Assembly (NCBI GenBank): GCA_902511005.1
Contig: CABXDN010000008.1
Coordinates: 1 to 47,905, forward strand
DNA length: 47,905 nucleotides
Reading direction: 5' to 3'
Origin: an uncultured Candidatus Poseidoniales archaeon
Lineage (GTDB): Archaea; Thermoplasmatota; Poseidoniia; Poseidoniales; Thalassarchaeaceae
Each line of letters starts with the position of its first letter. Positions within the stretch are counted from its first letter, which is position 1. Positions 1 to 47,905 of the stretch are shown piece by piece. The notes under the pieces are model-generated. The model searched no databases, was not told the DNA's origin, and saw only the letters and a program-made list of their open reading frames with translations. A program made the translations under genes and the position numbers.

Positions 1-1
1 A

Positions 2-490
2 GTTGATGATATACCTTTACAGGATGATAGCTCCAATGTTGATGACAGTGGACCTTCAGTTGTTTTAGGCCAAAGCAGTGCAATCTTTGGAGCGATAATA
101 TTGTTCGCTATGGTATTGGTTCTAGTCGGTACGGCTGCAGTAAGATCTCCCAAGTCACGATTAGATTCCATAATAATGAAACAAGATGTTGAAGCAGATG
201 AACTATTGACACTTCTTTCTAGATCAAAAATGGTTCAAATTATTCATACATTGCATTCAGAAGAAAATCCAATACGATTTACAGAATTAAAAAATAGAGT
301 TGATACCTCTTCTACCACACTAACAAGAAGACTGGGCGAATTAGAGGACCATAATCTAGTAGAAAGAACAGATTATGAGACTGTACCTCCGACAGTTGTG
401 TACAAATTGACTGATTCCGGTGCATCTCTCCTTCCTAGTTTAGAGACATTTTTTGAATGGGTTCTCAATGACACAAATGAAACTGAATAA
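2..490 (+). CDS. Membrane-anchored HxlR-type winged-helix regulator, C-terminal part
   Basis: The frame is open from base 2, so the gene begins left of the window; 162 residues are visible. The first ~28 are acidic and Ser-rich and probably belong to an outer domain. They are followed by a hydrophobic segment (about residues 26-48) and then a winged helix-turn-helix. The HTH has the HxlR-family pattern: an RFTELK stretch, the helix pair TTLTRRLGELEDHNLVERTDY, a wing reading VPPTVVYKLTDSG, and a closing FFEWV. HxlR proteins are normally soluble DNA-binding regulators, so the membrane anchor is unusual and implies a sensor that reads the outside or the membrane state. Ligand and targets are unknown. 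The HTH call is firm; the function is inference. Confidence 0.8.
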   Translation, partial: VDDIPLQDDSSNVDDSGPSVVLGQSSAIFGAIILFAMVLVLVGTAAVRSPKSRLDSIIMKQDVEADELLTLLSRSKMVQIIHTLHSEENPIRFTELKNRVDTSSTTLTRRLGELEDHNLVERTDYETVPPTVVYKLTDSGASLLPSLETFFEWVLNDTNETE

Positions 491-589
491 ATGTCATTGT
501 TTCACCCCTGAAAGCAAAGTCAGCAGCTGCTTTACAGTTCTAGTTTTACCTTTACGAATATCTTCCAAATACAGTGTAGATATCTCCTT

Positions 590-614
590 CAGTAAGAGAA
601 AAATCTCCTTACTG
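590..614 (+). other. Stem-loop directly left of the tRNA fragment
   Basis: CAGTAAGAGA pairs with TCTCCTTACTG through one bulged C around an AAAA loop. It lies five bases before the tRNA-derived repeat at 620. It could be a terminator for the upstream gene or an integrase-arm or recombination structure. There is no long T run after it, so the terminator reading is weak. Confidence 0.4.
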
Positions 615-619
615 CAGGT

Positions 620-645
620 CTTCGGTTCAAGTCCGGGAGCGCGGA
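620..645 (+). repeat. tRNA 3'-end fragment, left copy (candidate att site)
   Basis: This 26-base stretch matches 3539-3564 at 25 positions in the same orientation. It folds as the T arm (TTCGG stem, TTCAAGT loop, CCGGG stem) followed by the acceptor 3' strand AGCGCGG and an A discriminator; CCA happens to follow. The matching 5' acceptor strand CCGCGCT is not found upstream, so this is a fragment and not a tRNA gene. Position 72 = G (hence C1) with A73 is characteristic of archaeal tRNA-Tyr. Repeated tRNA 3' ends are the usual scars of site-specific integration. Confidence 0.7.
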
Positions 646-670
646 CCAATTACACAAAAACTAAGATAAA

Positions 671-680
671 GTTTATTTGG
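671..680 (+). promoter_or_regulatory. Candidate TATA box for the 703 gene
   Basis: GTTTATTTGG lies 22-31 bases before the ATG at 703, the spacing expected for an archaeal TATA box driving a leaderless transcript. No Shine-Dalgarno sequence precedes the ATG. The promoter is inside the tRNA-bounded cassette, so the cassette could carry its own transcription start. Confidence 0.35.
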
Positions 681-702
681 GATTATCTCTGGGTTAACTA
701 TT

Positions 703-1809
703 ATGCAGTCCTCTTCGAAAGAAGCCTCGTGGATATCTGAACACCTAAAGGAACTGGCACAGAAGCCAGTACTATCAGAATTAAGCATGGGCGTCCTTCG
801 TGAGAAATACTTCCTTAGGCCGCACTCAGACATATCCAAAACTCAGTTTGATGATTTTAAGCTCTCCAAGCTTTACAAAACAAGTTCTGTACGAATATCT
901 AAACATCTTCAAGGCAACCCTCACATATTAATCAGAGGTGAAAAAAGAGGCAAGACCTATCGGCATAAGGAAAGTAGACCAATCTTTACTGACCAAATGA
1001 TTGCCAAAATAATCCCGGCTATTCTTCTTCCTATTCGTGATGAGATATCTTGGAATCAACTATATTATCTAACTAAGAATTGGGCTCAATTACTGCATGA
1101 AAGCTATGAAACTCATCCTGACTTTTTAGATCTTTTAGAGGACCCAGAAAAAGCGGCAAAATTCTCTACTCCGGTAATTTCCCTGGACATGGAAACCCTA
1201 TTACCAACCCTGATTGATGGCAAAAAAAACATTCAATTAGCCCTAGAAATCGATATTAATGAAACAATGACATACAGAAAAAATTTCCCATCAGAACTTA
1301 AACAATGGGTTTCCGATGCTTATTCCGATGAATGGTGGAAAAAGAGTTCATCCAATATCCAATCAATAATGAAAAAAGAAGGGAAAGTAGGCTCCGGTAG
1401 TAAGCGCGGGACATGGTTGCATACTAAACACAAATCTTCTATTGACAGTATTTTTAGTTACTTTATCGAAGGATCCTCATTAGAAAAGGCGACGAATAAT
1501 TTCAAGGATGCGATTAACCTTATCGATAAGGAATCTCAAAAACTACGTATAATTAAGGAAATTAATACTTACATGGCTAAACTCGATGTTCTTCTATTGG
1601 ATTTGTTTTCTCAACTTGAATCGGAACACCACCAATACTCAAGCGACAGATCTTCAGATTTCAGACATCTCGAGGATATATCTGACCGCTTTAATCTGGC
1701 AAAAAAAAGAATTCGGAGATTTACTCTTGAACTTCGTGCCATGTCTATCCGCGAAATAAAAACTGAGCCTTTTGCTACGGAATTACATATTAACCCCGAA
1801 ACGGATTAA
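703..1809 (+). CDS. Unrecognised cassette protein with winged-helix-like N-terminus
   Basis: I do not recognise this 368-residue protein. Residues about 25-90 look like a winged helix: helical stretches, then a beta wing reading ILIRGEKRGKTYRH. The middle (about 100-260) is mixed and rich in Trp and Lys, with a basic patch around KVGSGSKRGTWLHTKHK. The rest (about 250-350) is long helix with heptad-like spacing. There is no signal peptide or membrane segment, so it is probably cytoplasmic. It starts 57 bases after the left tRNA fragment and reads toward the structured stretch and nuclease-like gene that follow. A nucleic-acid-binding role is inference from the wing and basic patch. The start is supported by a TATA box and not by an RBS. 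Confidence 0.8.
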   Translation: MQSSSKEASWISEHLKELAQKPVLSELSMGVLREKYFLRPHSDISKTQFDDFKLSKLYKTSSVRISKHLQGNPHILIRGEKRGKTYRHKESRPIFTDQMIAKIIPAILLPIRDEISWNQLYYLTKNWAQLLHESYETHPDFLDLLEDPEKAAKFSTPVISLDMETLLPTLIDGKKNIQLALEIDINETMTYRKNFPSELKQWVSDAYSDEWWKKSSSNIQSIMKKEGKVGSGSKRGTWLHTKHKSSIDSIFSYFIEGSSLEKATNNFKDAINLIDKESQKLRIIKEINTYMAKLDVLLLDLFSQLESEHHQYSSDRSSDFRHLEDISDRFNLAKKRIRRFTLELRAMSIREIKTEPFATELHINPETD

Positions 1810-1814
1810 CCGAG

Positions 1815-2020
1815 AGATAATATAAGAAGACGCGGTCCGAGGGCTGCCCATATGAGATATGGGTCACGTCGGCATCACCGGCGTTGAGGCAAGAATCCAG
1901 TTTGTGTGCTGACGATATTGGGTGGACGAAGATCCGCTTGACTAGGCGCCTTACTGGAGGAAAAGAGCTGCTGAACACAGTTCTTCGTCGGCTCCGTCGG
2001 CGGTATGGAAGTCAGGTCTT
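1815..2020 (+). ncRNA. Candidate structured RNA between the two cassette genes
   Basis: By hand count 1831-2030 is 56% G+C, clearly above the flanking genes, and it contains no convincing ORF. Local pairings include CCCATAT/ATATGGG around GAG (1848-1864), CGTCGGCA (1867-1874) with TGCTGACG (1907-1914, one G-U), GTCC (1835-1838) with GGAC (1924-1927), GAAC-ACA-GTTC (1973-1983) inside GAGC/GCTC, and a CCG/CGG pair near the end. In AT-rich archaea such GC-rich islands usually mark functional RNA. It does not show the conserved cores of RNase P RNA or SRP RNA that I would expect. A long structured leader of the 2036 gene is the alternative. Confidence 0.4.
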
Positions 2021-2035
2021 TCGAGGTGAAAACCC

Positions 2036-3457
2036 ATGATAGAAGACAACAATAATAAATCCGCACACGTTGGTGAAAGTGGCGGAGAAAAAGTGCCAAC
2101 AAGTCCCATTAATGGGACTAATAAACTAACAATGAATGAAAGTATGAACATGATCGCTGCAACGGGATGGTACCTAACTGATGGAAACATCAGGGTAGAA
2201 CTACCTGAACAAATTGTTGAGGATATAATGTCCCGCGTTAATTCCGACGCTCAAGTTGGAATGAGCATGGCTGCAGATTTTTTCAGCAAGGCGTGGTCAA
2301 TGGGGCAGAGCTTCGGCTCAATTGCTACATTAGACCAATTCCAACATGTCGTTGATGACGGTACCAAGAAATTGGCTGAAGAACGAGACGAGTTGGCGGA
2401 GCAAGCGAAAATTGTACATGATGAAATGGTTAAAGCATTGACTGAAGCCCATACAAAGGGCAACCAAGATTCTGCTGAATTCCTCGCAAAAGCATTGTCA
2501 CAGCTTGAAGCTGTGATGAAGGCTGCGACAAATCCCAACAACACTGAGAGTTTACCTTTTGTAACAGCTCAGGTGATGCTTGAGAAATTGACAGAGGCAT
2601 TCAACAACTTCGAGTTAATGCGTAAGAAGGATGTTTCTAGTATGAATGATGCGCTCATTAAGAGCCTTCAATCATTCCACGAATCACACAACAGCTTTGT
2701 TGTTGCATTCGAAAAGGCGAATGATGCCAAGGACGAGGCTCTTTGGAAAGCTCTCGGTTTGAAGGATAAGTTGGATGAAGCGGAAGATAAATCGACCGCT
2801 AAAGGCCTAAAATTTGAAGACGCTGTCTCAGAGCATTTAACTGCTATTGCGGGACATTTTAGCGATAAATTTGCCGATGTTGGAACTGAGACCGATGGAA
2901 TTGGTAATTCCAAAGTCGGCGACCATCTTTCTACTGTAATGCATGGTACCAAGGTAGTTGGAAAAATAGTCTTCGAAGATAAGGCCGGTCAAACTTTGAT
3001 CGGTGGTGCTTCGGGAATTGTATCCCAACTTAATAAAGCCATGACAAGTTATGGAGCCGATGCAGGGATTGGAATAGTAAATTCCAAGCGTGCACCGGCA
3101 CGATTGAAAAATGCTGGATATCTTAGAACCAGTTCGAATACACATCTAGTGTGCGTGGACTGGGAAGAGAACGATTTTACGATTTTAGAAATTTTATATC
3201 CAATCGTTCGCGAAATCGTAGCTATCCAGAACGCAAATAATGCTGGGGATGACTCCAGTATTGACAGCAATGCTGTCGTTGATATCTGCGAGGAGGCATT
3301 GTCCGACCTTAAGGAGCTCAACAAGCTTAAGCTAAACCTTCGTAACACTGTTGCGAATGGGGCGCTTAATGCTGCTTCAGCGTTGGAGGTGGCTCAGAAC
3401 AAGTTTCAAGCCACCTTCCAGCGCCTAATAACGCTACATAGAGAGGTCTCTGAGTAG
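2036..3457 (+). CDS. Coiled-coil protein with PD-(D/E)xK nuclease-like domain
   Basis: This is a 473-residue soluble protein. Residues ~1-110 are mixed, ~115-260 are long charged helix (coiled coil), ~258-400 form an alpha/beta domain, and the rest is helical. The alpha/beta domain carries E261 in a GLKFED helix, D296 in KVGD and E314-x-K316 in a VVGKIVFEDK strand. This is the order of the PD-(D/E)xK nuclease fold and resembles the DUF2130-type arrangement in which a long coiled coil precedes GKI.WE.K. Later strands (ADAGIGIVNS, THLVCVDW) fit the fold core. The start has GAGGTGA six bases upstream of the ATG. As the last gene before the right tRNA fragment, it would be the effector of the cassette if this is a defence or conflict system. 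Activity is untested inference. Confidence 0.8.
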   Translation: MIEDNNNKSAHVGESGGEKVPTSPINGTNKLTMNESMNMIAATGWYLTDGNIRVELPEQIVEDIMSRVNSDAQVGMSMAADFFSKAWSMGQSFGSIATLDQFQHVVDDGTKKLAEERDELAEQAKIVHDEMVKALTEAHTKGNQDSAEFLAKALSQLEAVMKAATNPNNTESLPFVTAQVMLEKLTEAFNNFELMRKKDVSSMNDALIKSLQSFHESHNSFVVAFEKANDAKDEALWKALGLKDKLDEAEDKSTAKGLKFEDAVSEHLTAIAGHFSDKFADVGTETDGIGNSKVGDHLSTVMHGTKVVGKIVFEDKAGQTLIGGASGIVSQLNKAMTSYGADAGIGIVNSKRAPARLKNAGYLRTSSNTHLVCVDWEENDFTILEILYPIVREIVAIQNANNAGDDSSIDSNAVVDICEEALSDLKELNKLKLNLRNTVANGALNAASALEVAQNKFQATFQRLITLHREVSE

Positions 3458-3538
3458 TGACTCTAGGCCTTACTTCCATACCACTGACGGGACCGGCCTT
3501 GCCCAAATTTATCTCTAAGAAATTTATCGGGTACCGAA

Positions 3539-3564
3539 CTTCGGTTCAAGTCCGAGAGCGCGGA
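3539..3564 (+). repeat. tRNA 3'-end fragment, right copy (candidate att site)
   Basis: This copy differs from 620-645 at one base (CCGAG instead of CCGGG in the T stem, which improves pairing). It has the same T loop TTCAAGT, acceptor strand AGCGCGG and A73. No 5' tRNA half lies in front of it. The preceding bases make an inverted repeat, ACCGAA-C-TTCGGT at 3533-3545, overlapping the T stem. Together the two copies bound 2.9 kb carrying the two cassette genes. Confidence 0.7.
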
Positions 3565-3984
3565 GTAAAAAATACAAATTAAGAAAATTAAATTTCAAAA
3601 TTGTACGAAAAGATACAAGTATATTTAAGTTAAAAATACAAAAGTAAACAGGCATTCATTAATGAATCATTACGACGTATAACAATGCACGCAGGACATA
3701 TACTAACAATACTAATTGGCTTCTACGCTTCTTTCGCTATTACAGTGATGAGTGTTACGCCATTATTGGGTTGAATAACTAAAACTCAGTAATTTTACAA
3801 TATACAGTATCTAAGTTAGAAAAATTACGTTAATCGATGATTTTCTATTTTTCTAAATTCAATGCTTACAAGCTACGGATATTGTATTAACGAATGACTT
3901 CAATAGCCTCCGCTTTCAGAAATATCAATCGATGGGAGGCGTTCAGAATGCGGTTGCCCGTTGGTTATCTTGGTTGAATGAGTG
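3565..3984. other. AT-rich gap right of the cassette
   Basis: This 420-base stretch is AT-rich and has no long ORF. It contains a TATA-like run (TATATTTAAG, about 3621), a six-codon ORF at 3662, the 29-residue ORF at 3685-3774, and a weak inverted repeat GCCTCC/GGAGGC (3906-3911 with 3935-3940) that could end transcription of the minus-strand gene at 3987. Nothing else is recognised. Confidence 0.5.
3685..3774 (+). CDS. Possible 29-residue hydrophobic peptide
   Basis: An ATG opens 29 codons ending in TGA. The peptide is almost entirely hydrophobic, with one membrane-spanning stretch (ILTILIGFYASFAITVM) and no charged residues beyond His. A TATA-like sequence lies about 60 bases upstream; there is no good RBS. 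It could be a small membrane or toxin-type peptide linked to the island edge, or chance. Coding is unproven. Confidence 0.25.
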   Translation: MHAGHILTILIGFYASFAITVMSVTPLLG

Positions 3985-3986
3985 AA

Positions 3987-4370
3987 TTATGGAATTGCAC
4001 TCAATGCTAAGATCAAAAAAAGCATAACAAGGACGAAAACCAATGCGAAACCGCCAAAGAATCCAACTAAAATACCTGCTCCCATTGCATTTTTTCTTTT
4101 CGCAAACGCGAAAACACTCCAACTAATCACAAGTATAGCACTGATGAAAATCTGGAGTAGCGAATCTAGCATTAGGTTTGTAAAAATTTCAATGTAGATC
4201 AGAAGCACGATAGGCATGAAGCCAAGAGCAAGACCTCCTAGAAATTCCAATACCTTTGAACCACGTGTAACATTTGGTGCAGCGACCGACTCTTTAGTAA
4301 ACGGCGAACTAATTGTCAAATCAACACCTATCTTCAAACTCGTCGAGATGCTTTCTAACCAAGAAGTCAT
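3987..4370 (-). CDS. Small integral membrane protein, unknown
   Basis: 127 residues. A polar N-terminus of ~40 residues precedes three hydrophobic segments (about 42-64, 66-90 and 95-126), separated by a short basic loop FAKRKN. The last two segments are Gly/Phe-rich. No family is recognised and no catalytic motif is visible. It stands alone on the minus strand between the tRNA-bounded cassette and the repeat-flanked operon, with 236 bases of non-coding DNA on its 5' side. A purine-rich GGCGGGG just before the ATG may serve as RBS. It may be cargo of the same accessory region. Confidence 0.65.
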   Translation of the reverse strand: MTSWLESISTSLKIGVDLTISSPFTKESVAAPNVTRGSKVLEFLGGLALGFMPIVLLIYIEIFTNLMLDSLLQIFISAILVISWSVFAFAKRKNAMGAGILVGFFGGFALVFVLVMLFLILALSAIP

Positions 4371-4484
4371 CCCCGCCAGTCTGTATTGAACATTGATAGT
4401 TCAGTTTGGGGATGAGGAAGTGCGTCTTTCACATTCTTCCAAATCAAAGCGGCGAAGGAATCAATAAAATTAAAGTTCAAGTAA

Positions 4485-4584
4485 AGGGTAGGCACTGAAA
4501 GGGCGGACTGTAACCTCATTAATTCAGTAATTACTAACTCTTGGGTCTAAGCAGATACCCATTGATTCGTCTTTTAATCGATTA
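4485..4584 (+). repeat. 100-base direct repeat, left copy
   Basis: Aligned without gaps to 6019-6118 it matches at 74 of 100 positions, with 40 of 49 in the right half (4536-4584). The right half can form a short hairpin, TGGGT (4542-4546) with ACCCA (4557-4561), enclosing AAGCAG; the loop AAGCAG and the following CCCATTGATT are conserved in both copies. It abuts the 3' end of the minus-strand operon. It may be an element end, an attachment site or a duplicated non-coding RNA or terminator. Confidence 0.6.
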
Positions 4585-4606
4585 TGCTAAGCTTCGATTA
4601 TCGAGT

Positions 4607-5056
4607 TTATTCATAATCTTCCAGTATCTTGATAGCTTCTGATTTAACATCATTTCTTATGGCGTGGTGAGAAATATCCTTGATTAATCCTAGTCCGATC
4701 TCCTTACTTTCTAATTTAAGAACTAACCAACCAAGTGCATGTAATTCTACGGGTCTATCGCCATATATATCTGATGAGACATCAACCTTAGCAATTTTAG
4801 AGATTTCTTCCAGTGCCCAATCCCCATCCTTCTCCTTTAAAATTTCAAGGCATCTATCAAAGTATTTCATGCTATGATTTTGTGTATCGACTACAATTTT
4901 TTCATTATTATATAGAGAGCAATACTCTTTTAGATGGTGATGAGTTTTTTTGTAGGAGCCTTTGCCAGAATAAGTAACTATAGCATCACCGTAGAGTATA
5001 TCACCGCTACAAAATGAGCATTTTTGAGACCATCTTGCTGTCGCAATTTTAGGCAT
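4607..5056 (-). CDS. Zinc-finger-containing hypothetical protein
   Basis: 149 residues, no family recognised. The N-terminal 46 residues look like a zinc-binding module: C13-x2-C16 after a basic WSQK, then three His (39-41) and C46. The spacing resembles a small treble-clef/PARP-like finger used for DNA or protein binding. The remainder is predicted helical with a HEAT-like feel (helices around 60-75, 78-92, 105-122 and 128-147). It is the last gene of a three-gene minus-strand operon and starts one base after the stop of the gene before it, so it is translationally coupled. Probably cytoplasmic. Function unknown; DNA binding is a guess from the finger. Confidence 0.75.
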   Translation of the reverse strand: MPKIATARWSQKCSFCSGDILYGDAIVTYSGKGSYKKTHHHLKEYCSLYNNEKIVVDTQNHSMKYFDRCLEILKEKDGDWALEEISKIAKVDVSSDIYGDRPVELHALGWLVLKLESKEIGLGLIKDISHHAIRNDVKSEAIKILEDYE

Positions 5057-5057
5057 A

Positions 5058-5381
5058 TCAAACAGACTCCATTCTATTCTGGTATCTGTACATTTCAGTC
5101 CATACGCCCATTAATGCGTGGTGATAATCTTTCATATGGAAACATTTACTCTTAAAATTAGAGTAATCTACTTCGTCCATTTTCTGTATAATAACAGGGA
5201 TTACTTTTTCCTTCTCTATTGTAATCCTATATCTATAATCAGCATCTTCGAGTATTTCAATCTCCGATTCAGGCCATAATTTTTCTAGAACATCAGGAAC
5301 TCTGGATTTAACTTGAAAGCAATCCATTTCAGTATAGTGTTGAGCGATAGAGAAAAAGCCATCATTAGTAAAAATCCACAT
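5058..5381 (-). CDS. Conserved small hypothetical protein (MWIFTNDGFFS family)
   Basis: 107 residues. I recognise the pattern of a widespread uncharacterised family: an N-terminal WIFTNDGFFSIAQH strand pair, then a central DADYRYRI strand, DYSNFKSK and a C-terminal helix ending VWTEMYRYQ. From memory, related proteins occur in many bacteria. I know of no assigned function. The protein is small and soluble. Its ATG overlaps the TAA of a possible 21-codon ORF (TAATG), which would couple their translation. GGAGG lies nine bases before the ATG. It is the middle gene of the operon. Confidence 0.8.
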   Translation of the reverse strand: MWIFTNDGFFSIAQHYTEMDCFQVKSRVPDVLEKLWPESEIEILEDADYRYRITIEKEKVIPVIIQKMDEVDYSNFKSKCFHMKDYHHALMGVWTEMYRYQNRMESV

Positions 5382-5446
5382 TATAACGCCTCCATGGATG
5401 GTTCTGAACTAATAGTCCTATCTTGTAAATCATCTAGAATACACAT
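5381..5446 (-). CDS. Possible 21-residue coupling ORF
   Basis: In the 80-base gap between the first and second genes of the minus operon an ATG opens 21 codons whose TAA shares its last A with the ATG of the next gene. The GGAGG for that next gene lies inside it. Such a layout could couple or gate translation. No conserved peptide is recognised, and chance is possible. Confidence 0.25.
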   Translation of the reverse strand: MCILDDLQDRTISSEPSMEAL

Positions 5447-5461
5447 TATTCTATTTGCCAA

Positions 5462-5839
5462 TCAAGCCACCTCCATGCCAGGTGTAGGATTTTGCAAAGA
5501 CTCAGTGAGTTTAGGTGATGGGAAACGTTCTATTGTGAATGGATCCAACTGCAACTTAATACCTGCTAACTCGAAAGAATGAAACATACCAGCCAAGAGC
5601 GTATAGCAATCTGGATGATTACCTACAGAAAGGCATCTTACTGTATCTTTAGCGACTAGTTGTAGGCTAATACCCAACGTTTCATGATATACTTTACCCA
5701 ATTCTACCTTAGTATAACTGATCGCCCAATCTATGTTAGACTGAGCCAACTCTAACCAGTCACCGGTTAGTTCAGGTAGCCTGTCAGCTACTGCTGTTTG
5801 TTCTTCTTTCTCTCTAATTTTTTTCACTTCATTTTCCAT
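5462..5839 (-). CDS. Hypothetical protein, first gene of the repeat-flanked operon
   Basis: 125 residues, not recognised. The N-terminus is highly charged helix (EVKKIREKEEQ), the middle is helical with Trp and Tyr (WLELAQSNIDWAISYTKV), and the C-terminal third is mixed with a CLSVGNHPDCYTLL stretch carrying two Cys. There is no membrane segment. A GGAGTGGTGA ribosome binding site precedes the ATG, and an upstream palindrome and TATA box make this the lead gene. With the 107- and 149-residue proteins behind it, it forms an operon of small soluble proteins of unknown purpose lying between direct repeats. Confidence 0.7.
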   Translation of the reverse strand: MENEVKKIREKEEQTAVADRLPELTGDWLELAQSNIDWAISYTKVELGKVYHETLGISLQLVAKDTVRCLSVGNHPDCYTLLAGMFHSFELAGIKLQLDPFTIERFPSPKLTESLQNPTPGMEVA

Positions 5840-5852
5840 TTTTCACCACTCC

Positions 5853-5875
5853 AAGGTTAGGCTCCGCCTAACCTT
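5853..5875 (-). promoter_or_regulatory. Perfect 10-bp palindrome at the operon promoter
   Basis: AAGGTTAGGC and its exact complement GCCTAACCTT are separated by TCC, 13 bases upstream of the ATG at 5839. On the minus strand a TATA-like TTTAAGTA (5892-5899) would place the transcription start near 5868, inside the palindrome. That suits either a repressor operator or a hairpin at the 5' end of the mRNA just ahead of the RBS. Confidence 0.55.
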
Positions 5876-6018
5876 ATATTGTTGTCCATAGTACTTAAAC
5901 ATAACTCATCGTTGATCTCTTATGTTGATAATTATGACAATATAATGAACCGCACTCACTTTGTAAGACTGGTTCAAATGGTTACCCATTCAATCCCATC
6001 CAACCACCTCTGATTGAG

Positions 6019-6118
6019 AGGGTAGCCTCTGAAAAGGCGGATAGATAGCCGATGAGTTCAGTCTCAACAAACTAATGGGCTCAAGCAGAAACCCATTGAT
6101 TTGTCTGTTAATCGCTTA
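6019..6118 (+). repeat. 100-base direct repeat, right copy
   Basis: This is the partner of 4485-4584, in the same orientation. Its hairpin is ATGGG (6075-6079) with CCCAT (6092-6096). The stem is kept while loop-side bases change, which is mild support for a selected RNA or DNA structure. It ends 42 bases before the small membrane protein at 6161. The 320-base gap 5840-6160 holds this repeat and the palindrome; the rest shows nothing I can name. Confidence 0.6.
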
Positions 6119-6160
6119 ATCCGTACTTAGATTCATAATACCCTACTTTAGCGTCAGTCT

Positions 6161-6400
6161 ATGCGTCTAGTTAAGAGAGCATTAATCGTATGTTTAGGAT
6201 TAATAATTTCTTTCATAGGTTTAATTGTGTATAATATACCTCTAGGAGGTAGTGAAGAGTCTGCTGTCGCTGTTGATTGGTACGGCTGGATCTATTTCGG
6301 ATGGGGTGTATTCGGATGCTTTGGCTTAGGTCCTTTTGTTATTCTTTATGGGGTGTTTCACGGATTATCTTCCGAATCTAAGTTGAAAAAAGAGACATAA
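6161..6400 (+). CDS. Two-span small membrane protein, unknown
   Basis: 79 residues. After a basic start (MRLVKR) there are two hydrophobic segments (about 7-27 and 43-68), joined by a polar loop GGSEESAVAVDWYG and followed by a charged tail SESKLKKET. By the positive-inside rule both ends are cytoplasmic. No family is recognised. A TATA-like TTCATAAT (6132-6139) about 25 bases upstream and no RBS suggest a leaderless transcript. It sits between the right direct repeat and the L15e gene, at the border from accessory to core DNA. Confidence 0.6.
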   Translation: MRLVKRALIVCLGLIISFIGLIVYNIPLGGSEESAVAVDWYGWIYFGWGVFGCFGLGPFVILYGVFHGLSSESKLKKET

Positions 6401-6470
6401 TCGTAATCAAGGTCTTGGATATAGACTCATAAAGGGATGGCAAGTCGGCGACTCGCTACGAGGGATGAAT

Positions 6471-7055
6471 ATGGGAGTCACAAAGTACGTACGTTCGGCT
6501 TGGAAGAGTCCAAAGCAAAGCATGGAACCTCGTCATAGAACCGGTAGAATGGCTGTATGGCGCCACGAACCAGTGTTTCAGCGAATCGATAAACCTACTC
6601 GTATTGATGCAGCTCGTCGTGTTGGATACCGTGCAAAGCAAGGTGTAGTAATCTGCAGAACACGTGTTCGCCGTGGTGGACTACGTAAGGGTGTAGTAAA
6701 CATGAAGCGTAAACCTTCAAAGTCAGGTGTAACAAAAATTACTATGGCTAAGTCAATTCAAAGAATCGCAGAAGAGCGTGTTTCTCGAAGATATCCAAAT
6801 CTTAGAGTTCTAAACTCATATTGGGTTGGAGAAGATGGAAAGAACAAATTTTTCGAAGTTATTCTATTAGATCCTAATCATCCAGTCGTTAAAGCGGATA
6901 GTCAATGGTCTTGGGTTGCAGATAATCATCACAAAGGTCGAGCTATGCGCGGTATGACAAGTGCTGGAAAGCGCGGTCGTGGTCTGTACAACAAAGGTAA
7001 GGGTGCAGAGAAACTTCGCCCAAGCTTGAAGGCTAACAAAAACCGTGGTAAATAA
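6471..7055 (+). CDS. rpl15e: Ribosomal protein L15e (large subunit)
   Basis: This is the archaeal/eukaryotic-specific large-subunit protein L15e, which binds 23S rRNA. Diagnostic stretches are TKYVRSAWKSP at the N-terminus, RIDAARRVGYRAKQG, the basic RTRVRRGGLRKG, then RRYPNLRVLNSYWVGEDG, EVILLDPNHP and the C-terminal RGMTSAGKRGRGL. Its 194 residues match the usual length. I chose the ATG at 6471 because GAGGG (6460-6464) lies six bases before it; an in-frame ATG at 6465 would touch the RBS. The next gene starts 28 bases on. Strongly basic throughout, as expected. Confidence 0.97.
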   Translation: MGVTKYVRSAWKSPKQSMEPRHRTGRMAVWRHEPVFQRIDKPTRIDAARRVGYRAKQGVVICRTRVRRGGLRKGVVNMKRKPSKSGVTKITMAKSIQRIAEERVSRRYPNLRVLNSYWVGEDGKNKFFEVILLDPNHPVVKADSQWSWVADNHHKGRAMRGMTSAGKRGRGLYNKGKGAEKLRPSLKANKNRGK

Positions 7056-7083
7056 GTAATATTCAGCCGAAGGTTGATTTCAC

Positions 7084-7365
7084 TTGAGCCCACGGACTAT
7101 CTCAATGGTCGAGCGAGACATGAGTTCTATTCGTGGTCTTCCTGTGATTATTCCAGATGGAAGAGTTTTAGGGACTGTGCACGATACTGTGCTTTCAGCA
7201 GAGTCTGAAGCATGGTCTTGTACTCATTTATTCGTTTCAGATCCTCCTCCCAGTCTGGTTGAAGGAAGAATTCACGTGGCCATACCTTGGAACTGGGTCA
7301 GATCGATTGGTGATGTTGTAATTTTACGCTGGTTTCCTCCGACTCCTATACCTAAAAAGCCATAG
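7084..7365 (+). CDS. PRC-barrel domain protein
   Basis: 93 residues. The core reads SSIRGLPVIIPDGRVLGTVHDTVL, the typical beta-barrel opening of PRC-barrel proteins, followed by further strands (HLFVSDPP, HVAIPWNWVRSIGDVVIL). Archaeal single-domain PRC-barrel proteins are linked to RNA processing and, in some archaea, to cell division (CdpB-type). Which applies here cannot be told from sequence. The start at TTG 7084 includes a short N-terminal extension; ATG at 7105 or 7120 is equally plausible, since there is no strong RBS. It lies just after rpl15e and may be co-transcribed with it. Confidence 0.8.
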   Translation: MSPRTISMVERDMSSIRGLPVIIPDGRVLGTVHDTVLSAESEAWSCTHLFVSDPPPSLVEGRIHVAIPWNWVRSIGDVVILRWFPPTPIPKKP

Positions 7366-7377
7366 TTTGTATGATGC

Positions 7378-9912
<2,535 letters not shown>

Positions 9913-9917
9913 TTATT

Positions 9918-10316
9918 ATGATTAAGACTTTATTGACAATATTGTCATTAATTCTTGGCTTACCATTAATTTGGATTGGTATTTTACATTTTCAAGATCC
10001 GGCGTGGTTCGAACCAATAGTTCCTGATTTGATTGGTTTTCCTACATTTTGGGTATACGCAAGTGGAGTATTTGAGATAGTCTTAGGAATTGGTTTGATA
10101 ATCCCAAAAACTCGTGAAATTTCTGGTTATGGGATTGCTTTAATGTTGGTTGTTCTCTACACAGCAAATTTCAATATGTGGGTTAATGATATTGCGATAG
10201 GAGGCTCAAAGTTTGGAACTAATTGGCATATATTTAGGGCAACTGTGCAGATTTTATTAATCGCAGTTTGTATATGGATTGGAAGGAAATCATCTAAACA
10301 ATATAATTTAGGTTAG
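9918..10316 (+). CDS. DoxX-like four-span membrane protein
   Basis: About 132 residues with four hydrophobic segments (about 3-21, 40-63, 71-92 and 107-123). The pattern PLIWIGILHFQDPAWFEPIVP, then a GVFEIVLGIGLIIPKTR segment, is that of the DoxX/DoxX-like family, integral membrane proteins of poorly defined function sometimes tied to quinone or redox reactions. A GTG at 9909 overlaps the stop of the PKD gene (GTGA). I prefer ATG 9918, with weak GAGTGA five bases upstream. Translational coupling with the PKD gene is likely either way. Function remains open. Confidence 0.75.
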   Translation: MIKTLLTILSLILGLPLIWIGILHFQDPAWFEPIVPDLIGFPTFWVYASGVFEIVLGIGLIIPKTREISGYGIALMLVVLYTANFNMWVNDIAIGGSKFGTNWHIFRATVQILLIAVCIWIGRKSSKQYNLG

Positions 10317-10387
10317 TGTATTTCTATTTTTCATAAATGAGAAAAAATTGATTTTATGTTGTATCAGGTAGGGGAATAACCTTTACC

Positions 10388-13300
10388 ATGTATCCTAGAG
10401 GTATGTTCATGGAAGGAGGTGCTGTACGCATTATTCGTAGGTCCCCCGGCATTAATCATTCCCAGACAATACTCCTTGTCTTGATATTCTTACTTCCAAT
10501 GTTTTCTCCAATAACTTCAGTTACCGCTGAGACTAGAATTAGTGCGGATGACTTTGAAATTCTTGACGATTTAACTTCGGTACTTTCTGAAAGAGAAAAC
10601 GTAATTTCATCAGAATTAGTGAAGAACATGGCAAGTCCATCACTTGAAGGAGTAGCTAACTCAGTTGCAGGTACAACAAGTAACGATCCTCTTTTTGGAA
10701 TTGAGAATATGTTTTCTGATGCTTCAATTGTTGATACAACTCCTCCTGAAGTTTCCCATCCAGGTCCATATGAACTTCTAGTTAATCCAGATAAATCGCC
10801 TCCTGGGGCCGTAGATACAGTTTGGCAAACAATTTTTAATTTGACAGATTATTTAATCTGGACCAAATACATGGATTTAGACGGCAATGAAGTTGAAAAA
10901 TTTGAAGTCGTAACATTCACTACAAGTTTATTTTCATTACTCGACCCAGAGACTAATTCCTTCTTACATGCTATCGATATAGATGATGATGGAGATAATG
11001 ACATCCAGGTCGGCTTAGAAATTTCCTTTGATTTAGGAGATGATTTCGGCATAGAAGGGGATACTCTTTGGATTAAGCCAACAATTTCTTTTACGGTTCT
11101 AGTTTTAGAAGATAGTCGAGATGATCCTGATTGGAACGAATTAGATACCTTACAAGTATCTTTACTGAAGGCTTTTGCATATTCTGAAGGAATACTCACT
11201 GGTGGAGAAAGTTATGTATGGGTTATTGATTCAAAGTTCACTACCCCACCAAATGATTTTTCTATCAACATAGGTTTAGAACGTATCTTCTTTGATATAT
11301 CTGATGCAGGTTCAAGCTTAGTCACTAGTTTGCTATCTTTCATTGGTTTAGGGATAGCAATTCCAGGTGCCGATGAGTCAAATATTGTTTTCCTTGGTCT
11401 TTCTGCCCCATATGCTATTTTAATAAACAATAATGGACAAACATATTGCCCTGATCGTTATTCTCAAATTGAGTTATCCACTCTCCCCTCTAATGAAATT
11501 TCTTGTGGGGTTGTAGCTGGATTTGGGTACGTCCACTTCTCGCCAGCAGATACTGACGGAGACAGAGAGGTTTGGGAAGTTGCTTACATAGAAGCAACAG
11601 TACATCCTAATGGCGTATCTACTCGACTTCCATCTGAAGTAAATTTAGTGATTAGAACAGATACAACATTAGCTGAAGATCCCGGTGTAGTTGGAGAAAA
11701 TGCACTTGATACAATAGAATACTATGCAGACCGTAGAGCCGACCTTCATGTTCATTTCCATGAAAATAAAGCGGGTGAACCAGTGGAAAACTCCGGTGAC
11801 CAGAGAGGAAATTCAACAGACAGTATTGGGTGGCTCAGAGGTATGCCAGCAGGTAGTTTGTCAACAGATGAAATTGACAGAGTTTTTACTATGCTAGGCT
11901 CTAAATCGTCACCAGAATTACCTGGTGGTCAGCCAGAAAAATTAGGTATGATAATTGCAATAAAGAACTTCTCTAGAGATACAACACAGAATGTTGATGA
12001 TCCAACTTTACCTGTAAATCCTGCATATCCTCCAAAGACCCTCGTCCTTATTCGCTCTGTAGAGAGTATCCAGTCTATAGAATATGATTCATGGCATAAA
12101 CGTGGAGACATAATCACTGATCATAGTAAAATACACTTAGAATTGAAGAATATTCCAACCTCGATAGCATTGTATGGTTCATTTGAACTGGGTAGTTCAT
12201 CTGCAACTGATACAAGCCTAGATAGCGGAGATAATCTTGACTTTTTGTCGAAAATTTTAGATTCAGTGATACTAAATCTAGTTAATTTGTTTTTAGATAT
12301 AGGCGATATAATTAATTCAGTTCCAAGTGAAGTAGTCTCCGTTCTTACAGGAGATTCGGGTAGTGGTGGGCTTAATTCATTTGCAGGGCGAGACGTAAAT
12401 TTACTGATGACTGACAATTTACTTGCCGATAGAGTAAATATGCACATTGATGAACTTGCTGTGCAAATAGGTTCTAGCCCTCATCCAGTTACTCTCGATA
12501 ATCATGTAATAATCTCTAAAGATCGAGGTCTAGATCAGGTAATGGGAGAATTTGGAGCTCGAGATCCACTAGTTCCAGTAGCATCCAGTGTTAGGTTTAG
12601 TGGTCTTTCACAATTTACATTTAGTGATGATGAAGTATTAGGGACTCAATCAATTGGTCTAATCACAGATTCTAGTGAACCTTTCAGATTTTCTTTTATT
12701 GAACATGATAGTAATTCTATTGATAATCTTTCTTTCCAGAGCCTACATTTATCAGATATTCCCAATAATATATCAGTTTTAATAGATGAAAATTCTCTAA
12801 GTTATGTTGCTAATGAGGGTATTGAATTGATGACTTATGTAGGTCTTGATGGCAATCAGAAGCAGGGTGCAAATATCCATGACATGCCCGCTGAGTTTAT
12901 TTTTGAGTTTGGCGAACAAACAAGTTTTACTGCTGAAACACCAATATCAACTGTGGAAGTTCAGATCAGCAATGCATCCGAACCAATAACAATGACCGGC
13001 GACCATTTCTTATTCCATCATGATTCAATAAATGAAACATCCACGATATCAACACGCCTGACTGGAATCAAAGAATTAGGATGGATATCTCCAATTGAAG
13101 AAGGTGCTTTAGGAGCGCCCGGAAGAGGTACCGCTTTCTTGAAATCTGCAGGTGATAGGCCTATGAGTATCAACATAGACAACGCTCCAACTGCTGATTC
13201 ATCAGGACTATCTGCATTAGCTTTGATTGATCCGCTCCCATCTCATCTTTCAGTTGAAATACCAACTGGTAATGATGACGGTTCTGAATTAGTACTTCCT

Positions 13301-14806
13301 GAATATGATTCTACCAAGGGACTATCTGGCGTAGCCTTTTTCATTGGTGGATTTTCTGACTTCGGACGTTCAATAAACTCAATTCTTGCTGGTTTTACCA
13401 GTGATATCTCAACAGGTACAGAAGAAGTTGATGATTCGTTCTCATATGCTTTACAATTAGAATCAGATACTTCTTTCGATTTGATTGTAGAAGCAACTTA
13501 TGGGGATCAGGTTACTAAGGAACCTCCTTGGGTACATGGGATCTCTTTCCAGTCATCTCCTAATGGATTGTCAGAAGGATTTCATATCAAAACTTGGTTA
13601 CCTGGATTACCGCCATTAATTGACTTATCAATTTCTCGAAATACTCTCGAGAATGGTGAGGATTGGTATATTCAAGCCTCATTGGATAGTTGGGAACCAG
13701 GGCGTGAAGAATTTATGATTCATGCTTATGGCGTAAATGGTCAAGATTTGTTATTGACCATGCAAGGCCTTGAGCCAGGCAAACCAACGAATCTATTCCT
13801 TGATGCTGTCTTCGAAATTCGAGATTCAGGAGGTATAACACAGGTTTCAACAGGGACTCAGTTCGGGTTATCTGAGAAGCTTGATTGGATCCATATGGTG
13901 CTGATTAATCGAGAATCACAGAGTAGGACTGAGATGTTAATCAATGATATTCCTAAATCTATTTCCTTACAGGCAAGCCTCGGTACAGCGATTTCTATAG
14001 ATATGAGTGTTCCAGAAGAACAGAGAATAGAAGGTTTTGCAGTAGGTTCGTTAATGTTGCAACAAATGCAATGGATGGATGGTTTTTGGTGGCCTGCTAC
14101 AGTATTCTTGAAAGATATACCTGGATATATTAATCTCACAACAGCTCCAGAAATGAATTTTGATATAACTAGAAATCTTGCATTCCAAGGTTTACCTAAC
14201 CTCGACTTCACCTCTTCAGATGATGGAATGTCCCTATATATCGAGGCATTTGGTAGGGCTATAAATTCTCGAGGAGATATTATCTTGTTAGCTGAAGGTA
14301 TGACTGACAAATTGATAATCAAGCCAACCAATGACTTTGGTTTAGAAATTCGTTCGGGAGGTAGTGGTGTTGAGAGAATTTATGTTAGAATGAATGATGT
14401 CCCTACGGGATCCAGTCAGGTAGGAACTCCGCCAGTTTTCCTTGAAGAAATGGAGGCGATGGGAGAGAATCTTCGAAGTGCAACATTGCATATTAGGGAA
14501 TTAGTAGGGCCATACAGCGTTATCGAAGTTGATGATGTAGATGGTGGAAAGATCATTGCATCTGCTAGAGTTACAACAGAATTTGCGGGACGCGATATAC
14601 AAATTCGAGGAGTACTAATTGACGCACAAACTACCGGAGGTGTCCCTACTGGAACCACACTTGGTGTCAACGGTCTTTCTTCAGATCTTTCAATTCTCAA
14701 TTTGGTGCCAGGTTTGAGTGGTTCAACACATCATTTACTCGTCCCTGAACCATTTACATCTGCGATACTCACAGTAATTGCAACACTAACTGAAGGAGGT
14801 AGTTGA
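10388..14806 (+). CDS. Giant secreted beta-rich protein, unknown
   Basis: 1472 residues. A signal peptide at about 27-48 (TILLVLIFLLPMFSPI) points to export; I see no membrane anchor at the C-terminus. The protein is acidic and beta-strand-rich, with an aspartate-rich DIDDDGDNDI near 200 that may bind calcium. A short motif recurs along the C-terminal two thirds, of form (N/D)(I/M/V)P followed by an alternating strand: NIPTSIAL, DIPNNISV, DMPAEFIF, DIPKSISL, DIPGYINL, DVPTGSS. This indicates degenerate beta repeats. No known enzyme motif is seen. The stop is directly followed by the ATG of a membrane protein, suggesting a secreted partner with a membrane docking subunit. Shorter in-frame starts at 10403 and 10409 cannot be excluded. 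Confidence 0.8.
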   Translation: MYPRGMFMEGGAVRIIRRSPGINHSQTILLVLIFLLPMFSPITSVTAETRISADDFEILDDLTSVLSERENVISSELVKNMASPSLEGVANSVAGTTSNDPLFGIENMFSDASIVDTTPPEVSHPGPYELLVNPDKSPPGAVDTVWQTIFNLTDYLIWTKYMDLDGNEVEKFEVVTFTTSLFSLLDPETNSFLHAIDIDDDGDNDIQVGLEISFDLGDDFGIEGDTLWIKPTISFTVLVLEDSRDDPDWNELDTLQVSLLKAFAYSEGILTGGESYVWVIDSKFTTPPNDFSINIGLERIFFDISDAGSSLVTSLLSFIGLGIAIPGADESNIVFLGLSAPYAILINNNGQTYCPDRYSQIELSTLPSNEISCGVVAGFGYVHFSPADTDGDREVWEVAYIEATVHPNGVSTRLPSEVNLVIRTDTTLAEDPGVVGENALDTIEYYADRRADLHVHFHENKAGEPVENSGDQRGNSTDSIGWLRGMPAGSLSTDEIDRVFTMLGSKSSPELPGGQPEKLGMIIAIKNFSRDTTQNVDDPTLPVNPAYPPKTLVLIRSVESIQSIEYDSWHKRGDIITDHSKIHLELKNIPTSIALYGSFELGSSSATDTSLDSGDNLDFLSKILDSVILNLVNLFLDIGDIINSVPSEVVSVLTGDSGSGGLNSFAGRDVNLLMTDNLLADRVNMHIDELAVQIGSSPHPVTLDNHVIISKDRGLDQVMGEFGARDPLVPVASSVRFSGLSQFTFSDDEVLGTQSIGLITDSSEPFRFSFIEHDSNSIDNLSFQSLHLSDIPNNISVLIDENSLSYVANEGIELMTYVGLDGNQKQGANIHDMPAEFIFEFGEQTSFTAETPISTVEVQISNASEPITMTGDHFLFHHDSINETSTISTRLTGIKELGWISPIEEGALGAPGRGTAFLKSAGDRPMSINIDNAPTADSSGLSALALIDPLPSHLSVEIPTGNDDGSELVLPEYDSTKGLSGVAFFIGGFSDFGRSINSILAGFTSDISTGTEEVDDSFSYALQLESDTSFDLIVEATYGDQVTKEPPWVHGISFQSSPNGLSEGFHIKTWLPGLPPLIDLSISRNTLENGEDWYIQASLDSWEPGREEFMIHAYGVNGQDLLLTMQGLEPGKPTNLFLDAVFEIRDSGGITQVSTGTQFGLSEKLDWIHMVLINRESQSRTEMLINDIPKSISLQASLGTAISIDMSVPEEQRIEGFAVGSLMLQQMQWMDGFWWPATVFLKDIPGYINLTTAPEMNFDITRNLAFQGLPNLDFTSSDDGMSLYIEAFGRAINSRGDIILLAEGMTDKLIIKPTNDFGLEIRSGGSGVERIYVRMNDVPTGSSQVGTPPVFLEEMEAMGENLRSATLHIRELVGPYSVIEVDDVDGGKIIASARVTTEFAGRDIQIRGVLIDAQTTGGVPTGTTLGVNGLSSDLSILNLVPGLSGSTHHLLVPEPFTSAILTVIATLTEGGS

Positions 14807-15367
14807 ATGGGATTGCTTGAGAAATCACGAAATCAAGAAGTAGAGGAAACTCTTGATGAAGAGTTTGCACATGAGGTGTTAGTTAGGCTAGAAGATTCAG
14901 TGAGTCGAATCTCTCCTTTGAGAGTAATTCTGGTATCATTTGTGGCTCTAATGCTATTTGCTGCAACTTTCGTGGCTTTAACTTGGATAGTTCCATATGA
15001 AAAGGTAACAATTGATGTTGTTTATATCCAGAGTAGTTCTGGTCATGTGATATTAACTCAAATTGATAATGATGGAAGTAGAGATATCAGTGACTTAACT
15101 CTAATCATCCGATTTATAGATTCAGATAATATTGAGATAGATAGAACTTCGTTCAATAAATCTTCTTTACCTGCACATAGTTCAGTTTCTGGTGATGCCT
15201 TAGAACTAATAATAATCGGCGAATCCGTTTGGGAAAACTATACGATAGATATTGAGTTACAATATACTAACCATAATAAAGAGGATTCTAAAGTAGAATT
15301 ACAATACCTAGTAGGTGAATGGAAGATGGAACAATTCAGCCATGGTACCGGTATAGACTTCTTTTAG
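14807..15367 (+). CDS. Single-span membrane protein, partner of the secreted giant
   Basis: 186 residues. A charged cytoplasmic N-terminus of ~45 residues is followed by one membrane span (about 46-67, VSFVALMLFAATFVALTWIV) and an outer beta-rich domain of ~115 residues resembling a single immunoglobulin/FxLYD-like fold (VTIDVVYIQSS, HVILTQIDNDGSRDISDLTLI). The stop of the 1472-residue gene and this ATG are adjacent (TGA-ATG), with GGAGGTAG just upstream as RBS, so the two are translated together. Probably anchors or assists the secreted protein. No family assigned with confidence. Confidence 0.75.
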   Translation: MGLLEKSRNQEVEETLDEEFAHEVLVRLEDSVSRISPLRVILVSFVALMLFAATFVALTWIVPYEKVTIDVVYIQSSSGHVILTQIDNDGSRDISDLTLIIRFIDSDNIEIDRTSFNKSSLPAHSSVSGDALELIIIGESVWENYTIDIELQYTNHNKEDSKVELQYLVGEWKMEQFSHGTGIDFF

Positions 15368-15393
15368 AGCGCATCTATTTTATCCTAAACGTA

Positions 15394-15411
15394 TGAACCC
15401 CTAAGGGTTCA
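15394..15411 (+). terminator. Stem-loop after the membrane-partner gene
   Basis: TGAACCC pairs perfectly with GGGTTCA around CTAA, 27 bases after the stop at 15367 and 44 before the protease start. There is no T run behind it. It could be a terminator or processing signal, or an operator of the protease gene. Confidence 0.35.
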
Positions 15412-15454
15412 ACTAACCCATATACTCAAAACAGTCTTTGGAAGGCGCAACTCT

Positions 15455-18400
15455 ATGTCCAAGCGAACAGTATGTCTAATTTTGGGCGTTCTTCTTCTTT
15501 CTTACATACCTCTTAATCAGGGTGTTCATGAATCCCCCGATTCATTCACAGAAAAATTGGATGAATCAATTCAAAGGATAGAGATATCTCCTGATCCAAA
15601 TAGTATCTCTGATTTAGGAGCACCAAGGATATCTAATAGTTCCGAAATATTACGTTCCGAGAGCGCAGATTCTACTATCGGTGTTTACACTCATTCTGGA
15701 CTAATTCCTAGTGTTTATCTTTCTCAAGACATATCATTCTCACGAATAGATCTTGCTATTGTAATAATTGATGGAGACACAGGGCTATGGGATGCTCGGA
15801 TGGAAATAATGGAAATTTCAGGGATTGAAATCCGTTCTACAATTCCTCCATCGGGATATTTAGTTCAAGGTAATTCTGAGCAGTTGAAAAATCTACAATC
15901 GTTAACTTCAGTCGAATCAGTACATGAAGTTCCAGCAGGGCTTCTAATCCACCCAGCACTTCAAGATGCTCCTGATGATGAAATTTTAGTTGTTGAAATC
16001 GTTGGCTGGAAGAATTCAGAACTAGTACGTCAAACTTCTTCTCTAGATGATAATTTACAAGATGTTGCTAATTCATGGCTGTCCGATTCGTGGTCTCCAG
16101 ATACAGGAATTATATGGGGGGAGATTCAAACAAATGATATTCCAGAAATAATAAAACATCCTTCAGTTTCTTATATTGCTCCAGTACCGATTCTTAAGTT
16201 AATGAATAATGAAGCAAGAAATCATATGGGCATAGATACAGTTGAGGATTTTTTCATTACTGGATTAAACGGTTCTGGACAAAAAATTGCAGTAGGTGAT
16301 TCAGGATTAGATGATGATCATGGTGATTTTAATGGCCGAATTTCAGGTCTTGATTCAGTCACACCTGGTGACTCTTCTACCGCCGATCCTTCTGATGGCC
16401 ATGGTACTCACGTCGCCTGTACTGTACTTGGCGATGGAATGAGAAGCGGTGGAACATACCAGGGCATAGCTCCTGAAGCAAATCTTTACTTCCAAGCTAT
16501 GGAAGATGATGACTCAGGTGCCCTGTATTCTATTGGAATTAATAGTATGCTCAATGAAGCATATAATGCAGGTGCTCGTTTGCATACCAATAGTTGGGGT
16601 TCTCCAACTGGCGGGGAATATACAACCTCATCCGAAGATGCTGACGATAGAGTATCAACATGGGATCAATATTGGCAATATCAAGGAATGACTGTACTAT
16701 TTGCCGCTGGTAATGAAAGGAATGATGGGATTTCATCTCCAGGAACTGCTAAGAATGTTATAACAGTAGGCGGTCATGTCAACAGATATAATGGCGCTCC
16801 AGATGATATGTATTACTGGAGTAGCCGCGGACCAACAGATGATGGTAGGATAAAACCTGATTTAGTAGGGCCAGGAGATTATGTCCGTTCTTGTAAATCT
16901 CAAGAAGCAAGCAGTGCATCAGGTTCTTGGAGTAATAATTGGTATCTAGAATATAGCGGGACTTCAATGGCAACTCCTGCAACTGCTGGGGCTGCAGTTT
17001 TAGTCCGTGAGTATCTAATGGAAATCGCATCTAGGCCCGCACCTCAAGCGGCCCTAATCAAGGCATTATTGATATTAGGGGCGGAAGATATGGGTGTTCG
17101 TGATATACCAAATAATAACGAAGGTTGGGGGCGTGTAAATCTCGTTAATTCCCTAATTCCAGAAAGTGATGTAGGCATATTTGTAGATGATAGGTCTAGA
17201 TTATCTTCAGGACAATTTAGTGATTATTCATTCGATATTACAAGGGGTGGCGAGGAACTCAAAGTAGTTCTGGCTTGGTCGGATTACCCCGGTTCGTCAT
17301 CATCATCAACTCAATTAAGAAATGATTTAGATTTAGAAATTACTAATCCAAATGGCTTACTATTCAAAGGTAATGTTTTCACCAATGGCGAGTCAGTGGT
17401 GAACGGTCAGAAAGACTCAAAAAATAACGTTGAAGTAGTACTTGTTGATAACGCAGCGGTCGGTACTTGGACAGTTAGAGTTAGAGATTCATCTCATGGT
17501 GGAAGTAATTTCTACCAACCTTATTCCATTGCAGTTAGAGGCGTAAATGTAAATGATTTAGATCCAGATCCAACATTTGTATCCGATTCGTTTGTATTAT
17601 CTGTCCCAATTCCTCAAGTTGATGAAGAGGTGGAATTTTCAATATCTTTGATTAATCAGGGTGCTGGAAGTATTCCTGAACTATCTGTATTAGCGGCAGT
17701 TAATAGTGCCACAATTAGTACAAAAACTCTCAGTCTTTCCCCCGGTGAATCTGCTGAACTAACATGGCAATGGACTCCTGACGTAGAGGGCGAGAATACT
17801 ATATCTTTCTACATAGATCCTAACGATTTAGTCGACGAAGTATCTGAGTCTAATAACCAATATAATCAGGTTATCATAGTCAGTGTCCCAGGTGTCAGAG
17901 TTACTTGTCAAGATCCACTACAATTAATTGAAGGTACCACCGATAGTTCGACAACTTGGTCACTTGACCTGACAAATACAGCATTATTCGAAACAAATGC
18001 AACAATTGAGGTGTCTGAACCTATTAGGATGCAGGATGGAATTGAATTTGATTGGTTTTCATCATTTTCTAATAATACCTTTAATCTAATGCCTGCAGAA
18101 TCCGCTACTGTAAGCCTATCTGTAGTTCATCCAGCGCCTCCAGAACCAGGGCTTTACAGAATGTTAGTTACTGGGACAGATGTTGAAAATCAAATTGAAT
18201 CAGAATTTGAGATATATCTCGAGGTGCCACTATTATCCGATGCCAATATTCTAATCCCTACTAGTCAGATTAAAGTAAATCCTCTTGTTTCAACTCCACT
18301 GCAAATTCAAATTCAGAATGATGGAAACGGTCCACAAACTTATGATATTGAACTAATTTCGCCATCTGGTTGGAGTCTTGGTTTAGATTCGATTGGATCA

Positions 18401-19924
18401 TTCGCTGGTTCGTCTCATGGGTCTACAGGCTCCCTAGATAAGGGGGAATCACGAACAATAGACATCACAATCAATCCTCCTGGTGCGATGATTCCCGCCG
18501 GCACAGTATTTTCTGCTGCTGTCTCCGTTCATTCTAGAGTTAGTTCAGATTCTTGGTCTGAAGACATAACTTTGGTAGTAGATAATATCGATATCGTCAC
18601 TTTAACTCCAATTTCAGATGGAACAGAGTATGATGTTTCTGCCGATGATTCACTTGAATGGCAAATTAATTTCAATAATCAAGGTAATCGGGATTTAGAA
18701 TTAACTCCGTATGTTCTTTCTAAGCCGAATGGTTGGTCATTTTCTGGAACTCAGAACTCATTCATAGTGTCGTCAGGTTCTCAATTTGATTTACCAATTT
18801 CCATAACTGGTAATGGCCTTGCTAAGAGCGGTGAGTTGAAGCTAAGATTTGTTACAGAAGATGGATTTGTCGTAGACTGGAACAGAACAATTGATGTTCT
18901 CTCAGGTGCGATTCCTAGAATAGAATTCTATCAGGTTGCGTTACCAGATGGAACTTCAGCAGATACTCCTCTTGGGGTTGATTCTCACCCTGTAGGGGGT
19001 ATTGGTTTTGATTTACTTTGGAAAGTTACTAACGATGGTACAATGACATGGAGACCAATTGTCTCTATGGATGTGCCAAATGATGACTGGGAATACTCCT
19101 GTCAAAATAGTAATCCTACTATATCTACAGGATCAACGGTAACAATAATTTGTAATATTATAATTCCATTATCTGCAGAAGCCGGCTCCGAGCCAATGAT
19201 TTCTCTAATTCTCAGTGGAGAGGGGCTAACTTCTGAAAATATGATCTCTCTTTATGTCGATTCAGTGAATGAAGTTGTTTGGAGTATAGTCGAGCAAAAT
19301 CCTTCTCCTCAAGGATACCAAACAACTCTTTCTCTTGAATTACAGAACATAGGTAACTCACATATATCAGAAATCTTGAACTTGGAAGCCCCCAAAGATT
19401 GGAATGAATTAATATTGGATAGTCAAATTGTTAACTTGAGACCGGGGGAAACTCGTTCAGTAGAAATTGCATATACTCCGTCCAAAGGAGCAGATGGCGT
19501 AGTTACGGTTTCATTCTTAAATTCTGATGATATCACTGGTTCATCATTAAATGTAGAAATTGATGTATTACCTGCTGCAACTTCTGATAGTATGGGGAGT
19601 ATCAACTTTATACTTATAATCCTTATAATAATAATACTCGGAGGTGGAGTCGGTTTGGCCATTTATTTCCGCCGAGAAGGGTCAATTAATTCATTAATTC
19701 CAGAAAAGAGAATTGAAAATATTTTACCGGAAGAAGTTCAAGAAGAAGCAAGCGGAATCCCTTGCTGGATATGTAGTGGCGATGTAATTATTGGTAAAGC
19801 TTGGGCCTGTCTTGAATGTGGTGCTAGATATCACATGGATGGCCAAGTACCAGGTTGTAATATTACCGAAAAAAGCCACTGTTTACACTGTGACGCTGGA
19901 ATAGACCAACTAACTGAAGTGTGA
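15455..19924 (+). CDS. Subtilisin-like surface protease with cytoplasmic RING-like finger
   Basis: 1489 residues. Signal peptide (about 3-23) and propeptide-like region to ~250, then an S8 peptidase domain. The catalytic triad is D282 (VGDSG), H316 (DGHGTHV) and S504 (GTSMATP), with oxyanion N420 (AAGNERND). After ~570 comes a P-domain-like beta unit, then CARDB/NEW3-type repeats to ~1370. A membrane span lies at ~1383-1405. The inner tail has eight candidate zinc ligands spaced like a RING/PHD finger: C1437, C1440, C1452, C1455, H1460, C1468, C1476 and C1479. It would digest protein at the cell surface for a peptide-eating lifestyle. A metal finger behind the anchor is odd for this family. 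Confidence 0.92.
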   Translation: MSKRTVCLILGVLLLSYIPLNQGVHESPDSFTEKLDESIQRIEISPDPNSISDLGAPRISNSSEILRSESADSTIGVYTHSGLIPSVYLSQDISFSRIDLAIVIIDGDTGLWDARMEIMEISGIEIRSTIPPSGYLVQGNSEQLKNLQSLTSVESVHEVPAGLLIHPALQDAPDDEILVVEIVGWKNSELVRQTSSLDDNLQDVANSWLSDSWSPDTGIIWGEIQTNDIPEIIKHPSVSYIAPVPILKLMNNEARNHMGIDTVEDFFITGLNGSGQKIAVGDSGLDDDHGDFNGRISGLDSVTPGDSSTADPSDGHGTHVACTVLGDGMRSGGTYQGIAPEANLYFQAMEDDDSGALYSIGINSMLNEAYNAGARLHTNSWGSPTGGEYTTSSEDADDRVSTWDQYWQYQGMTVLFAAGNERNDGISSPGTAKNVITVGGHVNRYNGAPDDMYYWSSRGPTDDGRIKPDLVGPGDYVRSCKSQEASSASGSWSNNWYLEYSGTSMATPATAGAAVLVREYLMEIASRPAPQAALIKALLILGAEDMGVRDIPNNNEGWGRVNLVNSLIPESDVGIFVDDRSRLSSGQFSDYSFDITRGGEELKVVLAWSDYPGSSSSSTQLRNDLDLEITNPNGLLFKGNVFTNGESVVNGQKDSKNNVEVVLVDNAAVGTWTVRVRDSSHGGSNFYQPYSIAVRGVNVNDLDPDPTFVSDSFVLSVPIPQVDEEVEFSISLINQGAGSIPELSVLAAVNSATISTKTLSLSPGESAELTWQWTPDVEGENTISFYIDPNDLVDEVSESNNQYNQVIIVSVPGVRVTCQDPLQLIEGTTDSSTTWSLDLTNTALFETNATIEVSEPIRMQDGIEFDWFSSFSNNTFNLMPAESATVSLSVVHPAPPEPGLYRMLVTGTDVENQIESEFEIYLEVPLLSDANILIPTSQIKVNPLVSTPLQIQIQNDGNGPQTYDIELISPSGWSLGLDSIGSFAGSSHGSTGSLDKGESRTIDITINPPGAMIPAGTVFSAAVSVHSRVSSDSWSEDITLVVDNIDIVTLTPISDGTEYDVSADDSLEWQINFNNQGNRDLELTPYVLSKPNGWSFSGTQNSFIVSSGSQFDLPISITGNGLAKSGELKLRFVTEDGFVVDWNRTIDVLSGAIPRIEFYQVALPDGTSADTPLGVDSHPVGGIGFDLLWKVTNDGTMTWRPIVSMDVPNDDWEYSCQNSNPTISTGSTVTIICNIIIPLSAEAGSEPMISLILSGEGLTSENMISLYVDSVNEVVWSIVEQNPSPQGYQTTLSLELQNIGNSHISEILNLEAPKDWNELILDSQIVNLRPGETRSVEIAYTPSKGADGVVTVSFLNSDDITGSSLNVEIDVLPAATSDSMGSINFILIILIIIILGGGVGLAIYFRREGSINSLIPEKRIENILPEEVQEEASGIPCWICSGDVIIGKAWACLECGARYHMDGQVPGCNITEKSHCLHCDAGIDQLTEV

Positions 19925-19991
19925 AAAATATACGCATTATAGTGCACGTGAAGCGCGAAGCCCTTAGAGGGAAGATTGCTCCCGAGTAACC

Positions 19992-22673
19992 ATGAAGAGA
20001 GCGGATTCCGCGCGTTTGGTTCTTGTTTTGCTTTTGTTATCTTTGATTTCTCCTCCTGTTTATGCAGCAGTAGATGTCTCAATATCGGCGTCTCCAAGTT
20101 CTCAAGAAGCGGATTCAGATAATCCTGCGGAATATGATATTACAGTAACTAATACTGGTGATGATGACATTACCGTGTCCCTAAGTACGTCTCAAGCTGC
20201 TGATTGCAATGGTTTTACTTCTAATGTTGAGCAGGTTAGTGGGACTATTGAATCAGGTCAAAGTGAAACTGTAACTTTGACAGTTTCAGTAAATGACCAA
20301 GCTAGTGGAGAATGTGAAACAACAGTCACAGTGACTGCGACAGGAACTCCTCCTGATCAACCTAAAACCGATGATGTCAAGGTTACAACAACTGCAGGTG
20401 ATGGTGGATTATATTCTGTAACTCTAACTGTTGATGATCAAACTGTTACTTATGATGGTGAAGATGACGAAGTAGTCTGGGAAGTCGATGTCGAGAATAC
20501 TGGTGAGCAACAAGAAAATATTCAACTCGAGATGACTTCAGATAATGATTGTGAATCTGACGAATTAGATGCTTCTGTAAGTCCGGCTACAGTTCAATTA
20601 GAGTCAGGAGATTCTACTACTGTTGATGTAACTGTTGACCTCCCTGATGGTTCTTCAACAGAATCGGGAATCCATTGTTTTATCATAAAAGCAACCGTTA
20701 CTAATGACCCCAATGCTGCCGATCCAGCCGAAGATAATTTGACACTAACAGTTGATATTCCAGAAGTTAAAGAATGCGATCCATCTCTTCAATTTACTTC
20801 TATGAATCTTAATCCTGGAGAAACTGGTTCAAATCGATTTACAGTAGAAAATATAGGAAATACCGAATGGACGGTATCGGCTAGAGCAGTTGCTGATGAT
20901 TTTGATGTTTCTGACTGGGTCGATTTTTCTGCCCCTTCCAGTGCTTTCCTAGGTGAGAAAAATACTGCTGATGATCAACATACCTTTGAGTTTCAAGTGA
21001 CACCTGACGATTCTGTCGAGGCCAGCACACAAGTTCCAATAAAAATCCAAGGCCGTTCAGGTACAGAAGTTGGTTGTGAGAAAATAGTGACCCTAAATGT
21101 TGGCCAATCTTATGATGCTTCAGCATCACTAAGTCAATCCTCATTATCTAATGTTGATCCAGGGACTTCTAAATCGGTATCCATGACAATTACAAACCAA
21201 GGCAATGGTGTCGATACTATTCAGATTAGTGCTGCAAATGTGCCTACAGGCTGGCAAGTATCATTCTCACAATCTTCAGTAACGCTGGCTAGTTCTCAGT
21301 CAACGAATAATCAAGGCTCTATCACAATCGATGTCTTAGTACCAGAAGGCGCAGCAGCTGGTTCGGATAGTATAACTTTCAACATAGGTCATGGAGGCGG
21401 TTCAACGCCATATGCTACGAAAACACTCTCAGTATCTGTTGCTCAAGTTCATGACTTGAGTAGTTCTATAATTTCAGATTCACAAAAAGGCAAGTCTAAT
21501 CAGATTCTAAGATTCCCTATTGACATAACAAATACAGGCAATGTCGATGATAATTTCAAACTTCAAGCCTGTGATCCGAATGATGTTACTGGTTGCAATA
21601 ACCCACTTTGGGATTCATCATTTTCGAATTCTCAGGGTGCAACAATTACTCAAATTAGTATAGACTCAGGAGTTACTAAGAAAGTATATCTTGATGTAAC
21701 AATAGAGGGTGAAGAAAATGGAGACAGGGCTTCAGTATCTGCCGTTATCACGATTTTTGGCACAGATGTCTCATCTTCACACGTCTTTAATATCGAAGTT
21801 TCTAATTTTAATTATGGTATGAGCATAACTCCTGTTGAGCCAGGGGAGATACCTGACGAACTTCAAGTTCAATTACCGCCGGGAGGGACTGGAGAAGTGT
21901 CCTTTTGGGTTGAAAATACAGGTGATTTTCCAAATGGTGATAATGCGGTAATTACAATCGCAGGAATGGAGTCTACAGTTCTCAGAACATTGAAAGTTAA
22001 TGGTGTGGCTACTGATGAACCATTCCATGTCGATGTAGGGCCTGAGAACAGAGTTCTGGTCACTTTAGATTTCGAAGTTTTGGATGGTGTGCAAAGTGGT
22101 GCTTCAGGGCTCATTAAAGTCTTAGCTGCTTCCGAACTAAATGCGATTGAAAGTACATCAGTGAATCTTTTAATTGATGTTATTACTATACATGATCTTA
22201 GGATGGTAATTGAAGAAGCGACTTCCCAAACAGTTGACTATCCTGAGAAAGCCGTATTTACTATTTATGTTACTAATCATGGCAATGTCGAAGAAACGGT
22301 TGTGATAGAGTCTTCAGATCCACTTAGGTTCTGGTCAGTTAATGCAGTTGATGATGAGTTTAAACTAGCTCCCGGTGAAACAAGAGAGGTTGAGATAAGG
22401 GTAACTCCACCCAATGATTTATTCCAAGATGACACTTATGATTTTACAATTATAGTAATGCCAAAAGGTCTACCTGTGGCAGGACAACCTCTTGACCTTT
22501 CAGTTACAGCAGAAATGTCTATTGGAATTTCTATCCTTTCAGATAAAGCAGTCCAGATATTAGTTTGGACATCTATCATAATCGGAGTACTGCTAGTCAT
22601 AATGTTGGTAATGAGGTCACGTAACGAGAGCCGAAGAATCCTCGAAGCATTGGAACTAGAATCTAAGCCTTAA
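19992..22673 (+). CDS. Membrane-anchored surface protein of NEW3/CARDB-like repeats
   Basis: 893 residues. Signal peptide at about 8-25 (LVLVLLLLSLISPPVYA). The rest of the outer part is a string of ~100-residue beta domains with the signature TNTGDDDITVSLS / ENTGEQQENIQL / TNQGNGVDTIQIS / TNTGNVDDNFKLQ / TNHGNVEETVVI, which is the NEW3/CARDB-like adhesion fold. A C-terminal membrane span at about 855-876 is followed by a short basic tail (RSRNESRR). Unlike the two other large proteins here it has no zinc finger. Acidic and Thr/Ser-rich. It probably forms part of the cell envelope or presents other proteins. A TATA-like TTATAG and a CCCT/AGGG hairpin lie in the 67-base gap upstream. Confidence 0.85.
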   Translation: MKRADSARLVLVLLLLSLISPPVYAAVDVSISASPSSQEADSDNPAEYDITVTNTGDDDITVSLSTSQAADCNGFTSNVEQVSGTIESGQSETVTLTVSVNDQASGECETTVTVTATGTPPDQPKTDDVKVTTTAGDGGLYSVTLTVDDQTVTYDGEDDEVVWEVDVENTGEQQENIQLEMTSDNDCESDELDASVSPATVQLESGDSTTVDVTVDLPDGSSTESGIHCFIIKATVTNDPNAADPAEDNLTLTVDIPEVKECDPSLQFTSMNLNPGETGSNRFTVENIGNTEWTVSARAVADDFDVSDWVDFSAPSSAFLGEKNTADDQHTFEFQVTPDDSVEASTQVPIKIQGRSGTEVGCEKIVTLNVGQSYDASASLSQSSLSNVDPGTSKSVSMTITNQGNGVDTIQISAANVPTGWQVSFSQSSVTLASSQSTNNQGSITIDVLVPEGAAAGSDSITFNIGHGGGSTPYATKTLSVSVAQVHDLSSSIISDSQKGKSNQILRFPIDITNTGNVDDNFKLQACDPNDVTGCNNPLWDSSFSNSQGATITQISIDSGVTKKVYLDVTIEGEENGDRASVSAVITIFGTDVSSSHVFNIEVSNFNYGMSITPVEPGEIPDELQVQLPPGGTGEVSFWVENTGDFPNGDNAVITIAGMESTVLRTLKVNGVATDEPFHVDVGPENRVLVTLDFEVLDGVQSGASGLIKVLAASELNAIESTSVNLLIDVITIHDLRMVIEEATSQTVDYPEKAVFTIYVTNHGNVEETVVIESSDPLRFWSVNAVDDEFKLAPGETREVEIRVTPPNDLFQDDTYDFTIIVMPKGLPVAGQPLDLSVTAEMSIGISILSDKAVQILVWTSIIIGVLLVIMLVMRSRNESRRILEALELESKP

Positions 22674-22766
22674 CTGTCAAGTTGAAAATCATTGTTAGGT
22701 TACACTTATTGCCCTAATTTTAGTGGGCGCGTCTAACGGTCCCTCAGGGGCCGGGTTGTGAGCCCC

Positions 22767-23213
22767 ATGACGTCTGTTTCCGAAGCATATCTAGGACTCG
22801 CTGTTATGACCTTAGTCGGTATAGGATTTCCAGTAGGTAGTTTCATCGCATCTAGGCTTCTAAGGCCGGTTGTCGACCCTAATGATTCTACTAAAACACG
22901 CTCTTGGTTATTACCTGGTTATGAGATTGATCAGTCTTTGTATGTGCGACGCGAGAGTACTTACGAATGTGGCTCTGCTCCCGTTGGAGATGCTCATATT
23001 AATTTCCATTTCCAATATTATTGGTACGCGATTATATTCTTGGTATTCGATATTGCTTTCATGTTCTTAGCATTCGGCGGTATAATTTCAATCCAGCAAG
23101 AAATATCCAATTCTCAAATAATGGGTGCGTTAACTACTATGTCAATATTCATTGCTCTAATGAGTCTCGGAGTTTGGCATGTATTCCGTAAGAGAGGAAG
23201 AATATACATTTGA
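22767..23213 (+). CDS. nuoA: Complex I subunit A
   Basis: First gene of a twelve-gene complex I operon. About 148 residues with three membrane spans. Family hallmarks are the ESTYECGSAPVGDAHINFHFQYY loop near the quinone site (Cys in ECG) and the FDIAFMFLAF span after it. NuoA helps form the link between the hydrophilic arm and the membrane arm. ATG 22767 is chosen; an in-frame GTG at 22758 would add three residues, and neither has a clear RBS. An 84-base gap separates it from the surface-protein genes and probably holds the operon promoter. Confidence 0.95.
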   Translation: MTSVSEAYLGLAVMTLVGIGFPVGSFIASRLLRPVVDPNDSTKTRSWLLPGYEIDQSLYVRRESTYECGSAPVGDAHINFHFQYYWYAIIFLVFDIAFMFLAFGGIISIQQEISNSQIMGALTTMSIFIALMSLGVWHVFRKRGRIYI

Positions 23214-23222
23214 GGTGTTAAT

Positions 23223-23819
23223 ATGGCGGATGACGGACAAAATTATTCTATGTTCAGTAGTCGATTACTAGTCGATACAGTAGGGGATGTAACCGATGAG
23301 GCATTGAAGGCTAGTCGTTTGAAAGATGTAATAGGTGTACTTGCCGGACGTCTGTTTAATTGGGGTCAAAGAAAATCATTATTCCCTCTTCATCTTGGAA
23401 TCAAGTGTTGTGCACTAGAAATGGCTGCAGCAGGTGCAAGCCGTTTCGATGCTGAACGTTTTGGCGTTTTCTTCCGTTCAAGTCCGCGACAATGTGACGT
23501 CCTCTTAGTCAACGGCCCAATAAGTAAGAAATTCGCAGACCCAATAGTACGTCTTTGGGAGCAAATGCCAGAACCAAAATGGTGTATTGCAATGGGTGAA
23601 TGTGCGATATCAGGGGGTCCTTATTTCCAATCATATAACATTCTTGAAGGGGTAGACACAGTAATCCCAGTCGATGTATATATTCCAGGTTGTCCGCCTC
23701 GTCCCGAGGCATTAATCGATGGATTTGGTAAATTAAGGGAGAAAATCATCCGTATAGGCGCAATGCCGAGTCATTCTAGGTTAGAAAGTGAAGCTCCTAT
23801 AATTGTCGGAGATATTTGA
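23223..23819 (+). CDS. nuoB: Complex I subunit B (N2 iron-sulfur cluster)
   Basis: 198 residues. It carries the ligands for the terminal 4Fe-4S cluster N2, which hands electrons to quinone: adjacent C62-C63 (KCCALEM), C127 (MGECAISGG) and C157 (IPGCPPRPE). The sequence from RSSPRQCDVLLVNGPI onward is typical. Length is normal. GAGGTG seven bases or fewer before the ATG; nine bases separate it from nuoA. Soluble, at the base of the peripheral arm with NuoD and NuoI. Confidence 0.97.
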   Translation: MADDGQNYSMFSSRLLVDTVGDVTDEALKASRLKDVIGVLAGRLFNWGQRKSLFPLHLGIKCCALEMAAAGASRFDAERFGVFFRSSPRQCDVLLVNGPISKKFADPIVRLWEQMPEPKWCIAMGECAISGGPYFQSYNILEGVDTVIPVDVYIPGCPPRPEALIDGFGKLREKIIRIGAMPSHSRLESEAPIIVGDI

Positions 23820-23828
23820 GGGATTTTT

Positions 23829-24482
23829 ATGGCAATTGTTTCCGAAAAAACACAACAAGCGGCGGCTGAGAAATTAGCAGAGGCCTTGGATAAGATGGAT
23901 GGTGTTGAATCATCAGTAGATGTCCGAACTAGCGGAACCCAAAATAGACCTATAGTCAACGCTTCTGTTTCCCCTGAGAACTGGCGCAAGGTTGCTGAAG
24001 ATCTGAAAAACAAATTTGAAGTGGATCATTGTTCAATGATTACTGGTATCCACTGGCCTGAATCAAGTGATAAAACGTGGGAAGTAGTCTATCATTTCCT
24101 GAGGACTGGAATTAAAAACCCTGTTATTGAAGGAGGTTTAGTTATTCCGAATATAGTGGACTTTTCTAAGGTCAAAGGTAAGGATGTACCTTTAGAGATT
24201 CAAATTAGTGTCAAGATTCAAGAGACTAGAACTCCTTCCGTTGCAAGTGTACAAGACATTTGGGTCGGAGCGGATTGGAACGAAAAAGAAACGTGGGATT
24301 TAGTCGGAATTGATTTTGATGGTCACGAGGGAATGCGTAGGGTTCTCAACCCTCATGAATCACCAGTGGGTTTCCATCCATTACAGAAACAGCATAAATT
24401 ACGTTATCACGGATTTGAAGAAATGTATGATGACGCTCAAGGTTTTATGCGTAAACCAGTAGATTCTAGCAGAATAAAATGA
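23829..24482 (+). CDS. nuoC: Complex I subunit C
   Basis: 217 residues, soluble. The C-terminal half has the family signature: an IWVGADWNEKETWDLVGIDFDGH stretch (WxEREtyDlfGI in relatives), then MRRVLNPHESPVGFHPLQK. The N-terminal ~45 residues are a helical extension (TQQAAAEKLAEALDK) of a sort seen in archaeal homologues. NuoC packs on NuoD in the peripheral arm and carries no cofactor. It is separate from nuoD here, unlike the fused NuoCD of Escherichia coli. GAGGG precedes the ATG. Confidence 0.93.
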   Translation: MAIVSEKTQQAAAEKLAEALDKMDGVESSVDVRTSGTQNRPIVNASVSPENWRKVAEDLKNKFEVDHCSMITGIHWPESSDKTWEVVYHFLRTGIKNPVIEGGLVIPNIVDFSKVKGKDVPLEIQISVKIQETRTPSVASVQDIWVGADWNEKETWDLVGIDFDGHEGMRRVLNPHESPVGFHPLQKQHKLRYHGFEEMYDDAQGFMRKPVDSSRIK

Positions 24483-24491
24483 GGTGAATAA

Positions 24492-25628
24492 ATGGCAGAA
24501 ATGTGGATTTCAATGGGGCCTCAACATCCGATGACCCATGGGCTTTGGACACTTAAGGTGAAAGTTGATGGTGAAACAGTAGTAGATACCGAACCAGATC
24601 TCGGATACATTCATCGAGGTGTAGAAAAAATCTGTGAATCTCGAGATTTCACTCAGATCACAACATATTGTGACAGACTTTGTTATGCTTCTGCTAATAC
24701 TTGGTCTCATGCTTACATATATGCGGCTGAAGATTTGCTTGGGGTCGAAGTTCCAGAACGTGCCGAATATATCCGATTAGTTGCAGTAGAAATTCAGAGA
24801 ATAGCTAGTCACTTAATGTGGTTAGGCGCTTATGGTCCAGATATCGGTAATCTGAGCGTAATGGTTTGGTGTCTCCGTGAAAGAGAGATGATGATGGATT
24901 TATTGCAAGAACTTGGTGGTTCTAGAATGCATTATAATTTCCCTCGTATAGGCGGTGTGAAGAGAGATTTACCGCATGGTTTTGCTCTAAGGGCTCGTCA
25001 TAAGTTGAAATTATTCCTAGATCGCATACAAGAATATGAAGCTCTTTTCGATGAATCTACAGTCTTCTTAATTCGTAGTCAAGGTGTAGGCTATGCGAAA
25101 CCTGAAGAAATGATAAATCATGGAGTATCTGGTCCGAATATTCGTGCAGCAGGAGTGAATCATGATATTCGTACATCTCACCCATATTCAGTTTATTCAG
25201 AACTTGATTGGGCACCTGCTGTAGAACGTTCTTCAATCAAGGGTGCCGACTGTTATGATCGATACCGTATTAGAGTTGAAGAGATGAGGCAGAGCGCTAA
25301 TTTAGTTCTCCAAGCATTAGATAAGATTCCAGGTGGAGCAGAAACATACCATGAGCCAGGTGATCCTAAAATTTTGGGGAAAGCACCAACGAGGGCGCCA
25401 GAAGGAACATCGGGTTCTCACCATTTCGAAGACAGCCGTGGCGAATCTATGTTCTACATAGCTGGTGGTGGTGAAGGGCGCGGTAAGATGCCTTACCGAG
25501 TGTCTATTCGTTCTCCGATGTTCATTACAATTCCTTATGCTTCAAAATGTATGATTGGATACAAGGTGGCAGATATTCCTGCGATTATGGGTTCATTCGA
25601 CCCATGTATTGGCGAGACAGATAGGTGA
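24492..25628 (+). CDS. nuoD: Complex I subunit D (quinone-binding 49-kDa type)
   Basis: 378 residues, matching the family. The N-terminal GPQHPMTHGLW holds the His residues that line the quinone pocket (H12, H16). The DLGYIHRGVEK, CYASANTWSH, HLMWLGAYGPDIG and C-terminal SFDPCIGETDR stretches are all recognisable; the last replaces the hydrogenase nickel site with DP. Together with NuoB it forms the site where electrons reach the quinone. Start: GAGGTGA five bases before ATG. Ten bases follow before nuoH. Confidence 0.97.
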   Translation: MAEMWISMGPQHPMTHGLWTLKVKVDGETVVDTEPDLGYIHRGVEKICESRDFTQITTYCDRLCYASANTWSHAYIYAAEDLLGVEVPERAEYIRLVAVEIQRIASHLMWLGAYGPDIGNLSVMVWCLREREMMMDLLQELGGSRMHYNFPRIGGVKRDLPHGFALRARHKLKLFLDRIQEYEALFDESTVFLIRSQGVGYAKPEEMINHGVSGPNIRAAGVNHDIRTSHPYSVYSELDWAPAVERSSIKGADCYDRYRIRVEEMRQSANLVLQALDKIPGGAETYHEPGDPKILGKAPTRAPEGTSGSHHFEDSRGESMFYIAGGGEGRGKMPYRVSIRSPMFITIPYASKCMIGYKVADIPAIMGSFDPCIGETDR

Positions 25629-25637
25629 GTTGAGATT

Positions 25638-27212
25638 ATGGCAAGTAGCGATTGGTTGGACATTCGTGGTTGGACTGAATCAATCATTGGGTGGTCTATG
25701 GACAAAACTCATGACATTCTACCTTCAAGCGATATCGATTTAGAATTTTCAATTACTCGTCCACGATGGTTCTTGGAAGAGCCAATCGTGATAGGTTCAG
25801 AAATAAATTTACAATCAGGGTTTGCGGATATTCAACCTTCTCTTGAAGCATTTTTCGTTTCAACAATAATGTGCACCGTAGTTTTCGCTACAATGATGTT
25901 GACTCTCATGGTAGTTCCATATATTGAGAGGAAATTCATAGGCCGTCTGATGGATAGAATTGGCGCCACTACTTCGCTTCGAAGTTTATGGATCGGCGAA
26001 GGTCCTTCGACGGCTGGAGATTGGTGGAATAAGTTACCAATGGGGATGGGAGCTCCTATAGGTATGATTAATCGAAGCCTTAATTCCTCTTTTGGCAATA
26101 CTCATCACTTAGACACAATAAATAGAGTAGGGAATAGAGGATATCATGGCATTTGGTTCCTATTCCCTGGATTTTTCCAGGCATTAGCAGATTTTCTTAA
26201 GTTTGCTACAAAGGAACATTTAATTCCTGATAAGGCAGATAAATTGGTCTTCGAAGTCGCTCCTGTAATTATTATCGCAACTACAATAATGTGCTATACA
26301 TTCATTCCCTTCGGGCCTCATATTTGGGCGGCGAATCCAGACTTGTCACTCCTTTTCTTGATGGCCATCTTTGGCGTAGCACCTTTGGGGGTCTTCTTCG
26401 CAGGATGGGCTTCTAATAACAAATATACTCTCATTGGTGGAATGCGATCTGCAGCGCAATTAACGGCATATGAGATACCACTACTAATTACAGTTCTTTC
26501 AATAGCTGTAGTTAGTGGGTCATTTAATATTCTAGAAATAGTTGATTTCCAGATAGAGAATTCAGATACTTGGAATATATTCATACTGCCATTAGGCGCG
26601 GTACTTTTCTTAATTACAATGATAGCAGAAGTTGAAAGAATTCCTTTTGATATGCCCGAAGCAGAAGCTGAGCTTGTAGAAGGATGGTGGACTGAGTATG
26701 GAGGTATAAGATGGGGCTTAATGTTCGCAGTTGAAATGATGCGTGCTTACGCTGCCTGTATTCTTTTTGCTTTGTTCTTCCTCGGAGGATGGGAATTTCC
26801 ATTCCAAGATTGGCTTTCAGTCGCTCCTGTGGTTGGGGTTATTTTTGAAAATCTATTTTTGATTATACCTGGTATAGTTGTAGTTTTACTGAAAGCTTGG
26901 TTATTATTCGCTTTCTTCGTTTGGGTCCGTGCTTCATTACATAGAATTAGAACGGATCAAATTCTTGAATTCGGTTGGAGATATTTATTACCACTTTCTA
27001 TGGTCAATTTAGCAATTGCAATGTATCTTCGTCTAGAAGTATGGACTGCTTCAGGATGGCCTATTTGGGTCCCTCCAGTGATTAGTATTGTCGCGATTGC
27101 ACTATTCGTTATCTACGCGATAGATGAAGATAAAGATGCATTAGAATACTCTAGAAGGCCATATAATACTCAAACATTGGATAAAGCATATCCGGGAAGT
27201 AGAAGAGAATAG
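25638..27212 (+). CDS. nuoH: Complex I subunit H with N-terminal extension and internal insertion
   Basis: 524 residues, against the ~320-350 usual for this subunit. It has about eight core spans. Conserved anchors are YIERKFIGR (E97), FQALADFLKFATKEHLIP, GAPLG-type loops, EVERIPFDMPEAEAELVEG (quinone channel acidic loop) and WVRASLHRIRTDQ. Two additions stand out: ~70 extra residues before the first span, and about 55 extra residues between ERK and QALAD (84 residues separate E97 and Q181, versus ~30 in E. coli NuoH from memory). The insertion lies on the cytoplasmic side where NuoH meets NuoI and NuoB. The start has GGTGA nine bases before ATG. Confidence 0.95.
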   Translation: MASSDWLDIRGWTESIIGWSMDKTHDILPSSDIDLEFSITRPRWFLEEPIVIGSEINLQSGFADIQPSLEAFFVSTIMCTVVFATMMLTLMVVPYIERKFIGRLMDRIGATTSLRSLWIGEGPSTAGDWWNKLPMGMGAPIGMINRSLNSSFGNTHHLDTINRVGNRGYHGIWFLFPGFFQALADFLKFATKEHLIPDKADKLVFEVAPVIIIATTIMCYTFIPFGPHIWAANPDLSLLFLMAIFGVAPLGVFFAGWASNNKYTLIGGMRSAAQLTAYEIPLLITVLSIAVVSGSFNILEIVDFQIENSDTWNIFILPLGAVLFLITMIAEVERIPFDMPEAEAELVEGWWTEYGGIRWGLMFAVEMMRAYAACILFALFFLGGWEFPFQDWLSVAPVVGVIFENLFLIIPGIVVVLLKAWLLFAFFVWVRASLHRIRTDQILEFGWRYLLPLSMVNLAIAMYLRLEVWTASGWPIWVPPVISIVAIALFVIYAIDEDKDALEYSRRPYNTQTLDKAYPGSRRE

Positions 27213-27223
27213 GAGGTGAAAAA

Positions 27224-28201
27224 ATGGATTATAATACAGGACACCCTCACGCAACACCAAATTTCAGAAACTTGGTAATTAAACCAATGTGGATTACCAT
27301 GAAGACGGCCCTCAGAACAGTTCCTTACATCGGTAAAGCAAAATTCCTCAAGAATAATTATCATGGTCAGCAAACTAATTTGACTGATGAATATACTCTT
27401 GAAAGGATTGGAGACAATCATCCTTCTTCAGGTCAAGTTTATGCTGCAGATCGTGAATCTTCACCAGCCCTCCCTTTCTTAGAAAGGCCAGTTACAATCA
27501 TGTTCCCCTACGAAAGACTCGAAGATATGGAGCCTTGGCTTTTCGTCCCTGGAAATTACAATGGAAGAATAGGGATTGTTTGGGAGACTTGCACTGCTTG
27601 CAAGGCATGCGTCAAAGCATGTCCAAATGATTGTCTCCATATGACTTCAGAAACACGTGTGAATGTTCTTGATACAACCGAGAAAGATGATGAATGGCAT
27701 GGTCTTGGAAGTGAGATTGAATCTGGCGGACTAGCCGCACGGAAGAAAGATGACTTTGAAGAAATCGAGAATTTCGACCTAGTTCTAGAACACAAAGCCC
27801 CCCCTCAACAGTATGATTTTGCAGAAGTAATAGATATTAGCGGTGACAAGGCAACTGTTCGTTGGCAGGATGGTTCCGGCATAGAATCAGTAGAAATTTC
27901 TTCATTAAAGCCAGCTGAAGTTGATATCGTATCAGGTCGTATAGATATTGGAAGGTGCATGTTCTGTGGTTTATGCGCAGAAGCCTGTCCTTTCGAATCA
28001 TTCTTTATGTCAAATGAATATGACGGTATGTCAGGATATTCAAGAGAGGATCTTTGGTTTGACGCAGATCGTACGAGACTTCTACCTGTCGTTCATCAAG
28101 AAAGAGTCGATATGGAACTTGCTAAGAGAGCACAGAAAGAGAAGGCTAAGCGCGAGAAGAAGGCAGCTAAAGCAGCAGCAGCGGCTAAAGCGGAGGCATG
28201 A
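27224..28201 (+). CDS. nuoI: Complex I subunit I, ferredoxin-like, with long insertion
   Basis: 325 residues, about twice the usual length. Two 4Fe-4S motifs are complete: C123-x2-C126-x2-C129-x3-C133-P and C245-x2-C248-x2-C251-x3-C255-P. Normally ~35 residues separate the two motifs; here 112 do. The extra segment ends in a small beta domain (FAEVIDISGDKATVRWQDG, SH3/KOW-like in look). The N-terminus before the first cluster is also long (122 residues). The C-terminus is a Lys/Ala-rich helix tail. It carries electrons toward N2. The insert may dock an electron donor, because NuoEFG is absent. AGGAGGTGA precedes ATG. Confidence 0.95.
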   Translation: MDYNTGHPHATPNFRNLVIKPMWITMKTALRTVPYIGKAKFLKNNYHGQQTNLTDEYTLERIGDNHPSSGQVYAADRESSPALPFLERPVTIMFPYERLEDMEPWLFVPGNYNGRIGIVWETCTACKACVKACPNDCLHMTSETRVNVLDTTEKDDEWHGLGSEIESGGLAARKKDDFEEIENFDLVLEHKAPPQQYDFAEVIDISGDKATVRWQDGSGIESVEISSLKPAEVDIVSGRIDIGRCMFCGLCAEACPFESFFMSNEYDGMSGYSREDLWFDADRTRLLPVVHQERVDMELAKRAQKEKAKREKKAAKAAAAAKAEA

Positions 28202-28207
28202 TTTCCA

Positions 28208-28477
28208 ATGAATATAGACTTCGAAGCCCTAGTATTTGTGATTCTTTCAGCTGCTGCTATTATTGGAGCATTAGGTTGTGTATATGCTAGGAGAGTAGCT
28301 CACTCCCTCCTTTCCCTAATGCTAACTTTCATGGCAGTTGCAGGAGTAATGGTTCTGGCAGCAGCAGAAATGTTAGCGGCTATACAAATTTTGGTTTATC
28401 TTGGTTCAGTGATGCTTGTTGTCCAATTTGGAGTTATGTTAACTCGTCGTCAAATTCAAGAAGGTGACGTTGAATGA
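28208..28477 (+). CDS. nuoJ1: Complex I subunit J, N-terminal half
   Basis: 89 residues with three spans. It corresponds to the first half of NuoJ: ALGCVYARRVAHSLLSLML, then AAEMLAAIQILVYLGSVMLVVQFGVML, which contains the pi-bulge helix involved in coupling. The protein is split: the second half is encoded by the next ORF, whose ATG overlaps this stop (ATGA). Both ORFs are intact and use coupled translation, so this is a natural split as in haloarchaea and not a frameshift. Confidence 0.9.
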   Translation: MNIDFEALVFVILSAAAIIGALGCVYARRVAHSLLSLMLTFMAVAGVMVLAAAEMLAAIQILVYLGSVMLVVQFGVMLTRRQIQEGDVE

Positions 28478-28746
28478 AAGCAATTTCTGCATTAACTAAG
28501 GTAGGGCTTTTTGGATTTATATTAGTGATGCTTAACGAAGTCATGTCACACCCTATGTGGGATAATTCCACAGCATCTCCTCCGACTACTGTAGATTTCG
28601 CTCTTGCTTTGTATGGCGATCAATGGGCTATTGCTACAGTAATTCTTGGAGCTCTTCTTGCTATGGCAATGGTTGGTGCATCCTATCTTGTAAGGGATGA
28701 AAGGTTAATCAATTTAATTTGGGATATGGGCGGTGAAGATTTATGA
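28474..28746 (+). CDS. nuoJ2: Complex I subunit J, C-terminal half
   Basis: 90 residues with two spans. It continues NuoJ with DFALALYGDQWAIATVILGALLAMAMVGASYLVRDE, where ALYGDQW matches the LYT.Y...FE..S.LLL part of fused NuoJ. It overlaps nuoJ1 by four bases and nuoK by four bases, keeping the three tightly coupled. Function is inferred from position and pattern; on its own it would be hard to identify. Confidence 0.85.
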   Translation: MKAISALTKVGLFGFILVMLNEVMSHPMWDNSTASPPTTVDFALALYGDQWAIATVILGALLAMAMVGASYLVRDERLINLIWDMGGEDL

Positions 28747-29045
28747 TTGATCCAAGTTGGATTTCGGGTCTTGGAGTAATCCTATTTGGTATAGGTCTTC
28801 TTGGCGCATTTACTAGAAAAAATGCTATTATCGTTCTAATGTGTATCGAGGTTATGCTAAATGCAGCAAATCTAAATTTTGTAGCAGGTGCATCTCATTA
28901 TGGCGATGTAGATGGCTGGGTATTCACTGCAATAGCCATAGCAATAGCTGCCGCAGAAGTCGCAATAGGCTTAGCAATTCTTCTTTCACTATACAGCACA
29001 CAAGAGACAATATCTCTGGATGAAGCAAGTATTCTGAGGAACTAA
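28743..29045 (+). CDS. nuoK: Complex I subunit K
   Basis: 100 residues, three spans, normal length. It contains the conserved membrane acid in the helix VLMCIEVMLNAANLNFV and the later AIAAAEVAIGLAILLSLY, whose two Glu residues carry protons between the antiporter-like subunits and the quinone end. Overlap with nuoJ2 by four bases shows translational coupling. nuoL follows after ten bases. Confidence 0.95.
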   Translation: MIDPSWISGLGVILFGIGLLGAFTRKNAIIVLMCIEVMLNAANLNFVAGASHYGDVDGWVFTAIAIAIAAAEVAIGLAILLSLYSTQETISLDEASILRN

Positions 29046-29055
29046 GGTGATATTT

Positions 29056-31353
29056 ATGGGTGAAACAAAAAATGAATATCGTCTCCTACTTCCGTTATTG
29101 CCATTCTTAGCAATTGTCCCGTTACTTTCATTACAATCAGATTCTTCTCCAACAGATTTTGCTTGGCTAATCGTAGTTGCTCCTTTTATCATGTTTCCAA
29201 TTATTCTAATAACTGGCCAGGTGTATAATAAGAATGAAACATGGAAGAATACTTGGAAAGAAGGTGGAATTTTAGGTTTAGCCGCACTTTCAGTATCTCT
29301 TAGTACAACTATTTGGATAGTTTATGACTATCTCATTGGCCATGCTGATATTCAAGAGAATACTGTAGCAAGTTGGTTAGAATGGATATCTTTCGATGTT
29401 TTACAATCTGATTATACAATCTCTCAGAATCGTATATTAGGAGTCGATGTATGGGTAGATTCTTTAACTTTGATGCTTCTTTTTGTCGCGACATTTTTAT
29501 GTTTCCTAATTTGTTGGTTTGCTATTGGTTATATGACTACAGATCCTATAAATGAAGATAGTAATCATCGCTTCTTTGCAGAGTTTGTTTTGTTTAGTCT
29601 AGGTATGTTTGGAATGGTTCTCGCGGATAATTTCCTGTGGTTATTTATTTTCTGGGAAGTTATGGGATTATGTTCCTATCTCTTGATAGGTTTCTATTAC
29701 TGGAAAGAGAGTGCGGCCGCGGCTGCAAAGAAAGCATTCCTAACTACCAGAGTTGGTGATGTATTTTTGATGATAGGCCTTCTAATTTTATACGATATTT
29801 ATGGTTCTCTTGATTTTGCTGTAGTATTTGATGACCCATCAACAGGTATTGGCGGAGCAGTAGTCGAATCTAGTCAGTTATTTTGGGCTCTAATGATGCT
29901 ATTCATAGGTGCAGTTGGAAAGAGTGCTCAATTCCCATTACATGTTTGGTTACCTGATGCGATGGAAGGACCAACTCCTGTATCAGCCCTAATACACGCT
30001 GCTACGATGGTTAACGCTGGACTCTACTTGGTTGCTAGATTGATGCCATTCGTTGATGTACATCATCATGGCGTTGCTGGCCTAGAAGATTTCGGCTTAA
30101 TAGTCGCTTGGATAGGAGGAATAACTGCGTTTATGGCCGCTTCAATAGCTTTCGTCCAAAATGATATCAAGAAAGTCTTGGCTTATTCAACGATGTCTCA
30201 ATTAGCATATATCTTCACAGGTTTAGGTTCAGCATTATATTTCCTCAACACTGGGGACCATCATGCTGGGTACTTCGTTTTAGGTGCATCATTATTTCAC
30301 TTGTTTAACCATGCTATGGCCAAAGGAATGTTATTCATGGCTAGTGGTTCTGTAATTCACGAAGTCCATCATGCCCACGACCACTTACATCATGGATCTG
30401 ATCATGGAGATCATGATTTTGATCCACAAGATATGCGTAATATGGGGGGACTTGCATCTAAGATGCCGGTTACTTCTACTGCAATGATGTTTGGTTCTAT
30501 GTCAATTATTGGTATCCCGCTAATTGGAGGTTTTTGGTCTAAAGAAGGAATAATTGCAGAAACTTGGGCTGCTTATTTCCATGGCGAAACAATGATGCTT
30601 GGTCCAGCACTTCTAATCTTAGCTACAGCAGGAATGACTGGTTTTTATATGTCCAGAATGTGGTTTATGACGTTTGCTGGCCAGCCTAAGAGTGATGTTA
30701 TAGACCATGTACATGAGTCCACTCCTTGGATTAAAGAACCACTTCTTATCCTTACATTAATCACGGCAATCGGAGGGTTTGCATTAGCAATATTAGGCGT
30801 TGTTGATTTCTTATCTAATGAGAGTCAACATCTTTCTTTGCATGGACATTCTCTAACAGAGCAAATAATACATGAGTTAGAGCATGCATTTTTGCCTGAA
30901 GATAGTAAGTTACGTTTGGTCGGTTGGACGACAATATTACTATCATTCGTGATAGGGCCTGTAATGGCTGCTAGAATCCATGGCGGCCAACTTAAAGAGG
31001 GTCAGAGTGCTAATATTTTCGTGGGCTGGTTAGTCAAACTGTCAGGAAAGTTGGGGACTCAAGACGTCACTTGGTTGGCTGAATCACAATTAGCAGAGGC
31101 TTTGGATAAGAGGCTATATTTCGATGATCTGTATGAAGGAATTATTTCTAGAACTGTGATTCCATTTGCTGAATTTTCAGCTTGGTTTGATAAGAATGTG
31201 ATTGATGGCATTATCAAACAAGTTGAATCGAATTCTGTTCTTGGCTCCGTTCAAATTCGTAAGGTCACAACTGGCAGTGCTCGTGACTATATTTTGATGG
31301 CTACTGTCGGTGCACTTTGTATATTTGCACTATTAGTGGGGGTGAACGCTTGA
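29056..31353 (+). CDS. nuoL: Complex I subunit L (antiporter-like)
   Basis: About 765 residues, the distal proton-pumping subunit, with ~16 spans and the long lateral helix toward the C-terminus. Landmarks: WEVMGLCSYLLIGFYYWKES, KSAQFPLHVWLPDAMEGPTPVSALIHAATMV, KKVLAYSTMSQLAYI and GSMSIIGIPLIGGFWSKEG. Odd feature: after ASGSVIHE there is a His/Asp-rich loop of ~17 residues (about 30360-30420) not usual at this place. I chose ATG 29056 because GGTGA (29046-29050) is five bases upstream; the GTG at 29047 lies inside that RBS. Confidence 0.97.
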   Translation: MGETKNEYRLLLPLLPFLAIVPLLSLQSDSSPTDFAWLIVVAPFIMFPIILITGQVYNKNETWKNTWKEGGILGLAALSVSLSTTIWIVYDYLIGHADIQENTVASWLEWISFDVLQSDYTISQNRILGVDVWVDSLTLMLLFVATFLCFLICWFAIGYMTTDPINEDSNHRFFAEFVLFSLGMFGMVLADNFLWLFIFWEVMGLCSYLLIGFYYWKESAAAAAKKAFLTTRVGDVFLMIGLLILYDIYGSLDFAVVFDDPSTGIGGAVVESSQLFWALMMLFIGAVGKSAQFPLHVWLPDAMEGPTPVSALIHAATMVNAGLYLVARLMPFVDVHHHGVAGLEDFGLIVAWIGGITAFMAASIAFVQNDIKKVLAYSTMSQLAYIFTGLGSALYFLNTGDHHAGYFVLGASLFHLFNHAMAKGMLFMASGSVIHEVHHAHDHLHHGSDHGDHDFDPQDMRNMGGLASKMPVTSTAMMFGSMSIIGIPLIGGFWSKEGIIAETWAAYFHGETMMLGPALLILATAGMTGFYMSRMWFMTFAGQPKSDVIDHVHESTPWIKEPLLILTLITAIGGFALAILGVVDFLSNESQHLSLHGHSLTEQIIHELEHAFLPEDSKLRLVGWTTILLSFVIGPVMAARIHGGQLKEGQSANIFVGWLVKLSGKLGTQDVTWLAESQLAEALDKRLYFDDLYEGIISRTVIPFAEFSAWFDKNVIDGIIKQVESNSVLGSVQIRKVTTGSARDYILMATVGALCIFALLVGVNA

Positions 31354-32948
31354 GCGATATGCTGACAATTCTAACCCTAACTCCTCTTGGAGTTGGTTTA
31401 CTACTTTTGATACTTCCACAAATATTACCTGGAAGTTCGGCCGATACTCTTCGTAAAGTGAATCGAAGTATCAGTTTTGGTGTATCTATGGCATTATTTG
31501 TTATTGCCTCATACATCGCTTTCGAAAATTTTGGTGGTATAGACTGGTTAAACATTAATATGGGTGAATATCAGTTAATGAACGATGAACCTGTAACTCT
31601 AATTTCATCTATTGGTGTATCATGGATAGTGGGTGTTGACGCTCTTTCTCTACCCATGGTTTGGCTAACTGCTTTGTTAATTCCACTCTCTATGTTAGTA
31701 GAATGGGATGCAAAAGAAGGGCACATTTTTCATCCACTAATCTTAGTTATGGAAGGTGCTCTGATTGGAGTTTTCGTTGCTCTGGATTTATTTGTTTTCT
31801 ATGTATTTTGGGAAATGACTCTGATTCCAATGTTCTTCCTGATATTGGTTTGGGGCGGAGATGATCGAAAATACGCATCAATGAAATTCTTCATCTATAC
31901 ATTTACTGCAAGCGTAGTTATGCTTATTGGTATTCTCATTATGTACTTCCATACTGGAGATATAGCAGGTGTATCAGGTTCCATCACGGGGCATCATTTT
32001 AATCTCCTAGAAATGAATAGTGAGATGATACAATCTGAAGGCCTTAGACATCTAGTATGGATACTCTTACTAATTGGATTCGCAACTAAGATGCCTAGTG
32101 TCCCTGTACATACATGGTTACCAGATGCTCACGTACAGGCACCAACTGCTGGTTCAATGTTGCTAGCTGGTGTAATGCTGAAGATGGGTGCATATGGTTT
32201 CTTGAGGGTTGCAGTATCTTTGTTCCCCGAATCAACAGTTGTGTTTATTCCAATATTACTCATTCTAGGAATGTCTAGTTTGGTCTATGGTGCATGGGTC
32301 TGCATGGGGCAAACCAATCTTAAGAGAATGGTTGCCTACTCATCAGTATCTCATATGGGACTAATATTCTTGGGCATTGCTACTATGCAACCTCTAGGGA
32401 TTGCAGGAGCACTTTTCATGATGTTCGCTCATGGAATAATCAGCCCCCTATTATTCGCGGTAGCAGGTGCCTTCAAACATCATTATCATACTCTTGAAAT
32501 TGGTTCTATGAGAGGAATTGCTCATCATTCACCTTACTTAGCAGCTCACATGATGCTTGGATGGATGGGTAGTCTTGGTCTTCCATTACTTGCAGGTTTC
32601 GTCGCAGAGGTTGCAATAATGATTGCTTTCTGGATGAGTTTCGGTTGGTTGGTAATCTTACCTGCATTAACACTGATCATTACTGCAGTATACTATCTCA
32701 ATTCGATGCAAAAGACAATCTTTGAATCTAATGATAGACACCATGGAATTCTCCCCGAATCACTACATGGGGAAGAACCTCGTGACATAACTTGGCATGA
32801 AAATACAAGTATGTTCATTCTCGGAATCCTCACAGTTTTATTTGGTATTTTCCCGTTTATATTCTTCGATATGATGTCAGATTGGTCTACTAGTTTTATT
32901 CAAGATGTATTACTTGAAGAAATAATTAACCAGGGGGTTAAACCATGA
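31350..32948 (+). CDS. nuoM: Complex I subunit M (antiporter-like)
   Basis: About 532 residues, ~14 spans. Landmarks: FYVFWEMTLIPMFFLILVWGG, the TKMPSVPVHTWLPDAHVQAPTAGSMLLAG helix region with the pumping Lys, and KRMVAYSSVSHMGLIFLG. The preferred start is TTG 31350, which overlaps the nuoL stop (TTGA) and has GGTGA four bases upstream; ATG 31359 is the alternative. A longer frame from 31317 would overlap nuoL by 37 bases and is unlikely. Confidence 0.96.
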   Translation: MSDMLTILTLTPLGVGLLLLILPQILPGSSADTLRKVNRSISFGVSMALFVIASYIAFENFGGIDWLNINMGEYQLMNDEPVTLISSIGVSWIVGVDALSLPMVWLTALLIPLSMLVEWDAKEGHIFHPLILVMEGALIGVFVALDLFVFYVFWEMTLIPMFFLILVWGGDDRKYASMKFFIYTFTASVVMLIGILIMYFHTGDIAGVSGSITGHHFNLLEMNSEMIQSEGLRHLVWILLLIGFATKMPSVPVHTWLPDAHVQAPTAGSMLLAGVMLKMGAYGFLRVAVSLFPESTVVFIPILLILGMSSLVYGAWVCMGQTNLKRMVAYSSVSHMGLIFLGIATMQPLGIAGALFMMFAHGIISPLLFAVAGAFKHHYHTLEIGSMRGIAHHSPYLAAHMMLGWMGSLGLPLLAGFVAEVAIMIAFWMSFGWLVILPALTLIITAVYYLNSMQKTIFESNDRHHGILPESLHGEEPRDITWHENTSMFILGILTVLFGIFPFIFFDMMSDWSTSFIQDVLLEEIINQGVKP

Positions 32949-34630
32949 ATTTACCTCTTAATATGTCCGAAGCGGAACTAATAATTCCTGAATTAATAAT
33001 GTTAGCAGGACTTATTGCTATAATCTTAATTCCTAATTTCGGAGATGCAAGTTTCAGAATACCATTGTCCAGAATGAAGGTTCCAATATTAATTGGAGGT
33101 AACCGGTTCAAGCTCACAAGTAATCCTAAATTACCTAACAGAGTTTCACTAGCTATCTTCTCTACAGCATTTTTCTTCGCTTTAATGCAAACAACCTATG
33201 GTAAAGTAGGAGATACATTAGAAGTCACTCCATTTAGCCGTTTATTTACATTGATATTTACAGCAGCACTAATTTTAGCGACTATTGCAACAACTCATAG
33301 AATCCCAGCTAGGGCAAATCTCAACGCACCTAAAGACAGCGATTCTGAAAATGTAGCTACAAAGAAAATTAATGCACTAATCGATAATCGTCGTCAAGTA
33401 GATTTCCATATTATTTTGATAATGGTTGGGCTTGGTATGAGTCTTATGTCTATGGCAACTCATTTGTTTATGCTCTTCGTCTGTATTGAACTGGCTTCAC
33501 TTTCATCATATATTCTTGTTGCTTTCCATAAAGAGAGTAAAGTTGGCGGGGAAGCAGGAATGAAATATTTCATTGTGGGTTCCGTTGCCTCAGCAATTGG
33601 AATATATGGTATGTCAATGCTTTACTTATGGAACGGAGACCTTTCTCTAGACGCTCTTGCATTGGCATGGATTGAATCTGAAACTGTAGATCCTATAGCA
33701 GGAATTGCCGTAGGTTTAATGTTAGTTGCTTTCGGATTTAAGGTCGGTGCAGCACCTTTCCATCTTGCAGCTCCTGATGCTTATTCTGGTGCATCATCTC
33801 CTGTCGCTGGTCTACTAGCAACAGCTTCTAAGGCGATGGGGTTTGTTGCTCTAATGCGAATTTTAATCACCGTAACTATGCCTGAATCTGGCGAGGCTTT
33901 CTGGTTTACTACGATTGCAATTATTGCTGTTGTAACTATGACATGGGGTAATTTAGCCGCTTTAACAAGTACGAATCCTAAACGTATACTTGCTTATTCA
34001 AGTGTGTCTCATGCAGGATATATGTTAGCAGGATTAGCAGCAATTGGTAGTGGTTTAGCATCAGAAGAAGCCATGAAACTGATATTAACTGCTATAGTGT
34101 TCCATCTTGCAGTTCTAGTTGTTTTCAAGTTTGGAGCATTTCTTGTACTTTCTCTCCTCGAGACAGAAGGCCGCAGTCACGAACTAAAAGATCTTCATGG
34201 ATTGGCTAGAAGAGAACCATTGATTGCAGGTTCAATGTTCTTATTCATGCTTTCATTAGCAGGTGTTCCTCCATTATCCGGATTCTTATCTAAATTCTTG
34301 ATGATTAATGGAATAGTCAATGTATCTGCAGGTACTGGTACATCTGATGTATCTTCAGTTATGGATTGGGTTACTAGCGTCGAACCAGTCTTTTGGTTAG
34401 CATTTGCTATAGTTTTGAATTCTGCTTTATCTATGTTCTATTATCTTAGAATTGGGTTAGTGATGTTCTTCGAAGAACCAGAAAATAATAAACCGATGAA
34501 AGATGCATTAAGTCTACGAATAGCAATAGCATTCTGTGCATTATTTACTGTAATTATCGGTATTGGACCACTTAGTGATTCTCTCCTACAGATGGCAGCA
34601 GATGCAATAGATTCGTTTATTTCTAACTGA
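32945..34630 (+). CDS. nuoN: Complex I subunit N (antiporter-like)
   Basis: 561 residues, last gene of the complex I operon, overlapping nuoM by four bases (ATGA). Family landmarks: FVCIELASLSSYILVAFHKES, AAPFHLAAPDAYSGASSPVAGLLATASK, KRILAYSSVSHAGYMLAGLAA and the MLSLAGVPPLSGFLSKF helix. About 14 spans. A ~60-residue cytoplasmic or loop segment near residues 25-60 and a charged stretch at 125-150 (NLNAPKDSDSENVATKK) are longer than I expect in bacterial NuoN. It is the antiporter-like subunit nearest NuoK. Confidence 0.96.
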   Translation: MNLPLNMSEAELIIPELIMLAGLIAIILIPNFGDASFRIPLSRMKVPILIGGNRFKLTSNPKLPNRVSLAIFSTAFFFALMQTTYGKVGDTLEVTPFSRLFTLIFTAALILATIATTHRIPARANLNAPKDSDSENVATKKINALIDNRRQVDFHIILIMVGLGMSLMSMATHLFMLFVCIELASLSSYILVAFHKESKVGGEAGMKYFIVGSVASAIGIYGMSMLYLWNGDLSLDALALAWIESETVDPIAGIAVGLMLVAFGFKVGAAPFHLAAPDAYSGASSPVAGLLATASKAMGFVALMRILITVTMPESGEAFWFTTIAIIAVVTMTWGNLAALTSTNPKRILAYSSVSHAGYMLAGLAAIGSGLASEEAMKLILTAIVFHLAVLVVFKFGAFLVLSLLETEGRSHELKDLHGLARREPLIAGSMFLFMLSLAGVPPLSGFLSKFLMINGIVNVSAGTGTSDVSSVMDWVTSVEPVFWLAFAIVLNSALSMFYYLRIGLVMFFEEPENNKPMKDALSLRIAIAFCALFTVIIGIGPLSDSLLQMAADAIDSFISN

Positions 34631-34674
34631 GTTAGAAGGCTCAACTTCACATAGGTGACGCTAGACCGACAACT

Positions 34675-35187
34675 ATGGCTCGTCGAGAGGAGAAAGTTGA
34701 TGCTGAGCTTTTAGCAAGGTTAGAATCTGGCGGAGGAGACAAAATACGCGTACCTTTACCTAATCGTAAAGTCAACGAAATGTTTGCTATTGCTGATCAA
34801 ATACTCGGTGGAAGAAGAGTCAGAGCAGTTTGTGAAGATGGAGATAGCCGTCTTGCTCGTATTCCTGGTAAAATGCGTCGTCGTCAATGGGTTAGAGAGG
34901 GTGATTTGATTGTTATACAACCTTGGGATTTCCAAGATGAGAAGGCTAACGTTGTAATGAGATATACTAAAACTCAATCTTTATACCTGTCTAGAAAGGG
35001 AGTACTTCCAGATATTGTAGATTTATTTGGAATGTCGGAAGATGTTTCCGAAGTTAGTCAAATATCATCTAATGAGGAAGTTATTGAAGATGAAAATAAT
35101 ACTGAGAAGGAAGTTGTTATCGATGAGCAACCAGAAAAGGTTGAGACAACCTCTAACGAAGATGACATAGACTCGTTCTTTGGGTGA
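34675..35187 (+). CDS. eif1A: Translation initiation factor 1A with acidic tail
   Basis: 170 residues. Residues ~1-112 are archaeal aIF1A: basic start, PNRKVNEMFAIADQILGGRRVRAVCEDGDSRLARIPGKMRRRQWVREGDLIVIQPW (an S1/OB fold that binds the ribosomal A site) and a helical DIVDLFGM end. About 50 further residues are strongly acidic and end in EDDIDSFFG. Archaeal aIF1A is usually ~100-115 residues; a disordered acidic tail ending in DIDDI is a eukaryotic eIF1A feature that binds eIF5B. Gene order aIF1A-Rio1-KH is typical of archaea. The 44-base gap upstream separates it from nuoN. Confidence 0.93.
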   Translation: MARREEKVDAELLARLESGGGDKIRVPLPNRKVNEMFAIADQILGGRRVRAVCEDGDSRLARIPGKMRRRQWVREGDLIVIQPWDFQDEKANVVMRYTKTQSLYLSRKGVLPDIVDLFGMSEDVSEVSQISSNEEVIEDENNTEKEVVIDEQPEKVETTSNEDDIDSFFG

Positions 35188-35191
35188 GATT

Positions 35192-36076
35192 ATGGCCGAA
35201 TCAGAGGATTGGGATTTACCCGACCTCGATGCCATAATGCGTGGTGAAAAGAAACATGAATGGTTATCTGAGCCAAGATTTAAGCAAATGTTCTCAGATA
35301 TCGAAGATGGACTCCAAGGGGTTCTAGGCAAAGGAACATATGATTGGGTTGATCGCAGAGTTTTTGATGCAGTTTTTGATAAATCTACTTTAATGGCCCT
35401 TCATAAGTTAATGCAAAAGGGAGAAATTGAAACAGTAGATTACCCTATTGCCAGAGGAAAAGAGGCTCATGTATTCCATGCGACTTCAAATCATGGACCT
35501 GTAGCAGTTAAGATATTCCATACAACAAACGCTGTATTCAAAGGATTAGCCAAATACATAGATGGTGACCCAAGATTCGGGGGTCTTTCTAGAAGGCACC
35601 GTGAATTAGTTAATATCTGGGTTAGGAAAGAATTCAGAAATTTAAAGAGAATGAGAAAACATGGTCTTAGGGTACCTCGACCGATTACTAATCTGAAAAA
35701 TGTTCTCATTATGGAATATTTAGGAGAAGGAGACGGAGTAAGTCCAAGGCTGAAAGATATAACTATAGATGAACCATATGAAGTATTCGAAGATTTATTA
35801 GATTTCTTAGCAATTAATTGGCAAACTGCGGGTTTAGTCCATGCAGATTTTTCTGAATATAATATTTTATGGAAAGATGGTGAACCTTGGGTAATTGATG
35901 TTGGTCAGAGCGTAACCAAACAACATCCACACTCTGAAGAGTTTCTTGTTAGAGATGTTACAAGATTAGTACAATGGATTAACAAACAAGGATATAATGC
36001 AGATTTAGGGGAAAGTTTACTTCGAGTTTTAGAAGATCCAGTACCTGCCTTACCTCCTCTTTCAGGCGGAGATTAA
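35192..36076 (+). CDS. rio1: RIO1-family serine kinase/ATPase
   Basis: About 294 residues. RIO domain: ATP-binding IARGKEAHVFHATSNHGPVAVKIF, the RIO flexible loop, WVRKEFRNLKRMRKHGLRVPRP, hinge VLIMEYLGEGDG, catalytic LVHADFSEYNILW (Asp and Asn) and metal-binding VIDVGQSV. Rio1 acts in final maturation of the small ribosomal subunit. ATG 35192 is chosen because GGTGA (35183-35187), overlapping the aIF1A stop, stands four bases before it; a TTG at 35180 would put the RBS inside the gene. The C-terminus lacks the long tail of eukaryotic RIO1. Confidence 0.95.
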   Translation: MAESEDWDLPDLDAIMRGEKKHEWLSEPRFKQMFSDIEDGLQGVLGKGTYDWVDRRVFDAVFDKSTLMALHKLMQKGEIETVDYPIARGKEAHVFHATSNHGPVAVKIFHTTNAVFKGLAKYIDGDPRFGGLSRRHRELVNIWVRKEFRNLKRMRKHGLRVPRPITNLKNVLIMEYLGEGDGVSPRLKDITIDEPYEVFEDLLDFLAINWQTAGLVHADFSEYNILWKDGEPWVIDVGQSVTKQHPHSEEFLVRDVTRLVQWINKQGYNADLGESLLRVLEDPVPALPPLSGGD

Positions 36077-36101
36077 AACAGGAACACTATTCCCACAAAA
36101 C

Positions 36102-36836
36102 ATGGAGCACTTAGCTCGAATCCCGAAGAATCGTATTGCGGTGCTCATAGGTAAGCACGGCTCTACTAGGAAAATGATCGAAGAGGCATGTGGTGCATCG
36201 ATACACATTGAGTCAAATTCTGGCGATGTTAGCGTTATCTGGCCCGAAGGAGAAATCATTGATCCAATAATTAAGATGAAACTTCCGGATGTTATATTTG
36301 CTATAGGAAGGGGTTTAGCCCCAAAAAGAGCAGTCCAACTTATCGATGATGAAGTGTTCCTGAGAATGTATGATATTCGAGAATGGGTTGGCCGACAACC
36401 GAATCAAACTAGGAGAATGCGTAGTAGACTGATAGGAACAAATGGCCGTATTAGAAGTCTTATTGAAGAATTAACTGGAACAGAAATGGCAATTTACGGC
36501 TCTACAGTCTTGGTAATTGGTAATCAGGAATCACTAGCTTTAGCCACACCTGCTATTGAAGGAATACTACAAGGTTCTGAACATGGAACAGTCTTATTCG
36601 GCCTTGAACAAGATCGGAAGCGTCAAAGAATCCGCTCTTATAGTCTAGAAACATACGAAGAAAAGATAACTGAGGATTCATCAACATTTGAAACCTTAGT
36701 GCCAAGTCTGGCTGATGCCAGACGTCGTAGAGAGCGAAGGTTCACTAATTCTCAGGTAGATCCATTAGATGAAGATGCAATTAAAGAAATGATGAAACTT
36801 GCCGATGATGAGAAAATTGTTTATGGAGAAGAATGA
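36102..36836 (+). CDS. Dim2/Pno1-type KH-domain RNA-binding protein
   Basis: 244 residues. Two KH domains: the first (about 1-75) has RIAVLIGKHGSTRKMIEEACG with the GKHG loop; the second (about 95-170) has RRMRSRLIGTNGRIRSLIEELTGT with the loop altered to GTNG. The region between, AIGRGLAPKRAVQLIDDE, is typical of the Pno1/Dim2 family that works with Rio1 and Nob1 in small-subunit rRNA maturation. A charged C-terminal extension of ~70 residues (RRRRERRF) follows. It begins 25 bases after rio1 in the conserved archaeal cluster; no clear RBS. Confidence 0.93.
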   Translation: MEHLARIPKNRIAVLIGKHGSTRKMIEEACGASIHIESNSGDVSVIWPEGEIIDPIIKMKLPDVIFAIGRGLAPKRAVQLIDDEVFLRMYDIREWVGRQPNQTRRMRSRLIGTNGRIRSLIEELTGTEMAIYGSTVLVIGNQESLALATPAIEGILQGSEHGTVLFGLEQDRKRQRIRSYSLETYEEKITEDSSTFETLVPSLADARRRRERRFTNSQVDPLDEDAIKEMMKLADDEKIVYGEE

Positions 36837-36893
36837 TCTTCACTCTAACTGTAAATGCGTTATACCTAAGCGAGAAGTCTGTCTGCGAGTGTT

Positions 36894-38171
36894 ATGTCTA
36901 ATCTACTCGAAGAGTTAGAGGATTACGAACGTTGGTCAATAAATGTCCTTTATGCAGTTGGTTTTTTGCTTTTTTTTGGATTAGCATTAGATCAAATGAG
37001 CATAGATAATATTCTAACCGATTCTATTTACAAATATTATTTGGATCCTATTACTGGTGAAGCAACAGGCGATTCAGGATATAATTGGGTTAACACAGCA
37101 ACTTATGCAATTGTATTAGGAATGTTTGTTATTGCATTATCAGCATGGTTACGTAGACTTGGAATTGACGGCAGTGATAAAACAATTATTGCACTATTTC
37201 CTTTCGTATTATGGGCTGCAACCGGAGAGGTTGTAGAAGATGCTCAGATGTTTAGTAGTGCGTTATCCTCATATTTTGTAAGCCCTGGTGTTCATTTCCA
37301 AACTGCTGCTTGGGTAATCATAGCTGGAACATTAGGGTATTTGATATCTAATAACCCCTATATTTCGGAAGAAAATAAAGGTGATAAAGCCAATTCTGCT
37401 TCTATGTTTCTTATTCTCTGCCAGTTTATATTATACTCCATTTCTATTTCTACCGGGACACAGGATACCAATATTGAGTTAAATATATTGATATTATTCG
37501 GTATTGTAGCAATACTATTACCTGTAATAATACGTGATTCTTTAGATAGTTTTACTATTATTCAGCGTACAGTATATCTCACTGGTTTTGGAGGAACAAT
37601 TATCTTTCTTGGGGCTATTTGTTGTTATGCATTGAGTGTCGATTCTTCAGAACTAACGTTATGGCCACTTATTTTCGTCATAGGTGCTCCTGCTTTAGTT
37701 TGCTGGCAGATGTATCTTTATGGTAAAGAATCAGCAGAAATACTTGCGATAAATGGAATGGTTTCTGGTATTCTACCTATTGGAATGAACGAAGACCAGT
37801 ATCTTAATTCAGAATCTTCCGAAAAAGATATGATGGAAAAACTAAGATCTAAAGCAGTATTTGCATCACCAGTAGTATTTCTTGCTGTAGCGGGTCAAAT
37901 TCTTGATGGAATCGCCACTGCAATCGGGCTAGAATATCTTGGTTACAGCGAGAAGCACGTATTATCTGATAAAATTATTCAACTTTTCGGCAATGCTTTT
38001 GGTTTTACATTTATCAAGATAATACTCGCTGGAACAATTCTATATTTCTTTACAATCGCTAACTTTGAGCATAGACAGCGACATCTCCGTTTACTAATAG
38101 GATTAGCAATGCTGGTTGTAGGAATGGCACCCGGATTACGAGACGTTGGTAGAGCGGCTCTTGGCGTGTAA
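36894..38171 (+). CDS. DUF63 archaeal membrane protein
   Basis: 425 residues with about 10-11 membrane spans. The C-terminal half carries the DUF63 signature [33 protein letters not shown], followed by a span and the closing [18 protein letters not shown]63 proteins are largely confined to archaea and have no agreed function. An extended N-terminal acidic helix ([11 protein letters not shown]) is typical. A TATA-like TTATACCTAAG in the 57-base gap upstream and no RBS suggest a leaderless message. Confidence 0.85.
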
Positions 38172-38240
38172 AACAGATGAATCTATGAATGTGAATCCAT
38201 TCAATTGAAAGTTCGAATGTACTCTGGAGAGATGAGAGAT

Positions 38241-39851
38241 ATGGATAGGCTACCAACTCGAGTCGACCGAAGTGCCGAAGATTTCGCTCGTAGAAGAGAA
38301 TTTAATCTTAGTTTGATTGAAGATTTAAAGAAACGAATTGATGAGGTTAAGAAAGGTGGCGGTGAAAAATATGTCACCCGTCATCGAAGCCGTGGCAAAA
38401 TGCTGGCAAGAGAACGCATCAACGAAATATGTGACCCCGGTACACCTTTCTTAGAGTTTTCAAGTCTTGCTGCAAACGGTCTTTATGACTCGCGTGCACA
38501 TTCTGCAGGGATAATCACAGGGATTGGAGTGGTCCACGGCAAAGAATGTCTTTTTGTAGCAAATGATGCTACTGTCAAAGGGGGTTCATACTATCCTATG
38601 ACAGTAAAGAAGCATATTCGTGCACAGGAAATTGCAGATGAAAATAATTTGACATGTATTTATCTTGTAGATAGTGGAGGTGCATTTCTTCCAATGCAAG
38701 ATGAAGTATTTCCTGACAAAGGTCATTTTGGAAGAATATTTCGAAATCAGGCAATATTATCCAGTAAAGGAGTATCTCAAGTTGCGGCTGTACTTGGAAG
38801 TTGTACAGCAGGTGGAGCATATATTCCTGCCATGTCAGATGAATCAATAATAGTCAAAGGAAATGGTACAATTTTCTTAGCAGGACCGCCTTTAGTTAAA
38901 TCTGCAACTGGTGAAGAAGTTACCGCTGAGAATCTCGGCGGTGCGGATTTACACACTCGTGAATCTGGAGTAGCTGATCATTTTGCAGAAGATGAACCAG
39001 AAGCCCTGAGAATGGTGCGTAATGTTGTTGAGAATCTAAATGTAAAACCAAAACATAGGTTAGATGTTAAAGATTCGGAGGATCCAAATCATGATGTCGA
39101 AGATTTAATGGGAATTATTCCCGATGATAATCGCACCCCTTACGATGTTAGAGAAGTAATTTCTCGTATAGTGGATGGCAGCAGATTTCACGAATTTAAA
39201 CAAAGATATGGTAATACATTAGTTTGCGGTTTTGCTAGGATTCACGGTTACCCAGTAGGTATTGTTGCCAATAACGGAATATTATTTTCAGAATCTTCCT
39301 TGAAAGGTGCTCATTTTGTCGAGTTGTGTGGTCAACGTGGAATACCTCTAGTATTCTTACAGAATATTACTGGATTTATGGTAGGTAGAGATGCTGAATC
39401 AGGAGGTATAGCAAAAGATGGTGCGAAATTAGTAACTGCAGTATCTTGTGTACCTGTGCCTAAATTTACAGTAATCATTGGAGGCTCTCATGGTGCTGGA
39501 AATTATGGAATGTGTGGTAGAGCATATGATCCAAGATTTGTTTTTATGTGGCCAAATTCTAGAATTTCAGTTATGGGGGGACCCCAAGCGGCTGACGTTT
39601 TGGCGACGGTAAAACAAGATCAAAGGATGCGAGAAAATTTATCTCCTATGAGTGACTATGAACTTGATAATTTAAGGAAACCTATACTTGAGAAATATGA
39701 AACCGAGGGTTCTCCTTATTATTCAACAGCGAGGTTATGGGATGATGGAATAATTGATCCAAGAGATACAAGAGATATTCTAGGTTTATGTATTTCTGCA
39801 AGCTTAAACGCGCCATTCCCTGATCAGAAATATGGCGTATTCAGGATGTAA
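38241..39851 (+). CDS. Methylcrotonyl-CoA carboxylase, carboxyltransferase (beta) subunit
   Basis: About 536 residues. Carboxyltransferase fold with the MCC-beta-like pattern: [80 protein letters not shown] and [15 protein letters not shown]. These match MCC beta better than propionyl-CoA carboxylase beta. It transfers CO2 from carboxybiotin to the acyl-CoA. It heads a four-gene cluster with hydratase, biotin carboxylase and biotin carrier, which supports leucine breakdown. ATG 38241 is favoured by length of relatives; 38217 and 38232 are in-frame alternatives, with GGAGAG just upstream of 38232. A broader acyl-CoA specificity is possible. Confidence 0.9.
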
Positions 39852-39860
39852 GGTGAGAAA

Positions 39861-40727
39861 ATGGATACTATGAAAATGAGTGATAAACTTCCAGATACTG
39901 AATTATGCAGTCTCGAGATTAAAGGTAATGTGGCTACAATAAATATGAATCGTAGTGATGTTTTCAATGCCCTAAATACCCAATTAATAACAGAATTAAT
40001 TCATAATATTAAATGGACCACTGATCGTAGCGTTTCAAAGAATTCATCTTTAGTAGATTCTGAAGATTCTGATTATCTTAGAGTTCTTGTCCTTATTGCT
40101 GAAGGAAAGCATTTCTGCGCAGGAGCAGATATCAATATGATGAGAGATGCTGGTGCTCGTTCCGTTGAGGAGAATAGAGAAGATTCTGAAAGATTAGATA
40201 GACTATTTTATGGATTATGGTCTCATCCTTGTTTCACAGTAGGGTGTATCCAAGGAGTGGCATTAGGTGGAGGTGCAGGATTAGTTTCATGTCTTGATTA
40301 TGTGATAGCGGAACCAAGGACAAGGATTGCTTTGTCAGAAGCCAAACTAGGAATACTACCCGCAGTAATTGGTCCATATGTATACAGGAAAATAGGCAGT
40401 TCTAACTTTCGTCGTTTGTCAATGATGGCTAGTAAAATAGATTCCGAGGAAGCCAAGTCAATCGGATTAATTAATGCAATAGCCGAGTCATCGGATGAAT
40501 TTTCTAACTCTTTAGAAAAAATTATTTCAGATGTACTTTCTACAGGGCCAATGGCTGTTGCTGAGGCTAAAAAGTTAACATTGACTTTTGATAGATGGGA
40601 TGGTAGCGATGATGAACTACGTCAATGGACATTGGATAAAACAAGTCAAATGAGAGGGTCAGAAGAGGGACAAGAAGGTCTATCTTCATTCTTAGAGAGA
40701 CGTAAGCCTAATTGGTCTTCCAAATAA
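39861..40727 (+). CDS. Enoyl-CoA hydratase-family enzyme, likely methylglutaconyl-CoA hydratase
   Basis: 288 residues, crotonase fold. The oxyanion-hole segments are HFCAGADINMM and GVALGGGAGLVSCLDYVIA; the catalytic region TRIALSEAKLGILPAVIGPYV carries the Glu expected for hydratases. Relative to the family there is a ~20-residue extra segment around 45-70 (TTDRSVSKNSSLVDSED). Its place between the carboxyltransferase and biotin carboxylase genes points to 3-methylglutaconyl-CoA hydration, the step after methylcrotonyl-CoA carboxylase in leucine breakdown. GGTGA precedes the ATG. The specific substrate is inferred from context. Confidence 0.88.
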   Translation: MDTMKMSDKLPDTELCSLEIKGNVATINMNRSDVFNALNTQLITELIHNIKWTTDRSVSKNSSLVDSEDSDYLRVLVLIAEGKHFCAGADINMMRDAGARSVEENREDSERLDRLFYGLWSHPCFTVGCIQGVALGGGAGLVSCLDYVIAEPRTRIALSEAKLGILPAVIGPYVYRKIGSSNFRRLSMMASKIDSEEAKSIGLINAIAESSDEFSNSLEKIISDVLSTGPMAVAEAKKLTLTFDRWDGSDDELRQWTLDKTSQMRGSEEGQEGLSSFLERRKPNWSSK

Positions 40728-40744
40728 GAAAATGAGGTTTGAAA

Positions 40745-42304
40745 ATGTTTCCAGATTGGATGAACAATGCCACTCAGCCTTTCGACTCAGTATTGGTTGC
40801 TAATCGTGGAGAGATTGCAGTTAGAATTCTTAGGGCGGCTAAAGAGTCAGGTTTGAGAGGCATCGCAGTATATTCAGATCCGGATAAAGGTTCACTTCAT
40901 GTAGAAACATCTGATGATGCAATTCATTTACCAGGTGACAATCTTTCAGAAACGTATCTAAATATGGATGCTATAATTTCTGCAGCAAAACAATCCGGAG
41001 CCCAAGCCATACACCCAGGGTATGGATTTTTATCCGAAAGAGCTGATTTTGCTAAAGCAGTTCAATCAGCCGGCCTAGTTTGGATTGGTCCGTCCCCAGA
41101 AGCAATCGAAACGATGGGAGATAAAATATCAGCACGTAGGAGGATGATTGAATCCGAAGTCCCTATAATTCCAGGAGAAGAACTCGCTATTGAGTCAGAT
41201 TCCAACCCTCTCGGTGTCCTAGCATCATCCGCTGCAAGAGTTGGCTATCCATTATTGGTAAAGGCTAGTGCAGGAGGTGGCGGTAAAGGTATGCGTGCTG
41301 TATATGAACCAAAGATGCTCAGAACTGAGTACGAAGCCGCGGCACGCGAGGCTTCAGCAGCATTTGGTGATGGCACGGTATATGTCGAAAGACTCCTAAC
41401 GGGTTCTCGACATGTTGAGATTCAGGTTCTTTGTGATAAATATGGGAATTCAATTCATCTTAATGAGAGAGATTGTTCATTACAACGAAGACACCAGAAA
41501 GTAATCGAAGAGGCTCCTTCACCTGCTGTTACTAGTGAGATTCGTAACGCAATGGGAATAGCAGCAATAAGAGCCGCAAAAGCTGTTAATTACGAAGGTG
41601 CTGGCACAGTAGAATTTCTTCTAACTTCAAAGGGAGAATTTTTCTTCTTAGAAATGAATACTCGTTTACAAGTTGAACATCCTGTTACTGAATTAATAAC
41701 TGGAGTTGATTTAGTTCAGAAACAATTCGAAGTTGCCGCGGGACTTTCCCTAGGCCTCTCACAAGCCGATATTGGAATCACCGGTCATTCTATTGAAGCT
41801 AGAATTTATGCCGAAGATGTAAGTAAAGGATTTCTTCCAGCAATTGGTAAATTAGCTATGTGGAGGCCACCATCAACCCCTGGTGTCAGAATGGATTCAG
41901 GTTTTAGAGAAGGTGATGAGGTAACAGTAGATTTCGACCCCATGTTAGCAAAATTAATTGTTCATGCACCAGATAGACCTGCTGCGTTGAGAAGATTGGA
42001 TTCAGCTTTATCTGAATTTATTGTGCTTGGTGTTACAACTAATGTTGGGTTCTTACGTCAAATTGCTCGCAGTAATACTTTCTCTGAAGGAATGGTGACT
42101 ACAGATTTCTTGGATAATGTTTCTTTAGATGAATTTTCACAGCCGCAGATTGAAGACTCAATTTTAGTTTCAATATCTGCTGCTTCGAATCGTCTTGGAA
42201 TAGATAGATATTCAAGAAATACAAATCCAGAAAGCAGCTTAATTGACGAATATAGTGGACATTCGGATGATCCATTTAGGACTTTAACGAGGTCTTTTCC
42301 CTAG
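40745..42304 (+). CDS. Biotin carboxylase subunit (acyl-CoA carboxylase alpha)
   Basis: 519 residues, biotin carboxylase only, without the carrier domain. N-domain VLVANRGEIAVRILRAAKESG and IHPGYGFLSERADFA; ATP-grasp glycine loop KASAGGGGKGMR; RDCSLQRRHQKVIEEAPSP; catalytic EMNTRLQVEHPVTE. The C-terminal ~60 residues are extra and Ser/Asp-rich. It carboxylates the biotin on the carrier protein of the gene that follows eight bases later. ATG 40745 is chosen; GAGGTTTGA lies just before it and a TTG at 40739 is inside that region. Confidence 0.95.
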   Translation: MFPDWMNNATQPFDSVLVANRGEIAVRILRAAKESGLRGIAVYSDPDKGSLHVETSDDAIHLPGDNLSETYLNMDAIISAAKQSGAQAIHPGYGFLSERADFAKAVQSAGLVWIGPSPEAIETMGDKISARRRMIESEVPIIPGEELAIESDSNPLGVLASSAARVGYPLLVKASAGGGGKGMRAVYEPKMLRTEYEAAAREASAAFGDGTVYVERLLTGSRHVEIQVLCDKYGNSIHLNERDCSLQRRHQKVIEEAPSPAVTSEIRNAMGIAAIRAAKAVNYEGAGTVEFLLTSKGEFFFLEMNTRLQVEHPVTELITGVDLVQKQFEVAAGLSLGLSQADIGITGHSIEARIYAEDVSKGFLPAIGKLAMWRPPSTPGVRMDSGFREGDEVTVDFDPMLAKLIVHAPDRPAALRRLDSALSEFIVLGVTTNVGFLRQIARSNTFSEGMVTTDFLDNVSLDEFSQPQIEDSILVSISAASNRLGIDRYSRNTNPESSLIDEYSGHSDDPFRTLTRSFP

Positions 42305-42312
42305 GTGATATT

Positions 42313-42813
42313 ATGGAATGGAGCATAGATAATTCTGGTCCTAGATATATTGCATCTTTCTCAGAGACGGATGGTAAATTAAAATTATCAAAGATAGTTT
42401 CGGATAATAATGAGCAATTAATTCCTGATATCTCAATAAGTAGAGATGAAAAACCTGGAAGAATTCTTATTGAGTTAGAGGGAGTTACTAGTTTCGCTCA
42501 TGTTATACGTTCTGATGATAAATGGTGGATACATTTCCAAGGACATATTTATGTTACAAATATGCATGAACCTGGAAGCAAAGATTCCTCTTTATCGGAA
42601 GGAAGTCTCAGTGCGCCTATGCCAGGAACAATATTAGATGTATTAGTTAAATCAGGCCAACGAGTTAGGCAAGGCCAGACTCTTTTGATAATGGAAGCAA
42701 TGAAAATGGAGCATCGAATTCAGGCACCAAAAGCAGGTGAAGTTACGGTAGTCCATTTCCAAAAGGGCGACAGGGTAGATATGGGCCAAAATCTTGTTGA
42801 AATCGGAGAATAG
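42313..42813 (+). CDS. Biotin carboxyl carrier protein of the acyl-CoA carboxylase
   Basis: 166 residues. The C-terminal ~75 form a biotinyl domain: SLSAPMPGTILDVLVKSGQ, then the biotinylation site EAMKMEH with K131, then KAGEVTVVHFQKGDRV. The N-terminal ~90 residues are a beta domain probably matching the BT domain that joins carrier to carboxyltransferase in fused alpha subunits. Here it is a separate gene, so the alpha subunit is split in two. GGTGA precedes the ATG. Last gene of the cluster. Confidence 0.95.
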   Translation: MEWSIDNSGPRYIASFSETDGKLKLSKIVSDNNEQLIPDISISRDEKPGRILIELEGVTSFAHVIRSDDKWWIHFQGHIYVTNMHEPGSKDSSLSEGSLSAPMPGTILDVLVKSGQRVRQGQTLLIMEAMKMEHRIQAPKAGEVTVVHFQKGDRVDMGQNLVEIGE

Positions 42814-42877
42814 TGTATAATCTCTTTCAATAGTTCAAAAATTAAGATAATAATGCAGGCAATGAGTTAATTAATCC

Positions 42878-42887
42878 CTATATCTTA
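42878..42887 (+). promoter_or_regulatory. Candidate TATA box for the DUF4126 gene
   Basis: CTATATCTTA lies 9-18 bases before ATG 42896. There is no RBS, so a leaderless transcript is expected. The spacing is a little short for a start at the A of ATG, which lowers confidence. Confidence 0.25.
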
Positions 42888-42895
42888 GCATAATT

Positions 42896-43480
42896 ATGGG
42901 AGTTGAAACAACAATACTAGCGGCTTTGATGGGTCTAAGTCTAGCATCGGCATCTGGTTTCAGAGTATTCTTACCTCCATTTCTTCTTTCCATAGCAGTC
43001 AGAACTGATACCTTGGTTAGTTTAGATTTATCAGATACAGGGTTCGCTGTTTTCGACAGTAATGCAGCAGTTTTGATATTAGGGATAGCATGTATCGCAG
43101 AGTTTGGAGCATATTATGTTCCTTGGCTGGATAATCTCCTTGATACAATAGCTTCGCCTGCAGCGGTCCTATCTGGAATAGGTATGACTTCAATGGTTTT
43201 AGTAGGCTCAGATCCAATAATGCAATGGTCTTTTGCTATCATTGCTGGTGGAGGTTCCGCAGGAATTATTCAAGCAACGACTGTCGCAGTGAGAGGTTTA
43301 TCGTCGACACTAACGTTAGGATTTGGAAACAATATTGTTGCATCGGGTGAAAATATTGCTAGTCTTGTCCTTACATTAGCTGCACTTATAGCGCCATTAT
43401 TAGCGGCAATATTCGCAATAATTTTGGTATTCTTATTGTTTCGCCAAGCAACAAGATCTAAGAAAATCAAGTCAGTTTAA
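42896..43480 (+). CDS. DUF4126-family membrane protein
   Basis: 194 residues with about six spans. The opening ILAALMGLSLASASGFRVFLPPFLLSIAVR is the typical DUF4126 start, followed by Gly-rich spans (GGGSAGIIQATTVAVRG) and a basic tail RQATRSKKIKS. Members are found in bacteria and some archaea, with no assigned function. Its stop overlaps the end of the convergent serS by nine bases, so the two share a termination zone. Confidence 0.85.
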   Translation: MGVETTILAALMGLSLASASGFRVFLPPFLLSIAVRTDTLVSLDLSDTGFAVFDSNAAVLILGIACIAEFGAYYVPWLDNLLDTIASPAAVLSGIGMTSMVLVGSDPIMQWSFAIIAGGGSAGIIQATTVAVRGLSSTLTLGFGNNIVASGENIASLVLTLAALIAPLLAAIFAIILVFLLFRQATRSKKIKSV

Positions 43481-44752
43481 TGGTTTAAGAAATTCTTGAT
43501 TATCCATATATGGTTGTAGTACCTTCGGAATCATTATCATGCCGTCTTCAGTTTGGTATTGCTCTAATATTGCTACTAATGCCCTACTTGTAGCCACAGC
43601 GGTTGAATTAAGAGTATGAACTGCTGAATTTCCTTCAGCTGTTCTGTATCTCATGCGCAGCCTATTAGCCTGGTAGTCGGTACAGTTGGAACAAGAAACA
43701 ACTTCTTTGTAATCCCCTACTCCTGGTAGCCACGCTTCGAGATCGTATTTCTTTGAAGCCACGGTACCCATATCTCCTGTACAAATATTTACAACTCTAT
43801 AATGTAAATCTAGACTATCCCATAGTTCCGTAGCATTGGCTAGTAAATCTTCATGATGAGACCAAGAATCTTCTGGATTACATATTATTATTTGCTCTAT
43901 TTTTGTAAATTGATGCACCCTCCATATCCCTCTATCTGAGAGTCCATGTGCACCTACCTCTCTACGGAAACATTGAGAAACTCCAACGAGTTTTATTGGA
44001 AGTTCTGATGGTTCGATTATTTCATCCATTCTCATAGCAGTTAACGGGTGTTCACTGGTTGCGATTAGGTAGAATTTATCTGGTTCTATCCCGTACATAA
44101 CCGTCTCAAAATCAGCTAGATCTGTGACTCCCTCATATGCCTCTTTATTCATCATAAGTGGTGGCTGAACGAGAGTATAGCCTCTCTTTACAAGGAAATT
44201 TGTTGTGTAACTTTGGAGGGCCATCTCAAGACGAGCTAAATCTCCCTGCAGAAAATAGAATCTACTGCCAGTTATTTTCGCGGCTCTTGCTAAATCCACC
44301 CAACCATTGGTTTCAATTATATCATTATGATTTTTAGGTTCAAACCCCATATCTTTTTTCTGCCCATGTAGGCTGTGTAAGGTATTTTTCTGGTCATCTT
44401 CACCCACCGGGACACTTTCATGAAGAAGATTAGGGACTCTCATTCTGATAGAATCTCTCTGTTTTAGATAATCTTCAGATACTTTGCTCAATTCTTCAAT
44501 TTTAGAGCCAATACTAGAAACTTCTTCCATAATTTTCTTTACCGCTTCAGAATCACCTGATTTTTTTGCAGCAGCAATACCTCTTGCTGCCTCGTTTCTT
44601 GATTTACGAAGTTGATCAGAATCATAACTTGCTTGTTTCCAAGCATTATCTAATCGAATAACTTCATCAATATTATCCTGAGGTATTTTTCTTTTATCAT
44701 GATCAGCGCGTAAAACTTCCGCATTCTCACGGAACATCTTCATGTCTAGCAT
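43472..44752 (-). CDS. serS: Seryl-tRNA synthetase, bacterial-type
   Basis: 426 residues. Charges tRNA-Ser with serine. N-terminal long coiled-coil arm (about 1-105) that grips tRNA, then the class II core: motif 2 CFRREVGAHGLSDRGIWRVHQFTKIEQ and motif 3 HTLNSTAVATSRALVAILE. It is the common SerRS and not the rare methanogen form. Start at ATG 44752 (MLDMKMFRENAEVLR) matches the family's usual beginning; the frame continues to a TTG at 44788 but those 12 residues fit nothing. Convergent with the DUF4126 gene and downstream of the presenilin-like gene. Confidence 0.96.
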   Translation of the reverse strand: MLDMKMFRENAEVLRADHDKRKIPQDNIDEVIRLDNAWKQASYDSDQLRKSRNEAARGIAAAKKSGDSEAVKKIMEEVSSIGSKIEELSKVSEDYLKQRDSIRMRVPNLLHESVPVGEDDQKNTLHSLHGQKKDMGFEPKNHNDIIETNGWVDLARAAKITGSRFYFLQGDLARLEMALQSYTTNFLVKRGYTLVQPPLMMNKEAYEGVTDLADFETVMYGIEPDKFYLIATSEHPLTAMRMDEIIEPSELPIKLVGVSQCFRREVGAHGLSDRGIWRVHQFTKIEQIIICNPEDSWSHHEDLLANATELWDSLDLHYRVVNICTGDMGTVASKKYDLEAWLPGVGDYKEVVSCSNCTDYQANRLRMRYRTAEGNSAVHTLNSTAVATSRALVAILEQYQTEDGMIMIPKVLQPYMDNQEFLKPLN

Positions 44753-44806
44753 AACAAACAACCCTAGGGCTGGCCAATCTTCTTTCAATGAATCGGGCTT
44801 TTGGGG

Positions 44807-45910
44807 TCAGAATAGTGAAATTTGTTGAATTAAATCTGATGGGCCATATACTATTAATCCTGTAATAAAATAACCTAATATCGAGCCGCCATTGAGTAAA
44901 GGTAGTCCGGCTTGAGGTTTCCCCTTAGCAACTTGAGTCATTAGTCCTAGATAACCAACCAAACCTCCTAACAATGTACCCAAACCAACCAAAAGAGGGT
45001 CTAAATGTATCCACCCAAACTCTGATGATAGTGGTAAAGAACCCACAACAGCGCCAGTTTCAGGTAAGAATGTAATAGTTGAAATAACCAGCATTCCTGG
45101 GAAAATTACGTCACCTAGACCCATGAATAGTGCATCTCTACCTCCTTTTTCAACCTTAACTGGCCTAGTTTTAGGGTCATTCCAATCTTCTTGAGATGGT
45201 TGTTGAATTTTTCCTTTCATTACATCTCCCTTTTCTTCCAAGAATGTATACCCTTTATCTTTAGGTGCAACAAGCAATATTGGTAGTTTTAAGTCAATCA
45301 TTGTATCAGCTAATTCTAGCATATGTTTACTTCCATTAACTGCCCAATGATCGTATATTGCTGCAAAAGTCATAAAAATTATAATTAGAATAGGAACAAA
45401 ACTTATTCCTATCATTGTTATAACTCCTGAACCAACTAATATTCCGACGAGATTTACTATGTACCATTCTGGATATTTCCATAATGTAGCCATTAAAATA
45501 AAATTCAGTATAAATGTAATAAGAAATACATTTGTCGTTGTCCCAATTGTTGTTAACATTAATATCAATGCCACGTAGGGTGCTACTACATACATTAGCG
45601 AAAAATACAGTGAAAACATGATGAATCCTTTGATTATTATTTCAAGGTTCTTTCTTGCAAGCCATATAATTACAAACGTAAAAATCCCAATTAATGCTAA
45701 TTCTAGGAATATATATCCTGTCTGAGTAGTTCCTTCTGCTCCAAATGCTCTAACTTCATCTTCATCCCAAACTGGTTGTATTGTAATACCTAGAAATATA
45801 GTCATTAGGAACATTCCAGCCATACTGGACATTGATTTCCATTGGTCTCTCATAGCCTCAATTGTCTCGTTCACTTTCACTCCCCAACCCCCACGAAGTT
45901 CAAAGCCCAT
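44807..45910 (-). CDS. Presenilin/signal peptide peptidase-family aspartyl protease
   Basis: 367 residues with about nine spans. The catalytic motifs are in order: YD with D187 (AAIYDHW), GxGD with D267 (MGLGDVIFPG) and a PAL-like GLPLLNGG in the next-to-last span. Between the two Asp spans is a hydrophilic loop of ~60 residues (GKIQQPSQEDWNDPKTRP). Archaeal presenilin homologues cut membrane proteins within the bilayer; substrates here are unknown. ATG 45910 is assumed leaderless, though GTG starts at residues 11 and 13 follow a GGGGTTGGGGA stretch. Divergent from folC across 35 bases. Confidence 0.88.
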   Translation of the reverse strand: MGFELRGGWGVKVNETIEAMRDQWKSMSSMAGMFLMTIFLGITIQPVWDEDEVRAFGAEGTTQTGYIFLELALIGIFTFVIIWLARKNLEIIIKGFIMFSLYFSLMYVVAPYVALILMLTTIGTTTNVFLITFILNFILMATLWKYPEWYIVNLVGILVGSGVITMIGISFVPILIIIFMTFAAIYDHWAVNGSKHMLELADTMIDLKLPILLVAPKDKGYTFLEEKGDVMKGKIQQPSQEDWNDPKTRPVKVEKGGRDALFMGLGDVIFPGMLVISTITFLPETGAVVGSLPLSSEFGWIHLDPLLVGLGTLLGGLVGYLGLMTQVAKGKPQAGLPLLNGGSILGYFITGLIVYGPSDLIQQISLF

Positions 45911-45945
45911 ATCACTTTGACTAATACAAGTGCGTAGTTGCAGTA

Positions 45946-47178
45946 GTGGGTGATTGTATTTCTGATATTAGGAAATGGCTTGAAGAAAGAAAATTAATTG
46001 GTGTCAAATTAGGCCTTGAAAATTGTGAAATTATTCTACAGAGATTGAATAATCCTCATCTTAATTTCCCTTCAATTCATGTAGCAGGCACAAATGGAAA
46101 GGGCTCTCTTTGTGTTCAATTATCTGCTTTAGCTCGTGCAAATAATCTAAATGTTGGACTTTTTACATCCCCTCATCTCATTACTATCGAGGAAAGGATT
46201 AGGATTAATGGCTCTCCGATTAAATCGGATGATTTTGATAAGTTTCTGAATGAAATAAGAGATGCCAGTTTAATTCCTCCCATTTGCAATCCTACTTTTT
46301 TTGAAGTGACATTTTTAGTTTCTATGTTAGCATTTAGAGAGAATAATATTGATAGAGCGATAATTGAGACAGGATTAGGTGGTAGATTAGATTCTACTAG
46401 ATTAGTTGATGCTGATCTTTGTGTAATTACTACAATTTCCAAAGATCATACTGAGTTTTTAGGAGATACATTAGAAGAAATAGCTCTAGAAAAAGCAGGT
46501 ATTCATCGTTCAGGAGTGCCTTTAATTATTTCAAAAAGTGATAAGTTAAGTCCATCCGTTTTCAAAGTAATTTCAGATAAGGTAGGAGATGACTTATGGA
46601 TACATGAACCAAGTAATTCATTATCTCCTTGGGAAATCTGGATTCAATTATCAGAGAAAATTGCAGAGTTATATCAATGGAATAAACCAATGTTAGATTG
46701 TAATTGGCCGGGGCGCTCCCCTGGATACGGTTCTTCATGGTTTGAAACAAAATCGAAAATATGCGCTGCCCATAATAAGGAAGGTTTCGAAGTAGAACTA
46801 AATTCTATTAATCAACCGTGTATTATTGTAATAGGTGTTAGTGAAAAAGCAGATATTGAAGATACACTACATCCTTTAACAAATGACTCTCTTCATGATT
46901 CAGTCTTTAATCAGATTATTTTTACAGAGCCTCTCTCAGGTCGAAATAAAGCAGTTTCTGCTGAAAAGCTAGACGAAATTATTTGTAATGGTAAATTAAC
47001 TCCAAGACTAATAATAAAGAATCCCATTGAAGCTGTAAATAAAGCCTCTTCTATAGCCAATAATGAGGGGCTCGAAATTGTTATAATTGGTAGCGTTTAT
47101 CTTGTAGGAGACATATTGAATGATATGATAATTACAAAAAATTTAGACCTTTCGGAAGAACTTCGTGTTCACCGATAA
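45946..47178 (+). CDS. folC: Folylpolyglutamate / dihydrofolate synthase
   Basis: 410 residues, Mur-ligase fold. ATP loop HVAGTNGKGSLCVQLSALA, folate/ATP region LFTSPHLITIEERIRING, ETGLGGRLDSTRLVDADLCVITTIS and DHTEFLGDTLEEIALEKAGIHR with the carbamylated-Lys-type residue. It adds glutamate to folate (or to dihydropteroate). The C-terminal half (from ~250) is weakly conserved, with GVSEKADIE and an EAVNKASSIANN helix. The start is GTG 45946 with no RBS; the first ATG is far inside, so GTG is the best choice. The short divergent gap to the presenilin-like gene must hold both promoters. Confidence 0.9.
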   Translation: MGDCISDIRKWLEERKLIGVKLGLENCEIILQRLNNPHLNFPSIHVAGTNGKGSLCVQLSALARANNLNVGLFTSPHLITIEERIRINGSPIKSDDFDKFLNEIRDASLIPPICNPTFFEVTFLVSMLAFRENNIDRAIIETGLGGRLDSTRLVDADLCVITTISKDHTEFLGDTLEEIALEKAGIHRSGVPLIISKSDKLSPSVFKVISDKVGDDLWIHEPSNSLSPWEIWIQLSEKIAELYQWNKPMLDCNWPGRSPGYGSSWFETKSKICAAHNKEGFEVELNSINQPCIIVIGVSEKADIEDTLHPLTNDSLHDSVFNQIIFTEPLSGRNKAVSAEKLDEIICNGKLTPRLIIKNPIEAVNKASSIANNEGLEIVIIGSVYLVGDILNDMIITKNLDLSEELRVHR

Positions 47179-47211
47179 TCAAAAAGGATGACCCCTGTGG
47201 ATGGCTCGTAG

Positions 47212-47523
47212 ATGACAGATAAGACGAGTGAGAAAGTTGAGTTAAAGGTGGTACTTGAATCTCAAGATAGCACTTCTAAATACATTCTTGTTGCTTTGGT
47301 TTTGGTATTATGTGGTTTACTATTTGCCATAATTGCTGGTGGCGGTGCCGATAGTCTACTTTCCTCAAACGATGATCAAAATATCGGAAATTGTGGAGAC
47401 GGTATTGATAATGACAACGGTGGTAAAGCAGATCGTGATGATCCGGATTGTTACTCTAATCCTACAACTTTAGATGGTTATGATGCAAGCCGTACTGAGG
47501 CCAATAGGGATAATGACTTATGA
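47212..47523 (+). CDS. Small single-span membrane protein with Asp-rich Cys motif
   Basis: 103 residues. A charged cytoplasmic N-terminus of ~22 residues is followed by one span (about 24-45, YILVALVLVLCGLLFAIIAGG) and an outer acidic domain carrying NCGDGIDNDNGGKADRDDPDC. That Cys-bounded aspartate-rich motif recurs in many secreted bacterial and archaeal proteins (CGDGIDNDGDG..D..DPDC) and suggests calcium binding and one disulfide. No full family is assigned. It precedes the dCMP deaminase gene by 22 bases. Confidence 0.7.
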   Translation: MTDKTSEKVELKVVLESQDSTSKYILVALVLVLCGLLFAIIAGGGADSLLSSNDDQNIGNCGDGIDNDNGGKADRDDPDCYSNPTTLDGYDASRTEANRDNDL

Positions 47524-47545
47524 GATGTATTCACGAGGTGATAGC

Positions 47546-47905
47546 ATGAGTAATAAGTGGGATAAACGTTTTTTGGAATTGGCAAAGCATATTTCTAATT
47601 GGTCAAAAGATCCCTCAACTAAAGTTGGCTGTGTAGTGGTTGGTGAGGACCGAGAGATTCGCTCTACTGGATTCAATGGTTTTCCAAGAGGTATTGAAGA
47701 TAAAATCGAGAGACTTGAAGATCGCGAGCAAAAATATCCTATGATTTGTCATGCTGAAGAAAATGCAATTATGCATGCCGCTAGAATTGGAATTTCATTA
47801 AAGGGAACGATGGCGTATGTTACATGGCCACCCTGTTCCAGATGTACGCGCTCTCTTATTCAAGCAGGTGTAAGTGAGGTGGTTTACCCTGAAGATGTTG
47901 AGATT
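47546..47905 (+). CDS. Deoxycytidylate (dCMP) deaminase, N-terminal part
   Basis: 120 residues are visible before the window ends. The zinc site is complete: H-A-E in ICHAEENAIMHAARIG (catalytic His and Glu), then PPCSRC supplying two Cys. The opening WDKRFLELAKHISNWSKDPSTKVGCVVV is typical of the dCMP deaminase/ComEB group. It makes dUMP for dTMP synthesis. GAGGTGA (47535-47541) is four bases before ATG. Cut by the right window edge. Confidence 0.93.
   Translation, partial: MSNKWDKRFLELAKHISNWSKDPSTKVGCVVVGEDREIRSTGFNGFPRGIEDKIERLEDREQKYPMICHAEENAIMHAARIGISLKGTMAYVTWPPCSRCTRSLIQAGVSEVVYPEDVEI

Follow-up and report, generated by a model that had tools for sequence, protein, structure and literature searches.

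The window, i.e. the whole stretch of DNA that was analysed (47,905 nucleotides), is contig C8, taken from its first base, of the metagenome-assembled Poseidoniales genome G000 (1.30 Mb in 35 contigs, 72% complete). Near its left end, a 368-aa ORF, a GC-rich non-coding stretch and a 473-aa ORF follow each other between two directly repeated tRNA-Tyr 3' ends (Table 1). The initial annotation had given the same two ORFs with a GC-rich intergene, and both were present as described.

Table 1. Features at and around the unit 620-3564 of the window.
Positions	Strand	Feature	Basis
2-490	+	3' end of the E2 gene (in G010, a membrane protein of 934 aa that has an HxlR-like domain)	95.7% aa identity to L044; HxlR PF01638, 7.7e-15
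480-619	+	conserved end of E2, arm beside the left copy	87-93% identity to element ends in G045, G008, G064
620-645	+	left att-like copy of the tRNA-Tyr 3' end, CCA following	repeat and pattern searches
703-1809	+	368-aa orphan protein	ORF list; N-terminal part winged-helix-like by eye, C-terminal part helical
1810-2035	+	non-coding stretch, GC-rich; either a small RNA or a structured leader to the nuclease gene	54% GC, no coding signal, fold z
1989-2019	+	31-bp inverted repeat flanking the nuclease gene, left arm	
2036-3457	+	coiled-coil protein of 473 aa, its nuclease domain PD-(D/E)XK-like (E261, D296, E314-x-K316)	alignments with five relatives
3465-3495	-	31-bp inverted repeat, right arm	
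3539-3564	+	right att-like copy of the tRNA-Tyr 3' end, degenerate and lacking CCA	repeat and pattern searches
3565-3795	+	right flank, right side of the empty site	95% identity to the right-hand neighbour of the single G010 copy
6465-7055	+	rpl15e, conserved right border of the hotspot	

The direct repeats and the intact tRNA-Tyr gene

The two copies of the direct repeat, D2, are 2,919 bp apart from start to start, and about 1.5e-6 pairs of this kind are expected by chance in 8 kb. Each copy holds the 3' third of a tRNA-Tyr, i.e. the T-stem, T-loop, acceptor strand and discriminator base. The identity of 25 out of 26 bases claimed previously was real, but the copies differ further, as the right one has GTA where the left one has CCA. 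Both D2 cores deviated from the clean inverted repeat of the relatives, and each of the two att copies is degenerate.

When the genome was searched with D2 as a pattern, besides the two copies in the window one intact gene was recovered, an intron-bearing tRNA-Tyr at G000:C16:22072-22172 (RF00005, 56.4 bits), which matches the earlier assignment of the fragments to tRNA-Tyr. This gene is missed by ARAGORN, which found no tRNA in the window either. Contig C16 ends within an ORF, of which it holds 702 codons, and the last 162 codons open the window. The two parts form one 934-aa gene on one contig of the sister genome G010, and the mapping of C16 and C8 to G010 left about 209 bp missing between them. 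Due to this single gene spanning both parts, the intact tRNA-Tyr would be situated about 4.7 kb left of the window, the adjacency of C16 and C8 being taken from the synteny with G010 and not from the assembly. This is in accordance with the initial annotation, which had expected an intact tRNA further left.

The element between the intact gene and the left copy, E2, was observed to have a conserved end at 480-645 (about 165 bp) with 87-93% identity to the element ends of other genera (G045, G064), whereas L15e is just 73-78% identical. This end is a common recombination arm that was either recently spread or is strongly constrained. Inside the E2 of G000, the element end was also found partly repeated over 68 bp (L004:10278-10345, on C16), directly after a 234-aa gene that is absent there from G010. 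E2 itself is composite.

The empty site and the two arrays

In G010, a single tRNA-Tyr copy was found where the window has two, and the 2,919 bp between them were absent. The left and right flanks of the single copy corresponded to the sequences left of 620 and right of 3564, respectively, both with an identity of about 95%. An empty site in a relative had been proposed as a check, and that of G010 is precise. The reverse case was also detected: a 7.9 kb element of G010, located between the tRNA-Tyr and the next unit, was missing in G000. The missing 2,919 bp in G010 and the missing 7.9 kb in G000 therefore constitute two separate presence/absence differences bounded by tRNA-Tyr copies.

The array of G000 was determined to consist of ftsZ, tRNA-Tyr, E2, a copy, the cassette of the 368-aa and 473-aa genes, a copy, a variable stretch and rpl15e, and that of G010 of ftsZ, tRNA-Tyr, the integrase element E1, a copy, E2, a copy, a variable stretch and rpl15e. 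Several elements are thus lined up at one tRNA gene, as the suggestion of tandem insertions had implied, and the exact absence of the cassette from the sister genome indicates that the spot collects small mobile gene packages. In the variable stretch of the window, a 115-bp direct repeat (71-74%) at 4485-4599 and 6019-6133 surrounds three small reverse-strand ORFs before rpl15e. It is absent from G010 and may represent the ends of another inserted unit.

An assembly chimera joined at the tRNA-Tyr repeats is conceivable in principle, as the data come from a single metagenome-assembled genome and repeats are classic misassembly points. The longest exact run common to both D2 copies was only about 16 bases, the two flanks match G010, and equivalent arrays were also assembled in other genomes, which makes such a chimera extremely improbable.

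We infer that the difference between G000 and G010 arose by gain and not by loss. Zero relatives of the 368-aa protein were found among the 318 other genomes of the order, and a gain in the G000 lineage is therefore simpler than a loss. An ancestral cassette that G010 lost through excision or recombination between the repeats is unlikely; the direct repeats would permit such a loss and the diverged copies suggest some age, but a unit lost by excision would still be of a mobile type. The reading of both cassette genes as host genes conserved in place was ruled out, since they are absent from relatives. The genes were not fixed in all relatives and the fragments were not unrelated to a tRNA, these being the two points set for testing beforehand.

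The integration hotspot in Poseidoniales

The tRNA-Tyr and rpl15e were mapped in 49 genomes, being collinear on one contig in 31, split between contigs in 12 and otherwise arranged in 6. The gap between the two genes in the 31 collinear genomes ranged from 83 bp to 13 kb; 13 of these genomes had a gap of 250 bp or less, 11 one of 251-800 bp and 7 one of 2.2-13 kb. The locus of G001, with a gap of 101 bp, was fully empty. The ftsZ/tRNA-Tyr/rpl15e locus is an integration hotspot of Poseidoniales which is often empty and at times has 0.6-13 kb inside. The contigs of G004, G009, G011, G022, G029, G030 and G041 begin or end only a few bases away from the 3' end of the tRNA, as would be expected if strains vary there.

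The displaced copies had a different left arm and, where they were cleanest, the inverted repeat CCGGACTT-CGGTTC-AAGTCCGG, a layout consistent with the core of a tyrosine recombinase. In G155, which belongs to another family, a 559-bp unit follows the tRNA-Tyr (L022:943-1600), and the repeat runs about 60 bp past the tRNA end, a pattern as after the insertion of two similar elements.

Integrases and units without an integrase

With the PF00589 profile no match was obtained in the unit 620-3564, in agreement with the earlier statement on the absence of an integrase from it, nor in the rest of the G000 array; the sole match in G000 was on contig C2. Of the tRNA-Tyr and the integrase that were to be sought to the left, only the former was thus located. 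Since G000 is incomplete (72%), a helper integrase may simply be missing.

The tRNA-adjacent element of G010 encodes a 445-aa PF00589 recombinase (1.8e-11), and relatives of this integrase, 81-89% identical, were found at the tRNA-Tyr in G008, G045 and G070. An integrase is accordingly present beside the tRNA-Tyr in four genomes of three genera. In the integrase element of G070 (L054:813-2898), PADLOC also recognised a type II DNA methyltransferase (3.6e-131), together with a candidate restriction enzyme of weak match (0.0016).

Short units without an integrase were detected in G002 (690 bp, one 164-aa gene) and in G149, a member of another family (576 bp, one gene), both with intact att cores. 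The G149 product was 89.5% identical to the product of the tRNA-Tyr-adjacent gene of G000, compared with 73% for FtsZ and about 69% for L15e. The comparison of these identities suggests movement of the gene between families, strong selection on the gene being the alternative.

The unit 620-3564 is probably an integrative cassette which, lacking an integrase, is non-autonomous and forms part of a tandem tRNA-Tyr array. This reading is directly supported by the tRNA origin of the repeats, the empty site, the absence of an integrase, the hotspot, the tRNA-linked integrases of the relatives and the other integrase-less units. The tandem array would begin at the intact tRNA-Tyr and end at rpl15e, with every element bearing a copy of the tRNA-Tyr T-arm/acceptor 3' end. 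As each element brings such an end, insertion at the tRNA would regenerate the tRNA, and the displaced copies would remain possible targets. A tyrosine recombinase acting in trans would have inserted the cassette into an internal attachment site of the array, and we infer that its mover was an integrase of relatives like G010, G008, G045 and G070, or one that was lost. The degenerate att copies, the incompleteness of G000 and the synteny-based adjacency of C16 and C8 count against the cassette reading, as do two further results. No att core or integrase was found in the scanned viral contigs, and neither was a circular form or attP; the right end of the cassette has its core in common with the integrase elements and lacks their conserved 140-bp arm.

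A decayed and now immobile remnant of a larger autonomous element, from which an internal deletion removed the integrase, is a less likely alternative. It would fit the integrase elements at the same tRNA in sister genomes and the degeneration of both att copies. The interior of the cassette, however, showed neither DNA similarity to any integrase element nor an integrase remnant, and in G002 and G149 there are again short units that lack an integrase and have intact cores.

Significance and comparison with known elements

Poseidoniales are abundant uncultured marine archaea, the gene exchange of which is poorly known. The present hotspot is a precise one, with known borders, an identified integrase family, att cores and natural empty and filled sites, at which small integrase-less gene packages pile up. 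Screening of the hotspot across metagenomes can be expected to bring up many unknown accessory genes, with defence genes probably among them.

In the tDNA islands collected by Islander (PMC4383910), an intact tRNA is situated at one end and a displaced 3' fragment of the same orientation at the other; they use a T-arm attachment site and tyrosine integrases, and tandem arrays occur. The intact tRNA-Tyr with the same-orientation fragment pair at 620/3539 (C16 being placed through the synteny with G010) and the empty sites of G010 and G001 are similar. In contrast to those islands, the unit 620-3564 has no integrase of its own and occupies an internal copy instead of adjoining the intact tRNA; owing to the lacking integrase it falls outside the Islander definition. 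The additive flexible genomic islands of Ca. Methylopumilus (PMC10872708), rich in unknown genes, are preceded by repeats of the last 20 nt of tRNA-Lys. Common to both systems are the tandem units marked by a tRNA 3' end, the variable content (here in G000, G010, G002 and the gaps of the 31 genomes) and the streamlined aquatic hosts. Methylopumilus are bacteria and the tRNA is tRNA-Lys, whereas here the hosts are archaea, the tRNA-Tyr bears an intron, the empty site is exact and the integrase family is identified. The unit 620-3564 probably works like the tDNA islands and the additive genomic islands (PMC4383910, PMC10872708).

The tycheposons of Prochlorococcus, as cited in PMC10872708 and PMC11389934, are cargo elements of 4-200 kb at tRNA genes with tyrosine recombinases. 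The unit resembles them, as far as these citations describe them, in having cargo at a tRNA gene of a marine microbe; compared by recombinase and size, it differs in carrying no recombinase and in being below 4-200 kb. The Charybdis elements of Poseidoniales (PMC12324425) are about 4.6 kb in size, have a structural module with the double-Greek-key Gp3 and are in some cases located beside tRNA genes, and the integrated ones carry an integrase. The unit 620-3564 is likewise small, tRNA-linked and from the same order, but it has 2.9 kb, no integrase and no evident structural genes.

The cassette products, the non-coding stretch and the question of defence

No credible match of the 368-aa protein was obtained with the profile libraries and the PDB sequences, and nothing was found in the viral contigs scanned for it. 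The AF2 model from one-sequence input had a pLDDT of 36.5 and was not usable. A CARF match by PADLOC (0.0035) was regarded as spurious noise.

Six relatives of the 473-aa protein, with 20-25% identity over the alignments, were found among 194 other genomes. The scan of 85,000 species resulted in six nuclease relatives, most or all within the same order, the named records being Poseidoniales MAGs or labelled Euryarchaeota. E261, D296, E314 and K316 were invariant across six aligned sequences. The order of the motifs, E...GD...ExK, corresponds to that of PD-(D/E)XK nucleases; one relative scored just above the cut-off of Mrr_cat (PF04471), and two matched PDDEXK_15 (PF24608) below the cut-off. 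Unlike these families, the 473-aa protein itself gave no match with the nuclease profiles and has a long helical/coiled-coil N-terminal part. Its model was of low confidence, with a pLDDT of 47.5, and the top fold match, BamHI (E 0.04), was weak and not significant. The protein is a candidate PD-(D/E)XK nuclease by its sequence motifs, backed mostly via distant relatives; the nuclease-like reading of the initial annotation is upheld to this extent. PADLOC gave nothing with the 473-aa protein, no members of the family were found in the scanned viral contigs, and neither cassette ORF had a credible match in PHROG. A TssA match was taken as noise.

The non-coding stretch had a GC content of 54%, compared with 35-41% in six other non-ORF stretches, and no coding signal in any frame. 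The plus strand folded better, with a weak z of just -0.7 to -1.8. No Rfam family matched, and homologues usable for covariation were found in none of 195 genomes. As the stretch stops at the start codon of the nuclease gene, a separate RNA and a structured leader are equally likely. Three candidates were rejected: a mir-182 match in Rfam (E 0.2) was taken as noise, a 32-bp match in G097 falls within a subtilase ORF and is in all likelihood due to chance, and an open frame of 72 codons (1821-2036), which runs up to the start codon of the nuclease gene, failed on codon usage as a small coupled gene.

The right arm of the 31-bp inverted repeat starts 8 bp past the nuclease stop. The repeat was reached by 0 of 100 and 1 of 100 shuffles under two scorings, and was not found elsewhere in the genome. 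In a transcript 28 of the 31 positions would be paired, counting G-U (-46 kcal/mol). The arms could pair in the transcript, serve as paired regulator sites or delimit an inner mobile unit.

The two genes and the structured stretch had been proposed as a new defence or conflict module (regulator, RNA and nuclease). The compact unit at a hotspot, the nuclease motifs, the methyltransferase and weak restriction-enzyme match of the G070 element at the same tRNA, and a nuclease relative that follows a GHKL ATPase gene speak for an antiviral or conflict function. The proposal was not supported, as the combination co-occurs in no second genome, the RNA signal is weak, no credible PADLOC match was obtained and several of the nuclease relatives occur singly among ordinary genes; such a module is improbable. 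A defence role of the cassette is plausible by neighbourhood only, and the action of its cargo (a possible DNA-binding protein, a PD-(D/E)XK nuclease and a structured leader) in defence is speculative, the nuclease cassette being only a candidate for it. Still more doubtful is the wider picture in which ftsZ/tRNA-Tyr/rpl15e would be an integron-like collector of integrase-less one- or two-gene cassettes, each tipped with a 3' end of tRNA-Tyr, inserted and excised in trans by co-resident integrases and crossing families, with the 2.9 kb cassette as a new nuclease conflict module with a structured RNA or leader.

Neither the 368-aa gene nor the RNA stretch was found beside the nuclease relatives. 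The relatives at L064, L065 and L076 are single genes among ordinary genes, and the one at L066 is downstream of the GHKL ATPase gene. The relative at L069:9000-10400 (G113) is broken by frame shifts and is possibly a pseudogene or affected by sequencing errors. That of L067 is situated within a stretch with a T7-like RNA polymerase. This single-subunit polymerase is encoded on a Poseidoniales chromosome by a 1,368-aa ORF (L067:11757-15863; G140:C9, 175 kb contig, JASLKG010000009) with matches to PF00940 (8.8e-31) and PHROG 414 (1.3e-69) and with inserted HMG boxes (PF00505, 1.2e-11). Of the 319 genomes of the order, 21 have PF00940, compared with 0 of 14 control genomes. Some of these cases may be binned viral contigs, and the polymerase of L067 likely belongs to an integrated virus or element.

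Follow-up and report, generated by a model that had tools for sequence, protein, structure and literature searches.

The window analyzed here, a 47,905-nucleotide stretch of a contig from an uncultured Candidatus Poseidoniales archaeon of the family Thalassarchaeaceae, contains an operon of three minus-strand genes without known families, bracketed by two diverged direct repeats that enclose only these three open reading frames (Table 1). The initial annotation had reported two 100-base direct repeats around this operon, and our analysis confirmed that observation. The two copies align without gaps at 71% identity over 115 nt, and at 74% over 100 nt with an E value of 5e-12 in a search of the whole genome, so the similarity is not due to chance. 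Both copies hold GGG-N3-AAGCAG-N2-ACCCATTGATT. We refined the boundaries with a model of the repeat family: each unit begins at a TA dinucleotide, a few bases inside the start originally given, and both copies begin with TAG. The start-to-start distance of 1,534 bp is the length of one cassette, as defined below. No Pfam or PADLOC family matched the operon, and PHROGs returned only weak families of unknown function. A second cassette opens at the second repeat, although its far end is not recognizable.

Table 1. Features of the repeat-bounded operon and its surroundings (window coordinates)
Position	Strand	Feature	Supporting evidence
4489-4609	+	Repeat copy 1, recombination-site module opening the operon cassette (TAGGCACTGAAAGGGCGGACTG...)	Family model 4e-30 in own genome; nhmmer hit with model positions 1-121
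6023-6139	+	Repeat copy 2, same module, opening the next cassette (TAGCCTCTGAAAAGGCGG...)	Family model 1e-25; nhmmer 1-117
4489-4490		Inferred crossover dinucleotide TA of junction 1 (left arm TTCAAGTAAAGGG at 4476-4488)	TAG invariant in 57 unique aligned starts; cassette exchange ends at this point in relatives
6023-6024		Inferred crossover dinucleotide TA of junction 2	As for junction 1
5983-6022	+	Far-end arm of the operon cassette, TACCCATTCAATC...GATTGAGAGGG, imperfect inverted repeat ending at the TA	Sequence; fold -12.5 kcal/mol, z -1.6 for this copy; not above chance as a class
4489-6022		Complete 1,534-bp cassette: repeat, three-gene operon, far-end arm	Inferred from junction positions and from cassettes of relatives
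5462-5839	-	Cassette gene 1, 125 aa, no known family	No Pfam, PHROGs or PADLOC match; 35% aa homolog beside a repeat in another genus (locus L175)
5058-5381	-	Cassette gene 2, 107 aa (MWIF...), no known family	71% aa homolog in the same order beside a repeat in genus g7 (L175:126-443); not found in viral contigs
4607-5056	-	Cassette gene 3, 149 aa, Cys-rich N-terminus (CSFC), no known family	Only a weak PHROG match, E 0.0015
6161-6400	+	Gene of the next cassette, 79-aa small membrane protein, start 22 bp after repeat 2	66% aa homologs likewise 20-30 bp behind a repeat in loci L081 and L085
617-649 and about 3526-3573		Fragments of the 3' end of an intron-bearing tRNA-Tyr (CGGTTCAAGTCCGGGAGCGCGGACCA)	Read by eye (ARAGORN found none); whole gene in loci L145 and L147 beside L15e
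650-3534		Looks like a separate tRNA-integrated element (genes 703-1809 and 2036-3457, of unknown function)	Absent from the nearest relative, G010

To evaluate whether the repeats are a private flanking pair, we searched the genome and its relatives for further copies, a check that the initial annotation had proposed as a possible refutation. Copies were found elsewhere: the genome (assembly of 1.3 Mb, 72% complete; hereafter G000) has six full-length sites and several partial ones, with further copies on contigs C18, C22, and C30. Yet these copies are also cassette junctions rather than a random intergenic motif. A sequence-only model built from 20 copies detected the repeat in 59 of 148 genomes of the family (Thalassarchaea, MGIIb), in all 11 genera, bunched on certain contigs and often at contig ends, whereas a DNA query found none in 23 genomes of the sister family. 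Named records with an exact repeat core are Poseidoniales and Thalassarchaeum or unclassified euryarchaeal/Thermoplasmatota bins. They include G010, which by its name, AG-319-P11, looks like a single-cell genome, so binning error is unlikely to be the source. A viral origin was not supported, since the exact repeat core was absent from viral contigs and neither the recombinase discussed below nor cassette gene 2 had viral relatives.

Next, we compared loci of different genomes. Near-identical cassettes lie in different contexts, and gene blocks stop at the first bases of the repeat, TA. The clearest case is a 1,136-bp block with an AIM24 gene, 98.9% identical between C18 of G000 and G010: the repeat is identical in both, the bases before TA are unrelated, and at the other end identity ends at AAAGGG, immediately before TA, with two different continuations. 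Similarly, one arm of a lipoprotein cassette is followed after TA by three different sequences in G006, G008, and G010. Overall, 9 of 102 interior homology-block ends fall within 8 nt of a repeat start, against 0.37 expected by random placement (maximum of 3 in 2,000 simulations). Because blocks can be counted from both sides, these nine represent about six independent events, and ends that run through the repeat are partly expected since repeats resemble each other; the cases ending from the far side (G007/G000, G006/G010, and G008/G010) do not have that weakness. A family of MRIIAPMMIL-type lipoproteins sits 20 to 26 bp behind repeats in five genomes (L082:4520-5539, L084:7679-8662, L085:4717-6036, L089:293-1477, and L091:1-783).

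At the window locus, the place upstream of the L15e gene is a hot spot. In G010, the nearest relative (97% in the L15e gene), the stretch 3795-6407 is replaced by about 930 bp, partly homologous to the cassette at the start of C18 of G000. No clean pair of empty and occupied sites in otherwise identical flanks was obtained; at the window locus, the nearest relative holds other inserts. A candidate empty site behind pyrG in genome G067 was unusable because its contig (G067:C7, locus L086) is probably misbinned: its pyrG is only 65% like those of congeners, and the assembly has three copies. Homologs of the gene that follows repeat 2 occur behind a repeat in G010 and in G084, of another genus. 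Two genes of the operon recur side by side, next to a repeat, in genus g7; in this locus (L175:120-1290, contig G161:C41), however, the homologous operon faces its repeat the other way round, which our model does not explain.

The junctions have a symmetric layout. Among 57 unique aligned starts, TAG is invariant, the right arm is conserved (GCCTCTGAAAGG; G[CG]CTCTGAAAGG), and the left flank carries clear signal only in its last 12 bases, ending GGG, as a weaker mirror-image arm (TCAGAGGG). Read outward from TA, the arms are alike (GCCTCTGA and CCCTCTGA or CCCNTNCGATT). Five repeat pairs lie head to head and overlap by exactly TA (GGCTAGCC). The other inverted junction, GGGTACCC, occurs 21 times in 115 kb of cassette loci and never in 128 kb of control loci of the same family and order. 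Of the other palindromes tested, GGCTAGCC occurs 3 times against 2 in controls, and those of like composition occur 0 to 1 times. Some GGGTACCC sites are spaced 30 to 31 bp apart, about three helical turns (L081:11755, 11786, and 11817; L084:6998 and 7029; L155:140 and 170), and some of the pieces between them are inverted copies of each other, forming mini-modules of unknown role.

The window cassette is without its own recombinase. Serine recombinases are rare in the family: PF00239 identified them in 12 of 148 genomes, and relatives of a protein encoded on C18 of G000 were found in 8. Three of the latter (84 to 97% alike) lie in three contexts and begin with the same TAGTCCGTGAGCGGACC next to the ORF start, sharing TAGTCCGTGAGCGGACCCC right at the ORF start, each preceded by a different sequence ending in GGG. 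Four more (G085, G036, G008, and G016:C17) have, within a few hundred bases upstream, a site of the repeat's layout, TA-linker-ACCC..GGGT-x-ACCC..x', with differing but complementary x and x'. Two of the eleven homologs (G100 and G170) have no such site near. The protein matches PF00239 at 1e-30, and its best solved relative is the catalytic domain of the TP901-1 integrase (1e-17). The catalytic YxRVSS motif and the arginines are invariant in eight proteins, in keeping with the nucleophilic Ser and conserved Arg of the catalytic domain of the resolvase/invertase superfamily. NCBIfam models for CcrB, XisF, and IS607 match only partly and below cut-off. On C18 (L008:1002-9217), a GIY-YIG-like gene (read by eye), the serine recombinase, and type I restriction-modification genes lie between cassette junctions; a relative of the GIY-YIG-like gene is seen next to another recombinase in locus L107.

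Taken together, our results are best explained, with reasonable though not full confidence, by a site-specific recombination system in which the repeat is the right-hand part of the site. In this view, a cassette consists of TA, the repeat of about 115 to 120 nt, one or a few genes, and a short arm ending in GGG before the next TA. Recombination at the TA would excise a cassette as a circle, with the junction GATTGAGAGGG-TA-GGCACTGAAAG in the case of the window operon, or insert it at another such site. Since TA is palindromic and both arms mirror each other (TCAGAGGG-TA-GCCTCTGA), cassettes could join in either orientation. Sequence comparison demonstrates the repeat family, its place at cassette ends, exact exchange at TA, the mirror arms, and inverted junctions sharing only TA. 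That arms keep their identity up to a shared palindromic TA is what a 2-bp staggered exchange predicts, but the recombination reaction itself, its catalysis by a serine recombinase (most likely the short Ccr/XisF/TP901-1-like proteins encoded directly behind such sites in some relatives and on C18), the mobilization of the window cassette in trans, and the existence of the circle are all inferences. The main weakness is the rarity of the candidate enzyme, present in 8 genomes against 59 with the repeat and not found in the repeat-rich G007; incomplete assemblies and action in trans may explain this, or the Xer-like protein discussed below may do the work.

The interpretation given in the initial annotation was partly supported. 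Its proposal of a small mobile unit without its own recombinase is well supported, with the correction that the unit is one repeat plus the operon plus the short arm at its far end, and that the repeats are members of a family-wide module that starts each cassette. Its alternative, an operon between two copies of a noncoding RNA, is not supported: no Rfam family matched at the gathering threshold in the window and five loci, copies occur in both orientations relative to genes, and the sharp edge is an inferred DNA crossover point. The small hairpin it described is the only helix found by RNAalifold (4 pairs, covariation term near zero). The inner hairpin H1 of the repeat shows no covariation beyond cross-pairs (P = 0.51). 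A helix around the second ACCC did better, pairing better within copies than between copies (P = 0.0002, with relatedness not controlled and some wrong-strand rows included). An additional structured-RNA role is not excluded.

Other explanations were considered. The strongest alternative, which we regard as unlikely but not excluded, is that a host Xer-like tyrosine recombinase moves the cassettes at dif-like sites, as in pdif modules or IMEX elements. All 20 repeat-bearing genomes checked have a tyrosine recombinase, mostly one Xer-like gene, and the arms TTTCAGAG and CTCTGAAA around a short center resemble an 11-6-11 layout. One 330-aa tyrosine recombinase, with an overlapping upstream ORF of about 180 aa (L159:5336-6328 in G007:C52 and L160:5389-6381 in G006:C6), lies 1.4 kb from an inverted repeat pair in G007 only. 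However, arms exchange right up to the TA and inverted junctions keep only TA in common, whereas a 6- to 8-bp overlap would be expected to share more, and the 120-nt module is much longer than dif. Less likely still, although also not excluded, the repeats could be ends of TA-targeting transposons or MITEs (IS630/Tc1 type) with TA duplications, given that TA flanks every unit and that cassette ends can be read as weak terminal inverted repeats (GCCTCTGA and CCCTCTGA). Yet the left neighbors are not random targets but carry a conserved arm, neighboring units share one TA, the two ends of a unit are very unlike in length, and no transposase was noticed on reading the loci, which did not include a search for IS630.

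Two further readings are very improbable. An integron array (CALIN) with unusual attC sites would fit the short cassettes in arrays (L008 and L081), an ORF end inside a far arm (L008:838), and the attC-like folding of some far arms (L008:189-220 and the far arm of the window cassette), but the invariant core is TAG rather than GTT in all 57 junctions, and eight tyrosine recombinases from a subset of these genomes score at most 98 bits on the integron-integrase model TIGR02249, whose cut-off is 265. The mixed orientations and the far arms, which do not fold above shuffles as a class (average z of -0.15), weigh less against it. Finally, homologous recombination between copies of a repeated noncoding RNA or leader element could draw on the repeat often ending about 21 bp before a start codon and on its first 85 nt folding somewhat better than shuffles (z of -0.95), but copies also lie at 3' ends facing the gene (window copy 1 and AIM24), and such recombination would put exchange points anywhere in the repeat, not at its first base.

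We also compared these cassettes with known systems. Integrons and CALINs likewise form arrays of small mobile cassettes with a recombination site at one end, many without a nearby integrase and with variable, mostly unknown genes; here, the core is TA(G), the arms are symmetric, both orientations are common, no IntI was found among the proteins tested, the module of about 120 nt lies at the cassette start, and the candidate enzyme is a serine recombinase. Archaeal integrons have been defined by IntI and attC sites and reported in nine phyla (Ghaly et al., PMC9668308), and the main text of that study does not mention Poseidoniales. Composite islands of the staphylococcal cassette chromosome (SCC), with Ccr serine recombinases, share the serine-recombinase family, tandem cassettes with shared sites, type I restriction-modification cargo (as on C18), and sites just behind gene ends. 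Yet the recombinases found here, of 240 to 360 aa, score 77 to 87 bits against a CcrB cut-off of 900, many cassettes are below 2 kb and lack a recombinase, the sites themselves differ, and they lie in archaea at several loci per genome, on many contigs next to different genes, rather than at a single site at the 3' end of rlmH. REP/BIME repeats with RAYT transposases are also interspersed, palindrome rich, intergenic, in mixed orientation, and have GTAG at the edge, but no Y1 (HUH) transposase (PF01797) was found in 20 genomes, against 5 of 14 controls, and the present repeats delimit mobile genes. pdif modules and IMEX elements are similarly gene modules bounded by short inverted-arm sites without their own recombinase; these cassettes differ in their 2-bp shared core and long conserved module and have not been shown to use Xer. 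Tycheposons and other tRNA-integrated elements also form marine hot-spot islands, and the window has tRNA-Tyr fragments, but those elements use tRNA sites, whereas these cassettes use their own TA sites. Charybdis elements, reported in a preprint as integrated in Poseidoniales, some next to tRNA genes, with an integrase/recombinase gene (PMC12324425), are a different element. Within the open-access library searched, we found no description of this repeat or cassette system.

Marine Group II archaea are abundant in the surface ocean and, to our knowledge, uncultivated, and how they gain and lose accessory and defense genes is poorly known. These repeats are copies of a site at which small gene cassettes appear to be swapped in and out of their genomes, much as integrons do in bacteria but with a different site and probably a different enzyme. 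It is possible, though we advance it only tentatively, that this is a third kind of gene-cassette platform beside integrons and SCC: an archaeal system with a palindromic 2-bp TA crossover and a structured site module of about 120 nt, driven by small serine recombinases that travel in the same cassettes and shuffling many unknown genes through Marine Group II. A repeat that marks the exact ends of mobile cassettes gives a search handle to list the mobile gene pool of these archaea, and the candidate enzyme, with its simple symmetric TA site, is amenable to testing in vitro. It would also show that integron-like cassette capture arose with a different recombination chemistry.
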